Shown piece after piece: positions 1 to 64,000 of a stretch of 64,000 nt of DNA. Origin of the DNA: Treponema sp. (GTDB taxonomy: Bacteria > Spirochaetota > Spirochaetia > Treponematales > Treponemataceae); the NCBI GenBank assembly GCA_012520945.1, contig JAAYNH010000097.1, forward strand, positions 1-64,000, written 5' to 3'. Position 1 is the stretch's first letter, and the number at the start of each line of letters is the position of its first letter. The notes under the pieces were generated by a model that saw only the letters and a program-made list of their open reading frames with translations, did not search any database and was not told the DNA's origin. Position numbers and translations under genes: made by a program.

Positions 1-268
1 AATTTCTGAATTGACTGACGTTGATGATGTGGAAGAAATTTCTGAAGTAATTGACGTTGACGATGTGGAAGAAATTTCTGAATTGACTGACGTTGATGAT
101 GTTGAAGAAATTTCTGAAGTAATTGACGTTGACGATGTGGAAGAAATTTCTGAATTGACTGACGTTGATGATGTTGAAGAAATTTCTGAAGTAATTGACG
201 TTGACGATGTTGAAGAAATTTCTGCAGTAATTGATGTTAATGATGTCGAAGAAATTTCTGAAGTAGAT
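1..268 (+). repeat. 36-bp in-frame tandem repeat (72-bp higher-order unit)
   Basis: Units begin at 17, 53, 89, 125, 161, 197 and 233, each starting GACGTTGA or a close variant. Neighbouring units alternate, so units two apart are almost identical, giving a 72-bp superunit. The array enters from outside the window and decays at about 268. Confidence 0.95.
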
Positions 269-892
269 GATGTTGAAGATGATGAATTAATTAATGCTGA
301 AGATTTTGAAAACCTTGCTTCGTTTGATTATGAAGTTGGAATTGATTTGGATGAAATTGAACAGGAAACTTATAATTTTGCTATTAAGGAAGAAATTCGC
401 ATAGGCGACATAAAAAATAAAACATCTGAAAATTTTGAATTAGCAGATTTCTTATTAGAAACATCAATGCCGGATTTTAGTGTTCTGGATCAAATTAAAT
501 ACGCCGGTACAGAAGGCATGACTATTTCTGATAATGTTGAATTTGAACAATCTGAAAATATGGTTATAGTAGAAAAAAAAGATCTTGCAGAACCGGTTGA
601 AGAATTATGGATTGAATCGGAAAATTATGAAAAAATTGAGTCGGCTGAAAATAATATAATTAAAGATACTGAAGTAGAAGAAGTTTTTGATGTTTTGCCG
701 GAACTTGAGTCTTTTTCATTAATACAAAAATTTGAATCAACTAAAGTAGATTCATCAATAATTTTAAATGATGAAGAATCTGACGCTATTGTCGAAAAAG
801 ACGGATTGTTTTGTATTGGAAATATTACTTCTATAGGAAAAAATGTTTTTGATGAGGAGTTTCAAAAACTCGTTGATTCAGTTATAAATTAA
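1..892 (+). CDS. Acidic repeat protein, 5' end outside the window
   Basis: The reading frame is already open at position 2, so the gene begins upstream; the TTG at 11 lies inside the repeat and is not a convincing start. The first ~90 visible residues are copies of a 12-residue unit of the type DVDDVEEISE(L/V)(T/I), alternating LT and VI versions. The remaining ~200 residues are non-repetitive, still very acidic (Glu/Asp/Asn rich), with no cysteine cluster, membrane segment or motif I recognise. The stop overlaps by 4 nt the stop of the convergent gene at 889-2442. The function is unknown. Such acidic repeats are usually flexible spacers or interaction regions, which is inference only. Confidence 0.75.
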   Translation, partial: ISELTDVDDVEEISEVIDVDDVEEISELTDVDDVEEISEVIDVDDVEEISELTDVDDVEEISEVIDVDDVEEISAVIDVNDVEEISEVDDVEDDELINAEDFENLASFDYEVGIDLDEIEQETYNFAIKEEIRIGDIKNKTSENFELADFLLETSMPDFSVLDQIKYAGTEGMTISDNVEFEQSENMVIVEKKDLAEPVEELWIESENYEKIESAENNIIKDTEVEEVFDVLPELESFSLIQKFESTKVDSSIILNDEESDAIVEKDGLFCIGNITSIGKNVFDEEFQKLVDSVIN

Positions 893-2442
893 GATTTTTT
901 TTCAAGATAAAATTGCATCAATGTAATAAATTTATAAATCATTTTATATATTTTTACACCGCTATCTTTAATAGGTATTTCAGTAAATCTATCAAGTTCT
1001 TTCCAATTTATTAACATTTCAGGATGTTGCTTTTCATGGTCATTTAAAAGATTTTTTAAGGAGCGACCGAATGAAACAAGATGTTGTGAACAAATAGTTA
1101 GCATTTCCATTGCTTTATTATTTGTATCTTTTAAAACCGAACGAATAATTCCCCTGGCTTCTTTATCACGGTCCGCTCTTAAAATTAATGTCTTAAATTT
1201 CATGCCTAATTCTTTGTCTTCCGATAATAAATCATCAAATTCATTTATTTGATCTGCAATAGATAAAATCGAATAATATACATCTGAAAATTGATTTGCC
1301 ATAGTTGCTGTTGTCCATTTACCGCGAACTAAAACTAAGTCAGCAAATTCACGAACATTTTTTTTGAAAAAATCAATTAAAAAAGCTTTCATATAATTAA
1401 GAGGAGCAGTATATAAAAAACCCGTTAAGTTTTTCTTGAGGAAAGCAGTGTTTTGTGCTTCTGTATAATTTTTTAGTCTCAATATATTAGTTGTTCCGAA
1501 AATTGACATTAATATTTCATTAATTTTAAAGTTAGTTTTTTCAATATCAATTTTTTTTAAAATTGATATTGCCTGAGAACGAAGTTTTTCAATATACGGC
1601 TCACAAATTCTTTCTGTAGTTGAAGTTATATTTGTTACATAATTTGGATCTTTTGAAATTAGTTGAATTATCATTTCAAAAACTTGAGAGTTTCGTAATT
1701 CTTTTAATCTATTTATTACTTTTGTCCAATTACTTGCAGGAATTATTTGAATACCGCGCATTTGTTTTAATAAATTCAATACATCATTCCAATTTTCATC
1801 TAAGGGCATCGTCCATGCAATTGAAATAAAATCTTTCAAATCATCAAGAACATATTCTGCACGAATATTTTCAAAACGTGGAATATAATTAAAGTCGCGT
1901 TCTCTTAGCGAAGAGTCAAATTTTTTTAATAAAAAATAGTAGTCAAAATTGCAAAAATTTTTAAAAGTAATAATTTTTGAATAAAGCGAATCAATATTAT
2001 TCATTCTATCTAAATCAAATTCAGTTGAAAAAAGAGAAATATTGTTTTTTATTTCTTCAGCAATTTCAGAAGTTTTTTTTGTTTTGGAAAGTTCTAAAAT
2101 ATAATTTTCATCAAGTTTATCAATAATTTCCAGTTGTTTTTTTGTAAGACTAAAATTAATTGTGGCATTTTTTAAGGCATTTGGATTTTGTAAGCTTTGG
2201 AACATTGCTTGAGCCGGTGCAATAATTTTATAAATTTCATGAAAAAATTTAGCCATTTGTCCAAGAGCTTCACCTGAATTATATTTGTAAAATTTATATT
2301 TACTTTTATTAAGTAGTTTTGAAATGCTTTTTAATTTTCGCTTTTTTTCTACTTCCGGATCGTTTGATCCAAATAGAGAAGAAAAAAAACCAAAGAAAAA
2401 ATTACTTCTGCCTTGTTTTGATGAATTTCGGAGTTTAGCCAT
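889..2442 (-). CDS. Treponeme-type conserved protein of unknown function (DUF5312-like)
   Basis: A 517-residue protein with a basic N-terminus followed by a short Phe/Gly-rich stretch (FFFGFFSSLFG, about residues 15-25). The rest looks like a long, mainly alpha-helical soluble protein rich in Lys, Asn, Ile and Leu, with no catalytic motif I recognise. Its length and style match a spirochaete family that I recall as DUF5312, but that assignment is from memory. The start is the only good ATG near the N-terminus. It is convergent with the acidic repeat protein (4-nt stop overlap) and divergent from metN. No function is proposed. Confidence 0.8.
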   Translation of the reverse strand: MAKLRNSSKQGRSNFFFGFFSSLFGSNDPEVEKKRKLKSISKLLNKSKYKFYKYNSGEALGQMAKFFHEIYKIIAPAQAMFQSLQNPNALKNATINFSLTKKQLEIIDKLDENYILELSKTKKTSEIAEEIKNNISLFSTEFDLDRMNNIDSLYSKIITFKNFCNFDYYFLLKKFDSSLRERDFNYIPRFENIRAEYVLDDLKDFISIAWTMPLDENWNDVLNLLKQMRGIQIIPASNWTKVINRLKELRNSQVFEMIIQLISKDPNYVTNITSTTERICEPYIEKLRSQAISILKKIDIEKTNFKINEILMSIFGTTNILRLKNYTEAQNTAFLKKNLTGFLYTAPLNYMKAFLIDFFKKNVREFADLVLVRGKWTTATMANQFSDVYYSILSIADQINEFDDLLSEDKELGMKFKTLILRADRDKEARGIIRSVLKDTNNKAMEMLTICSQHLVSFGRSLKNLLNDHEKQHPEMLINWKELDRFTEIPIKDSGVKIYKMIYKFITLMQFYLEKKS

Positions 2443-2507
2443 GCTAATAATATGAGCTAAAACTGCATTTCTGTCAAGGAAAAAAGTGAATATACTATAG
2501 AAAGTAA

Positions 2508-2536
2508 TTGCAAATTTTGTAAATAAAGTTTACAAT
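2508..2536 (+). promoter_or_regulatory. Predicted metN promoter giving a leaderless transcript
   Basis: TTGCAA (2508-2513), a 17-bp spacer and TACAAT (2531-2536). The -10 element ends 6 nt before the metN ATG at 2543 and there is no Shine-Dalgarno sequence, so the transcript probably starts at or next to the start codon. Confidence 0.55.
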
Positions 2537-2542
2537 TGAAAA

Positions 2543-3571
2543 ATGAAAATAAAACTTAATTCATTAGTACGAACATATATGATAAATGAAAAAAAAGTGC
2601 AAGCAGTTCAAAATATTAGTTTGAACATTCCATCGAATAAGGTTTATGGAATTATTGGAAAAAGCGGTGCCGGTAAATCAACATTGGTAAGACTCATTTC
2701 TCTTTTGGAAAAATGTGATTCCGGTGAAATTTTCTATGATGATGAACGGGTAGATAATTTAAATAAATTTCAGTTGATTAACAGACGTCGTCGCATAGGT
2801 ATGATTTTTCAAAATTTTAATTTATTTTCATCAAGGACAGCGGCTCAAAATGTTGCATATCCTTTAGAAATTTGTAAAAAATCAAAATCTGAAATTAAAA
2901 AACGTGTTGCAGAGCTTTTGTCATTAGTTGGTTTAGCTGACAGAGCAGATTCTGCAATAAGTACTCTTTCGGGTGGAGAAAAACAACGAGTGGCAATAGC
3001 TAGAGCATTGGCAAATAATCCGGATATTTTGTTTTGTGATGAAGCAACAAGTGCCCTTGACCCGCAAACAACGCGTGCTATTTTATCCTTAATTCGTGAA
3101 ATTCAGCAGAAAATGAATCTTACAGTAGTGATGATTACTCATCAAATGGAAGTTGTACGTGATGCTTGCGATGAAGTGGCTGTTTTAGAAAAAGGAAGCG
3201 TTGTTGAAGTAGGTAAAGTTTCAGACATTTTTTTGCGTCCACAAAGTGCTGTCACAAAAGAATTTCTTGCACATTTATCTACAGTTGATCCAACAGTTTC
3301 AACTCCGAATTTACTTCGTTGGAGTAATGATGGAGGCAAATATATATTACGTTTTGTTGGTTCTAAGACAGGGGAGCCTGTTTTGAGTCGTTTAAGCAAA
3401 AAGTATAATGTGGAATTTAATATTCGTGCCGGAGGAATTCAACATTTGAGCGAAGGAGATGTTGGTACAATGATTTTAGATATTATGGGTGAAAAAAAAG
3501 AAATAGATAATGCTTTAGATTATTTACAAAAAGAAGGAATAATTATTGAAGAAAATGGAGAAGTAAGTTAA
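2543..3571 (+). CDS. metN: Methionine ABC transporter ATP-binding protein MetN
   Basis: The ATPase of a MetNIQ importer, powering uptake of methionine across the inner membrane. Visible motifs are Walker A GKSGAGKST (residues 39-47), the ABC signature LSGGEKQ (about 141-147) and Walker B ending in CDEATSALD (about 164-172). The C-terminal ~75 residues form the NIL domain typical of MetN, which in characterised homologues binds methionine and inhibits transport. The stop codon shares one base with the metI start (TAATG), indicating translational coupling. It is the first gene of metN-metI-metQ, with a promoter whose -10 abuts the start codon. Confidence 0.95.
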   Translation: MKIKLNSLVRTYMINEKKVQAVQNISLNIPSNKVYGIIGKSGAGKSTLVRLISLLEKCDSGEIFYDDERVDNLNKFQLINRRRRIGMIFQNFNLFSSRTAAQNVAYPLEICKKSKSEIKKRVAELLSLVGLADRADSAISTLSGGEKQRVAIARALANNPDILFCDEATSALDPQTTRAILSLIREIQQKMNLTVVMITHQMEVVRDACDEVAVLEKGSVVEVGKVSDIFLRPQSAVTKEFLAHLSTVDPTVSTPNLLRWSNDGGKYILRFVGSKTGEPVLSRLSKKYNVEFNIRAGGIQHLSEGDVGTMILDIMGEKKEIDNALDYLQKEGIIIEENGEVS

Positions 3572-4227
3572 TGAACGAGCTAATTATACTTGTGGGTAGT
3601 GCTACTTTTCAAACACTTTCCATGGTTTTCTTTTCAACGTTGTTTTCAGTTGTTTTAGGTTTGCCTTTGGGAATCTTACTTTGTGTTACAGATCCTCAAA
3701 CCGGAATTATGCCTAAGCCAATTTTATTTCAAGTATTAACGCGTATTGTCAATGTTTTGCGTTCCTTTCCTTTTATTATATTGATGATATTATTGTTTCC
3801 TTTGTCACGTATTATTATTGGAACGAGTATTGGAACTGCTGCAACTATTGTCCCGCTTTCCATTGCAGCCGCCCCTTTTGTGGCACGTATTATTGAAACT
3901 GCATTGAAAGAAGTTGATCCTGGAGTTATTCAAGCGGCCCGTGCTATGGGTTCTACAAATGCACAAATTATTTTCAAGGTACTTTTGCCTGAATCTATGC
4001 CAAGTCTTGTTTCAGGAATTACATTGACAATAATAAATTTAATTGGCTATTCGGCTATGGCCGGAGCAATTGGTGGGGGCGGCTTAGGCGACTTAGCTAT
4101 TCGTTATGGATATCAACGTTTTCGTTCTGATGTAATGATTGCAGCGGTTGTTGTTATTTTAGTATTGGTTGAGTTAATTCAATTAATTGGCACAAAAATT
4201 TCCGGACATCTTTTGTCAAAAAGATAA
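3571..4227 (+). CDS. metI: Methionine ABC transporter permease MetI
   Basis: A 218-residue integral membrane protein with about five hydrophobic segments. The EAA-type loop that contacts the ATPase is visible as QAARAMGST followed by LLPES (about residues 121-142). Size and motif match MetI. It overlaps metN by one base and is followed 51 nt later by metQ. It forms the translocation channel for D/L-methionine; substrate specificity is inferred from the operon and the NIL domain of MetN. Confidence 0.94.
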   Translation: MNELIILVGSATFQTLSMVFFSTLFSVVLGLPLGILLCVTDPQTGIMPKPILFQVLTRIVNVLRSFPFIILMILLFPLSRIIIGTSIGTAATIVPLSIAAAPFVARIIETALKEVDPGVIQAARAMGSTNAQIIFKVLLPESMPSLVSGITLTIINLIGYSAMAGAIGGGGLGDLAIRYGYQRFRSDVMIAAVVVILVLVELIQLIGTKISGHLLSKR

Positions 4228-4278
4228 AAGTAAAGTTATAGATTTACTTTAAATATAAATTTAAATGCGGAGGAAAAG

Positions 4279-5079
4279 ATGAAAAAAATCTTAAAAGTGC
4301 TTTTTGCATTGTTGGTTGCATTCACGATATTAGTGGGATGCAAAAAAGAAAAAGCAGAAAATGTGTTAGTTGTTGGTGCAACTCCTGAACCACATGCTGA
4401 AATGTTGAAATTGGTAGTAGATGATTTAGCAAAAGAGGGCATTACTTTGAAAGTGATTGAGTTCACAGATTATGTTACTCCAAATGAAGCTTTGGAAAGC
4501 GGTCAAATTGATGCAAATTTTTTCCAACATCTTCCATATATGGATTCATTTAATCAAGAAAAAGGCTATAGTTTAGTAAATGCCGGCGGAATACACATTG
4601 AACCGGTTGCTCTTTATTCTAAAAAAATTAATTCTATTGAAAGTTTACAAGAAGGTGCAACAATTGCAATTCCAAATGATCCTACAAATGAAGGTCGTGC
4701 TTTGCTTTTATTGCAATCTGCAGGACTAATTGTTCTTGATGAATCTGCCGGAATTACAGCAACACCTTTGAATATTATAGAAAATATTAAGAAGTTAAAA
4801 TTTCGTGAAATTGAAGCAGCTTCATTACCACGTGTATTGAACGATGTAGATGCGGCCATTATTAATGGAAATTATGCTATTCCTGCAGGATTAAGTGCAA
4901 ATAAAGATGGCCTTTTTGTTGAAGGCTCTGATTCTCCATATGTAAATATTATTGCAGTAAAAGATGGGAAGGCGGGAGATTCAAAAATTAAAGCATTAAT
5001 AAAAGCCCTTCAAAGTGATGAAATTAAAGGTTTTATTGAAAATCGCTATCCAAATGGTGAAGTTGTAATTGCATTTTAA
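4279..5079 (+). CDS. metQ: Methionine-binding lipoprotein MetQ
   Basis: An NlpA/MetQ-family substrate-binding lipoprotein that delivers methionine to MetNI. It has a Lys-rich n-region, a hydrophobic core and the lipobox LVGC with the lipidated Cys at residue 21. Family features follow: VVGATPEPHAEML near residue 34 and an NFFQHLPYM segment near 90. A strong SD (GGAGG, 4269-4273) precedes the ATG. The gene ends in a clear rho-independent terminator. Related lipoproteins bind other amino acids, so methionine is a family-based call supported by the operon. Confidence 0.94.
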   Translation: MKKILKVLFALLVAFTILVGCKKEKAENVLVVGATPEPHAEMLKLVVDDLAKEGITLKVIEFTDYVTPNEALESGQIDANFFQHLPYMDSFNQEKGYSLVNAGGIHIEPVALYSKKINSIESLQEGATIAIPNDPTNEGRALLLLQSAGLIVLDESAGITATPLNIIENIKKLKFREIEAASLPRVLNDVDAAIINGNYAIPAGLSANKDGLFVEGSDSPYVNIIAVKDGKAGDSKIKALIKALQSDEIKGFIENRYPNGEVVIAF

Positions 5080-5101
5080 TTAAAATATCGGATTTAAAAA
5101 T

Positions 5102-5141
5102 AAAAACCACGTCTTTGCATTTTACAAAGGCGTGGTTTTTT
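5102..5141. terminator. Bidirectional terminator between metQ and rnfB
   Basis: A perfect-looking stem CCACGTCTTTG / CAAAGGCGTGG (5107-5117 with 5125-5135, one G-U pair) and a 7-nt loop, flanked by AAAAA upstream and TTTTTT downstream. It suits both metQ (plus) and rnfB (minus), which converge here. Confidence 0.92.
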
Positions 5142-5186
5142 ATTAAATAATTTGTAAATACAGTATTGTTTTACTGAAGTAGTAAA

Positions 5187-5987
5187 TTATTTGTTCAAAA
5201 GTTTAATAACTTTTTTTGGACATTTTGCAACACAATCTCCACAGTTTGTACATTTGCTTATATCTATAGCCGGCAAATTATTTACAAAATGAATTGCACC
5301 TGTAGGACAAGTTTTTTCACAAATGCCACATTTAATACATGCTACAGAACAATTTTTAATGATGTGTGGTCCTTTTGGTTCTTTATTGTTGCACATAATG
5401 AAGGCATGCTTTGCATCTTTTGCAACTTTAGATAAAACCGATTGCGGACAAACTTTTGCACACATTCCGCAACCAACACATTTTTCCGTATCAATTACAG
5501 GTAAACCGTTTTTGCCTATTGAAATAGCGTCAAATTTGCACACTTCAACACAATCGCCATATCCAATACAACCGTAAGAACACATTTTATTTCCGTTGAT
5601 TGTTAATTTTACCGCTAAGCAAGTTTTTACTCCGTTGTAATATCCTTTTGGTTTTGCACAATCGTTTGAACCTTGACATGCTGTAACAACAATTTGTGGA
5701 GTTACATTAGCTTCAACGCCCATCAAGCTACAAATTGATTTTATTACCGCTTCACCACCTGCAGAACAGGCGTCCGCCGGCGCAATTCCTGCTGCAACTG
5801 CTTCAGCATATCCGTCACATCCGGCATATCCGCAACCGCCACAGTTTGCACCCGGCAGACATTCACGAACGGCGGCAACTTTTTCATCAACAGGAACAAA
5901 GAAAACTTTTTTGAAAAAGCCTAAAAGGAAACCCAAAATTAGAGCAAGGGTTGCACTAACTATTAAAGTTGCAATTATAGTATTCAT
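5187..5987 (-). CDS. rnfB: Rnf complex subunit RnfB, polyferredoxin
   Basis: The electron-entry subunit of the membrane ferredoxin:NAD+ oxidoreductase. An N-terminal membrane anchor (about 5-27) is followed by the 4Fe-4S motif with C43, C49, C52 and C57. Four further Cys clusters follow, including CVGCGMCAKVCP, CIKCGICEKTCP and CTNCGDCVAKCP, so the protein carries several [4Fe-4S] clusters. Length (266) is typical of Rnf from anaerobes. SD TAAGGAG precedes the ATG. It is the last gene of rnfCDGEAB, followed by a terminator. Confidence 0.96.
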   Translation of the reverse strand: MNTIIATLIVSATLALILGFLLGFFKKVFFVPVDEKVAAVRECLPGANCGGCGYAGCDGYAEAVAAGIAPADACSAGGEAVIKSICSLMGVEANVTPQIVVTACQGSNDCAKPKGYYNGVKTCLAVKLTINGNKMCSYGCIGYGDCVEVCKFDAISIGKNGLPVIDTEKCVGCGMCAKVCPQSVLSKVAKDAKHAFIMCNNKEPKGPHIIKNCSVACIKCGICEKTCPTGAIHFVNNLPAIDISKCTNCGDCVAKCPKKVIKLLNK

Positions 5988-5997
5988 TTCTTACTCC

Positions 5998-6576
5998 TTA
6001 TTTGATTAATCCAGCAAATCCGCCAAATGCCAAAGATAATAAACCGGCAGCAACGAATAATATCGGAGTACCTTTAATAAACTTAGGCAATGGTGCAATA
6101 TTGATTTTTTCACGAATACCGCTCATTAAAATCATTGAAAGCATAAATCCGAATGCTGTGCCAAGGGCATATACAATTGATTCAACGTATGTATAGTTTT
6201 TGGCAACACAGTTTAATGCAACACCTAAGATTGCACAGTTTGTTGTAATTAAAGCCAAGTACACACCCATTGAACTGTAAAGTGCAGGAGCGGATTTTTT
6301 CAAATAGTATTCAACTAACTGAACTAATGCGGCAATTACTAAAATGAAAACTAATGTTTGCAAAAATTCTAATTGTAAAGGAACGAGAATAAAGTAATAA
6401 AGTGGATATGTAACTGCAGTTGCTAATACCATAACAAATGATGTTGCAACTCCCATTCCCGTAGCTTTTCCCGTGTCTGTTGTCATTCCGATAAAAGGAC
6501 ACAATGCCAAATACTGAATAAGAATCACGTTATCCACAAGCATTGATTTTAAGAAAATCTTTACTAAATCTGCCAT
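5998..6576 (-). CDS. rnfA: Rnf complex integral membrane subunit RnfA
   Basis: A 192-residue, six-segment membrane protein of the RnfA/NqrE family. Conserved stretches include the N-terminal LCPFIG motif near residue 28 and TTNCAILG in the fourth segment. The cysteines in these segments coordinate an intramembrane Fe-S cluster in characterised RnfA/NqrE homologues. The start shares one base with the rnfE stop (TAATG), and AAGGAG lies at the end of rnfE. Confidence 0.96.
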   Translation of the reverse strand: MADLVKIFLKSMLVDNVILIQYLALCPFIGMTTDTGKATGMGVATSFVMVLATAVTYPLYYFILVPLQLEFLQTLVFILVIAALVQLVEYYLKKSAPALYSSMGVYLALITTNCAILGVALNCVAKNYTYVESIVYALGTAFGFMLSMILMSGIREKINIAPLPKFIKGTPILFVAAGLLSLAFGGFAGLIK

Positions 6577-7208
6577 TAGTTTTCTCCTTCAGCTTTAGCT
6601 ACTTTTTTTGCTTTTGATTTATCCATGCACGCTGTAATTCCTGCTGCAATGGAAATGAAAATTGCGAATACGAAAAATCCGCCAGGTGCATTTGAGAAAA
6701 ACTTAATTGTACTTTCTTCCGGAATTACGCGAAGACCAAAGAAAGTTCCGTTACCTAAAAGTTCACGAACAATTGAAATACCACATAAAACCCAAATATA
6801 ACCTAGACCCATACCAAGTGCATCTAAAAAAGATTTACCTACGGATTGTTTTGAAGCAAATGATTCTACACGCCCCATGATGATACAGTTAACAACAATT
6901 AAAGGAATGAAAACGCCTAAAGATTTTGATAGCTCAGGTAAATATGCTTTAATTAATAAATCTACAATTGTTGTAAAAGCTGCAATAATGATGATAAAAA
7001 TCGGTATACGAATTGAATCCGGAATAAGTTTTCGGAACAAACTGATAATAACTTCACTCATCACTAGAACAAATGTCATGGCACAACCCATTCCTAAGCC
7101 ATTGGAAAATGATGTTGTAACAGCTAAAGATGAACAAAGACCAATCATCAATACCAAAAGTGGGTTTTCTTTAAGAATACCATTTGTAAAAATTTTTATA
7201 TTTTTCAT
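6576..7208 (-). CDS. rnfE: Rnf complex integral membrane subunit RnfE
   Basis: A 210-residue multi-pass membrane protein paralogous to RnfA. The family stretch NPLLVLMIGLC (about residues 15-25) and VVNCIIMGRVE, carrying the membrane-embedded cysteine, are present. With RnfA and RnfD it forms the membrane domain coupling electron transfer to Na+ or H+ translocation; which ion is used cannot be told by eye. SD AGAGGT precedes the ATG, and the C-terminus is Lys-rich. Confidence 0.95.
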   Translation of the reverse strand: MKNIKIFTNGILKENPLLVLMIGLCSSLAVTTSFSNGLGMGCAMTFVLVMSEVIISLFRKLIPDSIRIPIFIIIIAAFTTIVDLLIKAYLPELSKSLGVFIPLIVVNCIIMGRVESFASKQSVGKSFLDALGMGLGYIWVLCGISIVRELLGNGTFFGLRVIPEESTIKFFSNAPGGFFVFAIFISIAAGITACMDKSKAKKVAKAEGEN

Positions 7209-7218
7209 CTTTGTACCT

Positions 7219-7767
7219 CTATTTTGCTAAATACTCAGCAGCAGCTTTTGTTGCCACTTTTATAATTTTTACAACACCAACAGTTGTAATTGTTGCCCCT
7301 GAAATTATTTCAACATCGGATTTTGTTTCAAATCTGTCTGTAACAGATTTATTTTTGAACTGATCTGCAAATTTAGGTTCTTTTGCTTTTTGTCCAAAAC
7401 CCGGTGTGTCGGTCAATTCCAAAAATTCAACAGAAGTTATTTTGCCTTCTGTGTCTACACCTGCTAAAATTGTTGCTTTGTCATATGTTGGACCGCTAGC
7501 TTTTACAACACAACCAACTGTATTACCGTCATTTTTTGCCAAATATAGAGCTTCTAAAGATACACCTTCAACGGTTTTTGATTCAAAATCTTTGACCTTT
7601 TCAAAGGATTCAGCTGAGAAAAAAACGGATTTTAATCCATTGTTTAATTCGGCCTGTTCATTAGCGGCAATTGCCGGAGATGTTAAATTATTAATAAATG
7701 CAAGACCAACACAAGCAATTGCAGTATATGTCATCAAAATGAGTCCAAGTTTTAACATTTGTTTCAT
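7219..7767 (-). CDS. rnfG: Rnf complex FMN-binding subunit RnfG
   Basis: A single N-terminal membrane anchor (about 5-27) followed by a periplasmic FMN-binding domain. The covalent flavinylation motif SGATITT lies near residues 156-162; the last Thr is the FMN attachment site in RnfG/NqrC proteins. The FGQKAKEP segment is also typical. The start overlaps the rnfD stop by 4 nt (ATGA). No ApbE flavin transferase is encoded in this window, so it would have to be elsewhere. Confidence 0.95.
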   Translation of the reverse strand: MKQMLKLGLILMTYTAIACVGLAFINNLTSPAIAANEQAELNNGLKSVFFSAESFEKVKDFESKTVEGVSLEALYLAKNDGNTVGCVVKASGPTYDKATILAGVDTEGKITSVEFLELTDTPGFGQKAKEPKFADQFKNKSVTDRFETKSDVEIISGATITTVGVVKIIKVATKAAAEYLAK

Positions 7768-8738
7768 TTTGTAACTCCTTCTTTAGCTTTTTTTACATAG
7801 CCGTATTTTTTGCCTATCATGCGGTCAAGGAATGTAACTAATGTATTCATAATTAAAATACTGAACATCACTCCTTCAGGATAACCTGAAAATTGACGAA
7901 TGAGGAATGTGATAAGACCACAACCGAAACCGAAAACAAGGCGACCTTTTTTTGTAACAGGGGTAGTTGCATAATCCGTTACCATAAAAGTTGCACCAAA
8001 AAGAAGACCACCTGAAAGCAATGCAATTAGAACATCACCACCGGCAATCAATGTACCGATTACAACTGTTGCAACCATGGCTAATGGAGAGCGCCAATCA
8101 ATAATTTTTGTGATTGTCAAAAAGATAAATGCAACTAAAATCAGAAAAATACTTGTTTCACCAATACAACCGCTTCGTACGCCCCAGAAAAGATCCATCA
8201 TATTTAGACTTGACAGTTCCTCTGTGCTCATTGAAAGAATTGTTGCACTTGAAGTTGCGTCTACTGCGTTGCTAAACGGATTTGTCCACGTTGACATTGA
8301 AACAGGAAAGCTCACAACGAGAAAAGCACGTCCAATCAACGCCGGATTAAAAACATTGGCACCTATTCCGCCAAACATGGCCTTAGCAACAACAATGGCA
8401 AAAAAAGCACCAAGAATAATTTTCCATATGTTTGATAATGTTCCCATAGCCGGTGGAGAAACTAAAGCAAGTAAAATACCGGAGACAACAGCAGATAAAT
8501 CGTTGATGCGAACTTCCTGCTTAGTAATTTTTTGAAATAGAAATTCAAAAAGAACACATGAAGTAACGGAAACAAGAATAGTTACAAGAGCAGGAATGCC
8601 GAAAAGATAAATCCCATAGCCACATAATGGTAACATAGAAAGAATTACAAAAAACATAATTTTTTTTGTAGAGCGTCCTGAAGAAAAATGAGGACTTGAT
8701 GATAAATAAATTTCATTAATGTCAGATGGCGATGCCAT
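7764..8738 (-). CDS. rnfD: Rnf complex membrane subunit RnfD
   Basis: A 324-residue multi-pass RnfD/NqrB family protein. The open frame extends to 8849, but the ATG at 8738 is chosen because it is preceded by GGAGG, shares one base with the rnfC stop (TAATG), and opens with MASPSDINEIYLSSSPH, as expected for RnfD (an N-terminal SPH motif). The flavinylation region reads SATILSMS, with Thr about 163, comparable to the S(G/A)AT site of RnfD/NqrB. Confidence 0.95.
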   Translation of the reverse strand: MASPSDINEIYLSSSPHFSSGRSTKKIMFFVILSMLPLCGYGIYLFGIPALVTILVSVTSCVLFEFLFQKITKQEVRINDLSAVVSGILLALVSPPAMGTLSNIWKIILGAFFAIVVAKAMFGGIGANVFNPALIGRAFLVVSFPVSMSTWTNPFSNAVDATSSATILSMSTEELSSLNMMDLFWGVRSGCIGETSIFLILVAFIFLTITKIIDWRSPLAMVATVVIGTLIAGGDVLIALLSGGLLFGATFMVTDYATTPVTKKGRLVFGFGCGLITFLIRQFSGYPEGVMFSILIMNTLVTFLDRMIGKKYGYVKKAKEGVTK

Positions 8739-10102
8739 TATTTGCCTCCTTGTTTTGTCGCCGTTTGAGAACGACAAATACATTTGCCTATGCGGAATCG
8801 TTGAACCAAACGAACGTGTGCTGGACAAACATATGCACAAGTTCCACAATCAACACAATCTAACAAACCGTATTTTACAGCCATAGGAATATTGTTTGCT
8901 TTGAGTGAACGTGCAATTAAAACAGGATTTAGGCGACAAGAACAAACGTCCAAGCACATACCACAACCGATGCACGGATCTTCGTCAACAAGATGTGTTT
9001 CGTTTTTTGTTAGAAAAAGGACACCACTTGTGTTTTTAGCAATGGGAAAAGCTGCATTTGGCATGGCAAAACCCATCATCGGTCCACCGGAGATGATTTT
9101 TGCAACACCTTCTTTTAATTTAATTATTTCAGGAATTAAATCGCCAACAAGTGTTCCAACAGGAACGCAAAGATTTTTTGCAGTTTCAACGGCACCGCCT
9201 GAAATAGTCAGACATCTGTCGATGAGGGGTTTGCCGATACGGAAAGCTTCGCTAATGGCAACAAGCGTTCCAACGTTTTGAATAACACAACCAATGTCAG
9301 CAGGCAAACCACCTGATGGAATTTCACGATTTAATGCACTGAGAACCAAGTTTTTTTCACCACCTTGCGGATACTTAGCTTGACATACACAAATTGTAAT
9401 AGCATTTCCTGTACCGTCAGGACGCGTTGCATTATTTCCATAAGCTTTATTTATGGCATCGCACAAAATAGGTATAAGTTTGGTTTTGTTATCTTCAAGA
9501 CAAATTATTCCTTTGGGTGCATCTAGTATTTGCATTGCAATGCGTGTTCCGTCAATAACTTGATCTGCTTTTTCTGTAATTGTTCGGTCATCAATTGTTA
9601 GATATGGTTCACATTCTGCAGCATTTGCAAGAACGTATTCAATTTCTTTGCCTGGAGGCGGATTTAATTTAACGTGAGTAGGGAAGGCTGCACCACCCAT
9701 ACCAACGATACCCGCTTCTTTAACGCGTTTTAAAGCTTCTTCTTTTGAACACGTAAAAGGATCTAAAGGTTCCATAAAACTGGTTGTGTCAGAACCGTTA
9801 GCTTCAATTACGATACAGGGTGCTTCACAGTTGCCGGTAAGAACGCGTGTTTCTATTTTTTTTACAACGCCGGAAACAGACGCATGTACAGGTGCACTCA
9901 TAAATGCGTCATTTTTAGCTATGATCTGTCCGCGTGCCACAATGTCGCCAACGTTTACAATTGGCTGATTAGGAGCTCCTCCCATTGTAACTGGAATGCA
10001 TACTGTGTTTGTTGAAGGCATTACATTTTCAATAGGATAATTTTCAGATAGCTCCTTTTGCTCTGGCGGATGAATTCCGCCTTTAAAAGTGTGCGTTTTC
10101 AT
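8738..10102 (-). CDS. rnfC: Rnf complex NADH-dehydrogenase subunit RnfC
   Basis: The peripheral subunit that exchanges electrons with NAD(H). It has an FMN/NADH-binding region with GMGGAAFPTHVK (about 133-144) and two 4Fe-4S motifs, CIGCGMCLDVC and CVDCGTCAYVCP, near the C-terminus. Codons run upstream to 10138, but RnfC proteins normally open with THTFKGGIHP, so the ATG at 10102 is preferred; an ATG at 10111 is possible. No SD is visible. A TATACT hexamer lies just upstream (10120-10115). First gene of rnfCDGEAB. Confidence 0.94.
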   Translation of the reverse strand: MKTHTFKGGIHPPEQKELSENYPIENVMPSTNTVCIPVTMGGAPNQPIVNVGDIVARGQIIAKNDAFMSAPVHASVSGVVKKIETRVLTGNCEAPCIVIEANGSDTTSFMEPLDPFTCSKEEALKRVKEAGIVGMGGAAFPTHVKLNPPPGKEIEYVLANAAECEPYLTIDDRTITEKADQVIDGTRIAMQILDAPKGIICLEDNKTKLIPILCDAINKAYGNNATRPDGTGNAITICVCQAKYPQGGEKNLVLSALNREIPSGGLPADIGCVIQNVGTLVAISEAFRIGKPLIDRCLTISGGAVETAKNLCVPVGTLVGDLIPEIIKLKEGVAKIISGGPMMGFAMPNAAFPIAKNTSGVLFLTKNETHLVDEDPCIGCGMCLDVCSCRLNPVLIARSLKANNIPMAVKYGLLDCVDCGTCAYVCPAHVRLVQRFRIGKCICRSQTATKQGGK

Positions 10103-10184
10103 ACAAGACATAATAGTATATTTTGTAAAATTACTCAATATAGAAAAATTGTTGTAGAATGCATGTTTTAAGCGTTTAAATATA

Positions 10185-10216
10185 AAAAAAGCCTTATTAC
10201 AAGGAATAAGGCTTTC
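10185..10216 (-). terminator. Terminator of the RecA-like ATPase gene
   Basis: On the minus strand, AAAGCCTTATT, a 6-nt loop and AATAAGGC are followed by TTTTTTT. It sits 20 nt after the stop at 10236 and just before the rnf operon, so it separates the two transcription units. Confidence 0.9.
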
Positions 10217-10235
10217 TCACAACATCGATATAAAT

Positions 10236-10898
10236 TTATTTTAGTGAAATTAATAAAGTTTTTGAGTCAAGCTTAAGATTTCTGTCTGTGATAGCTTCAC
10301 CGCGAACTTTGGCAACGTTCATTTCAATTACATCCGGCTTTTGTTCTAAAGTTACGATAGCGTCCAATTTATCAAGAATTGCAGGTAATTTACCGTCTGT
10401 ATTACAGCTGAACCAAATTGTTAACTTTGCTTCTTTTGCATATTCTTTAAAAGTTGCTATATTTTCATTTGTTACTTTTGAAAAATCTAAACCGTCAATA
10501 TAAAGATAATCTGTAGAAATTCCACCTGTAGCTAGGGCTTTAAGTGTTTTAACAATTTGTGATGCACCGATGTTGTCTTGATTAAAATTAAGAACAACAC
10601 GCTTTTTCATTATTTCATTTTTAATATCGTTTACTTCTTTTGCGTTTTTTCTTTTAGAAATTTCGGCAAAAATATCTTCATACCAAGACATAACAAAGTC
10701 CGATTGTTGGTTAAAAGATACGTGAACAACCTGTTTTCCTTGCAAAAGTCTGTCAAGACCAAGTTGAACCAAAACCGATGTTTTTCCCAAACCTTTTATT
10801 GAAGTTAAAACACCAATTTCGCCCGGTTTCAAACCGCCATTAATTGCTTGCTCAAAGAACCGTGCAGGACTGCGGTCAATAAGTTCATGTTTAATCAT
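10236..10898 (-). CDS. RecA/KaiC-like P-loop ATPase of unknown role
   Basis: A 220-residue protein resembling the ATPase core of DnaB, RadA and KaiC proteins. The opening PGEIGVLTS is followed by SIKGLGKTS (about 33-41), where the first Gly of the Walker A motif is Ser. A Walker B-like strand, YLYIDGLD, lies near residues 132-139. No helicase, zinc finger or Lon-like domain is attached, so it is a minimal core. A strong AAGGAG SD precedes the ATG. It lies downstream of fusA with 87 nt between. Which cellular process it serves is unknown. Confidence 0.7.
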   Translation of the reverse strand: MIKHELIDRSPARFFEQAINGGLKPGEIGVLTSIKGLGKTSVLVQLGLDRLLQGKQVVHVSFNQQSDFVMSWYEDIFAEISKRKNAKEVNDIKNEIMKKRVVLNFNQDNIGASQIVKTLKALATGGISTDYLYIDGLDFSKVTNENIATFKEYAKEAKLTIWFSCNTDGKLPAILDKLDAIVTLEQKPDVIEMNVAKVRGEAITDRNLKLDSKTLLISLK

Positions 10899-10985
10899 AC
10901 ATATGCTCCTTATAAATCATTATTCAGCAGTGAGCCAAGAATGATTTAAAGCGATTTTCGCATTTGAAAACCACTTAACGAAAAA

Positions 10986-13073
10986 TTATTTTTGTTGTGC
11001 TTTTTTCTTCTCTTCATACTCTTTGATAAGTGCTTCAGAGATAGAAGCCGGTACTTTAGCGTATTTTAAGAATTCCATTGAGAATTCAGCTTTACCTTGA
11101 GTGTTTGAACGGAGAATCGTTGAAAATCCGAACATTTCACTAAGAGGTACTTCTGCTTCAACACAACTAAAGTTTTCATCTTCCGTTGATGATGATATTA
11201 TACCACGTCTTTGGTTAATAATGCCAAAAATGTTTCCTTGAAATTCCGTAGGACCTTCAATTGAAACTTTCATAATTGGCTCCATAATACACGGTTTTGC
11301 TTTCATATATGCTTCACGGAAAGCACCTATTGCAGCCAATTGGAAAGCAATGTCAGAAGAGTCAACAGGGTGAGATTGTCCGTCATTAATTGTACATTTA
11401 ACACCAACGATAGGGAAACCAATTAGCGAACCCTTATGCATTGATGCTTTGAAACCTTTGTCACAAGATGGAATATATTCGTTAGGAATTACACCACCTT
11501 TGATTGCATCAACAAATTCGTAATCTTTATCACTGATTGGCTCCATAAATCCTGCAACACGACCATATTGACCGGAACCACCGGACTGTTTTTTGTGTGT
11601 ATAGTTGAAATCCGCTTGTTGAGAAATTGTTTCGCGGTATGCAACCTGTGGAGCACCTGTTTCAACATCACATTTATATTCACGTCTCATACGTTCAATG
11701 TATACTTCTAAGTGAAGTTCACCCATACCTTTGATGATGGTTTGATTTGATTCAGGATCAACATAAGTTTGGAAAGTCGGATCTTCTTTTGTAAAACGGT
11801 TAAGTGCTTTAGCCATTTGGTCTGCAGATTTTTTATCTTTTGGAGTAATTGCTAAGGAGATAACAGGATCAGGGACAAACATTGATGTCATTGCGTAGTT
11901 CAATCCGCCGCTACAGAACGTATCACCCGAAGTACATTCAATTCCGAAAAGTGCAACAATATCGCCCGGTAAACCCACTGTAATGTCTTCCATTGAAGAA
12001 GAATTCATACGAACAAGGCGTCCGACTTTGAATTTTTTACGTGCACGAGTATTATAAAGTTCTTCACCTTTTTTGATTGTACCTTGATAAACGCGTACAT
12101 ATGTTAGTTGGCCGTATTGACCGTCTTCAAGTTTAAAACCGAGAGCAACACAAGGGGCATTTTCATTTGAAGTAAGTTCAACGGATTTTTCATTATCATC
12201 TAAGTCTAAGGCATAGTTTTTAACTTCAGTCGGATTAGGCAAAAATTTAACAACGCCGTCCAAAAGAGGTTGAATACCTTTGTTTTTATATGCAGAACCA
12301 CAGAAAACAGGAACAAATTGTTCTGCTAATGTACCTTTGCGAATAGCAGCATTAATCAAATCTTCTGTTACGTTTTCTTCCAACATTGCTTCCATAAGTT
12401 CATCGCTGAACATTGAAGCGGCATCAAGAAGTTCTTCACGATATTTATTTGCTTCTTCTACAAGGTGAGACGGAATTTCTGCATAACGCATTTCTGTTCC
12501 CGATTCGCCTTCAAAATAGATGGCTTTCATGCTTACTAAGTCAACAACGCCTTCAAGTTTATCTTCCAAGCCAATAGGAATTTCCATCATATATGCATTT
12601 AAGCCTAATTTTTCTCGAAGTTGCATACGAACTTTAAACGGATTTGCACCCGTACGGTCACATTTGTTTACAAATGCAATGCGTGGAACATTATAGCGTT
12701 TTAATTGACGGTCAACAGTGATAGATTGTGATTGAACACCGCCAACAGAACAAAGAACCAAAATGGCACCATCAAGAACGCGAAGAGAGCGCTCAACTTC
12801 AACTGTGAAGTCAACGTGACCTGGAGTGTCGATAACGTTGAAAGTGTGGTCCTTCCACTGAACTTGTGTTGATGCGGAAGCAATTGTAATTCCGCGTTCT
12901 CTTTCGAGCTCCATATTATCCATTACGGCACCAACACCGTCTTTGCCACGAACTTCGTGAATTGTGTGAATTTTATCACAATAAAAAAGAATACGTTCGG
13001 ACAGTGTAGTTTTACCCGAATCAATGTGGGCACTGATACCGATATTTCTCATTTTAGAAATATCATAGCTCAT
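10986..13073 (-). CDS. fusA: Elongation factor G, spirochaete/mitochondrial type
   Basis: A translational GTPase that drives ribosomal translocation. G1 is AHIDSGKTT (15-23), G3 DTPGH (82-86) and G4 NKCD (136-139), with domains II-V complete to residue 695. Ordinary bacterial EF-G carries Ala in AHIDAGKTT. The Ser form, together with [14 protein letters not shown], is that of mitochondrial EF-G1 and of spdEFG1 of spirochaetes, so this is probably the translocase of a two-EF-G system. SD AGAGGT precedes the ATG. The second (recycling) EF-G is not in this window. Confidence 0.95.
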
Positions 13074-13189
13074 ATTGTCTATACCTCTTAAAATAGATTT
13101 TGCAGGTAACGTTTTGCATTATCTGCAATGATTTTCATAAAAAAAACAGTTGTTTCAATATATCAATAAAAAAAAATAAATTCAAGTGT

Positions 13190-14236
13190 TTATAGTTTTT
13201 CAAACAAAGTGCAAATTGCTTTAGTAGATTTTTCATTTTGCCAATTATTTTTGATTTGTGCAATTGCATTTGCTTTTAGTTTATTTGCCATTTGGGCGGC
13301 ATCTTCAAGGGCACCGCTTTTTTCAATTAAGGCTATACATTTTTCTACTGCTTGGGAATCAATGCCTTCTTTTTGAGCTATTTCAAAATAATTCATAACT
13401 TTATCAAAGTCATTCGGTGTTTTTTGTAAATGTAGTAAAACGGGCATTGATTTTTTTCCTTCAACAATATCATCTCCGCGTTTTTTGCCCTTGTTACCCG
13501 TTGTCAAGTTTATAATATCGTCCTGTATTTGAAAAGTAACGCCCAAATCGGAAGCAATTTTTCCCAATGTTGTAGCTTCTTCCTTTGTTCCGCCTCCTGC
13601 CAAAAGTCCCATTTGACCTGCTAAAGATGCTAACGTACCGGTTTTCATTTTTACCATTGCCATATATTCGTTGGAATTTGGCACGGTTTTATTATTTTTA
13701 TGCCATTCAATATCCATTGCTTGACCAAGGTGGAGGCGACGCAATTCAGTTGTAAGTAAATTATGCATAATCGGATGCAAATGGTTTTTCTGCGTGGCAT
13801 AACAAAATTTGTTAATTGCATCAAATGCAACAAAATATAACCAAGATGCACTATTTATAGCCGTATCGATTCCGTGTGTTATATGAGCGGCCGGTTTTCC
13901 GCGACGCATATCGGCATTATCTTCAATATCATCGTGGATTAGACTTGCTGTATGAACAAATTCGACTACGGGAGTTAATAAAAATGAATTTTCTTCAGGA
14001 GTGCCATCGTTTGTTGCTAAGCCGGATGCTAAAACTAAAAATAACGGACGCCAACGTTTACCGCCTAGAGAAAGCAAATTTCTACATGGCAAAACAAGCG
14101 GTTCTAAATGTTTATTTGAAATACAATCCGGTAGGCTAGCGAATAAACTTTTTTTCCAATTTGGCTCATAATTTTCCGGCAAACTTTTGCTTAAAACATC
14201 TTCAATTTTTTTCAAATATTCTGTATACTGTTTCAT
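13190..14236 (-). CDS. Trans-polyprenyl diphosphate synthase
   Basis: Condenses isopentenyl diphosphate with allylic diphosphates to make linear isoprenoids. The first Asp-rich motif is DDIEDNADMRRG (DDIED 102-106) and the second is QDDIINL followed by GKKRGDD, both complete. The residue five before the first motif is Ala, as in longer-chain synthases of the IspB type rather than the bulky residue of short-chain farnesyl synthases, so the product may exceed C15; this is inference. Length 348 is slightly long because of a ~30-residue N-terminal extension. With dxs in the window it fits the MEP pathway. Confidence 0.85.
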   Translation of the reverse strand: MKQYTEYLKKIEDVLSKSLPENYEPNWKKSLFASLPDCISNKHLEPLVLPCRNLLSLGGKRWRPLFLVLASGLATNDGTPEENSFLLTPVVEFVHTASLIHDDIEDNADMRRGKPAAHITHGIDTAINSASWLYFVAFDAINKFCYATQKNHLHPIMHNLLTTELRRLHLGQAMDIEWHKNNKTVPNSNEYMAMVKMKTGTLASLAGQMGLLAGGGTKEEATTLGKIASDLGVTFQIQDDIINLTTGNKGKKRGDDIVEGKKSMPVLLHLQKTPNDFDKVMNYFEIAQKEGIDSQAVEKCIALIEKSGALEDAAQMANKLKANAIAQIKNNWQNEKSTKAICTLFEKL

Positions 14237-14244
14237 AATTTAAG

Positions 14245-14252
14245 AGTATAAT
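14245..14252. promoter_or_regulatory. Overlapping divergent -10 elements
   Basis: The 38-bp gap between the prenyl synthase and rlmE holds TATACT on the minus strand (14250-14245), 8 nt before the prenyl synthase ATG, and TATAAT on the plus strand (14247-14252). The two -10 hexamers overlap, so the two promoters probably compete. The minus transcript would be leaderless or nearly so. Confidence 0.5.
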
Positions 14253-14274
14253 AAATTTTACCGATAAATGTAAT

Positions 14275-14874
14275 ATGGCTGTAAATAGTTATGAAAAACC
14301 GGACTTTTGGTCAAAAAAAGCTTTTTCACAAGGATATCCTGCACGTTCAGTTTATAAACTAAAAGAAATTGACGAAAAGTTTGGTATTTTGAAAAAAGGT
14401 TCAAAGATTCTCGACTTAGGTGCAGCACCGGGTAGTTGGACGGTTTTTGCTTTACGCCAGCTTGATGGTTCCGGTTCAGTTACGGCCATAGACTTAAAGC
14501 CTTTAGCAAAAGATGTTCGTGCAGAAAATCTGATGTTTATTCAAGGTGACTTATATAATGAGGAAGTGCGTCATTTGGCAAAAAGTCGTGGTCCGTATGA
14601 TGCTATAATTTGCGATGCCGCTCCTGCAACTACCGGCAACAAAATTATAGATACTGCTCGTTCGGCAGGTTTGGTAGAGTTGGCTTTATATTATGTAACA
14701 ACGATGCTTAAAACGGGTGGCAATTTTGCCGTAAAGGTTTTTCAAGGTGGCGATCAAAATGCTTTATTAACGGAAATGCGCAAAGTTTTTGAAAATGCTC
14801 GCGGATTCAAACCTAAAGCATGTCGCAGTGAATCATTTGAAACATATTTAATTGGGCTTAATAAAAAAGCATAG
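14275..14874 (+). CDS. rlmE: 23S rRNA 2'-O-ribose methyltransferase RlmE (FtsJ)
   Basis: A SAM-dependent methyltransferase that in E. coli methylates U2552 of 23S rRNA. The SAM motif LDLGAAPGSWT is at 47-57. The K-D-K-E catalytic tetrad appears as K28 (YKL), D114 (CDAAP), K154 (KVFQGG) and E189 (ESFET). The 199-residue length is standard. No SD is seen before the ATG. It is followed after 9 nt by the LysM/M23 lipoprotein, probably in one transcript. Confidence 0.95.
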   Translation: MAVNSYEKPDFWSKKAFSQGYPARSVYKLKEIDEKFGILKKGSKILDLGAAPGSWTVFALRQLDGSGSVTAIDLKPLAKDVRAENLMFIQGDLYNEEVRHLAKSRGPYDAIICDAAPATTGNKIIDTARSAGLVELALYYVTTMLKTGGNFAVKVFQGGDQNALLTEMRKVFENARGFKPKACRSESFETYLIGLNKKA

Positions 14875-14883
14875 AGGAAGGAT

Positions 14884-15834
14884 ATGCAAAAAAAACGTAT
14901 GTTATTGATGATTTTAATTTTATTTTTATTATTTTCTATTTTGTCTTGTAAAAAAACATCAAAAAAAGCCTCCGGTGGCTTTGAATCCCCTCGTGAAGAA
15001 ATTGCTTTAACAGAAGTTGCATACGAATTGATAACAGAAGGAGAGGCGAATATTAGTGATAATTTGGAACTTTTTTATACGGTTTATAGAGTAAAGCCCG
15101 GTGATGTGATTGGTCATATTGCAGAATATTATAATATTAGTGATGATGCTATTACAAGTGTAAATGGTGTAACAAATACTCGCCGTTTGCAAATTGGCAG
15201 TTATTTAAAAATTCCTTCTATTAAGGGTGTATTGCATACAACTGTAAAAAATGATGAAACGTTAGAAACAATAGCTCAAAAATATGCTAAAACATCTAAA
15301 GAAAAAATATTAGTGGAAAACATTGCTTTAGTTAATAATTTAGTTGTTGGTGATAAATTAAAAGCCGGAACTGCAGTTTTTGTTCCAAACGGCGAATTGG
15401 ATTGGGTTACCCGACAGGAGATAAACGGTGATTTGTTCAGGAGACCACTTAGGGGCAGATATTGGATTTCTTCAGATTTCGGTTATAGAAACAGTCCTTT
15501 TACCGGCAAACGTTCATATCATAACGGCGTTGATATGGCTGCTCCTCGTGGTACAAAAGTTTATGCTACTTTAGCGGGACGTGTGACAACTGCCGGTTGG
15601 AATAATACTTATGGAAATTATATAATTGTTTCGCATCATTCAGGATATAAAACTTTGTACGCACATATGACACATTTTAATGAAACTAAAGACAGTCCGA
15701 TTGTAGGTCGCTGGGTTACAGCAGATAGCATTCTAGGTTATGTTGGAAGTACAGGATTAAGTACCGGTGATCACTTGCATTTTACAGTATTTAAAAACGG
15801 CAGAGCGGTGAATCCTCGTTTTTTATGGAACTAA
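14884..15834 (+). CDS. LysM/M23 lipoprotein (NlpD-like cell-wall protein)
   Basis: A lipoprotein with lipobox ILSC (Cys 22), two LysM-like peptidoglycan-binding segments (about 62-112 and 118-168) and a C-terminal M23 domain. The M23 zinc ligands are present: HNGVDMAAP (His and Asp) and HLHF near the C-terminus, so it may be an active endopeptidase rather than a degenerate activator. SD GAGGAAGG precedes the ATG. It would act in the periplasm on peptidoglycan, perhaps during septum splitting; the exact role is inferred from domain architecture. Confidence 0.9.
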   Translation: MQKKRMLLMILILFLLFSILSCKKTSKKASGGFESPREEIALTEVAYELITEGEANISDNLELFYTVYRVKPGDVIGHIAEYYNISDDAITSVNGVTNTRRLQIGSYLKIPSIKGVLHTTVKNDETLETIAQKYAKTSKEKILVENIALVNNLVVGDKLKAGTAVFVPNGELDWVTRQEINGDLFRRPLRGRYWISSDFGYRNSPFTGKRSYHNGVDMAAPRGTKVYATLAGRVTTAGWNNTYGNYIIVSHHSGYKTLYAHMTHFNETKDSPIVGRWVTADSILGYVGSTGLSTGDHLHFTVFKNGRAVNPRFLWN

Positions 15835-15931
15835 CAAAATTACATACCGAATTTAACAGAAGATAAAATATTAAGTTTTTATTTAAGAGATTTATGTTTT
15901 TAGAATTATATAATTATTTTTATAAAAACCG

Positions 15932-16372
15932 TTAAAGTGCATTACTGAAATTATCAGCAATCTTTGTAAGAAGATTATAAACATCCTCTTTTTCTTTGTC
16001 AGAAAATCCGGTGTAACAAGTATTGTTTAGTTGTTTAGAAATCATAGCTGTACTTTTTGTATACTCTCGTCCGGTTGGTGAAAGACTGATAAAAACAATG
16101 CGTTTATCTGTGGGGGACTGTTTGCGCGTAACGAAACCTGACCTGCAAAGCTTCCGTACAAGAACTGTTGTTGTAGACTTATCACGGTTTATTTTTTGAG
16201 CTAACTCAGTCATGGTCATTTTATCTTTTTGAGATAACTGGAAAAGAATATTGCCATGAGAAGATACAAATTGAGGAAGATTTTCCTGTTCTAATAGTGA
16301 TCTTAAAAAATCAGAAGCAAGAGAGTGAATTTTTGAAATCAATGAAGTAATTTGTGAATAAGATTGTTCCAT
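15932..16372 (-). CDS. MarR-family transcriptional regulator
   Basis: A winged-helix regulator of 146 residues. Family features are the helix-turn-helix segment MTELAQKINRDKSTTTVLV, the wing with DKRIVFISLSPTGRE, and helical ends for dimerisation. A TTG start at 16393 is possible, but the ATG at 16372 gives the usual length and has a TATACT hexamer 7 nt upstream. It is divergent from the membrane protein gene at 16437 and the two promoters interleave, so that gene is the likeliest target; the ligand is unknown. Confidence 0.88.
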   Translation of the reverse strand: MEQSYSQITSLISKIHSLASDFLRSLLEQENLPQFVSSHGNILFQLSQKDKMTMTELAQKINRDKSTTTVLVRKLCRSGFVTRKQSPTDKRIVFISLSPTGREYTKSTAMISKQLNNTCYTGFSDKEKEDVYNLLTKIADNFSNAL

Positions 16373-16379
16373 AAGAATG

Positions 16380-16385
16380 AGTATA
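16380..16385 (-). promoter_or_regulatory. -10 element of the marR gene, probably leaderless
   Basis: TATACT on the minus strand, 7 nt before the ATG at 16372, with no SD. The -35 is poor, so the element may depend on the TG just upstream. Confidence 0.45.
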
Positions 16386-16401
16386 ACACACAAAATATTA
16401 T

Positions 16402-16430
16402 TTGACTAGATTTATTTTTTTATATATATT
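16402..16430 (+). promoter_or_regulatory. Promoter of the membrane protein gene, leaderless
   Basis: TTGACT (16402-16407), a 17-bp spacer and TATATT (16425-16430). The -10 ends 6 nt before the ATG at 16437, with no SD. It lies in the marR intergenic region, so MarR binding could block it. Confidence 0.65.
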
Positions 16431-16436
16431 TATTTC

Positions 16437-17249
16437 ATGATATTGTTTATGCTTAAAAAAACATTTTGGGACGGTTGGGATAATTTGCTAACTATGGCTG
16501 TATGGAACTTGGTTATAATTGCATCTATGATAGGTGGATGGTTTATGCTTTCTGCAACGGTTAATGTAAATGTTACAAGTTTTGTGCAAACGTTGCCTTC
16601 TTATTTTGCACTTGTGGCAGTTTTGGCTTTTGTTAATATTTTTATATTTGCGGTAAATAAAGTTACTTTGAAAATTTCCGAATGGAAAGGTATAAAAATC
16701 ATAGATTTTTTCAAAGCCATTCCTTCTGTAGTTTTAGACGGTGCGGTTTTTGGTGCTTTTGTTGCTTTACTTATTATTTTTCTTTCTGTTGCTTTTCCTT
16801 TTTATTATAAAATGTATCGTAATGGAAGTATGTTAGGTTTGTTTTTGTTAGTATTTATTTTTTGGACTGCATCGATAACTTTTTTAGCTTTGCAATGGTA
16901 TATGCCATTAAAAGTACAAATGAAAGGCGGTTTTTTAAAAACATTAAAAAAATGTTATATTATTTACTTTGATAACGCAAACTTTTCTTTTTTTATGTTT
17001 TTGTATTTAATAGTACAAATTATTTTTTCTGCAATCGCTTTACTTTTTACAATTCATGGTATAGCGGGAATTACTTTAGCATACAATAATGCATTACGAT
17101 TAAGACTGTTCAAATATGATTGGATGGAAGAAAATCCTAATTTGAGTCCAAAAGAATTTAAAAAGGTCCCTTGGGATGAATTACTTGCCGAAGAAAAAAA
17201 TATTCTTGGACCACGAAGTTTACGTTCATTTTTCTTTCCCTGGACTTAA
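16437..17249 (+). CDS. Multi-pass membrane protein of unknown function
   Basis: A 270-residue protein with about five or six hydrophobic segments, a short N-terminal cytoplasmic piece (KKTFWDGWDN) and a charged C-terminal tail of ~40 residues ending RSLRSFFFPWT. I do not recognise a characterised family, though the style resembles YesL/DUF624-like spirochaetal membrane proteins. The ATG at 16437 agrees with the promoter; an alternative ATG is at 16449. The last 24 nt overlap the 3' end of the convergent gene. Adjacency to MarR suggests regulation by it. Confidence 0.75.
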   Translation: MILFMLKKTFWDGWDNLLTMAVWNLVIIASMIGGWFMLSATVNVNVTSFVQTLPSYFALVAVLAFVNIFIFAVNKVTLKISEWKGIKIIDFFKAIPSVVLDGAVFGAFVALLIIFLSVAFPFYYKMYRNGSMLGLFLLVFIFWTASITFLALQWYMPLKVQMKGGFLKTLKKCYIIYFDNANFSFFMFLYLIVQIIFSAIALLFTIHGIAGITLAYNNALRLRLFKYDWMEENPNLSPKEFKKVPWDELLAEEKNILGPRSLRSFFFPWT

Positions 17250-18515
17250 TTTTGCTAAAACTTCATGGTTAAAATTTTTAATTTTATAAGAAAAACTCAT
17301 TGAAAATTTTGTACTTGGAAAAAAACAGTTTGCACTAATATTAATGTTTGCAAAACTCGATTTAGCACAAACTTCTAAAGACAAATTTTTTTTCCATGTG
17401 GCTTCACATAAAATACTAGCATTAATTTTTTTTGCATTAAAAAACCAATTGCCTTTTAGTTTAAATTTGTTACAATCGTTTTCAATTGTAGTTGCAAAAG
17501 TATAATAATGTAAAAAATTACTTTCCCATGAATTATACAAAACCACACTTAAAGTATTAGAAAAATTATAACGCTGGTTTACTTCTTTTAATTGAAATTT
17601 ATTAGTTATTTTGAAAATCGGTTGTGATAATTCTATGCCAAATTTTATTCTATTTGTCCATAAACCTTTGTTTAGTGTTGTTGCTAAAATTCCCCCAAAA
17701 TGAAGTTCATATTTTTTTGCATGACCTACTTTAAATTTAGTTTGAAGATTTGTATATGTACTAAATTTTTCCTTGCATAAAGAATTATTGATAGTAAAAT
17801 AATTTTCCGGACAGAAAGAAAAAGCAGTTTTTCCTGAAAATATTTTATGTGATTTTTTTATTAAAAATGAATATTGACTTTGTAAATAATAATTAATTTT
17901 TTTTTCAGGATTTATTGATAGACCAATGCTTGAAAAAAATTGACTTGATTTCCCTTTTAAATAAAGCTCATTTACAGATAAAACTCTTGTACAGTTATCA
18001 AACCAAGATTGTTCAAACCACCATGAATCTGAATTTTTAAATTTAAGTTGATGAATATTTAAAGAACACATAAACGAACCTATTTGTTTTGTTTTTATCT
18101 TAATCGGAAAACCTCCTGTAATAGAAAAGTTGTCAGGATAAGTCCATAAAAATGAAAAATCTTTTATATGACAAAATAAATTCAAATCTTTATTAATTGA
18201 CGAAACTGTCGGTAAATAAAGTGTATAGCCTGTTGTTGAAACATTTTCAGAAGAAAAAGAATCTGGAATATAAAGAGTTGGATTTTTCATTCTAGAAAAA
18301 ATTTTTCCTGTAGAAAAAGAACCTAGTGCAACATATTTAAAAATTGCATAAGTATTAAAAAATTTTTCCGGATAATTTCCGGATATAAAAAACTTTCCAA
18401 ATTTATTGTCATATTTTAATGAAGTTGCATATGTTCCTTCAACAATAGAAAAAGCATTTGTAATATAAAAAAATAAAAATATAAATATGGAAAAAAATGT
18501 TTTAAAATTTTTCAT
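17226..18515 (-). CDS. Exported beta-rich protein, unknown function
   Basis: A 429-residue protein with a signal peptide (Lys, a hydrophobic core to about residue 22, then FS-IVEG; no lipobox). The mature part is rich in alternating polar and hydrophobic residues, aromatic residues and Asn/Ser/Lys, as in outer-membrane beta-barrels or large surface proteins. There is no motif I recognise. The 3' end overlaps the convergent membrane protein by 24 nt. Codon and base composition are extremely AT-rich. It could be a treponemal outer-membrane or periplasmic protein; this is inference. Confidence 0.65.
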   Translation of the reverse strand: MKNFKTFFSIFIFLFFYITNAFSIVEGTYATSLKYDNKFGKFFISGNYPEKFFNTYAIFKYVALGSFSTGKIFSRMKNPTLYIPDSFSSENVSTTGYTLYLPTVSSINKDLNLFCHIKDFSFLWTYPDNFSITGGFPIKIKTKQIGSFMCSLNIHQLKFKNSDSWWFEQSWFDNCTRVLSVNELYLKGKSSQFFSSIGLSINPEKKINYYLQSQYSFLIKKSHKIFSGKTAFSFCPENYFTINNSLCKEKFSTYTNLQTKFKVGHAKKYELHFGGILATTLNKGLWTNRIKFGIELSQPIFKITNKFQLKEVNQRYNFSNTLSVVLYNSWESNFLHYYTFATTIENDCNKFKLKGNWFFNAKKINASILCEATWKKNLSLEVCAKSSFANINISANCFFPSTKFSMSFSYKIKNFNHEVLAKLSPGKEK

Positions 18516-18608
18516 ACTTTATATATGGTAAATAAATTTTGTTTTGGTAGATATTAAAAAAATATATTTATTAATGATGTTTATTTAAAAATATGATACA
18601 CTAAGACT

Positions 18609-19520
18609 ATGATTAAAGCAAAAATTTTAGATAAAGAATTGCAAAATATTTTAAATAATATTGATGCTGATAAAATGTCGATTTTTTTAATGGCAGATGG
18701 ACTTTTTCGGGGTGCTCTTTTTCATGGTACAAATTTTGTTAATCAAATGCGCTATCAACATAATTTGGGAATTTTAGAAACACTTATACTAGGACAAGCT
18801 TGTTTATGTTCAGCCTTGATGGTTCATACTATGAAGGGTCGCGAGCATTTGACATTGCGTTATGAAACAGATGGTGTTTGTTCCGGATTTTCTACAACTG
18901 TTGATTCAACGGGTTTTGTACGCGGTTATCTTTTTAACAATCCTATTCCAATTGACAAACCCTTGGAAAACTGGGATTTATCTCCTTTTTTGGGAAAAGG
19001 AATTCTTAGTGTTTCTCGTTTTCCTGAAAATCGTAAAGAACCGCAAATCGGAACTGTAGAAATAATTAATAAAAATATTGCACAAGATTTGAGTTATTAT
19101 TTTTTACAATCGGAACAAGTCCATACCGCATTTAATTCAAGCATACAGTTTGATAAAGCCGGTCGTGTAATTGGTGCTGGTGGTTTGTTTTTACAAGTTA
19201 TGCCCGGTGCAGATGAAGAATTAATTGAACGCGTTGAAAATGCATTTAATGCTTGTCCTTCTTTAGGCCAATGGTTTAGTGAGGGAGGCAATATAGAAGA
19301 TATTGTATATGGATTGTTTCGTGAATTTTCTCCGAATATCGTTTTAAATCGTGATATGATTTTTGATTGTCCTTGTACAAAAGAAAAATATATTGAATAT
19401 ATAAAACGATTAGGTAATGTTGAAATTGAAAGATTATATGATGACGGGAAAGATACAATTGAAGTTGTTTGTCATAATTGTAGCAGTGTTTATCATATTT
19501 TAAAAAAAGAATTAATGTAA
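18609..19520 (+). CDS. hslO: Redox-regulated chaperone Hsp33
   Basis: A cytoplasmic holdase activated by oxidation. The C-terminal zinc-binding redox switch is intact: CPC (about 253-255) and CHNC (about 289-292). The N-terminal fold shows the family stretch LETLILGQACLCSALM and GAGGLFLQVMPGA. Length 303 is normal. No SD is visible upstream; TATGAT lies 11 nt before the ATG. Downstream lie transporter relics rather than an operon partner. Confidence 0.94.
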   Translation: MIKAKILDKELQNILNNIDADKMSIFLMADGLFRGALFHGTNFVNQMRYQHNLGILETLILGQACLCSALMVHTMKGREHLTLRYETDGVCSGFSTTVDSTGFVRGYLFNNPIPIDKPLENWDLSPFLGKGILSVSRFPENRKEPQIGTVEIINKNIAQDLSYYFLQSEQVHTAFNSSIQFDKAGRVIGAGGLFLQVMPGADEELIERVENAFNACPSLGQWFSEGGNIEDIVYGLFREFSPNIVLNRDMIFDCPCTKEKYIEYIKRLGNVEIERLYDDGKDTIEVVCHNCSSVYHILKKELM

Positions 19521-19549
19521 TAAATCTTTAGCATCTTAGTTTTAAAAGA

Positions 19550-19770
19550 TTATCTAAAAAACGTTTTAAAAAAATTAATAAAAAAATGTAAAATAATTTC
19601 CAGTGCAAGAAAAAGCACATTCATGGCAGTTAAGATAATTAAGTAATGCAATGTGCTTTTTTTATTTTGAAATTTTTCGTTTGTATAAAACTTAAAAGAA
19701 ATTAAGCTTGCTAAAGAAGCAATAACAGTTCCAAGACCACCAATGTTTACTCCAATTAAAAGTTCGTTTG
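19550..19770 (-). pseudogene. C-terminal relic of an SLC13/ArsB-type ion transporter
   Basis: About 70 codons reading ELLIGVNIGGLGTVIASLA and on through one more hydrophobic helix to the natural C-terminus. The GVNIGGLGT...ASLASLI signature is the last conserved loop of anion/citrate or arsenical-pump transporters. Everything upstream is missing: homology stops at about 19770, and the apparent ATG at 19807 lies in unrelated sequence. It is therefore a remnant, not a gene. Family assignment is by eye. Confidence 0.7.
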
Positions 19771-19778
19771 TATTTATG

Positions 19779-20006
19779 CAAAAAGGAACAATGCGTGGTT
19801 GTGGCACATCAACAATTCCAACAATTTTTACTTTTGTAGGAATTTGTCTTTTGCGTCTTGTGTGGATTTTTGCATATGTGCCTTTTAATCCAACTCTAAA
19901 ATCAATTTATGCTTGTTACCCGATTACTTGGGCCATAACTTCAATTATGTTTTGGATTTATTATTTAAAAGGAAATTGGCTTAGATTAAGCAAAATTCCG
20001 CATTGA
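19779..20006 (+). pseudogene. C-terminal relic of a MATE efflux transporter
   Basis: About 75 codons beginning KGTMRGCGTSTIPTIF, then LRLVWIF and YPITWAITSI, the last two or three helices of MATE/NorM-type proteins. The N-terminal nine-tenths are absent. It starts within 10 nt of where the SLC13 relic stops, on the opposite strand, so the junction at 19770-19785 looks like a deletion or inversion endpoint. Confidence 0.7.
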
Positions 20007-20038
20007 TATTTTTTTTTGAAAACATATGTTCCATAAAA

Positions 20039-21022
20039 TTAATATAAATTTTCTTTTAATCTTTTTGCATTGTCACGCATAAGTGTTATGTATGAAATGC
20101 CATTTTCAAATTCATCTTTTGAAACATTTTGTGCACTATGTAAAAGAGTAATACCAACTCCACATTCTTCAGCAATAGCTTTTGCTATTTTTTGATTGCT
20201 TAATTCAATGTGAAAAACGGTTTTCAGTTTTTTTTCTTTTACAGTATCTATAAGATTTTTTATAGTTTGTGGACTGGCTTCAACTGCAGTACTACAACCG
20301 GAAAAAGCACTTGCACTTTCTAAACCAAATTCATCTACAAAATATTTAAATGGAAATCTATCTCCCATTACAATAAATTTTTGCGGTGCTTTTTCAACAA
20401 TAGCATGAATATCAAAAATTATTTCATCTATATTTCTGTAAAAATTTTCAGCATTAGCTACAAAGTCTTGTGCGAGTTCCGGAAAAACTTGTGATAGATT
20501 ATTTTCGATTGCTTTTACCATTTTTTTTGCATTACTTGGAGATGTCCAAATATGTTCATCAATTTCATGAATATGGCAATGCTCAATATTATCATGATCG
20601 TGACTTTCGTGATGATGTTCATCGTCGCAAAAAACATCAACGTAATCTATGAGGCGTAAAATATTTTTATTTTTTGTATCAATACCCGATAAAATTTTTT
20701 CGACCCATTCATCGCTTTCACCACCAATGTAAATAAAAACATCACAATTATTAATTGCTAAAATATCTTGTGGGGTAGGGTCATATGAATGTAATTCAAG
20801 GCCGGGTTTTATGAGCATTTTAATTATTTCAGGATTTCCGATTACTTCTTTTGTAAAATCATAGCAAGGGAAATTTGTTGTGACGATTGAATATGAACTA
20901 TTTGTATTTTTTTTATTGCAGGAAACAAGTAAAAAAATTGAAAGAAGAAAAATTACAAATTTAAATATAATAGATAATGTGAGTTTAGGAAATTTTTTGT
21001 CCGCTTTTTGATAAATTTTCAT
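20039..21022 (-). CDS. Metal (probably zinc) ABC transporter binding lipoprotein
   Basis: A cluster 9 (ZnuA/TroA/AdcA) solute-binding protein with lipobox LVSC (Cys about 35). Ligand candidates are His in ELHSYDPTP and His in DEHIWTSP, separated by a His/Asp-rich loop (DDEHHHESHDHDN) typical of zinc binders, plus Glu in FHIELSNQ. The third-ligand region reads MGDRFPFKYF, with Asp where ZnuA often has His, a variant also known in clostridial members. No permease or ATPase gene is adjacent, so the rest of the importer must be elsewhere. A pair with a PnuC- or ZIP-type system is not seen. Confidence 0.88.
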   Translation of the reverse strand: MKIYQKADKKFPKLTLSIIFKFVIFLLSIFLLVSCNKKNTNSSYSIVTTNFPCYDFTKEVIGNPEIIKMLIKPGLELHSYDPTPQDILAINNCDVFIYIGGESDEWVEKILSGIDTKNKNILRLIDYVDVFCDDEHHHESHDHDNIEHCHIHEIDEHIWTSPSNAKKMVKAIENNLSQVFPELAQDFVANAENFYRNIDEIIFDIHAIVEKAPQKFIVMGDRFPFKYFVDEFGLESASAFSGCSTAVEASPQTIKNLIDTVKEKKLKTVFHIELSNQKIAKAIAEECGVGITLLHSAQNVSKDEFENGISYITLMRDNAKRLKENLY

Positions 21023-21175
21023 GATACAAATATATAAAAATCAATAAAAAAAATCAATTAAATAAAACTAAATAAATCAAATGGTATGAATTGTTACGAA
21101 AAATTGTAAATGGTAAATTTGTTTACATACAAATAATATTAATATAAAATCTCATTAAATATTGAGGAGTAAATA

Positions 21176-22140
21176 ATGAAAAAATTTATATCTATTTTTA
21201 TTTTATTATTGCTTGTTTTGTGTGTTTATGCAGAAACAATAATTAATTTTTCCGGTTTCGTTCAATCAGGAGTTTTGGCTACTTTTGATAATGACACAGG
21301 AAATGGTATTCAGCTTTATAGTGCAGAATATGATGTTGACGGTGTAGGTGTTGCTGTTACTTTAGCCGGTTCTTTTGAAACAAAAAATGCAGGAGCTGAA
21401 TTTGAGTTTGCGGTTGAAAATATAAATCCTGGTATTAATTATTGTTACGGTTGGTTATCTTTTTTAGACGATGTTTTAAAAATTAAACTTGGTATGATTG
21501 ATGATGATACGTGGACTACACACGGAGATTTTGAACTTGATTATGCAAACGTAACCGGCATACAATTTATTGTTCAGCCGATTGACGGATTAAAATTAGG
21601 TTTTGCCTCAGCACTGGATAGTGCAAAAGAATCTTTTACTGCATGGAAAGATAATCTTTCAGTATGAGTTTCTTTTGAAAATGATGCATTCTCTGTTCAA
21701 GCAGGTTATTTAATTGGAGGCCAATCATATTTAGGATTTGATATAACAGCAGTTGAAAACTTAAAAGCAATAGTAGAATTTTCAATTGAAAACATAGCAT
21801 CGGAAACTGCTGATTTACTTTTTTCAAGCTCACAAACAATTGGTTATACTTTTGACGCTATTTCTTTGGAACTACTTTTGAAAGAAATTTACGATACTGC
21901 TATTGATGTAGATTTTGAAATGAGCATTGAATCATCATTTCATATGCAATTACGGAAAAAATTGAAGCTGAATTAGCAGCAGGGATAACATTGTGTAACG
22001 GTTTTGATTCATTTTATATTAATCCTAATGTAAATTTTTCTATTACAGATGATATTACTTTAAATATTGGATACACATTTGATTCATCTCTTGGTGCACA
22101 AGACAATTCTATTCAGTTAGATTTTGTTTGGAAGTATTAA
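21176..22140 (+). pseudogene. Broken outer-membrane beta-barrel (porin-like) gene
   Basis: SD GAGGAG and a signal peptide (cleavage after VYA) start a beta-rich protein resembling treponemal outer-membrane proteins. Codon 164 is an in-frame TGA (21665-21667), probably a former Trp TGG. The frame continues with SFENDAFSVQAGYLIGG and onward, then shifts at about 21938-21941, where one T seems lost. Reading on in the new frame gives NVNFSITDDITLNIGYTF and ends LDFVWKY, a typical barrel C-terminus, at 22140. Total length is 2 mod 3, consistent with a single-base deletion. A terminator follows. Two lesions make a sequencing artefact less likely. Confidence 0.85.
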
Positions 22141-22167
22141 TATTGTTTTAATGCTTTATAAAAATAT

Positions 22168-22200
22168 AGCCAAGGTTTTTAAAAGGCCTTGGCTTGTTTT
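22168..22200 (+). terminator. Terminator after the broken porin-like gene
   Basis: Stem AGCCAAGG (22168-22175) / CCTTGGCT (22187-22194), an 11-nt loop, then TGTTTT. It is intact although the gene is not. The minus-strand gene at 22213 may also use it. Confidence 0.8.
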
Positions 22201-22212
22201 GTATGTAAAGGG

Positions 22213-23343
22213 TTACGGTAATTTATTTGCTTCTTTAAGCATACAGATTTTATCCAGCAAACCCATTGAAAAAACATTACTTTGGTTACGCCCGTTTTGC
22301 TTTGAATAATATAAAGCTTGGTCGGCTTTTTTGATAAGATATTTTGGTGAAAGACCAATCATATCGGTTATCATACATGCACCGCAACTGATTGTGATAG
22401 AAAGCTTTTCATCTCCTTCATACAACTCAATTTTTTCTACTGCTTTTCGGATTCGTTCTGCAGTGATAAATAAGGTTTCAGGATTGCATTCTTGAATGAG
22501 TATCGAAAATTCTTCCCCACCAAAACGGGCAACACAATCGGAGCCGCGTACAGTTTCTACTAATGTTTCTGCTAAAGTTTCTAAAACTCTATCGCCGGCT
22601 AAGTGGCCGTAAGTGTCATTAAATTTTTTGAAATGGTCAATGTCTAACATAATTAATCCTGAAAAATGTTTGTATCGTGATGCATAAAGAATGTTTTCTT
22701 TTAATCTTGTTAGAAAATAATCATAAGTAAAAAGGCCGGTTTTAGGATCACGGATTGATGTTTCATAATGCAAGCCATTTTGAATAGTTACGGCTAATAC
22801 ACTGAACATTCTTTCGACATATTGTAACTCTTCCTTTGTGTAATCACCACCAATAATTTTTTTTGATAAAATTGCAATGCCGTAAACACCGCCAATTCCA
22901 GTTAATGGAATTATTAAGTAAGGTTTTTTTGATAAAAAGTCGTTATCAAATTTTTTGTCGCCGATTTTTTCTTTAACTTCATCAAAAAAATAAAATGGTT
23001 TTATGTTTGTTTGTTCAATTTCAAAAAAAGATTTTAATGCATCATAATATTTGTGAGGAAGTTTTTCATCGATAAATTTTAATTGATGAAAACAATATCC
23101 ACGTAAAGAAGATGTACGTGGAGGCTTAATTAAAAATGTAAGATATTCGGGAATAAAATAATCTAAGAATTTGCTAATCATAAAATCGAACATCTTGTCA
23201 ATGTCGGTAAATTGAATTAATTTTGAAATATCAGAAATAATGCGTTCTAAATCTTTGTTTGTTTTTTTTAAGGCTTCCAGTTCATCTAGCGTGCCTGAAC
23301 GTTGGAGGTTTTTATATTGCTCAAGAATGTTCAATTCGCTCAT
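22213..23343 (-). CDS. Diguanylate cyclase with N-terminal GAF-like sensor
   Basis: Makes cyclic di-GMP from two GTP. The C-terminal GGDEF domain (about 200-365) has the active-site motif GGEEF and, five residues before it, RGSD, which fits the RxxD inhibitory I-site, so product inhibition is expected. Residues about 40-190 form a GAF-like sensory region, preceded by a short coiled coil. No membrane segment is present, so it is cytoplasmic. SD AAGGAA precedes the ATG. An HD-GYP protein at 60302 could degrade the product. Confidence 0.92.
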   Translation of the reverse strand: MSELNILEQYKNLQRSGTLDELEALKKTNKDLERIISDISKLIQFTDIDKMFDFMISKFLDYFIPEYLTFLIKPPRTSSLRGYCFHQLKFIDEKLPHKYYDALKSFFEIEQTNIKPFYFFDEVKEKIGDKKFDNDFLSKKPYLIIPLTGIGGVYGIAILSKKIIGGDYTKEELQYVERMFSVLAVTIQNGLHYETSIRDPKTGLFTYDYFLTRLKENILYASRYKHFSGLIMLDIDHFKKFNDTYGHLAGDRVLETLAETLVETVRGSDCVARFGGEEFSILIQECNPETLFITAERIRKAVEKIELYEGDEKLSITISCGACMITDMIGLSPKYLIKKADQALYYSKQNGRNQSNVFSMGLLDKICMLKEANKLP

Positions 23344-23383
23344 AATATTCCTTTTTCTTCTATTATATATATTAAATAAACTC

Positions 23384-24168
23384 TTATTTTTTCTTTATAA
23401 ATAAATTTATTAAATCCCAAGCAACTGACCCTGGCTTTGGGATGTTTGGTAAATTATCAGGATCAAACCATTTTGCATCTTCCAATTCTTCTCGTTGTAA
23501 AATAATTTCACCGCTTTTCCATTGTGCTGAAAATCCAATAATAAATTGATCGGGAAATGGCCAACTTTGAGTTTTTTGAAATTGAATATTTTGAATTTCT
23601 AAGCCAACTTCTTCTTTTACTTCTCTTATCACACATTCTTTTGCTGACTCTCCGGGCTCTAAGTAGCCTGCTAAACATGTGTATATATCTGTGTTTCTGT
23701 TAGCATGACGTGCTAAAAGGATTTTGCCTTCTTTTTCAATAATCACAATAATTGCAGGGCTCACAGTAGGAAAAAAATATTTCCACAATTTGCACAAAAA
23801 CGTGCAGTTTCAAATTTATCATCGTGTAAAAGACTTCCACATGATGAACAAAATCTAGTTTTGTTTCTCCAATTTAACAGAGCGATCGCTCGTGTAGCAA
23901 TTGGTGAAAAAATTGCGTTTTCTGCAAAAACACTGCGTAATGGAACCCATTTGTGATTTTGTGGAGTAGGCGAATTTTCTTCTAAATGTAATGTTGTGTA
24001 GTTGTGAGAACTTTCTGAAAACATATCTTTTGCAAGTTGAAAATCTATACATTTTTGCATAACTGAATCTTCAGGGAGTTTATTCGTATCACTGAGAAGT
24101 AGTAGGTTATTGCGAAAAATGAATTTGTATTCAAAAAAGTTTTCATTTTTTACTGTTAACATCGCCAT
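23384..24168 (-). pseudogene. nudC: NAD+ diphosphatase NudC, frameshifted
   Basis: The 5' part (24168 to about 23785) encodes the NudC N-terminal domain and the zinc ribbon CSSCG...CANCG; it then runs into a stop at 23761. The 3' part, in another frame, resumes at WKYFFPTVSPAIIV and holds the Nudix box (GYLEPGE...REVKEEVGL) and the NudC hallmark QSWPFPDQF. Restoring one A in the GGAAATAT stretch near 23785 joins both halves as CANCGKYFFP. NudC hydrolyses NAD(H) and decaps NAD-RNA. It is either a recent pseudogene or a homopolymer sequencing error. Confidence 0.88.
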
Positions 24169-24252
24169 AGATTATAGAATAACATGAATTTAGTGAATTT
24201 GCAAATGAAAATTATTATTATGTTCAAGAATTAAATTTATAAAAAAACAAAC

Positions 24253-24279
24253 CACGAATACACACGAATGCGCACGAAT
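24253..24279. repeat. Three CACGAAT heptamers at 10-bp spacing
   Basis: CACGAAT occurs at 24253-24259, 24263-24269 and 24273-24279, exactly one helical turn apart, in the intergenic region between nudC and mgtE. The rest of that gap is AT-rich with nothing else recognised. Confidence 0.85.
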
Positions 24280-24392
24280 GTGTTAATTTAGTTTTTGAAA
24301 AAAAATCGTTACAACTCTATATCGTTTATGAAAATTACATCGTAATAAAATTAATATAATAGAAGATAAAGCTTATATTTATTCTTTTTTTG

Positions 24393-25718
24393 TTAAATTC
24401 CAAGAAAAAAACTTGCAACTTCAAAGTATAATAATAAGACAAAAGTATCTACAATTGTTGTAATAAGAGGTCCCGCCATTATTGTTGGATCAATTTTTAA
24501 TTTTTCTGCAATTATAGGCAATAATCCGCCAATAATTTTTGATAAGATAATTGTTAGAAATAGGGTGATAGAAACTGTTATATTAACTTGCAAACTGACT
24601 TTGTCTAATAAAAACATCTTTCCCATATTTACAAGAACAAGTACTAATCCTGTAAACATAGCAATTTTGAATTCCTTAAAGATAACTCTAAATACATGTT
24701 CGGTTCTAACTTCTCCTGAATATAGTGCTGTAATTATTGTTGTTGAAGATTGAGTGCCGGCATTTCCACCGGAATCCATTAACATGGGTATATATGCTGT
24801 AAGAATTACACTCATTGCCAAAACTGATTCGTATTTTTTAATTATCAAACCAGTTAAAGTTGCTGTAATTAAACAAATTATGAGCCACATTGTTCTTTCT
24901 TTTGCCATTAGAAAAGCAGACTTTTTTAAATATAATTCTGCAGTAGATTCTTGAATACCATGGATGTGTGCTAAATCTTCTTCATATTCTTCATGTAAAA
25001 TATCAATAGCCCATTCAGCGGGAACAAAACCAATTAATCTACCTTCTGAATCAGTTACAGGAATTTCTTTGAGATTATATTTATGTGCAAGTTTTGCTAC
25101 AATTTCTTGGTCATCATTTGCATATACGCTTGCTGAAATCGGTTGTAAAAAGCTTTCAATATTATCATTTATTTTTCTTAAAATATCTGCTAGATATACG
25201 TAACCAATAAGAACTAAAGATGCATCGGTAACCCAAATTCGATCTAATTTATTTGCATCTAAGTTTGAGTTTGTTATTTTTTCGATAGCATCTGAAGGTT
25301 TTGTAGTATTTTTAATAGAAAGAAAATTTACAGACATAATTGAACCAACGCTTTCTTTGGGATAACCTAAAAGTTGATTTATAATAGGTCTGCGTTCTAT
25401 ATCAATAAAATGATTCATTAATTTTCTAACCATATTTGCCGGAAGTTCTTGGAGGGTGTCTACCAATTCGTCTTCATCAAGTTCTTTAATTAAAGTCATG
25501 ATTTTTTCATCTGAAAGAGATTCTATAATTTGAATTTTATTTTCACTAGGTAGAAGTGCAAAAACGTCTGCCAATAAATTTTTTTTTAGAAGTTTTATCC
25601 AGATTATTAAATCAGTTTTTGACAGATCAAGAAGTTGTTCCTTTAAATCTACCGGATTTAATAAGTTAATTTTTTTTTGTAGCATTTGTAATTTTTTTGC
25701 ATCATATTTTATTTTCAT
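24393..25718 (-). CDS. mgtE: Magnesium transporter MgtE
   Basis: A Mg2+ channel of the MgtE family. The order is an N-terminal superhelical domain (about 1-130), two CBS domains (about 135-255) that sense Mg2+, a connecting helix, and five transmembrane helices (about 285-441). The signature PMLMDSGGNAGTQSSTT is intact, and the pore Asp is in the last-helix segment TTIVDTFVLL. SD AAGGAGG precedes the ATG. The upstream region carries no Mg2+ riboswitch that I recognise. Confidence 0.95.
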   Translation of the reverse strand: MKIKYDAKKLQMLQKKINLLNPVDLKEQLLDLSKTDLIIWIKLLKKNLLADVFALLPSENKIQIIESLSDEKIMTLIKELDEDELVDTLQELPANMVRKLMNHFIDIERRPIINQLLGYPKESVGSIMSVNFLSIKNTTKPSDAIEKITNSNLDANKLDRIWVTDASLVLIGYVYLADILRKINDNIESFLQPISASVYANDDQEIVAKLAHKYNLKEIPVTDSEGRLIGFVPAEWAIDILHEEYEEDLAHIHGIQESTAELYLKKSAFLMAKERTMWLIICLITATLTGLIIKKYESVLAMSVILTAYIPMLMDSGGNAGTQSSTTIITALYSGEVRTEHVFRVIFKEFKIAMFTGLVLVLVNMGKMFLLDKVSLQVNITVSITLFLTIILSKIIGGLLPIIAEKLKIDPTIMAGPLITTIVDTFVLLLYFEVASFFLGI

Positions 25719-26110
25719 TTTTACATACCTCCTTCATGTAATTAATTAACAGAAAAATTTAAACTAAAATTTAGAGAAGATTTAGAAAATCTTATGGTTT
25801 TGTGAAAAAATTAGCCTAAGCGAAAAAGGAATGTAAATATTATTTTTTTGAATGTTTAAATAAAAACTCTAGCAAGGATTATATTTTTGCATAAAGTATC
25901 GCGAAGACTAGTTATTGTATTTATTAAACTATCAGGCTCATCACAATTTATACAAATACCCCCTTGTGAAAATATTTTGAAATTTTTATGATAAAAGAAA
26001 AGAAAATATTACAATAGTTTTATTATATAATAATTTATTAAAAAAAACAAGTTACAGAAAAATTCCAAAAAATCCCAATTGCAAAAAAAACAAATACAAT
26101 AATAAAAAAA
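25719..26110. other. Long AT-rich intergenic stretch with a possible coding relic
   Basis: No gene or structured RNA is recognised. On the minus strand, about 26006-25856 holds ~50 open codons ending in TAA and reading in part SQGGICINCDEPDSLINT. It has no start codon or SD and might be the degraded 3' end of a lost gene, or chance. Confidence 0.4.
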
Positions 26111-26140
26111 TTGACAAGTAAGAATCGGCAGGTTTATAAT
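26111..26140 (+). promoter_or_regulatory. Consensus sigma-70 promoter of the ankyrin gene
   Basis: Exact TTGACA (26111-26116), an 18-bp spacer and exact TATAAT (26135-26140). It is the strongest promoter seen in the window. The 5' UTR would be about 40 nt, with GGTGGAG as SD before 26186. Confidence 0.85.
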
Positions 26141-26185
26141 TAAAATATACTATGAATTGGTTTTTAGCCAGCGGTGGAGTTTTGA

Positions 26186-26581
26186 ATGAAATTTGTATTT
26201 TTTATAAAATCTGTCGTTTTTGTAGTCGTGTTCGTCATGCTTGGAGGAGCTGCGTTCGTTATAGCAGATGTCAATGAGAAAGATATGTTAGGCATGACAG
26301 CTCTTATGAGAGTAGTACGTGATAATGTCGGTACACAAAAAGTAGAAGCACTTATCAAAGCAGGTGCTGACGTCAATGCACGAGATAGAGAGAATAAGAC
26401 GGCTCTCATGTGGGCATCATGGAAGAACACTAATCCCTCGGTGATAAAAATGCTTTTGAAATACGAAGCGGATCCTAAAGCAATAAATGTCTACGGTAAA
26501 AAGGCAATAGATTTTGCACGTGAAAATGAAAAAATCAAAAACACCGATGCATACCGGCAATTGAACGATGTAAGTTATTAA
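26186..26581 (+). CDS. Small exported ankyrin-repeat protein
   Basis: 131 residues: a signal peptide or N-terminal anchor (hydrophobic 8-26, then VIADV) followed by two to three ankyrin repeats. Repeat hallmarks are GMTALMRVV, LIKAGADVNARD and KTALMWASW, followed by MLLKYEADPKAINVYGK. Ankyrin proteins bind other proteins; a partner is not evident. Its codons are visibly richer in G+C than its neighbours, it has a perfect promoter, and it stands alone, so recent acquisition is possible. The periplasmic or exported location is inferred from the signal. Confidence 0.85.
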   Translation: MKFVFFIKSVVFVVVFVMLGGAAFVIADVNEKDMLGMTALMRVVRDNVGTQKVEALIKAGADVNARDRENKTALMWASWKNTNPSVIKMLLKYEADPKAINVYGKKAIDFARENEKIKNTDAYRQLNDVSY

Positions 26582-26686
26582 TACATCGGGTTGGGCAAAA
26601 GAAAATAAAACATTAAGAAATTAAGAGTGATTAAAAAATTTAAGAATTAGAAAGAAAAATTAATAATTTAAACCTAAAAAGTTTTT

Positions 26687-26713
26687 AATATTTTTTAATG
26701 TTTAAAAAATATT
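26687..26713. repeat. AT-only perfect inverted repeat
   Basis: A 12-bp perfect stem AATATTTTTTAA / TTAAAAAATATT with loop TGT, about 80 nt before purE. It could act as an operator or a weak terminator; in DNA this AT-rich it may be chance. Confidence 0.45.
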
Positions 26714-26779
26714 GGGATTTATTTATTAAAAGAGATTTTTTAGTTTGTAGTTATTTAGTTGAAATTTACTAAATAATAT

Positions 26780-26785
26780 GATAAT
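26780..26785 (+). promoter_or_regulatory. -10 element of purE, probably leaderless
   Basis: GATAAT lies 8 nt before the purE ATG (26794), with TTGAAA at 26759-26764 (15-bp spacer, short). No SD is present. Confidence 0.4.
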
Positions 26786-26793
26786 CTCATAAA

Positions 26794-27306
26794 ATGAAAG
26801 TTGCAATTTTTTTTGGTTCAAAGTCTGATACGGATACAATGAAAAAGGCCGCAGAAATTTTAAAAGATTTTGGTGTTGACTATTCTGCATATATTCTTTC
26901 TGCTCATCGTTCCGGAGATTTACTTAAGGAAACAATCGTTAAAATTGAAAATGATGGTGCCGAAGTGATTATTGCCGGTGCGGGATTAGCCGCTCACTTA
27001 CCAGGTGTTATTGCATCGATGACTGTTTTGCCTGTTATAGGTATACCTCTTGAGTGTCGTTCAATTGATGGTAAGGGACGTTCGTCAAACGGTTTAGCCG
27101 GCGTTGATGCTCTTTATTCCATTGTGCAAATGCCTTCTCAAATTCCTGTTGCAACTGTAGGAATAAATAATGCCTCTAATGCAGCATATTTAGCTGTGCA
27201 AATTTTAGCAATTAAATATCCTGAACTTAGTTTGAGGCTTAAAGAATTTCGTAACAAACTTGTTATTGAAGCAAAACAAAATGGTGGCTTAGGAGTTGAA
27301 TTATGA
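26794..27306 (+). CDS. purE: PurE, N5-carboxyaminoimidazole ribonucleotide mutase
   Basis: Catalyses the carboxylation step of purine synthesis. GSKSDTDTM and SAHRSG near the N-terminus and AGAGLAAHLPGVIAS form the active site. It looks like class I (mutase) rather than the class II enzyme known from T. denticola. The loop after PVIGIPLE is about 10 residues longer than in E. coli PurE (CRSIDGKGRSSNGLAG). Class I enzymes normally need PurK, which is not in the window. The stop overlaps the purM start by 4 nt (ATGA). Confidence 0.92.
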   Translation: MKVAIFFGSKSDTDTMKKAAEILKDFGVDYSAYILSAHRSGDLLKETIVKIENDGAEVIIAGAGLAAHLPGVIASMTVLPVIGIPLECRSIDGKGRSSNGLAGVDALYSIVQMPSQIPVATVGINNASNAAYLAVQILAIKYPELSLRLKEFRNKLVIEAKQNGGLGVEL

Positions 27307-28349
27307 TTGATTATAAACAATCTGGAGTTGATATTGAAGAAGGCTATAAAGCTGTTGGTAAATATAAAGAACATGCAAAACGCACTCAGATTTCCGGCGT
27401 GTTAAACGGTTTGGGAAGTTTTGCAGGAATGTTTGAAGTTCCAGCCGGAATGAAAAATCCCGTTATGGTTTCCGGAACTGATGGAGTTGGCACAAAACTT
27501 GATGTTGCTTTTGCCATGAAAAAATATGATACTGTGGGCATCGATTGTGTTGCAATGAGTGTAAATGATATTTTATGCACCGGTGCAAGACCTCTTTATT
27601 TTTTAGATTATATCGCTTGTGGAAAATTAGATTCAGCTATTGCTACAGACTTAGTTAAAGGTGTTGCAGATGGCTGTGTAGATTCAAATTGTGCATTGCT
27701 TGGCGGTGAAACAGCGGAAATGCCCGGCTTTTATGATGAGGGCAAATATGATATTGCCGGTTTTGGTGTAGGCATTGTGGAAAGAGACCAAATAATAACC
27801 GGTGAAAAAATTTCAGTAGGGAATATTTTGATAGGCTTGGCGTCAAGTGGTGTTCATTCAAATGGTTTTTCTTTAGTACGAAAGCTTGTGACGGATTTTG
27901 ACGAACCGATGGTTGTAGACGGTATAAATATCGGTATGAGTATTGGAGATGTTTTACTTAAACCTACACGTATTTATGTTCGTCCCGTTTTGGCAGTGTT
28001 GGATAAATTTCGTGAAAGCATTCATGGTATGGTTCATGTTACCGGTGGTGGTTTTTATGAAAATATTCCACGCATGTTTGTCGACAAAACTTTGGTTGCA
28101 GAAATTAAAAAAGATAGTTGGAAAGTACCTGCCATTTTTGATGAATTGATTAGACGCGGTGCCAATCCGGAGAAAATGTTTAATACATTTAATATGGGCA
28201 TTGGTTTTATTCTTGCTGTAAAAGAAGATGATGCAGATAAAATTTTAACGGAATTTTTTAAACAAAAAATTGATGCATGGAAAATTGGTAGTGTTGAACA
28301 AAGTGATAAAATTGTAGAGACAAAAGAAGAAGCAGTAAAATTTATTTAG
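27303..28349 (+). CDS. purM: Phosphoribosylformylglycinamidine cyclo-ligase PurM
   Basis: AIR synthetase, which makes aminoimidazole ribonucleotide, the substrate of the PurE/PurK step. Family landmarks are SGTDGVGTKL near residue 58, VAMSVNDILCTGARP near 86, and GGETAEMPG in the middle; length 348 is normal. Coupled to purE by an ATGA overlap, so the operon places consecutive pathway steps together. The pgi gene follows after 10 nt. Confidence 0.96.
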   Translation: MIDYKQSGVDIEEGYKAVGKYKEHAKRTQISGVLNGLGSFAGMFEVPAGMKNPVMVSGTDGVGTKLDVAFAMKKYDTVGIDCVAMSVNDILCTGARPLYFLDYIACGKLDSAIATDLVKGVADGCVDSNCALLGGETAEMPGFYDEGKYDIAGFGVGIVERDQIITGEKISVGNILIGLASSGVHSNGFSLVRKLVTDFDEPMVVDGINIGMSIGDVLLKPTRIYVRPVLAVLDKFRESIHGMVHVTGGGFYENIPRMFVDKTLVAEIKKDSWKVPAIFDELIRRGANPEKMFNTFNMGIGFILAVKEDDADKILTEFFKQKIDAWKIGSVEQSDKIVETKEEAVKFI

Positions 28350-28359
28350 GAATTAAATT

Positions 28360-29946
28360 ATGAAAATAAAATGGAATAATTTGGACACAATGGAAGCTTT
28401 TAAAAAATTGCAAAAGTTGAAAAATGCAGTTTCGTTAAAAGATGTTTTATCCGGAGACGATGGAGCAGAACGTGTAAAAAAATATTCAATTCCAATTGCT
28501 AATGGTTTGTTTTATAATTATGCTGCAAAATCTGTCAACGATCAAATTTTATCTGTGATGCAAGAGTTGGCAGATGAAGCTCAATTGATTGAAAAGTTTC
28601 AAGCCCTATATGAAGGTGAAATAATTAATACTGGAGAAAATCGTAAAGTACTTCATCATTTAACTCGCGGTCAGTTAGGTAAGCCGGTATTAAATGAAGG
28701 AAACAATTTATTTGAGTTTTATAATTTACAACAAAAAGCTATTGCCGAGTTTGCAATAAAAATTCATGAAGGTAAAATTGTAAATGCATTAGGTGAAAAA
28801 TTTACAACAGTTGTACAAATTGGAATTGGCGGTTCTGATTTGGGACCTCGAGCAATTTATCTTGCTTTAGAAAACTGGGCTCGAACAAATGATTGTTTGC
28901 AAATGAATGCAAAGTTTATTTCAAATGTAGATCCTGATGATGTTGCAGGTGTGATGAATAATGTGGATGTTGCTCATACAATTTTTATTCTTGTTTCAAA
29001 AAGCGGCACAACTCAGGAAACACTAGCAAACGAACTTTTTATCAAAGAATATATTTTAGCTGCAAATTGTAATCCTGCAAATCATATGATTGCCGTAACC
29101 TCTGAAACAAGTCCTCTGGCAAATAATCCAAACTATTTAGCTTCATTTTATATTGATGACTATATTGGCGGTAGATATTCTTCAAGTTCCGCTGTAGGTG
29201 GTGCTGTGCTTTCTTTAGCATTTGGTGCAGATGTGTTTACAAGATTCATTGCCGGTTGTCATGCCTCGGACAAAACTGCTAAAGAAAAAAATATTTTTAA
29301 CAATCCTGCAATGATGGATGCTCTTATCGGTTTATTCGAACGCAATGTTTTAAATTTTTCCACAACGGCAGTTTTACCATATTCTCAAGCGTTATCAAGG
29401 TTTCCTGCACATCTTCAACAATTAGATATGGAATCAAACGGTAAACATATTAACCGTCTTGGTGAACCTGTAAATTATGCAACCGGACCTGTGCTTTTTG
29501 GAGAACCGGGTACAAATGGACAACATTCATTTTATCAATTGTTGCATCAAGGTACAGATATTGTGCCATTACAATTTGTTGGTTTCAAAAAAAATCAATG
29601 TAACAAAGATATTATTATTGATAATTCTACAAATCAAAAAAAATTATGTGCTAATCTTATTGCACAAATTGTAGCTTTTGCTTGTGGTAAAGTTGATGAA
29701 AATTCAAATAAATGTTTTGAAGGGAATCGTCCTTGTAGTTTAATTATTGGAAATGAATTAACTCCTGAAAGTTTAGGAAGTCTTTTAGCACACTTTGAAA
29801 ATAAAGTTATGTTTCAAGGATTTTTATGGAACTTAAATAGTTTTGATCAGGAAGGAGTACAACTTGGAAAAGTTCTTACAAAAAAAGTTCTTGCCGGTAA
29901 CACAGATGGTGCTTTGAAAGAATTTGCAAAACTTTTTGAAATTTAG
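28360..29946 (+). CDS. pgi: Glucose-6-phosphate isomerase
   Basis: Interconverts glucose 6-phosphate and fructose 6-phosphate. Landmarks are the GIGGSDLGPRA loop (about 155-165), SKSGTTQET (about 214-222), IGGRYSSSS and the catalytic-loop GEPGTNGQHS. At 528 residues it is a full-length classical PGI. It probably shares the purE-purM transcript (10-nt gap, weak GGA before ATG). Confidence 0.96.
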   Translation: MKIKWNNLDTMEAFKKLQKLKNAVSLKDVLSGDDGAERVKKYSIPIANGLFYNYAAKSVNDQILSVMQELADEAQLIEKFQALYEGEIINTGENRKVLHHLTRGQLGKPVLNEGNNLFEFYNLQQKAIAEFAIKIHEGKIVNALGEKFTTVVQIGIGGSDLGPRAIYLALENWARTNDCLQMNAKFISNVDPDDVAGVMNNVDVAHTIFILVSKSGTTQETLANELFIKEYILAANCNPANHMIAVTSETSPLANNPNYLASFYIDDYIGGRYSSSSAVGGAVLSLAFGADVFTRFIAGCHASDKTAKEKNIFNNPAMMDALIGLFERNVLNFSTTAVLPYSQALSRFPAHLQQLDMESNGKHINRLGEPVNYATGPVLFGEPGTNGQHSFYQLLHQGTDIVPLQFVGFKKNQCNKDIIIDNSTNQKKLCANLIAQIVAFACGKVDENSNKCFEGNRPCSLIIGNELTPESLGSLLAHFENKVMFQGFLWNLNSFDQEGVQLGKVLTKKVLAGNTDGALKEFAKLFEI

Positions 29947-30023
29947 TTTTTTATTTTAAATAATTTATTATTAGTAATATTATTTATATTAAATTAAGTA
30001 TATTAAAAATATTATTTTTTTGA

Positions 30024-30029
30024 TATACT
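30024..30029 (+). promoter_or_regulatory. -10 element of the U32 gene, probably leaderless
   Basis: TATACT ends 7 nt before the ATG at 30037, with only T residues between and no SD. The -35 region is poor. Confidence 0.5.
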
Positions 30030-30036
30030 TTTTTTT

Positions 30037-32283
30037 ATGAATGTTGAAATTCTTTCTCCGGCAGGAGATGCAAAAGCTTTTAAAGCTGCAATTGCAGCAA
30101 AGGCAGATGCAATTTATTTTGGACTTGGTACACTAAATGCTCGTGTACGAGCAAAAAATATTTCAAAAAAAGAATTACCTTATCTCATTGCTTTAGCAAA
30201 ATCAAAAAACATTAGAATCTATTTAACACTAAATATTTTACTCAAAGATTGTGAATTTGAAAATGCAATTGAAACTGTAAAGTATGCATATTCATGTGGT
30301 GTGGATGCAATAATTGTTCAAGATTTAGGATTGCTTCATATATTAAGAAAAATATTTTCCAATATAGAGATTCATGCTTCAACACAGTTAACAACACACA
30401 ATACTGAACAATGTAAGTTTTTGAGTGAGTTTAATGTAAATCAAATTAATCTTTCTCGTGAATTATCATTAAATGAAATTAAAAATATAAATCAATTTTT
30501 AAAAAGTAAAAGCATTGTAAGTGAAGTTTTTGTTCACGGTGCATTTTGTATTTCATTTTCCGGTCAATGTTATTTCTCTGAAAAATTATATAATCAAGCG
30601 GGCAATCGTGGTGAATGTGTTCAGCCATGTAGACGTTTATATAAAACGAAAGACAAAAGTTTTTCGGGTACACCATTCAATTTACGCGATAATAATTGTT
30701 TTGAAATAATTGATAAATTAATTCAAGCCGGTTGTGGTAGTTTAAAAATTGAAGGGCGTATTAAAGATGCAAATTATGTATATTCTGTTACAAGTGCATA
30801 TGTACAACAATTAGAAAATATAAAAGAGGAAAAAAAACTTTTGTTATCTTCAAAATTACTAAGTAATTCCATGAATAGAAATTTTACACATGATTATGTT
30901 AATGGAAATATTAGTAGCTCTATGTTTCATTTTGGTAAAAAAGATGAATCAATTGAAACAATCGGTAAAGTAAAAAAATATTTTGCTAAAGAAAAAATTT
31001 TAACATTACAAATAAATGATAATAAAAAAATTTTTGAAAATGATAAATTAATTATTAAAAATAAAAAAAATGAATTTGTTTGTACATGTATTATAAAAAA
31101 AGTTCTTTCAAAAAATTCTTGTGAAATTCAAATTACAAATAAATTATTTTCAAAAATTTTTGAAAACTTTTTTATTGAAAGACAATTGTTAGGTGTTCCT
31201 AAAAATTTTCTTGATAAACAAATTAATATTCTTGAAGAAAATTTTCAAAAGAATTTTGAAAAAAATAATTATCAAAAGATAAATACTATTAATATTAAAA
31301 ATAAAATATCTATTAATGTAAAAATTTTATTTTGTAATGATTCAAAAAAACTTAAATGCATTTTTTATTTTTATAATAAAAGAGGAGAAGAAAAAAAAGT
31401 TGAAGTTTTTTCAAAAACAATTTTAAGTTTAGCACAAAATAAATCATTAGAAAAAAATATATTCATAGAAAAATTTTCAAAACTTGGTGGTACAAATTAT
31501 CTTTTAGAAAAAATAGATTTTGATAACTCTCTTGAAAAATATTTTTTACCAATTAGTGAGTTAAATGAAATTAGAAGAAATGCCGTTACATTACTTGATA
31601 ATATAAATGATGAATCTTTTGTTAATCAAAATAAAATAATTTCAAAATTTTATTCACAAAATAATTTTTTTAACGATAATGAAAAATTATTTTTGTTTAC
31701 AGAACATAAAATTAAAATAATTGAAATTCCTAATTATATTAATTCAATTGATGAGATTGTTATAAATATAAAAAAACATAATGATGTTATACCATATTTT
31801 CCGGCAATTATTTTTGATGATGAATTAGTTAATCATGTTCAATTGTTAAATATATTACCAAGACAAAAAATTATTTGTGATAATTATGGTTTAGCATTCT
31901 ATGCCAGTAAAAAAGGATTTCAAATTATTCTTGGACAACGTATGAACATAACAAATTCTTTTTCATTACAATCATTCTGTGAAAAACTTAATGTTGTCGG
32001 TTTTATTCCTTCAATTGAAATGACTTGTAATGATGTTAAACAATTATATATTCCAAATAATATTATTATTTATAAAATACAAAATTATAATTTTCCTCTT
32101 CTAGAAAGTAGGCAATGTTTATTAAAAAATTTAACAGCTTGTAAAAAATATTTGTGTGATAAAGATTGTTTAATTAATTGTGAAAAAAAAATTCAGTTTG
32201 TTGGTCTACAAGGCGAAAAGTTAGTTGCTAAAAAAAGAAAAGGTTTTTATTCTGCGATTTTTTTTGATGAGGATATAAAATGA
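30037..32283 (+). CDS. U32-family protein (RNA hydroxylase type)
   Basis: The N-terminal ~300 residues are U32: LSPAGD at the start, IHASTQL, and the family pattern EVFVHGAFCISFSGQC (about 162-177), followed by GNRGECVQPCRR. U32 proteins such as RlhA and TrhP hydroxylate rRNA or tRNA with prephenate and an Fe-S cluster, rather than acting as proteases. Four conserved Cys are visible. The ~440-residue C-terminal part is very Lys/Asn/Ile rich, AT-driven and poorly conserved, ending in a Cys cluster (CKKYLCDKDCLINC). Its length suggests the RlhA-like long form. It overlaps the next gene by 4 nt. Confidence 0.85.
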   Translation: MNVEILSPAGDAKAFKAAIAAKADAIYFGLGTLNARVRAKNISKKELPYLIALAKSKNIRIYLTLNILLKDCEFENAIETVKYAYSCGVDAIIVQDLGLLHILRKIFSNIEIHASTQLTTHNTEQCKFLSEFNVNQINLSRELSLNEIKNINQFLKSKSIVSEVFVHGAFCISFSGQCYFSEKLYNQAGNRGECVQPCRRLYKTKDKSFSGTPFNLRDNNCFEIIDKLIQAGCGSLKIEGRIKDANYVYSVTSAYVQQLENIKEEKKLLLSSKLLSNSMNRNFTHDYVNGNISSSMFHFGKKDESIETIGKVKKYFAKEKILTLQINDNKKIFENDKLIIKNKKNEFVCTCIIKKVLSKNSCEIQITNKLFSKIFENFFIERQLLGVPKNFLDKQINILEENFQKNFEKNNYQKINTINIKNKISINVKILFCNDSKKLKCIFYFYNKRGEEKKVEVFSKTILSLAQNKSLEKNIFIEKFSKLGGTNYLLEKIDFDNSLEKYFLPISELNEIRRNAVTLLDNINDESFVNQNKIISKFYSQNNFFNDNEKLFLFTEHKIKIIEIPNYINSIDEIVINIKKHNDVIPYFPAIIFDDELVNHVQLLNILPRQKIICDNYGLAFYASKKGFQIILGQRMNITNSFSLQSFCEKLNVVGFIPSIEMTCNDVKQLYIPNNIIIYKIQNYNFPLLESRQCLLKNLTACKKYLCDKDCLINCEKKIQFVGLQGEKLVAKKRKGFYSAIFFDEDIK

Positions 32284-34136
32284 CAAGTAAATTTTTAACA
32301 GAACAGAGTAATAAATTTTTACCAATTTCAAAAAAAGATTTAATTAAACGTGGTATTAAAGAATTGGATTTTGTTTTTGTTTCCGGTGATGCATATGTTG
32401 ACCACTCGTCTTTTGCGGCAAGTATTATTGGAAGATGGCTTGAAAAAAATGGTTTTACAGTTGGGATAATTGCTCAACCAAATTGGAAAGATGTTGAAAG
32501 CTTTAAAGTGTTGGGTCGCCCCAAACTTGCTTTTTTAGTTTCATCAGGTGCTATGGATTCAATGGTTTCAAATTACACAGCTAATAATAAACCACGCTCC
32601 ACCGATTCATATTCTCATGGTGGACAAGTAAATTGCAGACCGGACCGTGCATTAATTATATATTGTACAAAAATACGTCAAGCATATAAAGGTGTTGCAA
32701 TAATTATTGGTGGTATCGAAGCAAGTTTGCGTCGTTTTGCACATTATGATTATTGGTCCAATAATGTTCGTCGTTCAATATTACTTGATTCAAAAGCAGA
32801 TCTTCTAGTTTATGGAATGGGTGAAAAAATTATTTTAGAAATAGCAAATAAATTAAAAAAGGGTGTAAAAATTTCAGATATACGTGGTATACGTGGAACT
32901 TGTTGGCGTACAGGAAAAGAAAATGAATTACCGCTAATATCAATCAATGCAAAAGGAGAGCTTAATAATCCGATTTTTTTACCTTCATATGAAGATGTTT
33001 CTGTTTTTACTGTTGAAGGGAAAAAATCTTTTGCAAATTCATATCTAACACAAGAACATAATGCGGATGCAATTAGTGCACATTTGTTAATTGAAAAAAC
33101 AGATTCACGTTATGTTGTACAAGAACCACCATCATTTCCTTTAACAACAGAAGAATTTGATGAAGTTATGTCATTACCTTTTCAAAGAAAATGGCATCCT
33201 GTTTATGATAAACCTGCGTACAATGGAAAATCCGGAGTGCCGGCGTTAAGTGAAGTCCAATTTTCTTTGGTAAGTTGTCGTGGTTGTTTTGGTTCTTGTT
33301 CTTTTTGTGCAATTACATTTCATCAAGGTAAACGAATTCAAGTGCGAAGTCATGAAAGTTTAATTGAAGAAGCAAAAATATTAACCACACTTGATGAGTT
33401 TAAAGGATATATTCATGACGTTGGTGGACCTACTGCAAATTTTAGAAGTGATGCTTGTGCTAAACAAAAAAATGAAGGAGTATGTACAAATCGAGAATGT
33501 CTTGGAACTAAACCATGTAAAAATTTAATAGTAGATCATTCAGATTATATTTTACTTTTACAAAAACTTAGAAAACTTCCTAAAATAAAAAAAGTTTTTA
33601 TTCGTTCTGGAATTCGTTTTGATTATTTAATGATGGATAATGATAAAACATTTTTTAGAGAATTATGTGAACACCATATTTCCGGTCAATTAAAAGTTGC
33701 ACCAGAGCATGTTAGTAATTCCGTTTTGTCTCTTATGAGAAAAAGCAAACATGAAATATATGAACAATTTGAAAAAGAATTTGTTGAAATAAATAAATTA
33801 ATCGGTAAAAAACAATATCTTATTCCCTATTATATTGCAAGTCTTCCTGGCGCAACATTGTTTGATGCATTAGAAGTTGCATTATATTTAAAAAAAACAG
33901 GTTTTGTTCCTGATCAAGTTCAAGATTTTTATCCTACACCAGGTAGTTTAGCTACTTGTATGTATTATACAGAATTAAATCCACATACAATGGAAACTAT
34001 TTATGTTGCTAAAAATACACGAGATAGAAAATTACAACGAGCACTTTTACAATTTAATAAAAAAGAAAATCGTTCTCTTGTATTGGAGGCATTAAAAAAA
34101 TTAGATAAAATGAATTTAACAAAAATATTATTATAA
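32280..34136 (+). CDS. YgiQ-family radical SAM protein
   Basis: A 618-residue UPF0313/YgiQ protein. An N-terminal cobalamin-binding-like segment with VSGDAYVDH and GGIEASLRRFAHYDYW is followed by the radical SAM cysteines CFGSCSFC (about 336-343, CxxxCxxC) and a TIM-barrel region with KVAPEH. The ATGA overlap with the U32 gene implies co-expression, and both are Fe-S or radical enzymes linked to nucleic-acid modification, though YgiQ has no proven reaction that I know. The DxxxYxxF-type tail lacks added domains. Confidence 0.92.
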   Translation: MTSKFLTEQSNKFLPISKKDLIKRGIKELDFVFVSGDAYVDHSSFAASIIGRWLEKNGFTVGIIAQPNWKDVESFKVLGRPKLAFLVSSGAMDSMVSNYTANNKPRSTDSYSHGGQVNCRPDRALIIYCTKIRQAYKGVAIIIGGIEASLRRFAHYDYWSNNVRRSILLDSKADLLVYGMGEKIILEIANKLKKGVKISDIRGIRGTCWRTGKENELPLISINAKGELNNPIFLPSYEDVSVFTVEGKKSFANSYLTQEHNADAISAHLLIEKTDSRYVVQEPPSFPLTTEEFDEVMSLPFQRKWHPVYDKPAYNGKSGVPALSEVQFSLVSCRGCFGSCSFCAITFHQGKRIQVRSHESLIEEAKILTTLDEFKGYIHDVGGPTANFRSDACAKQKNEGVCTNRECLGTKPCKNLIVDHSDYILLLQKLRKLPKIKKVFIRSGIRFDYLMMDNDKTFFRELCEHHISGQLKVAPEHVSNSVLSLMRKSKHEIYEQFEKEFVEINKLIGKKQYLIPYYIASLPGATLFDALEVALYLKKTGFVPDQVQDFYPTPGSLATCMYYTELNPHTMETIYVAKNTRDRKLQRALLQFNKKENRSLVLEALKKLDKMNLTKILL

Positions 34137-34157
34137 TAAAATAACGTTAAATAAAAA

Positions 34158-35573
34158 TTATTCTATTCCACTCCAACAATATGTGCAAAGTTTACATGCA
34201 TCAATATCGAAACTTTTAATCATGTCATCTAATCGGTGAAAAGCTAAAGTGGTAAAATGAAGTTGTCTACGAATTTCATCAAGCATTTCTGTATAGTTTT
34301 TGCTTTCTGGATTTGCATAATCGGCAAGAAGTTCACGACATATATTATCGCCTTCACGTTGCTTAATAACTTTTCGAGTAATTAATTCCATTTCAGAATT
34401 ACTTCGAGAAAAATTTAAATATTTACATCCAAAAAGTATCGGAGGGCAAGCAGGCCTAATGTGAACTTCTTTTGCACCGCTTTGATATAAAAAATCAGTT
34501 GTCTCACGCAATTGAGTGCCACGTACAATAGAGTCATCAATTAACAAAAGTTTTTTATTTTTAATTAATCGTTGAACAGGAATTAATTTCATATGTGCAA
34601 TCATATTTCGTTGTTCTTGATTTTGAGGTAAAAAAGAACGCGTCCATGTCGGTGTGTATTTTATAAATGGTCGTGCAAAAGGAATTCCACTTTTGTTTGC
34701 ATAGCCAATTGCGTGAGGAATACCGGAATCAGGAATACCTGCAACAATATCAGGGTTCAATATTCCTTTATCTCTTGTGGCTAACATTTCTCCACATTTA
34801 TATCTCATGGTTTCAACATTTATACCTTCATATGTAGAAGTAGGATATCCGTAATAAATCCACATAAAAGTACAAATCTTCATTTCATTTCCCGGTTCTT
34901 GTAAAATTTTTACGCCATCCTTAACTGAAATAGAAACAATTTCTGCCGGTCCTAATTCTTTGTAATCTTCATAACCAAGAGTTACATATGAAAAACTTTC
35001 GGTAGCAACACAAAACGCACCATCTTTATATCCAATCTGTACAGGAGTTCTACCAAGTTTATCACGAGCTGCATAAATACAATCCTTAGTTAGAAGCAAT
35101 AATGACATTGAACCTTTTACCATATGTTGAACATATTGAATCCCTTCAAGAATAGAATCTTTTTGATTTATAAGTGAAGCAATTAATTCTGTTGAGTTTA
35201 TGTTTCCTCCGGACATTTCTAAAAAGTGTGTACCACCTTTTGCAAATGTTTTTTTTACCAGTTCGTCTTTATTATTAATTAAGCCTACTGTTGTAATGGC
35301 ATAACTGCCTAAATGACTTTGTACTAAAAGTGGTTGAGGTTCATTATCTGAGATGCAACCAATTCCGCAATTACCTGGCAACTTATCAACATCATTTTCA
35401 AACTTTGTACGGAAAGGTGAATTTTCAATGTTGTGAATTGCATTACTAAAACGACCATTATTAAAAACCGCCATACCTCCCCGTTGAGAACCTAAGTGAG
35501 AATGATAGTCAATGCCAAAAAATAAATCTAATGTACAGTATCGGTCAGAAATAACACCAAAAAATCCACCCAT
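34158..35573 (-). CDS. purF: PurF-like amidophosphoribosyltransferase lacking the Cys nucleophile
   Basis: Starts MGGFFGVIS where classical PurF begins (M)CGIxG; Gly replaces the catalytic cysteine of the glutaminase domain. The Ntn-type domain is otherwise recognisable (GSQRGGMA, NCGIGCIS). The PRPP site DDSIVRGT is intact (about 343-350). Four Cys that ligate the [4Fe-4S] cluster in B. subtilis-type PurF seem present: KICTF, FGCKY and CKLC near the end. The ATG at 35573 is used, with SD GGAG 6 nt upstream; the upstream TTG overlaps the SD. It may use ammonia or a separate glutaminase, or have another role. Confidence 0.85.
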   Translation of the reverse strand: MGGFFGVISDRYCTLDLFFGIDYHSHLGSQRGGMAVFNNGRFSNAIHNIENSPFRTKFENDVDKLPGNCGIGCISDNEPQPLLVQSHLGSYAITTVGLINNKDELVKKTFAKGGTHFLEMSGGNINSTELIASLINQKDSILEGIQYVQHMVKGSMSLLLLTKDCIYAARDKLGRTPVQIGYKDGAFCVATESFSYVTLGYEDYKELGPAEIVSISVKDGVKILQEPGNEMKICTFMWIYYGYPTSTYEGINVETMRYKCGEMLATRDKGILNPDIVAGIPDSGIPHAIGYANKSGIPFARPFIKYTPTWTRSFLPQNQEQRNMIAHMKLIPVQRLIKNKKLLLIDDSIVRGTQLRETTDFLYQSGAKEVHIRPACPPILFGCKYLNFSRSNSEMELITRKVIKQREGDNICRELLADYANPESKNYTEMLDEIRRQLHFTTLAFHRLDDMIKSFDIDACKLCTYCWSGIE

Positions 35574-35658
35574 AAATAACTCCAAAATAAAATTTATTAT
35601 AATTATTTATATTGCACAAAAATATTCTAATAATAATTAAATATTATGTAAATATATA

Positions 35659-35713
35659 TTGAACAGTTTTCAAACAATCATTTTTATGTTATTAACAAAA
35701 AAGGCACTGTTCA
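35659..35713. repeat. 9-bp inverted repeat with 37-nt spacer
   Basis: TTGAACAGT (35659-35667) and ACTGTTCAA (35705-35713), followed by AAAAAA. It lies between the DUF4349 lipoprotein stop (35761) and the PurF-like start. It could be a loose terminator or an operator; the long loop makes either uncertain. Confidence 0.5.
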
Positions 35714-35760
35714 AAAAAATTGAGCAGCACCAATTTTCAAATATCATAAGCTAAAAATTT

Positions 35761-36681
35761 TTATTTTCTTAATTTTTTGAAAAGTTTTTTTACTAATCCT
35801 AATTTTCCAAAAGTAAGCCAATATAAAAACGCAATAAAAAGAACAATAGGTACACCAAAAATTATTATTTGAATTATTAAAAGTAAAAAGCCTTCAAAAA
35901 AATAAAGAGTGCGGGAAAGCAAATCTTTTAAATCATTGCCAAGTGAAGGCCAGATAAAACCTTGTTCATTTGTATTTTTTGGCAAATGAATGTTTACAGT
36001 TAATGTACAAAAATCAATTTGATTTGATAAACGGTTTAATTGTCCTTGCATACTTTCAATTTCGGTTTGTACATCATTAATTTGTTTTTCTACCTTAATC
36101 ATTTCATCAACTTTTGTAGAATTTTTTAAATAGCCTAAAAGTCTTTCATGTAAAATTTTTCGAGTGTCAAGACGTGTTGTCAAATCAAAAAAATTTTCTG
36201 TTACGTCTTGTGTATTAATATTCTTTTCAACAACTTTACCAATCATAGTTAGATCATTTATTGCGTTGTCAAAATATTTTGCAGGAATGCGTAAAGTTAA
36301 ATTTACATTTCGGTCATTTGAATTACTGTTTGAAATATAACCATTATGTTTTTTGCACCATTGAATACATTTTTCTTCAGCATCACTTAATGAATCAACT
36401 TGAACGGATAAATATCCGTTGCGAATAAGTTTTCTTTCAGTGTTTAAATTGTTATCCAACTTTTTATTTTCAGAGATTTTTGAATCAATAAATAATTCTT
36501 CAGTGACAGTATCCAACATTTGCAAATTTTTTGTGCCACTCATCATTGGTGCAGCTTCTCTTTTTGTTACACCAAAGTTTGCTTTACTTTGTGATTTTAT
36601 ATTTGTATTTCCGCATGCAGTAAAACAAAATAAAATAAAAGATGTAAATATAAAAAATATAAAACTATTTTTCTTTTTCAT
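35761..36681 (-). CDS. DUF4349 lipoprotein
   Basis: A lipoprotein (lipobox FTAC, Cys 23) with the DUF4349 pattern: RKLIRNGYLSVQV, NGYISNS, LTLRIPAKYFDNAI, VTENFFDLTTRL and a coiled coil (EKQINDVQTEIESMQGQ). A C-terminal transmembrane segment (about 260-292) precedes a Lys-rich tail. It is thus anchored at both ends, with the coiled-coil domain between. The family function is not established. SD GGAGG precedes the ATG. Confidence 0.9.
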   Translation of the reverse strand: MKKKNSFIFFIFTSFILFCFTACGNTNIKSQSKANFGVTKREAAPMMSGTKNLQMLDTVTEELFIDSKISENKKLDNNLNTERKLIRNGYLSVQVDSLSDAEEKCIQWCKKHNGYISNSNSNDRNVNLTLRIPAKYFDNAINDLTMIGKVVEKNINTQDVTENFFDLTTRLDTRKILHERLLGYLKNSTKVDEMIKVEKQINDVQTEIESMQGQLNRLSNQIDFCTLTVNIHLPKNTNEQGFIWPSLGNDLKDLLSRTLYFFEGFLLLIIQIIIFGVPIVLFIAFLYWLTFGKLGLVKKLFKKLRK

Positions 36682-36693
36682 AAATTATCCTCC

Positions 36694-36740
36694 ATAAAAA
36701 AAAACACAGACCAAACATATTTAGTTTAATCTGTGTTATT
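36694..36740 (-). terminator. Terminator of the META-domain lipoprotein gene
   Basis: On the minus strand, AACACAGA (36737-36730) pairs with TCTGTGTT (36710-36703) and an inner AAAC/GTTT adds to the stem. A run of nine T follows. It lies 11 nt after the stop at 36751. Confidence 0.88.
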
Positions 36741-36750
36741 TTTATAATAA

Positions 36751-37554
36751 TTATTTTACAAGTTCTTGTTTTTCAAAAAATAATATGGTTTCATTGTTGT
36801 CATTATAAAAAGTTAAAGTTTTGTCTGAAAGGACGTAAGCAACCGTTTCATTAAGACGCTGTAAAAATAATCCTTCAACAAGATTAATATTTTCTTCTCC
36901 ACTGATTGCTAAAGTTGTTACACCTGCATTAAATTTTATTTTGTTATTTATTTCATCAATTGTATAATTTAACTGAAATGTATTTATTCCTGAAAATCCT
37001 GAAATGGTGTTTGTGCTTTCAAAACTTAAACTTGGCATTTTGTTATAATCATTTTGATAAATTGAAATAGTTCCATTGTCCGACGCAACGGCATTTAAGT
37101 TCCACTTTGAATGAATTATACTGAATTTTTCAAATTTTAAAATACTTTTATTTGCTTTTGAAGATATTATTAATTCTTTACGTCCTTCAAATTCTGAAAA
37201 AGTATATGTTGTTGTTCCTGTTAATGATGATAAAAATTTTTTTTCAAATTCCATTGCCTCTGTTGGTCCTGCCATTTTTGTTGTAATAAAGCCATCGTTT
37301 GCTTTTAGTTTGTTATTATTACGAATAATAGTTCCTGAATAATTATTTACTCCTGTAAAGCCAACAAATGTTAATACATTATTTTCTTCTTTACATGCTA
37401 GAGTGGCGTCGAAAATTTGTTGTACATTTCCATCAAGCTCAAAAAAAACAAGTTGCCACTGTCCTAGAGGAGCATCAATAGGTTCAGAAGAACAACTAAT
37501 AAAAAATGTGCTAAAAAATAATGCACCCAAAATAATTGAAAAAAGTTTATTCAT
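36751..37554 (-). CDS. Lipoprotein with two META (HslJ-like) domains
   Basis: Lipobox FISC (Cys 21) followed by two tandem META-type domains. The first (about 31-143) has LGQWQLV, GFTGVNNYSGT and TTKMAGPTEAMEFEKKFL; the second (about 147-262) has SKWNL, SGFSGINTFQL and LVEGLFLQRLNETV. META domains occur in HslJ and secreted Leishmania antigens, with uncertain biochemical function. Duplication within one lipoprotein is a modest curiosity. It probably sits in the periplasmic or outer-membrane inner leaflet. Confidence 0.85.
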   Translation of the reverse strand: MNKLFSIILGALFFSTFFISCSSEPIDAPLGQWQLVFFELDGNVQQIFDATLACKEENNVLTFVGFTGVNNYSGTIIRNNNKLKANDGFITTKMAGPTEAMEFEKKFLSSLTGTTTYTFSEFEGRKELIISSKANKSILKFEKFSIIHSKWNLNAVASDNGTISIYQNDYNKMPSLSFESTNTISGFSGINTFQLNYTIDEINNKIKFNAGVTTLAISGEENINLVEGLFLQRLNETVAYVLSDKTLTFYNDNNETILFFEKQELVK

Positions 37555-37593
37555 TTTTATACCTCTTTATTAAAACACTTTGCAGTGAAATAA

Positions 37594-37998
37594 TTACATT
37601 AAGCCGGTTTTATATTCTGCCGGATTTACGGAAAATAAATCTATGTTGCGTCGTTCTTCTATCATTTTAACTTTGCCTTTAAAGTCAACATTTTCTTCAA
37701 TACGTAATCTTCGTGTTGTTAAATCACCAACAACAGTGCTTCCATTTTTTAATTGAATATTTGAACGTCCTGTTAAATTTCCTTTTATGTTTCCGGAAAC
37801 AATAATTGAATTAGCTAAAGCGTTGTCAACAATACAAGTTGCATCTTTGGCAATTTCTAAATCGCCATTAGCATTTATGGTTCCTGTGAATTTTCCTGTA
37901 ATTATTAAATCATCTTGAAATGAAAGTGTTCCGTTGAAAACAGTTTCTGCTCCAAGAATTGTTAAGTTTCTGTCTTTTTGCTGAAAACTTCGTGCCAT
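37594..37998 (-). CDS. Bactofilin
   Basis: A 134-residue polymer-forming cytoskeletal protein (DUF583/bactofilin). The central right-handed beta-helix shows regular short repeats such as LIITGKFTG, NGDLEIAKDA, SIIVSGNIKGNL and STVVGDLTTRRL, with short N- and C-terminal tails. Bactofilins form stable filaments without nucleotide; in spirochaetes and Helicobacter they influence cell shape. The start overlaps the lnt stop by one base. Confidence 0.94.
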   Translation of the reverse strand: MARSFQQKDRNLTILGAETVFNGTLSFQDDLIITGKFTGTINANGDLEIAKDATCIVDNALANSIIVSGNIKGNLTGRSNIQLKNGSTVVGDLTTRRLRIEENVDFKGKVKMIEERRNIDLFSVNPAEYKTGLM

Positions 37999-39560
37999 TA
38001 TTTTTTTTCCTTTTTCAATTTAATAAATGCAAATGCAAAGATAATCAATGCTAGTGCTGTAAAAATTTTTCCAACGTAATCACCAAGAATAGTGTACACT
38101 GTTTTTGAATTTTTTGAAAGCACCGGAAAGCTACCGGTAATAAAAGTTTCTGTTTGACTTGGTGCCATTTTTAAAATTTTTCCATTAGGATCAATGATAC
38201 AAGTTTGACCGGAAGATGTAGAACGAACACTTGAAACTCTATTTTCCACAGAACGGAAAACTGCCATTGATAAATGTTGATACTGACAAGCTAAACTTTT
38301 TGCCCAAGCGTCATTGCTTAAATTAACCAAAACTTTTGCACCGTTATTTACAAAGCGGCGACCAATATATCCAAAAGTATCTTCAAAACAAACAGGCGTT
38401 CCAATGGAAAAATTATCGATATGCAAGACATTTGCTTCTCGTCCGGGCTCCCACATATGTGTGTCTCCGTTTAATAAAAGTTCATATAGTTTTGGAAACT
38501 GTTTATCAAAAGGAAAATATTCGGTAAATGGTACAAGATGCATTTTAAAATACATTTGTGGATTTGGTGGTAAAACATTCTTTTTGGGTTCAAAAACCAT
38601 CACGGCGTTGTAATCAACATAATTAACACCATGGTCATTGCCAATTACAAAAGGTACTTCTTTTGAATCGATATAATTTAGTAAATCATTAACTAAATCA
38701 AATCTTTCACGGTTATCGCGTTTTTGATAATTATAAAAAATGCGAGGAATAAATGCAGTTTCAGGCCAAACAATAAAGTCTATTTGTGAGTTTTCTTTTA
38801 AAGCTTGGTTTGTTAAGGATTTTAAAATGCGTAAGTCTTTTTTATAAGCTTCAGTGCCACCTTTCCATGGGTCACTGTTTTGCTGTATTAATGCCACTGT
38901 TTTGTGTTCTTCATTTGAATAATCTATTTGAGAAAATAAACCGTATATAAAAATTGTACTAAAACATATAAGCCAAATGCTTCCTGAAACAATATGTTTT
39001 TTAAAACTTCTGTCTTGAATGCATTGTGCTATCCATGCAGAAAAAAAAGTAATTATAGCTGAAAGTCCCCAAACGCCGATAATATTTGTACATTGAATTA
39101 ATGGTATAATACGCCAGTGTGAATAAGCGGTAACTGCATAATGAAAACCGGAAAAGCCCAAGGTTTTTACATATTCATATGCACACCAAACAATCCATTG
39201 TGCAATCCAGCCGAATTTGGGAAACATATCTTTTGCAAATTTTAAAAGAGGTAATGTACAAAGTAAGTATATGCCATACATACCGGCAATGACTGTAATT
39301 CCCATAGGATGAAAAGTTGCAAGCCAGTAACCGAATAAACTGTATCCTAAAAATCCATAAAGAAAACCGTAAAGCCAAATATTTTTCCAATTTAATCGAT
39401 CGATGAGTAAAAATAGTGGAACTAAAGCGATATATGAAAGTAGAGGTAGACCTTCTTTAAAAATAAATGATGGATGTTGAAAAGCAAAAAAAACAACACT
39501 AGCAAAGAGAAGTAAAAATTTGTGAAAATTTTTTTTATTAAATATAGATTTTAATTGCAT
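37998..39560 (-). CDS. lnt: Apolipoprotein N-acyltransferase Lnt
   Basis: Adds the third acyl chain to lipoproteins at the inner membrane. About seven N-terminal hydrophobic segments are followed by a nitrilase-like domain and a C-terminal helix. The catalytic triad is visible: Glu in WPETAF, Lys in KMHLVPFTEY and Cys in PVCFEDTFG. The ATG at 39560 lies 1 nt after the hup stop and is preferred over 39593, which would overlap hup. It fits the many lipoproteins encoded nearby. Confidence 0.93.
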   Translation of the reverse strand: MQLKSIFNKKNFHKFLLLFASVVFFAFQHPSFIFKEGLPLLSYIALVPLFLLIDRLNWKNIWLYGFLYGFLGYSLFGYWLATFHPMGITVIAGMYGIYLLCTLPLLKFAKDMFPKFGWIAQWIVWCAYEYVKTLGFSGFHYAVTAYSHWRIIPLIQCTNIIGVWGLSAIITFFSAWIAQCIQDRSFKKHIVSGSIWLICFSTIFIYGLFSQIDYSNEEHKTVALIQQNSDPWKGGTEAYKKDLRILKSLTNQALKENSQIDFIVWPETAFIPRIFYNYQKRDNRERFDLVNDLLNYIDSKEVPFVIGNDHGVNYVDYNAVMVFEPKKNVLPPNPQMYFKMHLVPFTEYFPFDKQFPKLYELLLNGDTHMWEPGREANVLHIDNFSIGTPVCFEDTFGYIGRRFVNNGAKVLVNLSNDAWAKSLACQYQHLSMAVFRSVENRVSSVRSTSSGQTCIIDPNGKILKMAPSQTETFITGSFPVLSKNSKTVYTILGDYVGKIFTALALIIFAFAFIKLKKEKK

Positions 39561-39561
39561 C

Positions 39562-39876
39562 CTAATCTTGATTTTCCTCAACGGGAATTTCAAAGAGATT
39601 TTTTTTCAACTCTTGTCCTGCTCTAAAAGCTGCAACGTAATGCGGTTTAACTGAAACGGTTTGTCCTGTTTTTGGATTGCGAGCGGAATTTCTTCCTTTG
39701 CGTAGACGTAATTCAAATGTACCAAAACCACGTAATTCTATATTGGATTGATTTGTAAGAGAAGATTTTACTTGTTCTAAAAAGGATTCAATAATGGTTT
39801 GAACAATCTTTTTTTCATATTTTGTTTGTGTTTGAATTGCTTCAACCAAATCAAATTTAGTTATTTTATTTGCCAT
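39562..39876 (-). CDS. hup: HU/IHF-family DNA-binding protein
   Basis: A 104-residue nucleoid protein. Start ATG 39876 (AAAGGA SD) gives MANKITKFDLVEAI; the longer frame to 39933 runs into the terminator and is rejected. The signature GFGTFELRLRKGRNSARNPKTG, carrying the intercalating RNP of the beta arm, is present. A C-terminal acidic extension (IPVEENQD) exceeds the ~90 residues of ordinary HU. Its product bends and compacts DNA. Transcription may come through the terminator from rpsT or from its own promoter. Confidence 0.94.
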   Translation of the reverse strand: MANKITKFDLVEAIQTQTKYEKKIVQTIIESFLEQVKSSLTNQSNIELRGFGTFELRLRKGRNSARNPKTGQTVSVKPHYVAAFRAGQELKKNLFEIPVEENQD

Positions 39877-39910
39877 GATTGTATCCTTTATGGAAATGAA
39901 ATTCCACAAA

Positions 39911-39935
39911 GAAAAAAAGTTGCCTTTTGGCAACC
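39911..39935 (-). terminator. Terminator of rpsT
   Basis: On the minus strand, GTTGCC, AAAA loop, GGCAAC (39934-39919), then seven T. It lies 10 nt beyond the rpsT stop. Confidence 0.93.
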
Positions 39936-39944
39936 CTTTTTCAA

Positions 39945-40226
39945 CTAGTTTTTAGCTGCATCAAAAGTTACATTATATAACTTCATCATGCGAGATTTTT
40001 TTCTTGATGCTGCATTTTTTGTCAAAATTCCTTTACCTGCAGCTGAATCAAGTTCCTTTACCAAAACTTTTAATTGCTCTGATGCTACTGTTTCATCTTT
40101 TGCGTGAGCTGCTTCTACAAATTTCTTTGCATAAGTGCGAACAGCGCTTTTTACCGATTTATTTTTTAATCTTCGTACTTCGCTTTGCTTATGTCTTTTT
40201 TCTGCAGATGATTTTTTTACTGCCAA
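39945..40226 (-). CDS. rpsT: 30S ribosomal protein bS20
   Basis: 93 residues, basic, with the family N-terminus AVKKSSAEKRHKQSE and RRLKNKSVKSAVRT. The start codon is TTG (40226-40224), preceded by GGAGG with 7-nt spacing; no ATG alternative fits. E. coli rpsT also uses a TTG/UUG start, important for autoregulation by S20, so similar control is conceivable. It has its own promoter and terminator, so it is monocistronic or nearly so. Confidence 0.96.
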   Translation of the reverse strand: MAVKKSSAEKRHKQSEVRRLKNKSVKSAVRTYAKKFVEAAHAKDETVASEQLKVLVKELDSAAGKGILTKNAASRKKSRMMKLYNVTFDAAKN

Positions 40227-40256
40227 CGGAAAGCCTCCAAACTAAAATGTTCTATC

Positions 40257-40285
40257 ATATTACTGAAAAAAACGATTTTTGTCAA
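40257..40285 (-). promoter_or_regulatory. Promoter of rpsT
   Basis: TTGACA (40285-40280), a 17-bp spacer and TAATAT (40262-40257). The -35 is consensus and the -10 is weak. Confidence 0.6.
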
Positions 40286-40371
40286 CTAATGTGCTTTCTC
40301 CTTAATTATAACAATAAACTCTGCATTGCAGCACATGTTCGCAGTTTTTCAAAACAAACTAAAAAAACAAA

Positions 40372-41169
40372 CTAAAACTGCACTTTATACAAAAATAATC
40401 CTGAGGCAGGGGCAGTAATTCCTGCAAGTTTTCTGTCTTTTGCTTCCAACGCAGTTTTGAAAAATCTTGCGTCTTGACCGTTTTTTTCATACTGAACCAT
40501 GCTACCGACGAGAGAACGAACCATGTTCCATAAAAAAGCATTGGCACAAATTTCAAAAACAATTTTTGTATTTTCAAAACAGTCGGTTATAGTTTTAAAT
40601 TCTGCATATTCAATAAATCTACATTTTGAAAGACTTTTATCGCCTGCATAACAAAAAGTTGTAAAATCTAATTCTCCTTTTAGAATGTTTGCCATATCGT
40701 TCAAAATTTGTAAATTTGGCATTCTGTAAAGTGACCAGGAAAATCGTTTATCATGTGCAGTTGGATGTAATGCCGGATCTAAAAAATATTTATATGTACG
40801 TTTTTTAGCACTGAATCTTGCGTGAAAATTATTTTCTACTTCTTTAGAATCAACGATGCGAATATCTTGCGGTAAAAAAGCATTTAATGCCTGCACAAAG
40901 TTTTTAGCAGGAATTGAATCTATGGGACTAATAAAAGTTGCAGCTTGTGCAAAAGCATGAACACCGGAATCCGTGCGTCCTGAACCGGCTAAAGAAATAT
41001 GTGTTTTGTGAATTTTTTCCAGTGCATATTCTATGCATTCTTGGATTGTCTTTACGGCAACATTTCCACGTAAAGCAGAGTTTTTACAATTGTTTCCTTT
41101 GGCACTTTGTCGTTGCCAACCACAATAATTTGTGCCATCATAAGAAATTGTAAGTAAAATTGTACGCAT
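40372..41169 (-). CDS. truA: tRNA pseudouridine synthase A
   Basis: Forms pseudouridine at positions 38-40 of the tRNA anticodon arm. The catalytic motif GSGRTDSGVHAFAQ contains the active Asp (about 66), and the C-terminal FLWNMVRSLVG stretch is intact. A ~16-residue insertion (KGNNCKNSALRGNVAV) sits between GWQRQ and the following helix, unlike E. coli TruA. The start shares one base with the stop of the DUF2225 gene (TAATG), so it is the last gene of the cdaA-cdaR-acpS-DUF2225-truA operon. Confidence 0.94.
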   Translation of the reverse strand: MRTILLTISYDGTNYCGWQRQSAKGNNCKNSALRGNVAVKTIQECIEYALEKIHKTHISLAGSGRTDSGVHAFAQAATFISPIDSIPAKNFVQALNAFLPQDIRIVDSKEVENNFHARFSAKKRTYKYFLDPALHPTAHDKRFSWSLYRMPNLQILNDMANILKGELDFTTFCYAGDKSLSKCRFIEYAEFKTITDCFENTKIVFEICANAFLWNMVRSLVGSMVQYEKNGQDARFFKTALEAKDRKLAGITAPASGLFLYKVQF

Positions 41170-42074
41170 TAGTCATCGCTCAAATCAATATCAATATCAA
41201 TATTATGTGCATCTTTGATTTCATTATTTATATTATCATAAAGTTCTCTTGAATGTTCTAAAAGTGGGCCAGGTTTATTTTTGGAAGTTTTTCCTAAACC
41301 GAAACTTCGAGCAATTGCTCTTTTATATTCGTCTAATTTTTTAAAACGCAAATTTTTATCTTCATGTTGACCATATTTATATTCCAAAAGTCCGCAAAGA
41401 TAAATGAGTCCGTCATAACCATAATTTTTATCTGTGTCAGGACCCAAGTTTGTTAATGCAGAAAGAGTTTCAATATGTTTCATCTCCAATATTAATGATT
41501 CTTGATAAAAAAACATTGCTTTTCTATAAAAAACTTGGGCGATATAATCATAGCCACGGTGCGGACTTTCCGTGTTAATATCGTTGCAAAGCCATGCCAA
41601 TCGTAAACAAATTTGTGCTTTTTTTATTGTTGGAGACATATTTGTAGGAAACTTTTCATAACATAATAATGCATGATAATATGCCGCCGCACCATCGAGT
41701 AATGTTCTATTTCGTGAAAAATTATAATGCGGAAAGACTTCTGCAACAGATTTTTTTCTTTTTTCTTCATCATTTAATAAATTATTAATTGTTTCTTTAT
41801 TGTCCAAAAAATTCAAATCACTCCAAAGCATTGCACAGTGACATTTTGGACAAGCAGCAATTGCGTAAATTTGCGGGTAGATTTTTCCATATTTTGCTGA
41901 TGGTTCGTAAGTGCGTCGTAATTCATCTGTCAACGGTCCGGCAATTAAACGACCTCCACCGGAAAGAAGTTCTTCTTTTTCAAATTCGGTTTTGCATACA
42001 GGACATTTTTGCTTTTGTTTTGAATAGAAAGTGGTAGCTAAAAGTTTTTCAGGCTTTTTTTCTTTTATTCTCAT
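41169..42074 (-). CDS. DUF2225 zinc-ribbon/TPR-like protein
   Basis: 301 residues. The N-terminal half has CPVC (about 24-27) and CPKC (about 75-78), probably a zinc ribbon, followed by an alpha-helical region resembling tetratricopeptide repeats (AAAYYHALLCYEKF, RKAMFFYQESL). The family is DUF2225, frequent in spirochaetes and Firmicutes, without known function. SD GGAGGG precedes the ATG, 2 nt after the acpS stop. Confidence 0.9.
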   Translation of the reverse strand: MRIKEKKPEKLLATTFYSKQKQKCPVCKTEFEKEELLSGGGRLIAGPLTDELRRTYEPSAKYGKIYPQIYAIAACPKCHCAMLWSDLNFLDNKETINNLLNDEEKRKKSVAEVFPHYNFSRNRTLLDGAAAYYHALLCYEKFPTNMSPTIKKAQICLRLAWLCNDINTESPHRGYDYIAQVFYRKAMFFYQESLILEMKHIETLSALTNLGPDTDKNYGYDGLIYLCGLLEYKYGQHEDKNLRFKKLDEYKRAIARSFGLGKTSKNKPGPLLEHSRELYDNINNEIKDAHNIDIDIDLSDD

Positions 42075-42076
42075 TT

Positions 42077-42427
42077 TTATCCCTCCAAAATAACAAATGC
42101 AATTGCACTGTCTCCGTCATGGCTTAAACTTAGATGTACATTTTTAGCATTGAATGCACTTATAACGGTTTTTGTTTTGCCGAAAAATTCAAAAAAAGGT
42201 TTTCCTTTCTCATCAAGAGAAATACAAATTTCATTTAGACTTAAATTTCTTAATCCTGTTCCTAGTGCTTTACTTAATGCTTCTTTTGCTGCAAAACGGC
42301 TTGCTAAAAATTCTGCATCTTTTTTTGATTCTTTTTTATGAAAAAATCTTTCAATTATTCTATCATTATTTTCCCATTTTTTAAAGCGAGAAATTTGAGT
42401 AATGTCAACGCCAATTCCTAAAATCAC
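42077..42427 (-). CDS. acpS: Holo-[acyl-carrier-protein] synthase
   Basis: Transfers 4'-phosphopantetheine to apo-ACP for fatty-acid synthesis. The motifs GIGVDITQISRF (4-15) and FAAKEALSKALGTG (about 47-60) include the Mg2+/CoA-binding Asp and Glu. At 116 residues it is typical. It overlaps cdaR by 4 nt (ATGA). Confidence 0.95.
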   Translation of the reverse strand: MILGIGVDITQISRFKKWENNDRIIERFFHKKESKKDAEFLASRFAAKEALSKALGTGLRNLSLNEICISLDEKGKPFFEFFGKTKTVISAFNAKNVHLSLSHDGDSAIAFVILEG

Positions 42428-43452
42428 TGTACCTTTTCCCCGATTTTTTCTTCATTGGTTAATTCTTTAATCTTTTCAGTAAATATAGTTTCCGTATGGG
42501 ATTTTTCTTTTTGTTTTAATGTGACTTCTACTTTTATTTTTTCCGGTTCAATACTCACAATTGAAAAGTTTTCAGGCAAATTTAGCAATACAGGTAATTC
42601 ATATGAACCGGCATTTTCAATATTTGAACAATCAATATATAAATTTTCGCTTGAAAAAGTATAATTTTCAAAATCGTTTTCTTTGCCGTTTATTTTTATG
42701 GTAAAGTTCAAATGATTTGTTTTGTACGAAAAATCTTCTCTTACATCTTCGAAAAGTAAACCGGAAATGTTAAAAGTTTTAGTAGCTGTTTTAGCACTTA
42801 TATTTATAGTTACGTAGATTTTTTCATTTTCATCAAATTCGATATATGAATTAAAATTGTTGATTTTTATATTTTGTATTTTACTCATATTTAAATTATT
42901 TAATTTAATTTCCGATGTATTCAAAAAGTCTATATCGTTTACAATAGATTCTGGACCGATAATTTCAATCGTTTGCGGTTCAATTGAAAAAGAATCTATT
43001 TGAAATCCTTTTGCTACTTCTCCGCTAAAACTTGGCTGTAGTGCAACGTATTTAATTGCTTTATTTTCCAAAGATATATTTAAAACAGATGGTTGAACTT
43101 CAATTTCTAAAGGCGAAATACTTACTGCATGCTCTGATAATACTACTTGTACAGGCACTTCTTGTTTACCTGTTTTTGTATACGTACTTACATCAACAAA
43201 AGCAATTATATCATTTTCTTGAATAGTTGCCAAATCTTTATTTTCACCTTTTAGTTTTAAACGAACAAAATTTGGCAGTGTGGAAATTGGAATTACTTCA
43301 CCGTTTGCTACTACAGATAATGGTACCGATATATTTTTTGTTTCAAAAGTATTTAATTGATAAAACAGGTATAAAAAAAGAGAAATAACAACGCAAAGAA
43401 CTTTTACAATCCAATTTTCCAGCAATTTATTTATTAATTTATTATTAATCAT
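42424..43452 (-). CDS. cdaR: YbbR-domain protein CdaR
   Basis: A membrane-anchored protein with an N-terminal transmembrane helix (about 10-33) and several YbbR domains outside, recognisable by the repeated P(V)xV-type and LxIxGPES segments (EIIGPESIVNDIDFL). CdaR is the partner and regulator of the diadenylate cyclase CdaA in Firmicutes. The ATG at 43452, with SD GAGGG 5 nt upstream, overlaps the cdaA stop by 8 nt and is preferred to 43476. Confidence 0.9.
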   Translation of the reverse strand: MINNKLINKLLENWIVKVLCVVISLFLYLFYQLNTFETKNISVPLSVVANGEVIPISTLPNFVRLKLKGENKDLATIQENDIIAFVDVSTYTKTGKQEVPVQVVLSEHAVSISPLEIEVQPSVLNISLENKAIKYVALQPSFSGEVAKGFQIDSFSIEPQTIEIIGPESIVNDIDFLNTSEIKLNNLNMSKIQNIKINNFNSYIEFDENEKIYVTINISAKTATKTFNISGLLFEDVREDFSYKTNHLNFTIKINGKENDFENYTFSSENLYIDCSNIENAGSYELPVLLNLPENFSIVSIEPEKIKVEVTLKQKEKSHTETIFTEKIKELTNEEKIGEKVQ

Positions 43453-44239
43453 TGTTGCCCTCAAAATCAGAATCATTGCCGGAAATATCTAAAAGCGTTT
43501 CCAATGTTTTAGTTGTTTCATCTAGTGTTAAGTCGTAATGCAATTGTGAGTCATATGCTAAACTGATGGCACCACTTTCTTCAGATACAATTAAAATTAC
43601 AGCATCTGTTTCTTCTGAAAGTCCTAAAGCCGCACGGTGTCGTGTTCCAAATGTTTTTTTTATGTCATAATGTTCCGAAAGTGGTAAAAAACATCCGCTG
43701 GATAAAATTTTTGAATCTTGAATTATTGTTGCCCCGTCGTGCAAAGGAGTGTCGTGTGCAAAAATCGTTACAAGTAAACTTGATGAAACATCTGCATTGA
43801 GTGTTGTTCCTGTGTTCAAAATATCTTTCATTTCTGAGTGACGCATAAAAACTACAAGCATTCCACGTTTTTGAGCGGCAAGTATTTCAGCTGCGGCCAA
43901 AGTTGCGTCTAAAACGGAGTGTTTTGTACCTTTGTTTAATCTGTGCCAACCGCCTTGACCTAGTTTCAGAAAAATTTTGCGTAATTCCGGCTGAAAAATT
44001 ATGACGAAAGTTATTAAAAAACTAGGTGCTAACATATTCAAAAGCCATTGCATCGTTGAAAGTTTAAAAAAAATAGCTGCCGAATAGGCAAGTCCTAAAA
44101 CGATGAGAGTTTTGAAAATTTGTGAACCTTGAGTTTTTACAATAATTTCATATCCTTTATAAAGCACAAAGGATAATACTAAAATGTCTATTAGAGGACT
44201 AATATAGTCATAAATTTTTAAAACCTGATCAAATATCAT
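43445..44239 (-). CDS. cdaA: Diadenylate cyclase CdaA
   Basis: Synthesises cyclic di-AMP from two ATP. Three N-terminal transmembrane helices (about 15-90) precede a DAC domain with the catalytic motifs LHDGATII (about 163-170) and GTRHRAALGLSE (about 195-206). The C-terminus is acidic. The overlap with cdaR matches the cdaA-cdaR module of Firmicutes. c-di-AMP controls osmolyte and cell-wall homeostasis there; the same role here is inference. Confidence 0.95.
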   Translation of the reverse strand: MIFDQVLKIYDYISPLIDILVLSFVLYKGYEIIVKTQGSQIFKTLIVLGLAYSAAIFFKLSTMQWLLNMLAPSFLITFVIIFQPELRKIFLKLGQGGWHRLNKGTKHSVLDATLAAAEILAAQKRGMLVVFMRHSEMKDILNTGTTLNADVSSSLLVTIFAHDTPLHDGATIIQDSKILSSGCFLPLSEHYDIKKTFGTRHRAALGLSEETDAVILIVSEESGAISLAYDSQLHYDLTLDETTKTLETLLDISGNDSDFEGNND

Positions 44240-44312
44240 GCAAGTTCCTTATGTATTTTCAATACATTTTGTGCCGTGTAAAAGTTTTCCGGCAAAAAAA
44301 TCGTCTAATAAT

Positions 44313-44340
44313 AAAAAAAGCCTTTATATATACAGGGCAT
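44313..44340 (-). terminator. Weak terminator-like hairpin after dxs
   Basis: On the minus strand GCCC...GGC (44338-44320) is followed by seven T (44319-44313). The stem is short and interrupted, so the call is tentative. Confidence 0.35.
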
Positions 44341-44402
44341 TTTGTCATTCTGCCAATGTTTATTAAATATTTAGATTTTAACTTTTTTAGCATATATTTT
44401 TC

Positions 44403-46313
44403 CTAATTTTTTAATGTGACTCCTTGTAGCAAAGCAGCTTTTTTTGCCAAATGCATCGGAGATAAATGAACCTCCTCTAATATATCGGCACGTTTTCCTT
44501 GACTAATGAATGAATCATGAAAACCGCAAACTGCAGTTTTTTTATCTTTATATGTTCTTTGTAAAAGACTTTCCAAATACGTGCCAATACCGCCAATTCT
44601 TATTCCATCTTCTGCAAAAACAATATATTTATAATTCTTTACTATTTCTAAAAAATAATTTTTATCAAGGGGTTTTAAAAATCGCAAATTATATATATCT
44701 GAAGCAATACCATTATCATTTAAAATTTCAGTTGCTTTTTTAACTTCCGGAAAAATTCCTCCTGTGCAAATAAATAAAGTTTGTGCGTTTTTTGATGCAT
44801 CAGACGATTTTTGTTCATTGTATTTTTGGTTTAATGTAATTAATACACCGCGTCCAATTTCTAGAGGAGTTGCAAAAACATCTTCTTCCTTTGGGCAAGA
44901 TGCTTTAGGATAACGAATAACTACACTTAAATTTTGCTCAACCGCCCATTCTAATGCAAGAACAAGTTCTTTTTCAGAAGCCGGTGCTAAAAGTGTCATA
45001 TTTGGCACAGGGCGTAAAAGTGAAATGTCAAAAATACCTTGGTGGGTTTCTCCGTCATTAGAAACGGCTCCGGCTCTGTCTAGGGCAAAAATAGCACTAA
45101 CTTTTTGTAAAGCAATATCTTGAATTAATTGATCAATTCCACGTTGCATAAAAGTTGAATAAATAGCGACAACGGGTTTCATGCCTGCAGTAGCTAATCC
45201 GCCTGCAAAAGTTACAGCATGTTGTTCGGCAATGCCCACGTCAAAAAAACGCTCCGGAAATCTATGTGCAAAAGTTGCTAAGCCTGTGCCTTTTGCCATT
45301 GCTGCAGTTATTGCCACAAGATTTTGTTTTTTTTCACCTAAATTGCACATCGTTTTGGCAAAAACTTCTGTGAAACTCAACGTATCAAATTTTTCAACAG
45401 TGCCGTCTGAAGTGCAAAAAGGTCCGATTCCATGAAAAGTTACGGGATCGTTTTCTGCAGGGCTATAACCTTTACCTTTACGCGTTAAAACATGAACGAC
45501 AACAGGGCGTTCGATTTTTTTTACACGCTTAAGAACTTTTTCTAAATCTTCAGTATTATGGCCGTTCAAAGGACCGACGTATTCAAAACCTAAATCTACA
45601 AATAAATTGTTCGTTAGCAAAATTCCTTTTAATCCGCGTTTAAATCTAAAAACAAATTTTGCCAAAGATTTGTTAAAAAAAGGAATTTTATCGATAAATC
45701 TGTCAATTTTGTAGCGAAAATTTTGATATGTAGAAGTCATAGTTAGACGGCTTAAATATCTTGAAAGCGAACCTGTGTTTTGACCTATAGAAAGTTGATT
45801 ATCATTGAGAATAACGATTAGGTTTTTTGCAATTTGTCCTGCATGACTTAGGGCCTCAAATGCCATTCCTCCCGTAAGTGCACCGTCTCCAATAATTGCA
45901 ATGACTTTACCTTCTTTTTGTAAAAGTTTGCGACCTGTTAAAAGCCCTAAAGCAGAAGAAATTGAAGTGGACGAGTGTCCTGCATCAAAAAAATCATGCT
46001 GACTTTCACTGTGTTTGGTAAAGCCTGAAATACCGTCTTTTTGGCGTAATGTATTGAATTTTTCATAACGACCGGTGAGTAATTTATGCGGATAACATTG
46101 ATGGCTTACGTCCCAAATAATTGCGTCTTTGGGGCTGTCAAAAACACGATGCAAAGCTAAAGTTAATTCCACGACGCCTAAATTACTTGAAAGATGACCA
46201 CCATTTTTACCAACCGTTTCGATAATACAAGAACGTATTTCTTTAGCAAGTTTTGCAAGTTGAGGATAAGTTAGGTTTTTTATGTCGTTAGGCGATTTTA
46301 TATTTTGTAACAC
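44403..46313 (-). CDS. dxs: 1-deoxy-D-xylulose-5-phosphate synthase
   Basis: First enzyme of the MEP isoprenoid pathway, TPP-dependent. Landmarks are HQCYPHKLLTGR near residue 71, the TPP motif GDGALTGGMAFEAL (about 142-155), the second-domain DVGIAEQHAVTFAGG and DGETHQG. At 636 residues it is full length. The start is GTG with only a weak GGA upstream. It fits with the trans-prenyl synthase at 13190. Confidence 0.96.
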   Translation of the reverse strand: MLQNIKSPNDIKNLTYPQLAKLAKEIRSCIIETVGKNGGHLSSNLGVVELTLALHRVFDSPKDAIIWDVSHQCYPHKLLTGRYEKFNTLRQKDGISGFTKHSESQHDFFDAGHSSTSISSALGLLTGRKLLQKEGKVIAIIGDGALTGGMAFEALSHAGQIAKNLIVILNDNQLSIGQNTGSLSRYLSRLTMTSTYQNFRYKIDRFIDKIPFFNKSLAKFVFRFKRGLKGILLTNNLFVDLGFEYVGPLNGHNTEDLEKVLKRVKKIERPVVVHVLTRKGKGYSPAENDPVTFHGIGPFCTSDGTVEKFDTLSFTEVFAKTMCNLGEKKQNLVAITAAMAKGTGLATFAHRFPERFFDVGIAEQHAVTFAGGLATAGMKPVVAIYSTFMQRGIDQLIQDIALQKVSAIFALDRAGAVSNDGETHQGIFDISLLRPVPNMTLLAPASEKELVLALEWAVEQNLSVVIRYPKASCPKEEDVFATPLEIGRGVLITLNQKYNEQKSSDASKNAQTLFICTGGIFPEVKKATEILNDNGIASDIYNLRFLKPLDKNYFLEIVKNYKYIVFAEDGIRIGGIGTYLESLLQRTYKDKKTAVCGFHDSFISQGKRADILEEVHLSPMHLAKKAALLQGVTLKN

Positions 46314-46330
46314 TGTATTTTTCCATTAGA

Positions 46331-46405
46331 ATTTGACTATGCAAAAAAAAGACCGCAGTTTGTGTTGATAACAACCAAATGCGGTCTCCGTTTGCATAGT
46401 CAAAT
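46331..46405 (-). terminator. Strong terminator nested in a 15-bp inverted repeat
   Basis: Outer arms ATTTGACTATGCAAA (46331-46345) and TTTGCATAGTCAAAT (46391-46405) are perfect complements. Inside, GACCGCA / TGCGGTC (46351-46357 and 46380-46386) continues into a longer stem, and on the minus strand is followed by eight T. It terminates the small gene at 46444, just upstream of dxs. Confidence 0.88.
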
Positions 46406-46443
46406 AGAGGATACACACAAGAGACTAATCCTCTTGGCAGAAT

Positions 46444-46533
46444 CTACTTCTTCTTATGGCGATTCCGTCTGAGCTTCTTTTTTCGCTTATGTGTAGCAAT
46501 CTTTTGACGCTTTCTTTTTTTACCACAAGGCAC
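46444..46533 (-). CDS. 29-residue AURKAIP1/COX24-type ribosomal protein
   Basis: A tiny, extremely basic protein (MPCGKKRKRQK, then ATHKRKKKLRRNRHKKK): 20 of 29 residues are Lys, Arg or His. The pattern matches short proteins annotated as AURKAIP1/COX24 domain-containing, related to mitochondrial mS38 and mycobacterial bS22. The start is GTG with AAGGAG 7 nt upstream, a consensus-like promoter and a strong terminator, so it is clearly expressed as its own unit. It is predicted to bind rRNA. It is short enough to be missed by gene finders. Confidence 0.88.
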   Translation of the reverse strand: MPCGKKRKRQKIATHKRKKKLRRNRHKKK

Positions 46534-46564
46534 TATGGCACTCCTTAAATAAAACTGTTCCATT

Positions 46565-46593
46565 ATTATCTATTATTTTAGATATTTTGTCAA
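46565..46593 (-). promoter_or_regulatory. Promoter of the 29-residue ribosomal-type protein
   Basis: TTGACA (46593-46588), a 17-bp spacer and GATAAT (46570-46565). The predicted start leaves a ~25-nt leader carrying AAGGAG. Confidence 0.8.
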
Positions 46594-46600
46594 CTAACGA

Positions 46601-46858
46601 GCTGTATCGTTATTTTACAATAAATCATTAGTTTATGCTCGTTATGCAGATTTTGCGGCATGCACAAAACTGCACCATAGTTGTGATATTGATGCAAGCT
46701 GTATCGTTATTTTACAATAAATCATTAGTTTATGCTCGTTATGTAGATTTTGTGGCATGCACAAAACTGCACCATAGTTGTGATATTGTTGCAAGCTGTA
46801 TCGTTATTTTACAATAAATCATTAGTTTATACTCGTTATGCAGATTTGTTTTTATGCA
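46601..46858. repeat. 97-bp noncoding tandem repeat, about 2.6 copies
   Basis: Copies start with GCTGTATCGT at 46601, 46698 and 46795. The first two differ at only a few positions; the third diverges after about 55 bp. Each contains TTATTTTACAATAAA and GGCATGC segments. No credible ORF exists: the small open frame at 46635-46817 merely follows the periodicity. It fills the gap between gpmI and the small ribosomal-type gene; the remaining bases to 46914 show nothing else recognised. Confidence 0.93.
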
Positions 46859-46914
46859 TAAACTGCGTATATGTGTCGCAATACCTCTTTATTGTAAATT
46901 TGGGGTTTAATACA

Positions 46915-48576
46915 TTAGTGTAATTTTATTATTGATTTATCATAATCGTTAGGCGGAATAAAACCCATTAAATTCATCAATGTTGCAGGCCAGCTTGAAA
47001 TGCCTAAACCGCTGTTTAAGTTTTCTCTATCATATTCACCGGCATATTCAGGGTCATATATAATTCCCGGAACAGGATTTAAGCTATGAGATGTTTTTGC
47101 TTTTGGTTTTCCGTTTGCATCCTTTTTTACAGAACCGTCTTTGTTATATTCATACATATCGTCAGAGTTTCCGTGATCTGCAGTTAAGCATAAAATTCCC
47201 CCTGCTTTTTCTATTGCATCTTTTATGCGACCTAACTGCAAATCCATTGCACCCATTGAACAAACAACCGCATCAAAAACGCCGGTATGACCGACCATGT
47301 CTCCATTCGGAAAATTCAGGCGAATATGATCATATTTTCCGCTTTCAATTGCTTTTATTACTTCATCTGTGATTTCGGCACATTTCATCCATGGACGTTG
47401 TTCAAAAGGAACAACATCGCTTTTAATTTCAACATAATCTTCTAATTTTTCATTAAATTTGCCTAATTTGTTTCCATTAAAAAAGTAGGTTACATGACCA
47501 TATTTTTGTGTTTCGGAAATTGCCATAAGTTTAATGCCACTTGCGGTAAGATATTCACCCATAGTTTTGTCAATTGAAGGAGGATTTACTAAAAATTGAG
47601 ATGGTATATGTAAATCTCCGTCATATTCCATCATGCCGGCATATTCAATTTGTGGAACTCGCTTTCTGTCAAAAAAGGGGAAGTCATCATTTGAAGATGT
47701 TTCAAAAGCCTTTGTAATTTCCAAGGCTCTATCACCACGAAAGTTAAATAAAATTACACTGTCGCCGTCAACAATAGTACCACATGATTTACCATTTTTT
47801 TCAATGATAAACTCATGCATATCTTGATCCAAGAGACCTGGTTTTTCTGCACGATATGTTTCTATTGCTTTTGTGGCACTTTCAAATTTGCGTCCGTTGC
47901 CTAAAACATGAGCATTCCAACCACGTTCAACCATGCTCCAATCTGCATTATATCTGTCCATTGTAAGATACATACGACCGCCACCGGAAGCAATGCAATA
48001 GTCGGCATCGGTATATCCGGCAAGATATTCTTCCATCGGTGTAATATAATTAAGTGCACTTGTTGGATCTACGTCACGGCCGTCAAGTAAAGCATGGACG
48101 CGTAAGGTTTTTATACCTTCTTTGTAAGCTTGTGCAATCATAGCCTTTAAGTGATCAATATGACTGTGAACATTGCCGTCAGAAAGTAAACCGATAAAGT
48201 GCAAAGTGGTGTTTTTGCTTTTTACATTATTTATAAGTTTTTTCCATGTTTTGCCTTCAAACATACTTGCAGAAGAAATTGATTCGGAAACGAGTTTGGC
48301 TCCTTGAGCAAAAACACGACCGCAACCCATCGCGTTGTGTCCAACTTCACTGTTGCCCATATCGTCATCACTAGGTAACCCAACTGCTGTTCCGTGAGCT
48401 TTCAGTTGAGTTGCACTACCGTTTGCAGTAAGCCAATCAAGGTTTGTCATGCGACTGGCTTTTACGGCATCTCCTTCTGGATATTTTCCATATCCTACAC
48501 CGTCCATTATTACTAAAACAACCGGACCGCGACGACCTTTCCAGTTTGGATTTTTATCTAACGCTTTTAAAGACAT
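46915..48576 (-). CDS. gpmI: 2,3-bisphosphoglycerate-independent phosphoglycerate mutase
   Basis: Interconverts 3- and 2-phosphoglycerate using two Mn2+ ions. The phosphorylated Ser lies in DDMGNSEVGHNAMG (about 72-85). Metal ligands are visible in IMDGVGYG, NFPNGDMVGHTG and TADHGNSDD. Length 553 is slightly longer than the ~510 norm because of a C-terminal insertion rich in Lys and Asp (YNKDGSVKKDANGKPKAKT). SD AAGGAAA precedes the ATG. Confidence 0.96.
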   Translation of the reverse strand: MSLKALDKNPNWKGRRGPVVLVIMDGVGYGKYPEGDAVKASRMTNLDWLTANGSATQLKAHGTAVGLPSDDDMGNSEVGHNAMGCGRVFAQGAKLVSESISSASMFEGKTWKKLINNVKSKNTTLHFIGLLSDGNVHSHIDHLKAMIAQAYKEGIKTLRVHALLDGRDVDPTSALNYITPMEEYLAGYTDADYCIASGGGRMYLTMDRYNADWSMVERGWNAHVLGNGRKFESATKAIETYRAEKPGLLDQDMHEFIIEKNGKSCGTIVDGDSVILFNFRGDRALEITKAFETSSNDDFPFFDRKRVPQIEYAGMMEYDGDLHIPSQFLVNPPSIDKTMGEYLTASGIKLMAISETQKYGHVTYFFNGNKLGKFNEKLEDYVEIKSDVVPFEQRPWMKCAEITDEVIKAIESGKYDHIRLNFPNGDMVGHTGVFDAVVCSMGAMDLQLGRIKDAIEKAGGILCLTADHGNSDDMYEYNKDGSVKKDANGKPKAKTSHSLNPVPGIIYDPEYAGEYDRENLNSGLGISSWPATLMNLMGFIPPNDYDKSIIKLH

Positions 48577-48603
48577 AAAAATTTTCCTTCAATATAATAT
48601 GGG

Positions 48604-50109
48604 TTATTCTGCACGAAGAGAAGCAGATTTTACAATTACATCATGACTTGAGCCTTCTGCAATTGAAGCTTGTGATACAAGTGTGATTTTTGCTTTTTCC
48701 TGTAATTCAGGAATATTTAAGGCTCCACAGTTGCACATTGTATGACGAATTTTACTCATAGTCATTTTTACGTTGTCATGCAAACTTCCTGCATAAGGAA
48801 CATATGAGTCAACGCCTTCTTCGAAACTGAGTTTTGTGTTGCCACCTAAATCGTAACGTTGCCAGTTGCGAGCACGGTTTGAGCCTTCACCCCAATATTC
48901 CTTTACGTAATTGCCATTGATAATAAGTTTGTTTGTTGGGCTTTCATCAAAGCGAGCAAAATAACGACCAAGCATTACAAAGTCGGCTCCCATTGCAAGT
49001 GCCAAAGTCATGTGATAATCGTGAACAATACCACCATCGGAACAAATCGGGATATAAATGCCGGTTTCTTTATAATATTCGTCGCGGGCTTTGGCAACTT
49101 CAATTGTTGCCGTTGCTTGACCTCTACCAATGCCTTTTTGCTCACGTGTAATACAAATACTTCCGCCACCAATGCCCACTTTTACAAAATCCGCACCGGC
49201 ATCTGCTAAAAATCTGAAGCCGTCTTTGTCAACAATATTTCCGGCACCAACTTTAACATCGTAACCAAAGTTTTCATGAATATCTTTTAATGCCCTAGAC
49301 TGCCATTCCGTAAAGCCTTCAGATGAGTCTAAAGTCATAACATCAACACCTGATTTTAACAATGCCGGAACGCGTTCCATATAATCACGAGTATTAATGC
49401 CCGCACCAACAATATATCGATGTTTACTATCTAAAACTTCAAGAGGATGTTCTTCATGACTTGCATAATCTTTGCGGAAAACCAAATATTTCATGTGACC
49501 GTTTTTGTCAATAATAGGCAATGTATTAAGTTTATGTTTCCAAATTAAATCATTTGCTTGATTCAAAGTAATTCCGTCTTCACCGGTAATTAAGTCTTCA
49601 AATTTTGTCATATAATCACAAACTTTTGAATTAAGATCTACAACATTTGCACGAAAATCACGACTCGTAATAATTCCTTCAAGTTTGCCATTAGCCGTAC
49701 CGTCTGCAGTAACAGCAATTGTCGAGTGTCCTGTTTTTTCCTTTAATGCCAAAACATCATGTAATGTTGCATTCGGGCGGATATTTGAATCTGATGTAAC
49801 AAATCCGGCTTTATAACCTTTTACACGTGCAACCATATCTGCTTGGTTTTTAATTGATTGTGAACCATAGATAAAAGAAATTCCGCCTTCTTTTGCCAAA
49901 GCAATAGCCATTTTGTCATCGGAAACCGATTGCATTACAGCAGAAACAAGCGGAATGTTCATCGTTAAAGACGATTCTTCGCCTTTTTTAAATCTAACAA
50001 CAGGAGTTTTTAAACTAACGTTTTCAGGAATACATTCCGCAGAAGAATAGCCGGGAACTAATAGATATTCATTAAATGTATGTGATATTTCATTAAAATA
50101 ATATGCCAT
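48604..50109 (-). CDS. guaB: Inosine-5'-monophosphate dehydrogenase
   Basis: Oxidises IMP to XMP, the committing step to GMP. The catalytic loop [19 protein letters not shown] holds the active Cys (about 320), and CBS-like segments occupy about 100-225. Substrate-binding SDGGI and the flap region [11 protein letters not shown] are intact. The ATG at 50109 is preferred over the TTG at 50115; no SD is seen. With purE, purM and the PurF-like gene it indicates de novo purine synthesis. Confidence 0.95.
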
Positions 50110-50319
50110 AAACAATTATGTAATAAATGAAAAAAAAAAGCAATAGGTGGTAAATATGATATTTGCTTAAATAAGCTTGTTATTTATATTCAAAGGATAA
50201 TAATAAATTGTTAAATTCAATTAAATTTTTACTTTCCAATTTGTAATATTTAATATATAATTATAGATGAAATAAAATTTAATGCCTTTGCTTAAGGCAA
50301 AATCAAAAGGGGAAAAACT

Positions 50320-51840
50320 ATGAAAAAAATCATTCTTGCACTTTGTGTGTTAGTAATGGGTTTTGCTCTTATTTCTTGTACTTCCGGTGCAAGTGGAGCT
50401 CCTGTAAAAGTATTTATGGTTGGAGATTCAACTGTAAGTTCATTTAACGATCCGTTTTATTATCCACGCTTTGGATACGGTACAAAATTCGGCGAATATT
50501 TTGATAATATTACAGTTGTAAATTATGCTCTTTCAGGACGAAGTTCAAAGAGTTTTACAAGTGAAATGAATTATCGAAAACTTAAAAACGAAATAGGAAA
50601 AGGAGACTTTCTCATTATCGGCTTTGGTCATAATGACGAAAAAAATGACGGTGAACGCTATACAGATCCAACAACAGGCATAGAAGATACAAAGTCATTC
50701 AAATATTATCTTTATGAAAAATATATCAAACTTGCTCTTGATGTAAAAGCAACACCAATTTTAGCAACTCCTATTGTAAGACGTGCTGCAACAGCTGATG
50801 CCAAATATGAAGGTTCCCTTGTTCATGTGACAAAAGATATTGATAACTGGAAGGGCGGTGACTATGCCCAAGTTATTCGTGAGTTGGGAAAAGAAAAAGG
50901 TGTATATGTTATTGATAATACAAAACTTACAAAAGAATTATATGAAAGTCTAGGTTCGGAAAAAACATTAAAACTTCATGCTTGGTTAAATGAAAAACCT
51001 ACTTCAGTTGATAATACACACTTGAATGCATATGGTGCACATATGGTTTCATATTTGATGGCAAAAGATTTAAAAGCCTCAAATAGTAAACTCGGTAAAT
51101 ATGTTAAAAAAGATATTGCTGAACCTGTTGAAGTTTTAGTTTTGGATAAAAATCCGAATTTTATAATTCCAAAATATCGAGCTCCTGCAGATAATGAAAA
51201 AACATTCTGGAAAACAACATCTCCATGGATGGGAACAGTTTTCGGTGATTGTGGCGACCAAATGTCAATCGATCCTGTTGCCGGTTTTTATGCAATCAAT
51301 GAAACAGCATCCGGCGTTAATATGCGTTCAGGCGTTGAAGGCGGAAAATCACTCGGAAAAATTGCGTCAACTAGTGATGGTATGGCATTTTATTTCCAAA
51401 AAGTTCCTGCAAATAAAGACTTTGTTCTTACGGCTAAAGCAAAAGTTAAGTTTATTACAAAGAATAATCAAGTTTCATTCGGTTTGATGGTTCGTGATGA
51501 TGTTTATATCGATAAATATGATAATTCAATTGCGTCTAATTATGTTGCCGTTGGACCTCTTAAAATGACAGCTGATCCAATAACAACATCGTGGCAACGT
51601 AAAAACGGAGCTCTCGATGAAACAAAAGGTAAAGTTTCAAAATGTCCTGTTGCAGGTGATACTGTAAACTTCTCAATTACAAAGATGGGCGATAAATATA
51701 CATTGGTTTATGGTAATGAAGCTCCTGTTACAATTGAGGCTAATTTGAAAGAAGTTGACAAAGAAAATGTTTTTGCCGGCTTGTATACAGTTCGTAATGT
51801 TGAAGTTGACTTTAGCGATATTGTAATGAAAATAAAATAA
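50320..51840 (+). CDS. SGNH esterase lipoprotein, rhamnogalacturonan acetylesterase-like
   Basis: Lipobox LISC (Cys 20). SGNH blocks are complete: GDSTVSSF (block I, catalytic Ser), SGRSS (block II Gly), GFGHND (block III Asn) and DNTHLNAYGA (block V Asp/His). The arrangement resembles CE12 acetylesterases that deacetylate pectin. A ~220-residue C-terminal domain is beta-rich and looks like a carbohydrate-binding module (DUF1349-like). SD AGGGG precedes the ATG. It implies degradation of pectic polysaccharides; substrate is inferred. Confidence 0.88.
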   Translation: MKKIILALCVLVMGFALISCTSGASGAPVKVFMVGDSTVSSFNDPFYYPRFGYGTKFGEYFDNITVVNYALSGRSSKSFTSEMNYRKLKNEIGKGDFLIIGFGHNDEKNDGERYTDPTTGIEDTKSFKYYLYEKYIKLALDVKATPILATPIVRRAATADAKYEGSLVHVTKDIDNWKGGDYAQVIRELGKEKGVYVIDNTKLTKELYESLGSEKTLKLHAWLNEKPTSVDNTHLNAYGAHMVSYLMAKDLKASNSKLGKYVKKDIAEPVEVLVLDKNPNFIIPKYRAPADNEKTFWKTTSPWMGTVFGDCGDQMSIDPVAGFYAINETASGVNMRSGVEGGKSLGKIASTSDGMAFYFQKVPANKDFVLTAKAKVKFITKNNQVSFGLMVRDDVYIDKYDNSIASNYVAVGPLKMTADPITTSWQRKNGALDETKGKVSKCPVAGDTVNFSITKMGDKYTLVYGNEAPVTIEANLKEVDKENVFAGLYTVRNVEVDFSDIVMKIK

Positions 51841-51874
51841 ATATAATTATTTGAATGTAAAATTTTATAATGTG

Positions 51875-51917
51875 AAGGCAAAAAATTGGAGATTATTCAG
51901 TTTTTTGCCTTTTTTTT
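51875..51917 (+). terminator. Terminator of the SGNH esterase gene
   Basis: Stem AAGGCAAAAAA (51875-51885) / TTTTTTGCCTT (51901-51911) with a 15-nt loop, ending in eight T. Confidence 0.9.
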
Positions 51918-51989
51918 GTTATTAACTTGAAAATATTGTTTTAATTTGTTATCTTTTTATTTGATAATAAATTTTTTAGGTGGTAAATA

Positions 51990-53660
51990 TTGCAAACGAT
52001 TAAGGATCTTGGAAAATATACGTTTCCTTGTCTTTTTAATAATTCCGTAAAAAAATTCGGTTCATCAAAGGCACTTTCTTTTGTTGACACAGAACCGATT
52101 ACCTACAATGAATTGGCGGATATGACTGAAAAAGTTGCACGATTGCTTGCATCTTTGGGCGTAAAAAAAGGTGATAAAGTTGCAATTTATTCTACAAGTA
52201 CACCAAATTGGGCAGCTGCTTATTTTGCCATCGTAAATTATGGAGCCATAGCTGTTCCTCTTTTGCCGGATTTTAACGAACATGAAGTAAAATCTATTTT
52301 AGAACATGCAGATGTTTCCGGTATTTTTGTTGCAAGCAAAATGCAAAGTCGTGTTATAATGCTTGCTGATACTATCCTTCCATTTATTATTAATATAGAT
52401 GACTTTTCTGTAAGTCGCGGCAAAACATTAGATTTAAATCAATGGCAGCTTAATGAAGTAGATGTTGAAGAAAAGGATACGGCTTCTATTATTTATACAT
52501 CGGGTACGACAGGTTGTCCTAAAGGTGTTGAGTTGACTCATAAAAATCTTGTTTGGTGTGCAATTCAGTGTCAAACTGTGCATCGTGTAAACAAGCGCGA
52601 CAAATGTCTTTCGTTTTTGCCGCTTTCTCATGTTTATGAGTTTACAATTGGCTTTGTGATGATGATGCTTAACGGTGCTTGTGTTTACTATTTGGGAAAA
52701 CCGCCAACTGTTACGACTCTTTTGCCTGCGTTAAAAAAAATTAGGCCTACAATTGTTTTAAGTGTTCCGATAGTAATGGAAAAAGTTTACAAAAATAAAA
52801 TTATTCCTACTTTTACAAAAAATGAAAAAATTGCAAAATTATATCAAAAGAGATTTTTTCAGAAAATTTTTCACAGAATAGCCGGTAAGTCTTTGAAAAA
52901 AAGTTTTGGCGGGCGTATTACATTTTTTGGAATAGGTGGTGCAAAATTAGATAAAGATTGTGAACAGTTTTTGAAAGATGCAAAATTTAATTATGCAATC
53001 GGATATGGATTAACGGAAACATCTCCGCTTTTAGCAGGTTCAAGTCCACGTAATACAAAGCCCGGTTCTATTGGGCCGACTATGCAAGGTGTAACGCTAA
53101 AAATCATTAATAAAGACGAATCAACAGGCATAGGTGAAATTGTTGCTAAAGGCGAAAATGTTATGAAGGGCTATTATAGGGAAGATGAATTAACAAAAGC
53201 GACTTTTACAACAAAAGATGATGAATGTGGAGAAGGTTATTTCAAAACGGGCGACTTAGGTATACTTGATAAAAAAGGTCGCTTGTGGCTTAAAGGCAGA
53301 TTAAAAAATATGATACTTGGTTCTTCAGGAGAAAATATATATCCTGAAGATATTGAATTTGTTTTGAATCAACATCCTTTTGTAGCAGAAAGTTTAGTCG
53401 TTGAAGATGAAGATGGTTTGACTGCACTCGTACAGCTTGACGAAGAAAAATTGAACATGAAAAAAATCACAGATGACATTATGGAAGAATTGTTATATTT
53501 AAAAGAACATTTACTTTCTGAAATTAAATTTTTTGTTAATGATAAGGTAAATCGTTTTTCTAAAATTAAAACAATTACTGTGATTAAAGAATTTGAAAAA
53601 ACGGCTAGTCAAAAAATAAAACGTTATCTTTATAATCTAAAAGAGAAAAAAGATAAATAA
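51990..53660 (+). CDS. AMP-forming acyl-CoA ligase (FadD-like)
   Basis: An adenylate-forming enzyme that activates carboxylic acids, probably fatty acids. The P-loop-like motif IIYTSGTTGCPKGVE (about 166-180), GYGLTETSP (about 335-343) and KTGDLG with KGRLKNMI (about 427-445) are intact, including the AMP-binding Asp. Start is TTG, 6 nt after AGGTGG. Length 556 fits long-chain acyl-CoA synthetases of the AMP-binding family. Chain length cannot be told. A 16-bp duplication overlaps the stop. Confidence 0.92.
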   Translation: MQTIKDLGKYTFPCLFNNSVKKFGSSKALSFVDTEPITYNELADMTEKVARLLASLGVKKGDKVAIYSTSTPNWAAAYFAIVNYGAIAVPLLPDFNEHEVKSILEHADVSGIFVASKMQSRVIMLADTILPFIINIDDFSVSRGKTLDLNQWQLNEVDVEEKDTASIIYTSGTTGCPKGVELTHKNLVWCAIQCQTVHRVNKRDKCLSFLPLSHVYEFTIGFVMMMLNGACVYYLGKPPTVTTLLPALKKIRPTIVLSVPIVMEKVYKNKIIPTFTKNEKIAKLYQKRFFQKIFHRIAGKSLKKSFGGRITFFGIGGAKLDKDCEQFLKDAKFNYAIGYGLTETSPLLAGSSPRNTKPGSIGPTMQGVTLKIINKDESTGIGEIVAKGENVMKGYYREDELTKATFTTKDDECGEGYFKTGDLGILDKKGRLWLKGRLKNMILGSSGENIYPEDIEFVLNQHPFVAESLVVEDEDGLTALVQLDEEKLNMKKITDDIMEELLYLKEHLLSEIKFFVNDKVNRFSKIKTITVIKEFEKTASQKIKRYLYNLKEKKDK

Positions 53661-53684
53661 TTTGTAACATAAATAATTTGTAAC
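53653..53684 (+). repeat. Perfect 16-bp tandem duplication
   Basis: ATAAATAATTTGTAAC at 53653-53668 and again at 53669-53684. The first copy includes the stop codon of the acyl-CoA ligase; the second lies just upstream of the TatT gene and could move its promoter spacing. Confidence 0.92.
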
Positions 53685-53694
53685 CTTTACTTTA

Positions 53695-54696
53695 ATGAAG
53701 TTTTTTAATATTATGAAGAATATGAAAAGAATATTTACTTTGTTAGTTGCATTGATAACAATTTTATGTTTTGTCTCATGTTCCTCTGTGGCAAATACTC
53801 TGGCAACATCTCTTGCAGGAGCTGATAAAAAAGGAGTTCCGAATAAACCTAAAAAATCCGGCACCAATATGATGTTGCCTTTAGTTGGTGAAACCGATAC
53901 TGAGTTAATGGAAGATTTTTTTCCTACTGCCCTTAAATTGTATGAAATTTTACATACACAAAATCCCACTCATCAAGGTTTAGCAACAATGACCGGTTCT
54001 CTTTATGTCATGTATGCTAACGCATTTGTTCAAGCTAAAGCAGATATGATGTCCTTTGATTACTCTTTGATGGAAGAAGAAGGTCGCCAAATTCAAAGAG
54101 CAAAAATGCATTATCTTCGCGGACGTGATTATTGTTTAAATGCGTTTGAAATGCGTTATCCGGGTTTTATAAAATTAATGATGAGCAAAGATGAAAATAA
54201 TTTCAAAAAAGCCTTAGCTCAGCTAGATGTGAAAGATGTAAATAATGCATATTGGGCAGGAGCGGGCTGGCTCGGTGCTTTTAGCGTTGACCCGCTGGAC
54301 ATAGAAATTTTACCGACAATTAGTGGTGGGGTGGCTTTACTTGAACGTGCAGCCGAATTGGATCCTAATTATAATAATGGTGCCATTTGGGAAGTGCTTA
54401 CGGCTTTTTATGCAGCCGCTCCATATGACTTTGGTGGTGATAAAGATAGAGCACAAGTTTGTTTTGATAAAGCCATGGAAATTTCTAAAGGCAAGACAAT
54501 TAGTGTTTATTTGCTCAAAGCCACCGCTTATGCTATTCCAACACAAGACGTAAAAATGTTTGATGAATGCATTGAAAAAGCAATGTCCATAAATCCTGAT
54601 GATAATCCTAATACTCGATTAGCAACAACAATTTCGCGCCGTAAAGCCGAATATTTGAAAGCTCATCGTGAAGATTTATTTATTATATGGGAATAA
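53695..54696 (+). CDS. tatT: TRAP-associated TPR lipoprotein TatT
   Basis: Lipobox FVSC, then alpha-helical TPR-like repeats (NPTHQGLATMTGSLYVMYANAF, RGRDYCLNAFE). It matches T. pallidum Tp0956, which assembles with the periplasmic TRAP binding protein. Three Met are possible (53695, 53713, 53722); the last gives the best signal sequence. The stop overlaps the upstream codons of the next frame. Adjacent genes for the binding protein and permease complete the classic treponemal order. Confidence 0.9.
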   Translation: MKFFNIMKNMKRIFTLLVALITILCFVSCSSVANTLATSLAGADKKGVPNKPKKSGTNMMLPLVGETDTELMEDFFPTALKLYEILHTQNPTHQGLATMTGSLYVMYANAFVQAKADMMSFDYSLMEEEGRQIQRAKMHYLRGRDYCLNAFEMRYPGFIKLMMSKDENNFKKALAQLDVKDVNNAYWAGAGWLGAFSVDPLDIEILPTISGGVALLERAAELDPNYNNGAIWEVLTAFYAAAPYDFGGDKDRAQVCFDKAMEISKGKTISVYLLKATAYAIPTQDVKMFDECIEKAMSINPDDNPNTRLATTISRRKAEYLKAHREDLFIIWE

Positions 54697-54713
54697 TCCC
54701 AAAAGGAATTGAT

Positions 54714-55757
54714 ATGAAAGTGAAAAAATTTTTTACAATTTTAATTTTGGTTTTAGCTGCGAGCCTTAGTTATGCACAACAAAGAGTTACGATTAAAATC
54801 GCATCTGTTGCACCAAGTCGTTCTCCTTGGGAAATAGAACAAAAAAACTTAGCATTGGAATTTTCAAAAATTACCGGCGGTAAAGTTAATTTACAATTTT
54901 TTGATGTAAATGCTTTAGGCGGAGAAAACGGTGTAATTCAAAAAATGCGTTCAGTTCGTCCGGGGCAAAAAAGTCCGATTGATGGTGCTGTTTTGACAAG
55001 CATCGGAATTTACGAGCTTGCACCTAAATCCAATTCACTTACACTTTCTGTTCCGTTTTTGTTTCGTAATCAAGATGAATTAACATATATTTTGAATAAT
55101 TATTCAGATGAAATGCGAGACGCAATTCGTGAACAAGGTTTTGAGCTTTTAGGTTGGTTCAGTGTTGGCTGGGCAAATTTTTTAACAAAAGAAGAAGTTC
55201 GTACTCCGGAAAAAATAAAAGCACTTAGAATGAGTGTTGGTGGTTTTACAAGTCCTGAGCTTGGACGTGCTTTTCAAAAAGTAGGTTACACAACTGAAGA
55301 TTTGCCGAATGAAAAAATCATGGCCTCAATTAAAAGTGCAAATGGTGTAAAAGGTCTTTATACAATTCCAATGTATGCTTATGCAACACAATATTTTAAA
55401 AGTTTGCCATATATAATTGTAGAACCGCTTTGTCCCGTTATGACTGCTTTTGTAATTTCAAAAAAAGCGTGGGATACTATTCCTGATGAATATAAACCTG
55501 CATTAATTTCAGCAGTAAAAAAAGCTGAAAGTAAATTTATTGGTGTTCAACAAAAAAATGATAGTGAATTTTTAGACAAAATTGAAAAAGAAGGTGGAAC
55601 ATTAGTTCGATTAACTCCTGCAGAAATGAAACTTTGGGAAGAAACATTAACAGAAGATGCAAAAAAATTAGCAGAAGACAAAGATATAAAAGTTATTAAT
55701 GTCGATTTTCTTCAACGAGTTGATGCTGATTTAAGAAAATTTAGGGCAGGTAACTAA
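54714..55757 (+). CDS. tatP: TRAP transporter substrate-binding protein TatP (DctP family)
   Basis: A periplasmic binding protein of a TRAP importer, with signal peptide cleaved after SYA. The family stretch VTIKIASVAPSRSPWEIEQ and later VGGFTSPELGRAF and ALRMSVGG are seen. The homologue Tp0957 binds hydrophobic ligands. The upstream ATG at 54687 is in frame but 54714 has SD AAAGGA and a proper signal start, so it is preferred. The stop overlaps the permease start by one base. Confidence 0.92.
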   Translation: MKVKKFFTILILVLAASLSYAQQRVTIKIASVAPSRSPWEIEQKNLALEFSKITGGKVNLQFFDVNALGGENGVIQKMRSVRPGQKSPIDGAVLTSIGIYELAPKSNSLTLSVPFLFRNQDELTYILNNYSDEMRDAIREQGFELLGWFSVGWANFLTKEEVRTPEKIKALRMSVGGFTSPELGRAFQKVGYTTEDLPNEKIMASIKSANGVKGLYTIPMYAYATQYFKSLPYIIVEPLCPVMTAFVISKKAWDTIPDEYKPALISAVKKAESKFIGVQQKNDSEFLDKIEKEGGTLVRLTPAEMKLWEETLTEDAKKLAEDKDIKVINVDFLQRVDADLRKFRAGN

Positions 55758-57622
55758 TGAGATTTTTCAAAGAAAAACTTGTTCCCGCTTTTGCTAAAAT
55801 AGAAAATACAGTTGCAGTTATATTTACTCTGCTTTTAACAATTATTCCATTACTTGTAAAAATTTTTCAATGGATAAAAATACCAATCATTAATGCTGAT
55901 AATGCACAAGTAAATATTGTTATGATGTTTGCCTGTATAGCCGGAATGATTACATGGCGTGAAGGTCGTCATATTAGTCTTGCCACTTTGACAGATAATT
56001 TGACAGGCCTTCCCAAAAAAATTATTCACACTGTAAGAGCTAGTGCAGTTACGAGTATTTTGTGTGCAATGTTTTTTTATTCTTTTTCGCAACTAACTGT
56101 TTTTTATGCAGGGGAGAAAATTTGGGGTGTCCCTCTCAAAGCTGTTTTTGCATTTTTACCTTTTGCATATATGGTCATGCTTATTCGTTCCGTTATAAAA
56201 AGTGAACATAAAATTGCAAGTGTATTAGGCTTAATTTTAGGCATTGCCATTTCTGCTGGTCCCATAAGCGGAATATTGTATTCTCTATTTAATCTTGATA
56301 TTCCTTTTTTATATGACACATGGAACAACGCTTGGGTAAATTTCAGTTCTGTCGCCTTTGTGCCTTTAGTGATTTTACTCATCGTTTTAGCATTTATGGG
56401 AGTTCCCCTTTTTGTTGTAATTTCCGCAATTGCTTTTGTTTGCCTTTCACAATGTTGGGAAAATGTTGATGTTTTGGCCGAACAATCATATTCAATTTTG
56501 ACTGATAAAAGTATAGGTGCAATTCCTCTTTTTACAATTGCCGGATATATTTTTTCACAAGGAAGTGCCGGTAAAAGGTTAGTTGAAGTTTTCAAAGCAT
56601 TATTTGGTTGGTTCCGCGGAGGAACGGTAATAGCAACTGTTGTTGTTTGTACAATTTTTACAACATTCACCGGTGTTACGGGAGTAACCATTTTAGCATT
56701 AGGTTCGTTATTAACAGTTGCACTTTCCGGTTCGGGATTAAAAAAAGATGACAGTGAATCGCTAATTACTGCTTCCGGTGCATTGGGAATTTTATTTCCT
56801 CCAAGTGTTGCCATAATTATGTATGCTTCATCAAACTATTTTTCAGTAGATGTTTTTGATTTATTCAAAGGTGCGTTAATTCCAGGAATCATTTTAGCTT
56901 CTTCGATGATTATTATGGGCTTTATTAAAGATAAAAATCCTGATAGACCAAAATTTTCATTTAAGGCAATTTTTTCTGCATTAAAATATGGTGCCTTTGA
57001 ATTAGCAATGCCTATTTTAATTATGGCAGGATATTTTTCAGGATTTTTTACATTGATGGAAGCCGCTGCTTTTGCTGTAATTTATTCTTTTATTATTGAA
57101 ACTTTTATCCGTAAAGATTTTACTTTCAAACAAGCATTAAAGATTATCTCTGACAGTATTCCAATTACAGGCGGAGTTTTGATGATTTTAGCTGCAGCAA
57201 AAGGCTTGTCATATTATTTTGTAATTGCAAGTGTTCCACAAATCCTTACAGATTTTATTGCGGCTCATATTACAAACAAATATTTATTCCTTTTATTAAT
57301 GAATCTTTTTTTGTTGCTAGTTGGTTGTTTTATGGATGTTTTTTCAGCAATCTTAATTGTTTCACCTTTACTCATTCCTATTGCAGCGACTTTTGGCATT
57401 AATCAAGTTCACCTTGGCGTGATGTTTTTAATGAACTTGCAACTTGGTTTTTTGACTCCTCCTGTAGGAATGGATTTGTTTATTGCTTCTTATACTTTTG
57501 AAAAACCTGTGATGAAAGTCGTCAAAGGTATCTTACCTTATTTGTTAATACAATTTATTGTTCTTCTTTTGATAACATATGTACCTATTTTTTCAACATT
57601 TTTAGTACCAAATGCTTTGTAA
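55757..57622 (+). CDS. TRAP transporter fused DctQM permease
   Basis: 621 residues with about 16 hydrophobic segments. The N-terminal ~190 residues are the small DctQ subunit (four segments, with the WREGRHISLATL motif at the cytosolic loop); the rest is DctM, including GVTGVTILALGSLL and GFLTPPVGMDLF. Fusion of Q and M matches Tp0958 of T. pallidum. It transports an organic anion driven by an ion gradient; the ligand is unknown, possibly hydrophobic. Confidence 0.93.
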   Translation: MRFFKEKLVPAFAKIENTVAVIFTLLLTIIPLLVKIFQWIKIPIINADNAQVNIVMMFACIAGMITWREGRHISLATLTDNLTGLPKKIIHTVRASAVTSILCAMFFYSFSQLTVFYAGEKIWGVPLKAVFAFLPFAYMVMLIRSVIKSEHKIASVLGLILGIAISAGPISGILYSLFNLDIPFLYDTWNNAWVNFSSVAFVPLVILLIVLAFMGVPLFVVISAIAFVCLSQCWENVDVLAEQSYSILTDKSIGAIPLFTIAGYIFSQGSAGKRLVEVFKALFGWFRGGTVIATVVVCTIFTTFTGVTGVTILALGSLLTVALSGSGLKKDDSESLITASGALGILFPPSVAIIMYASSNYFSVDVFDLFKGALIPGIILASSMIIMGFIKDKNPDRPKFSFKAIFSALKYGAFELAMPILIMAGYFSGFFTLMEAAAFAVIYSFIIETFIRKDFTFKQALKIISDSIPITGGVLMILAAAKGLSYYFVIASVPQILTDFIAAHITNKYLFLLLMNLFLLLVGCFMDVFSAILIVSPLLIPIAATFGINQVHLGVMFLMNLQLGFLTPPVGMDLFIASYTFEKPVMKVVKGILPYLLIQFIVLLLITYVPIFSTFLVPNAL

Positions 57623-58838
57623 TGTTTTTTTTAAACGCCGCATTTTTTATGTGGCGTTTTTGTTTTATTTTTTTTCACTGTCACAAATTTATTCCTATGA
57701 TATTAAAGCTAAAACGTTTAATAATAGGATTTGGCAAGAAAAAATTTTTTTATTAAAACAAAATTTTCATAAAGAAAAACTTTTAAATAATTTGGTTCAC
57801 TCAATGGCTTTAAGAGAAAAAATATCTCAAATGCTTCTTGTAAATATTGAAGGAAAAGATAAATTTATTCCAATTAATGATTTTAAAAAGGGTGGTGATA
57901 AAAAAATTTTACCGGGCGGATATTTACTTTTTTCTTTTAATATTGCTGAAACAAAAACAAAGACAAAAAATTTTTTACAAACTGTAAAAGAAGCACATTT
58001 GGAAAAAACAACAATAGCTCCATATTTTTCAATTGACCATGAAGGCGGATATGTAAATCGATTAAAAAATTTTTCAACTGTCCCTTTATTTTCTCCGGAA
58101 AAAATTGCTAAACAATTTTCAAAAGAAGAGGCTTTTAAAATTTACAAAAATGAAGCAAAGCTATTAAAAGAATTGGGTATTCATATAAATTTTGCTCCGA
58201 TTGTAGAAATTAAAACTGCAGCAAATTCTTCTTTTATAGAAGATAGAAGTTTCGGTTCATTGAATGATGTTTTAAATTATGCATCAACACAAGTTTTGGC
58301 TTTTAATTCTGAAGGTGTTTATTCTGTTCTCAAACATTTTCCGGGAAATTCTGCTGATGATCCTCATGTTAAAAAATGTATTTTAGATGTTGATGAGAAA
58401 TATTTTAATGAAGTTTTGATTCCACCTTTTAAAAATATTATTTTAACTAATCCGGCTGGCATTTTAATTTCCCATGTAATGATTCCATCAATTGATTTAG
58501 AACCTTCATGTTTTTCAAAAATAATTATTACAGATATTTTAAGAAATCGTTTAAAATTTTCTCGCATTATTTTTTCAGATGATATTTATATGGCATCATT
58601 TATTGAAATAAAAAGCGGTTCTGAAAATGTCACTGATAAAGAAGCTGCAATTTCTGCAACCAAAGCAATTAAAGCAGGAATTAATGTAATAATGAGTAGT
58701 GAAAAAAAATATCTTAATCTTGTTGAAGAAATTGCAAAGTTGACAATTAATGATGATATATTAAAAAATAAAATTAATGAATCTGTAAAAATTATTTTAC
58801 GTGAAAAAGAGAAGTTAGGACTTGTAAAAATCTTTTAG
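57612..58838 (+). CDS. Exported GH3 (NagZ-like) glycoside hydrolase
   Basis: A 408-residue protein with a signal peptide (KRR, hydrophobic core, cut near SYS/YD). GH3 features are the substrate loop IDHEGGYVNRL, KHFPGNSADDPHV (the His-Asp pair of NagZ) and the nucleophile Asp in IFSDDIYMAS. It probably removes N-acetylglucosamine or another sugar; exported NagZ would work on peptidoglycan or chitin-like material. The start ATG at 57612 overlaps the TRAP stop by 11 nt, and a terminator hairpin lies inside its signal-peptide codons. Confidence 0.85.
   Translation: MLCNVFFKRRIFYVAFLFYFFSLSQIYSYDIKAKTFNNRIWQEKIFLLKQNFHKEKLLNNLVHSMALREKISQMLLVNIEGKDKFIPINDFKKGGDKKILPGGYLLFSFNIAETKTKTKNFLQTVKEAHLEKTTIAPYFSIDHEGGYVNRLKNFSTVPLFSPEKIAKQFSKEEAFKIYKNEAKLLKELGIHINFAPIVEIKTAANSSFIEDRSFGSLNDVLNYASTQVLAFNSEGVYSVLKHFPGNSADDPHVKKCILDVDEKYFNEVLIPPFKNIILTNPAGILISHVMIPSIDLEPSCFSKIIITDILRNRLKFSRIIFSDDIYMASFIEIKSGSENVTDKEAAISATKAIKAGINVIMSSEKKYLNLVEEIAKLTINDDILKNKINESVKIILREKEKLGLVKIF
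57633..57669 (+). terminator. Terminator after the TRAP permease, inside the GH3 gene start
   Basis: Stem AAACGCCGCAT (57633-57643) / ATGTGGCGTTT (57649-57659), loop of five T, tail TTTGTTTTATTT. It lies 11 nt beyond the permease stop but within codons 8-18 of the next gene. Confidence 0.88.
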
Positions 58839-58847
58839 GGTAATATT

Positions 58848-59404
58848 ATGAGTGATTTTGAAAAGCGTATTTTATTTAAAGATAAAAATTTTGCTATTAT
58901 AAATAAAAATGCAGCAACTAAACTTAGTTTATTATTTTCTAAAAGAGAAAAAGTAAATAAAGTTTATTGGGCAATAGTTGAAGGAGTTATACAATCATTT
59001 GATGAATATAAAAAAGCTGAGCATTATATTTATTTTGATTTAAAAAACAAAAAGCATATTGTTCAAATGATAAATATAAAAAATCAAAAAAAGCCGAGCT
59101 ATTATGGAGATGTACAGGGCACGGTGAACGTTATTCATTTTTGGAAATTATTTTACTCACAGGTAGAACTCATCAAATTCGTTGTCAACTTGCCGCTGAA
59201 AATATACATATTAAAAGGGATTTAAAATACGGTGCTAAACGTAATGATACATTAAATGGTATTAGACTTCATTCTGCAAAAATTGAATTTACAAATCCAT
59301 TTGATGAAAAAGAAATTTCTGCATTAGCACCATTACCACAAAACGATATTTTATGGAATACTTTTTTAGAAAATATAAATAATAAAAAACATCCGGAAAA
59401 TTAA
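58848..59404 (+). pseudogene. RluA-type pseudouridine synthase, decayed
   Basis: Two out-of-frame pieces. The first (58848 to about 59090) reads LFKDKNFAIINK and jumps directly to KLSLLFSKREKVNKVYWAIVEG; the intervening ~40 residues with the catalytic HRLD motif of RluA are missing. At the poly-A (59084-59092) the frame slips (one A short). The second piece carries RYSFLEIILLTGRTHQIRCQLA, the RluA C-terminal signature, and ends at 59404. Loss of the catalytic Asp shows this is a true pseudogene, not a sequencing slip. Confidence 0.88.
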
Positions 59405-59437
59405 TTTTGATTTATTCATTTAAATAAAAGGACATAT

Positions 59438-60286
59438 ATGGAGAAAAAAAATAAACTTAATGGAAAAGATGGATTTAACTCATTTTATGAAAATTTTTTT
59501 CATGAACGTTGGTTAAAAATTAAAAATGCATTTGAAAAAGAACCATCTTATGTTCAGTTTAAAATTGAGTCTCATGAAGTTGCCGATGAGGAAAAATATT
59601 TTTTAGATAAAGCAAGCTATTTTGTTGCAACTCAATTATCATTAGAAAATGCTGAAAAAATTTTAGATATGTGTGCGGCTCCAGGTGGAAAAAGTTTAGT
59701 TATTGCCTCGCGTATGAAAAAAGGAGCGACTCTTGTTTGCAATGAACGTTCTGCAGAAAGACGGAATCGTCTTATAAAAAACTTGCATATACAATTACCT
59801 GAAAATATTTATTCACGGATTATTGTTACCGGTAATGACGGAGCACTTATGTGTCTTAAAAACCGTGAAGTTTTTGATGCAATATTTTTAGATGCACCTT
59901 GTTCATCTGAAAGACATGTTTATAATTCCGAACATCACTTAAAAAAATGGACAGTTGCACGTACAAAAAATTTAAGTTATACACAATGGTCGCTTTTATC
60001 TAGTGCTTTTTTACTATTAAAAGAAGATGGCGTTTTAGTTTATGCAACTTGCTCTTTATCTCCTGCAGAAAATGATAATGTTATAGAAAAACTTTTAAAA
60101 AAACACAAAAATGTAACAATAAAAAAAATTGATATGCAAGAAAAAAAAGACATACATAAAAAAAATTTTTACTTTGATGAACTTTTTCTTGAAAAAACAA
60201 AATACGGTTATGCAATTTTACCTGATGTTTCAAATGGTGCAGGACCCATGTATTTTTGTCTTGTAAAAAAGTTGAAATTACGCTAA
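59438..60286 (+). CDS. RNA cytosine-5 methyltransferase (RsmB/NOL1 family)
   Basis: A SAM-dependent rRNA or tRNA m5C methyltransferase of 282 residues. SAM motif I is LDMCAAPGGKS (about 75-85). The two catalytic cysteines sit in DAPCSSERH (motif IV) and YATCSLSPAEN (motif VI). It lacks the N-terminal RNA-binding domain of RsmB/RsmF, so it is a compact form. SD AAGGAC precedes the ATG. The exact target base is unknown. Confidence 0.92.
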   Translation: MEKKNKLNGKDGFNSFYENFFHERWLKIKNAFEKEPSYVQFKIESHEVADEEKYFLDKASYFVATQLSLENAEKILDMCAAPGGKSLVIASRMKKGATLVCNERSAERRNRLIKNLHIQLPENIYSRIIVTGNDGALMCLKNREVFDAIFLDAPCSSERHVYNSEHHLKKWTVARTKNLSYTQWSLLSSAFLLLKEDGVLVYATCSLSPAENDNVIEKLLKKHKNVTIKKIDMQEKKDIHKKNFYFDELFLEKTKYGYAILPDVSNGAGPMYFCLVKKLKLR

Positions 60287-60301
60287 AATATATGATATAA
60301 T
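60272..60301 (+). promoter_or_regulatory. Promoter of the HD-GYP gene
   Basis: TTGAAA (60272-60277), an 18-bp spacer and exact TATAAT (60296-60301). The first ATG (60302) directly abuts the -10, so the transcript likely begins downstream of it and translation at Met 6 (60317) is plausible. The -35 lies inside the end of the methyltransferase gene. Confidence 0.65.
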
Positions 60302-61648
60302 ATGAATGATGAAAATATGAATGAAGAAATTATGAATAAAAATCAAAAATCTCAAGATAACTCAAAAGAAAAATCTTTAGTAAAAGAAAAAAAACATATT
60401 TCAAAAAAAACCATGCGTGAACGAAAACTTGAAAGGGTTATTGATAGTGAACGAGTCCTTAGGGAAATAAAAGACTTTGATATATTGTTGGAAAGTATTT
60501 TATCTGAAGCACGTTCTATTGTTCATGCAGATTCCGGTTCAATTTATGTAGTAGACGATGAAAATTCGAATTACTTAAAAATAAAATATGCACAAAACGA
60601 TACACAACAAAAAAAATTGGCTCCCGGACAAAAACTACCGTATAATTTTTTTTCTTTTCCTATTAATGAAAAATCCATAGCAGGATATTGTGCGTTAAAT
60701 AAAGAAATTTTAAATATACCTGATTGCTATAATATGGTTGAAGGTACAACATATAAATTTAATCCACAAACGGACCATTTAACGGGTTATAAAACCGAAT
60801 CAATGTTAACCGTTCCGCTTGTTTCTACAAATGATAGAACATTAGGTGTTTTGCAGATAATTAATGCTCAGGATAAACACGGTAATGTTATTCCTTTTGA
60901 TGAAGATGCCGAACTTTATATTAAACATTTTGCATCAAATGCTACTGAAGCAATGGAACGAGCGGACTTGTTGCAATCTATGGTTATGCGTCTTGTTGGA
61001 TTGGCAAAATTTCGCGATCCAAAAGAAACCGATGCTCATGTTAATCGCGTATCTGCTTATTCCGTAGAAATATATGACCGCTGGGCTTTTAATCATAATA
61101 TCCCTGATAAAGAAAAACATCAATTCCGTGATGCTTTAAGTTTGGCATCAAAATTACACGATGTCGGTAAAGTGGCTGTTCCGGATACTATTTTAAAGTT
61201 AGAACGTCGGTTTGAACCACATGAAAGAATGATTATTAACAAGCATACTTATGTAGTGCCTTTGTTATTTCCTTCGTTAAAATCCGATTTGGATGTAATG
61301 ACACGAGACATTGCACTTCGTCATCAAGAAAAATGGGACGGAACAGGTTATCCAGGACATTATAATCCGGATGATGTCATAGATTCGGAAACAGTTCTTG
61401 ATTTAACAAATATTCCCGGGATGAAAGGCGAGGAAATACCTTTAGCAGCACGAATTGTTGCTGTTGCAGATGTTTTTGATGCTCTTTGCTCAAAGAGATG
61501 TTACAAACCGGAATGGCCCATTGAAGAGGCACGTGCAGAAATTATTAGAAACTCCGGAACACAATTTGATCCTGACGTTGTTGAAGCCTTTGATCAAGTG
61601 TTTGATACACTTGTGAATATACAAAAAGCTATTAAGGATCTGGAATGA
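60302..61648 (+). CDS. GAF-HD-GYP cyclic di-GMP phosphodiesterase
   Basis: 448 residues. The N-terminal ~60 are charged and helical; a GAF domain spans about 60-215; the C-terminal HD-GYP domain follows. Metal-binding HD is in KLHDVGKVAVPD (about 279-290) and the GYP motif in HQEKWDGTGYPGHY (about 340-353), both intact, so c-di-GMP hydrolysis is expected. Start may be Met 6 (60317), as its promoter -10 touches the first ATG. It can oppose the diguanylate cyclase at 22213. Confidence 0.92.
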   Translation: MNDENMNEEIMNKNQKSQDNSKEKSLVKEKKHISKKTMRERKLERVIDSERVLREIKDFDILLESILSEARSIVHADSGSIYVVDDENSNYLKIKYAQNDTQQKKLAPGQKLPYNFFSFPINEKSIAGYCALNKEILNIPDCYNMVEGTTYKFNPQTDHLTGYKTESMLTVPLVSTNDRTLGVLQIINAQDKHGNVIPFDEDAELYIKHFASNATEAMERADLLQSMVMRLVGLAKFRDPKETDAHVNRVSAYSVEIYDRWAFNHNIPDKEKHQFRDALSLASKLHDVGKVAVPDTILKLERRFEPHERMIINKHTYVVPLLFPSLKSDLDVMTRDIALRHQEKWDGTGYPGHYNPDDVIDSETVLDLTNIPGMKGEEIPLAARIVAVADVFDALCSKRCYKPEWPIEEARAEIIRNSGTQFDPDVVEAFDQVFDTLVNIQKAIKDLE

Positions 61649-61652
61649 ACTG

Positions 61653-61822
61653 AACCCGAATTCTGCAATTAATCTTGCATTATAGTTCATATCCTGAGTT
61701 TTGACACTTCGTTTAATCAAAACTCAACTTTTGTTTTGACTTAACCCGAATTCTGCAATTAATCTTGCATTGTAGTTCATATCCTGAGTTTTGACACTAC
61801 GCTTAATCAAAACTCAACTTTT
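61653..61822. repeat. 90-bp tandem duplication with terminator-like hairpins
   Basis: AACCCGAATTCTGCA starts copies at 61653 and 61743; they differ at a few positions. Each contains GAGTTTTGA / TCAAAACTC with a 12-nt loop, followed by ACTTTT. The second copy supplies the last codons and stop of the convergent yaiI-like gene. The hairpins may terminate both strands. Confidence 0.92.
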
Positions 61823-62275
61823 AATTTTTCTTTGTAGAATATTATCCAATAGATTTGAAAATTTATTGATTTCTTTTTGTCCGTAACTTCCTGATTTATC
61901 TGCGGTAATTCCAAATTGTGCCAATTGAAAATTAAAATCACGTATTGACCGATATTCACCAATGTTTTCTTTTGTAAATTCTGTACCTCTGTCATTTATT
62001 ACTGTTACGTTTTTTTCAACAAGGCGTTCTGCTAAAGGAATATCGCGCGTTATAACTATATCGTTTATATTTATATGATCTACAATGTAATTATCTGCAG
62101 AGTCGGGAGAGTTTTCTGAAATAATCATTTGTGTTAATTTGTTTTTTTTTATAGGGATTTCATGATTTGCTACATATTTTAGAGGAATTGAAAGGCGCGA
62201 GGAAAACCTTGAAATAATATTTCTAACAAGAATGGGACAAGAATCTGCATCAACCCAAATAGTAAAATTAATCAA
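61814..62275 (-). CDS. YaiI/YqxD (UPF0178) family protein
   Basis: 153 residues. The opening IWVDADSCPILV and the later DIVITRDIPLAERL, NDRG and GQKEI match the UPF0178 family, predicted to be a PIN-like nuclease fold by comparison. Two or three conserved Asp form the likely metal site. The start overlaps zapA by 4 nt. The 3' end enters the 90-bp repeat. Confidence 0.92.
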   Translation of the reverse strand: MINFTIWVDADSCPILVRNIISRFSSRLSIPLKYVANHEIPIKKNKLTQMIISENSPDSADNYIVDHININDIVITRDIPLAERLVEKNVTVINDRGTEFTKENIGEYRSIRDFNFQLAQFGITADKSGSYGQKEINKFSNLLDNILQRKIKS

Positions 62276-62580
62276 TCAAGAACCTTGTCAATATTATCAA
62301 TCATTTTCATTGTTAGTCTTTCAACTTCTGAAAGCTCAAGTTTGTTAAGATTGTAATTTTCATTTGAGTTTTGGGTTTTACATTTTTCTTTGTAAAGTTC
62401 ATCACAAAGAACAATACCTGCCAAAATAGATGTCTTCAGTGTATCCTTTAAGGAAGTACTATTTTCAATTTGTTTAACCATTTGTTTGTAATATGAAAGT
62501 AAATTTTCAAGATATTCATCATCTTCTTTGGCTTGAATTGTGAAATTTGTTCCAAGTGCATCAATTTTTAATGTCCCCAT
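62272..62580 (-). CDS. zapA: Cell-division protein ZapA
   Basis: 102 residues. N-terminal TLKIDALGTNFTIQAKEDDEYLENLL is followed by a long helix with LKTSILAGIVLCDELYKEK, as in ZapA. ZapA crosslinks FtsZ protofilaments. The coiled-coil gene just upstream could be a ZapB-like partner. No SD better than AAGGTG before the ATG. Confidence 0.88.
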   Translation of the reverse strand: MGTLKIDALGTNFTIQAKEDDEYLENLLSYYKQMVKQIENSTSLKDTLKTSILAGIVLCDELYKEKCKTQNSNENYNLNKLELSEVERLTMKMIDNIDKVLD

Positions 62581-62592
62581 AAATGCACCTTT

Positions 62593-63048
62593 TTAAAAAA
62601 TGTCGTATAGTTTTTGAGAAGGTTCCGAATCGTTATCAAATGATACTTCAAATGTGTTAAGTTCAACATCTTCTTCAACCGGTAATTGAAGTTCAGGAAG
62701 AACGGGTTCTTCTGAAATTTCTTCGGAAATTGTTTCTTCTGAAATTTTTTCTACAGTATTTTGTGATGTTTTGTTTTTTGTTTCTGTAATTTTATTTAGC
62801 TCTGAACCGGCTTTTAGTACTGACGTTTCAACACTGTTAAGCCGTTTCAAAGCGTTCAAAATGCCTTGTTCAATTTTGTTATGGTCGGCTTCAAAAGCTG
62901 AAAGACGTTGTGCTAAACTTGCATTATATTCTTCAAGCTCTCTACATTTTGCTTGATAACTTGCATTGAGTCCTTGTAACTCAATAATTTTAGCAACGGC
63001 TTTTTCAACTTTTTGTTCCAACAATTGTATTTGATCAAGGCTTATCAT
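62593..63048 (-). CDS. Coiled-coil protein, possibly ZapB-like
   Basis: 151 residues: about 1-90 is a continuous predicted coiled coil (LLEQKVEKAVAKIIELQG), the remainder acidic and disordered (SEETISEEISEE) ending QKLYDIF. It lies 2 nt after rplT and 12 nt before zapA. Position and structure suggest a partner of ZapA like ZapB; sequence alone does not prove it. Confidence 0.75.
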   Translation of the reverse strand: MISLDQIQLLEQKVEKAVAKIIELQGLNASYQAKCRELEEYNASLAQRLSAFEADHNKIEQGILNALKRLNSVETSVLKAGSELNKITETKNKTSQNTVEKISEETISEEISEEPVLPELQLPVEEDVELNTFEVSFDNDSEPSQKLYDIF

Positions 63049-63050
63049 AA

Positions 63051-63410
63051 CTATGCTCCAATTGCTTTTTTAGCAGTTTCAACAACAGCTTTGAATGCAA
63101 CAGGATCCTCAATTGCCATATTTGACAATGCTTTACGATTAATAATTACTCCGGCTTTTGTCAGTCCATCTATGAATCGTGAGTATGATAGACCTTCTGC
63201 ACGAACTGCTGCGTTAAGTCGTGTAATCCATAATGAACGCATTTCACCTTTTTTATTGCGACGGTGTTCATAAGCATGAGTCAATGATTTAACAACCGCA
63301 TCTTTTGCAGCTTTAAAGTTGGTTCCACGACGTCCTGTGAAACCTTTTGCCATCTTTAAAATCTTTTTGCGACGATTAAGACGTTTCGTTCCATTTATTA
63401 CTCTAGACAT
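63051..63410 (-). CDS. rplT: 50S ribosomal protein bL20
   Basis: 119 residues, very basic, with KGFTGRRGTNFKAAKDAV and RSLWITRLNAAVRAEG typical of L20. In other bacteria L20 represses this operon by binding its mRNA. Part of infC-rpmI-rplT. Confidence 0.97.
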   Translation of the reverse strand: MSRVINGTKRLNRRKKILKMAKGFTGRRGTNFKAAKDAVVKSLTHAYEHRRNKKGEMRSLWITRLNAAVRAEGLSYSRFIDGLTKAGVIINRKALSNMAIEDPVAFKAVVETAKKAIGA

Positions 63411-63430
63411 TTCTTATTCTCCTAAATTGT

Positions 63431-63631
63431 TTAACCGTATGGTAACAATTGTTTTCTTACGCGTGGTGCGTCTGCTTCTGATAAAATTCCAGGACCCCTA
63501 AGTTGTCTTTTGCGTTTAGGCCCTTTTTTCGTAAGAATGTGGCGAAGATTCATCTTCTTGTACTTAATTTTGCCGCTGCCGGTTGTAGAAAAACGTTTTG
63601 CAGCAGCACGTTTTGTTTTCATTTTAGGCAT
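63431..63631 (-). CDS. rpmI: 50S ribosomal protein bL35
   Basis: 66 residues beginning [20 protein letters not shown] with the conserved [16 protein letters not shown]. Stop 63431; rplT starts 20 nt later. Start ATG 63631 lies 12 nt after the infC stop. Confidence 0.97.
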
Positions 63632-63643
63632 TTTGCTACCCCA

Positions 63644-64000
63644 TCATTTTTTTGCCTTAGGACTAAGTATCATTGACATAAACCTACCTTCCATTGCAGC
63701 AGGTTTTTCAATTGTAAATTCGTCATTAAGGCGTTTTAATACTTCGTCAAGAACTACCAAGCCAAGTTCGGTATGTGCAAGTTCACGTCCACGGAAACGG
63801 ATCGTCACTTTCACTTTGTTACCTTCTGCAAGAAATTCCCTGATATGCTTTGATTTTGTGTCAAGATCGCCAGGACCAATTTTTGGTTGCATACGAATTT
63901 CCTTGAGTTTAAGTACTTTTTGGTTTTTCTTGGAGTCACGGAGCTTTTTCTCCTGTTCAAACCGATACTTACCATAGTCAAGAATCTTACATACGGGCGG
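63644..64000 (-). CDS. infC: Translation initiation factor IF-3, 5' end outside the window
   Basis: The visible 118 codons begin [19 protein letters not shown], an IF-3 hallmark, and run through the C-terminal domain ([24 protein letters not shown]) to the stop at 63644. The first third of the protein lies beyond 64000. A start at 63892 would lose the N-domain and linker and is rejected. IF-3 often has the rare AUU start, not visible here. Confidence 0.95.

Follow-up and report, generated by a model that had tools for sequence, protein, structure and literature searches.

In the rph-pyrE, pyrBI and ampC attenuators of E. coli, which respond to known signals and have an intercistronic or leader-peptide location, a terminator lies just behind a translated frame and the proximity of a ribosome decides read-through. 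According to the account in PMC4824070, E. coli terminators placed within the first 100 bp of a coding region are functional, and they are repressed when a stop codon lies shortly before them: at a few bp from the stop tR2 is repressed almost completely, past ~27-30 nt it reaches full strength, and termination changed by only ~10% when a start codon 30 bp before it was silenced. In Borrelia burgdorferi, 63% of 3' ends are reported to map upstream of or in ORFs (PMC10319736), many E. coli 3' ends are described inside ORFs (PMC7815308), and internal-operon terminators that set expression ratios are reported as established in Methanococcus maripaludis (PMC10450193). We found no description of terminators encoded in signal peptides among the literature titles and abstract openings searched, which is weak evidence of absence given the thin coverage of subscription journals.

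The window considered here, the whole 64,000-nt stretch of DNA that was analysed, carries a TRAP transporter operon followed by a GH3 ORF (Table 1). PDB hexosaminidases match the GH3 protein (best E 1.4e-22); against the NagZ equivalog PRK05337 (NCBIfam) it scores 119.5 of 207 bits, under the cut-off, and it reaches that of the broader PF00933. Four Treponema MAG relatives stand at 33-38% identity. We consider it probable, with some reservation, that a leaky intrinsic terminator closes the TRAP operon from within the signal-peptide codons of GH3, lowering GH3 relative to the transporter.

Table 1. Coordinates of the TRAP operon, the GH3 gene and the junction between them, as positions of the window.
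Feature	Position	Strand	Evidence or remark
TatT-like TRAP-associated lipoprotein	53695..54696	+	PF16811 TAtT, E 2.3e-86
DctP-type TRAP solute-binding protein	54687..55757	+	PF03480, E 1.7e-37; overlaps TatT-like gene
Fused TRAP permease (DctQ + DctM)	55757..57622	+	PF06808 E 2.4e-84, PF04290 E 1.9e-6; stop TAA 57620-57622
Spacer TGTTTTTTTT, 10 nt, permease stop to hairpin	57623..57632	+	
Terminator-like hairpin, 11 bp, 5-nt loop; GH3 codons 8-16	57633..57659	+	Scan, fold, synonymous null
U-rich tail TTGTTTTATTTTTTTT, also coding part of the hydrophobic core	57660..57675	+	GH3 codons 17-22
Signal-peptide coding region, ~29 codons, end estimated	57612..57698	+	Translation; N-terminal alignment to homologues
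GH3 hydrolase, NagZ/YbbD-type beta-N-acetylhexosaminidase-like (likely start)	57612..58838	+	PF00933 residues 67-396, E 2.8e-45

The ORF coordinates confirm what the sequence-only reading had claimed for the junction, namely that the GH3 ORF, with its ATG at 57612, overlaps the permease stop by 11 nt. The terminator-like hairpin that it placed inside the GH3 signal-peptide coding region is also real: a stem of 11 pairs, 5 of them G-C (AAACGCCGCAT-loop TTTTT-ATGTGGCGTTT, -14.9 kcal/mol), begins 10 nt past the permease TAA and 21 nt past the GH3 ATG and is followed straight away by the U-tract TTGTTTTATTTTTTTT, so that both the GC-containing stem-loop and the adjoining tail of an intrinsic terminator are present. 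Its assignment to codons 8-18 holds insofar as the structure lies in GH3 codons, but the hairpin proper and its tail divide them differently (Table 1). The minimum free energy of 91 nt is -15.4 kcal/mol (z -2.12), equalled by 5 of 200 dinucleotide shuffles. A match to a terminator consensus is by itself weak proof, because chance alone would give 4.1 such sites in the 8 kb scanned (54-62 kb), where 5 were found, the GH3 hairpin having the longest stem. When the protein was held fixed and codons were redrawn 200 times from the gene's own usage, no redraw reached -14.9 kcal/mol (null minimum -9.7); the protein sequence alone does not account for the hairpin.

The inner pairs of the hairpin have probabilities of 0.97-1.0 in four folded stretches of 161-266 nt, and no antiterminator or rival long-range pairing was seen in any of them. 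A leader attenuator with an antiterminator finds no support in these folds, as the hairpin dominates all four. Identity with a known RNA family was dropped as well, since Rfam gave no match at gathering score over 57200-58000 (three sub-threshold, best 21.4 of 43 bits).

Family and genus searches (195 and 200 overlapping genomes) yielded 38 further permease-GH3 junctions among the matches listed, 24 of them from one genus, for a junction set of 39 with the window. Nine permease ends (L098-L106) without an adjoining GH3 in the stretch examined were left out; in L098 the GH3 lies 3.1 kb on, and L099, L102 and L105 end at contig ends. Counting as an element any hairpin of -12 kcal/mol or below with a T-rich tail behind it (5 or more T in 8), we find one at 17 of the 39 junctions, where 200 pooled synonymous replicates give 5.5 on average and 10 at most; with the threshold at -14, the count is 15/39 (3.5 expected, null maximum 9). 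Thirteen of the 17 elements individually stand at a null fraction of 0.05 or less, the others being L071, L087, L089 and L092. GC-rich rows reach -12 readily under the null (L090 in 74%, L095 in 65% and L092 in 59% of redraws). The tails of L087 and L092 are poor, and the L076 element may precede the true GH3 start. Conservation in relatives, offered earlier as a check on the hairpin, is therefore partial: a comparable element is present at 17 of 39 junctions, but its sequence differs between lineages. Its repeated appearance at much the same position, in differing sequences, suggests a recurrent way to turn down the last gene of the operon.

The position of the element within the junction is loose, with about 4 to 37 nt from permease stop to hairpin among the 17 elements and a start-to-hairpin distance that also varies. 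A permease match was present in 44 further genomes, of which 20 belong to the same family and 24 to other families, whose permeases are ~38-43% identical. GH3 is found in 43 of the 44, and in none does it adjoin the permease among the matches listed from these fragmented assemblies.

The element is tied to the junction rather than to GH3 genes at large, as indicated by the contrast between linked and unlinked genes and by background rates. In a scan centred on the signal-peptide core, which loses L071 and L076 from the linked set, 15 of 39 linked GH3 leaders pass -12 kcal/mol, compared with 3 of 40 unlinked GH3 genes, all taken from the genus that also supplies 24 of the 38 linked relatives, with no permease match alongside among the matches listed; at -14 the counts are 13/39 and 0/40. 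The Fisher p of 0.0012 ignores kinship and overstates the contrast because the rows are related. In the background scan, 14 of 307 gene starts pass, as do 7 of 83 signal-peptide-like starts, the window gene included.

A synonymous-null survey of 807 genes from 1,060.5 kb found 26 starts passing -12 against 14.7 expected (eight classes summed), and generality over all genes is accordingly weak. The window genome contributes 7 of 307 starts in all, with 2 of 43 tight signal/membrane starts (0.3 expected, one of the two being the window gene) and 2 of 83 tight soluble starts (0.4 expected); the corresponding counts in other genomes are 4/52 (2.6 expected) and 6/154 (3.5 expected). Because tight soluble starts show the same excess ratio in the window genome, the signal peptide is not demonstrably special beyond the TRAP-GH3 junction. 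The window genome has another case (contig C13, locus L126): an ABC permease (PF00528) whose start lies 18 nt past a family-3 binding protein (PF00497) has a hairpin in codons 9-17 (-13.8 kcal/mol) and a U-rich tail, and none of 40 synonymous redraws reaches -12. Beyond the TRAP-GH3 junction, the coding-region hairpin is at most an occasional device. Selection on the tail codons themselves was given no weight (123 T in the 17 tails, 112.3 expected), as the elements were chosen for T-rich tails.

On a tree of the joined permease and GH3 sequences, on which the window's branch is long and its placement unsure, presence of the element needs 12 changes, a count as low as which arises in 191 of 500 shuffles; hence it is not clustered. 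Two small well-supported clades keep the element in every member (L084/L111/L108 and L082/L083/L085), and the L081-L113 group is mixed. As read from this tree, the element comes and goes; given its scattered presence, and with no strong element at 22 of the 39 linked junctions, the junction can do without it. That a single hairpin has been deeply conserved was considered and rejected: the window's genus holds only one genome, the closest homologue outside it among the matches listed is ~40% identical, and the stem in the G012 homologue is a different one. There the homologous K-R codons make up one side of another stem, whose loop is larger, and this use of the same codons in different stems points to independent origins of the two hairpins.

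Within lineages, single cases aligned by eye, as distinct from formal covariation statistics, show compensatory differences. In one stem, a pair reads A-U in L084, G-U in L111 and C-G in L108, and L084 and L108 differ by Ala/Thr and Leu/Arg with the stem still paired. Another stem has a pair that reads G-C in L090 but A-U in L092, where the two proteins also differ by Pro/Leu. In this second stem the U-tract lies 7 nt further on; L090 is uncounted, and the count for L092 comes from another pairing register.

In the mechanism that we infer, the overlap of permease and GH3 leaves no intergenic space, so the terminator is written in GH3 codons: T-rich codons of the hydrophobic core would supply the U-tract, and a GC-rich inverted repeat near the n-region would complete the terminator. 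Because the core already provides the U-tract, only an inverted repeat would be needed, which would explain how unrelated hairpins could arise repeatedly. Many transcripts would end at ~57665-57675 as transporter mRNA and the remainder would read through into the NagZ-like GH3, which, if made by read-through, would fall below the transporter in abundance. Read-through would rise when RNA polymerase crosses the tail while a ribosome completing the permease is still on the stop codon, 10 nt before the hairpin, and GH3 initiation would have little effect. The permease ribosome is probably the likelier gate, by analogy with E. coli, where a short spacer behind the stop represses termination. Both the permease stop (10 nt upstream) and the start codon (21 nt upstream) place the hairpin within a ribosome's reach, as an attenuator would require, but the spacing that by our own criterion an attenuator should keep in relatives ranges from about 4 to 37 nt over 17 junctions; gating by the permease ribosome would thus be no fixed design. 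Any terminated transcript on which GH3 translation had begun would be a non-stop mRNA, a cost pointed out in PMC4824070.

The sequence-only reading had instead suggested that read-through might be controlled by ribosomes starting at 57612, which would enter the hairpin codons and block termination, so that GH3 translation would favour its own transcription. With the hairpin 21 nt past the start codon, a ribosome there would melt it, but we regard control by GH3 initiation as unlikely and not well supported. A ribosome placed on 57612 would reach only ~57627, short of the stem, and would have several codons to translate before RNA polymerase leaves the U-tract; the start-to-hairpin distance differs among relatives; and in the E. 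coli arrangement described in PMC4824070, a start codon 30 bp before tR2 altered termination only slightly. No Shine-Dalgarno-like 4-mer precedes 57612, compared with 172 of 307 sampled genes in the same genome that have one, nor does any precede 57651 or 57660 or, by eye, 57804. Because of this lack, initiation at 57612 may rely on re-initiation after the permease.

The missing Shine-Dalgarno match would suit an ordinary end-of-operon terminator, left intergenic by a true GH3 start further downstream (GTG 57651, TTG 57660, TTG 57792 or ATG 57804) with its own promoter, and the GH3 domain, which runs from residue 67, would stay whole if translation began at 57804 (residue 65). We nevertheless judge this improbable, and a start past 57670, which had been named as fatal to a hairpin within the gene, is disfavoured: homologues have this reading frame in common through the hairpin region, and with it a signal-like peptide, three of the proposed starts (57651, 57660 and 57804) are no better served by Shine-Dalgarno matches, and the 34 promoter-like sites in 54-62 kb are no excess over the 39.3 that chance would give. 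The open GH3 frame reaches back to 57606, BLASTP aligns it with the G012 homologue from residue 3 across the hairpin codons at 37% identity, and in relatives the start of the frame coincides with the permease stop or lies close to it. A hydrophobic signal-like stretch precedes the GH3 domain in the same open frame in 38 of 38 relatives (11-residue mean hydropathy of at least 2.33); the window row scores 1.01 in the core-centred hydropathy scan, which covered only part of its leader. The n-region (KRR) and hydrophobic core noted earlier are indeed there, as K8 R9 R10 followed by IFYVAFLFYFFSLS, and pass a simple hydropathy rule; the N-terminus of the GH3 protein has no lipobox-like Cys, unlike that of most relatives. 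Taken together, the comparison of sequences makes 57612 the likely GH3 start.

No more probable than a downstream start, in our estimate, is a post-transcriptional role, in which the hairpin would cause no termination and would shield the 3' end of the transporter mRNA or damp GH3 translation. Such a role would account for the GC-rich stem of L090 and L092, which shows a compensatory difference though the U-tract is 7 nt away; in the counted cases, however, the T-rich tail directly follows the stem, as a terminator needs and a barrier does not, evidence that is weak because the scan required such a tail. Chance, a fortuitous inverted repeat beside T-rich hydrophobic codons, would fit the scatter on the tree and the near-random yield of the consensus scan (5 sites, 4.1 expected), but the synonymous null, the unlinked GH3 control and the compensatory differences make it the least credible reading, and a very improbable one.

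A broader proposal can be put forward tentatively, as possible but not probable: that signal-peptide codons are ready-made terminator tails, beside which selection at tight junctions of Treponema-like bacteria would repeatedly build GC-rich repeats near the n-region, producing a leaky, translation-sensing valve. Judging from the aligned stems, selection may even favour the hairpin over the amino acid, as in the Pro/Leu difference of L090/L092 and the Ala/Thr and Leu/Arg differences of L084/L108. The junction raises the question of how operons that lack intergenic space set their gene ratios, and whether the gate is a ribosome at the stop codon upstream. It also carries a warning for annotation: a hairpin with a U-tract does not prove that a boundary is intergenic, and avoiding such a hairpin is no reason to shift a start codon downstream.

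Compared with known systems, the rph-pyrE, pyrBI (discussed also in PMC4824070) and ampC attenuators are intercistronic or lie in leader peptides, whereas the window element is within the codons of GH3. The terminators of Methanococcus maripaludis, as described in PMC10450193, are alike in lowering a downstream operon gene, but are intergenic and archaeal, in contrast to an element inside the downstream coding sequence. The potA-potB pair of Borrelia burgdorferi (PMC10319736) resembles the TRAP-GH3 junction as a spirochaete transporter operon with overlapping coding sequences, truncated 5' RNA fragments of potB arising near the overlap, and a proposed link to translation; it differs in being spermidine-responsive and experimentally mapped with its mechanism left open, and the available part of that account describes no signal-peptide terminator. 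Also close are the tR2 constructs of Li et al. (PMC4824070), in which a terminator a few nt past a stop or 30 bp past a start is likewise ribosome-dependent. Those constructs are synthetic, whereas the TRAP-GH3 junction is natural and recurrent and lies in a signal-peptide coding context, apparently a repeatedly evolved case of a putative terminator doubly encoded with an export signal.

No Shine-Dalgarno-like 4-mer was found in the 20 nt directly upstream of the GH3 start (window positions 57592-57611), and a sample of 42 overlapping gene starts from the window's own genome includes 17 that likewise lack such a motif. Among the matches listed, only one of the 195 genomes of the family, a 1.1 Mb genome (G019), has no GH3 match; it retains the TRAP permease.

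The 125-aa ORF that follows GH3 matches PF00849 (pseudouridine synthase) partially and below threshold, over family positions 58-118 of 152; it is perhaps a truncated or decayed gene. Elsewhere in the window, a terminator-like hairpin (-15.5 kcal/mol, tail ATTTATTTTG) lies about 30 nt inside another ORF.

Coordinates of the ORFs discussed (L, locus; G, genome; C, contig)
ORF	Location	Positions	Strand	Context
ORF after GH3	window	58848-59225	+	
ORF with internal hairpin	window	30037-32283	+	
Lipoprotein-like, L144	G101:C1	7548-8111	-	starts 3 nt past stop of upstream frame
ABC permease, L126	G000:C13 (window's own genome)	11469-12125	-	directly after family-3 solute-binding protein gene

The signal-peptide codons of the lipoprotein-like ORF, which has no Pfam match, contain AAAGCGGGAAA...TTTCCCGCTTT followed by GTTTTTTTTG. 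In the ABC permease ORF, codons 9-17 hold a hairpin (CTTGAGGGA...TCCCTCAAG) and then a U-rich tail, the hairpin lying 42 nt past the stop of the solute-binding protein gene, and the two together are possibly a second embedded terminator (a terminator-like hairpin and U-rich tail within the coding sequence of the downstream gene) in the window's own genome.
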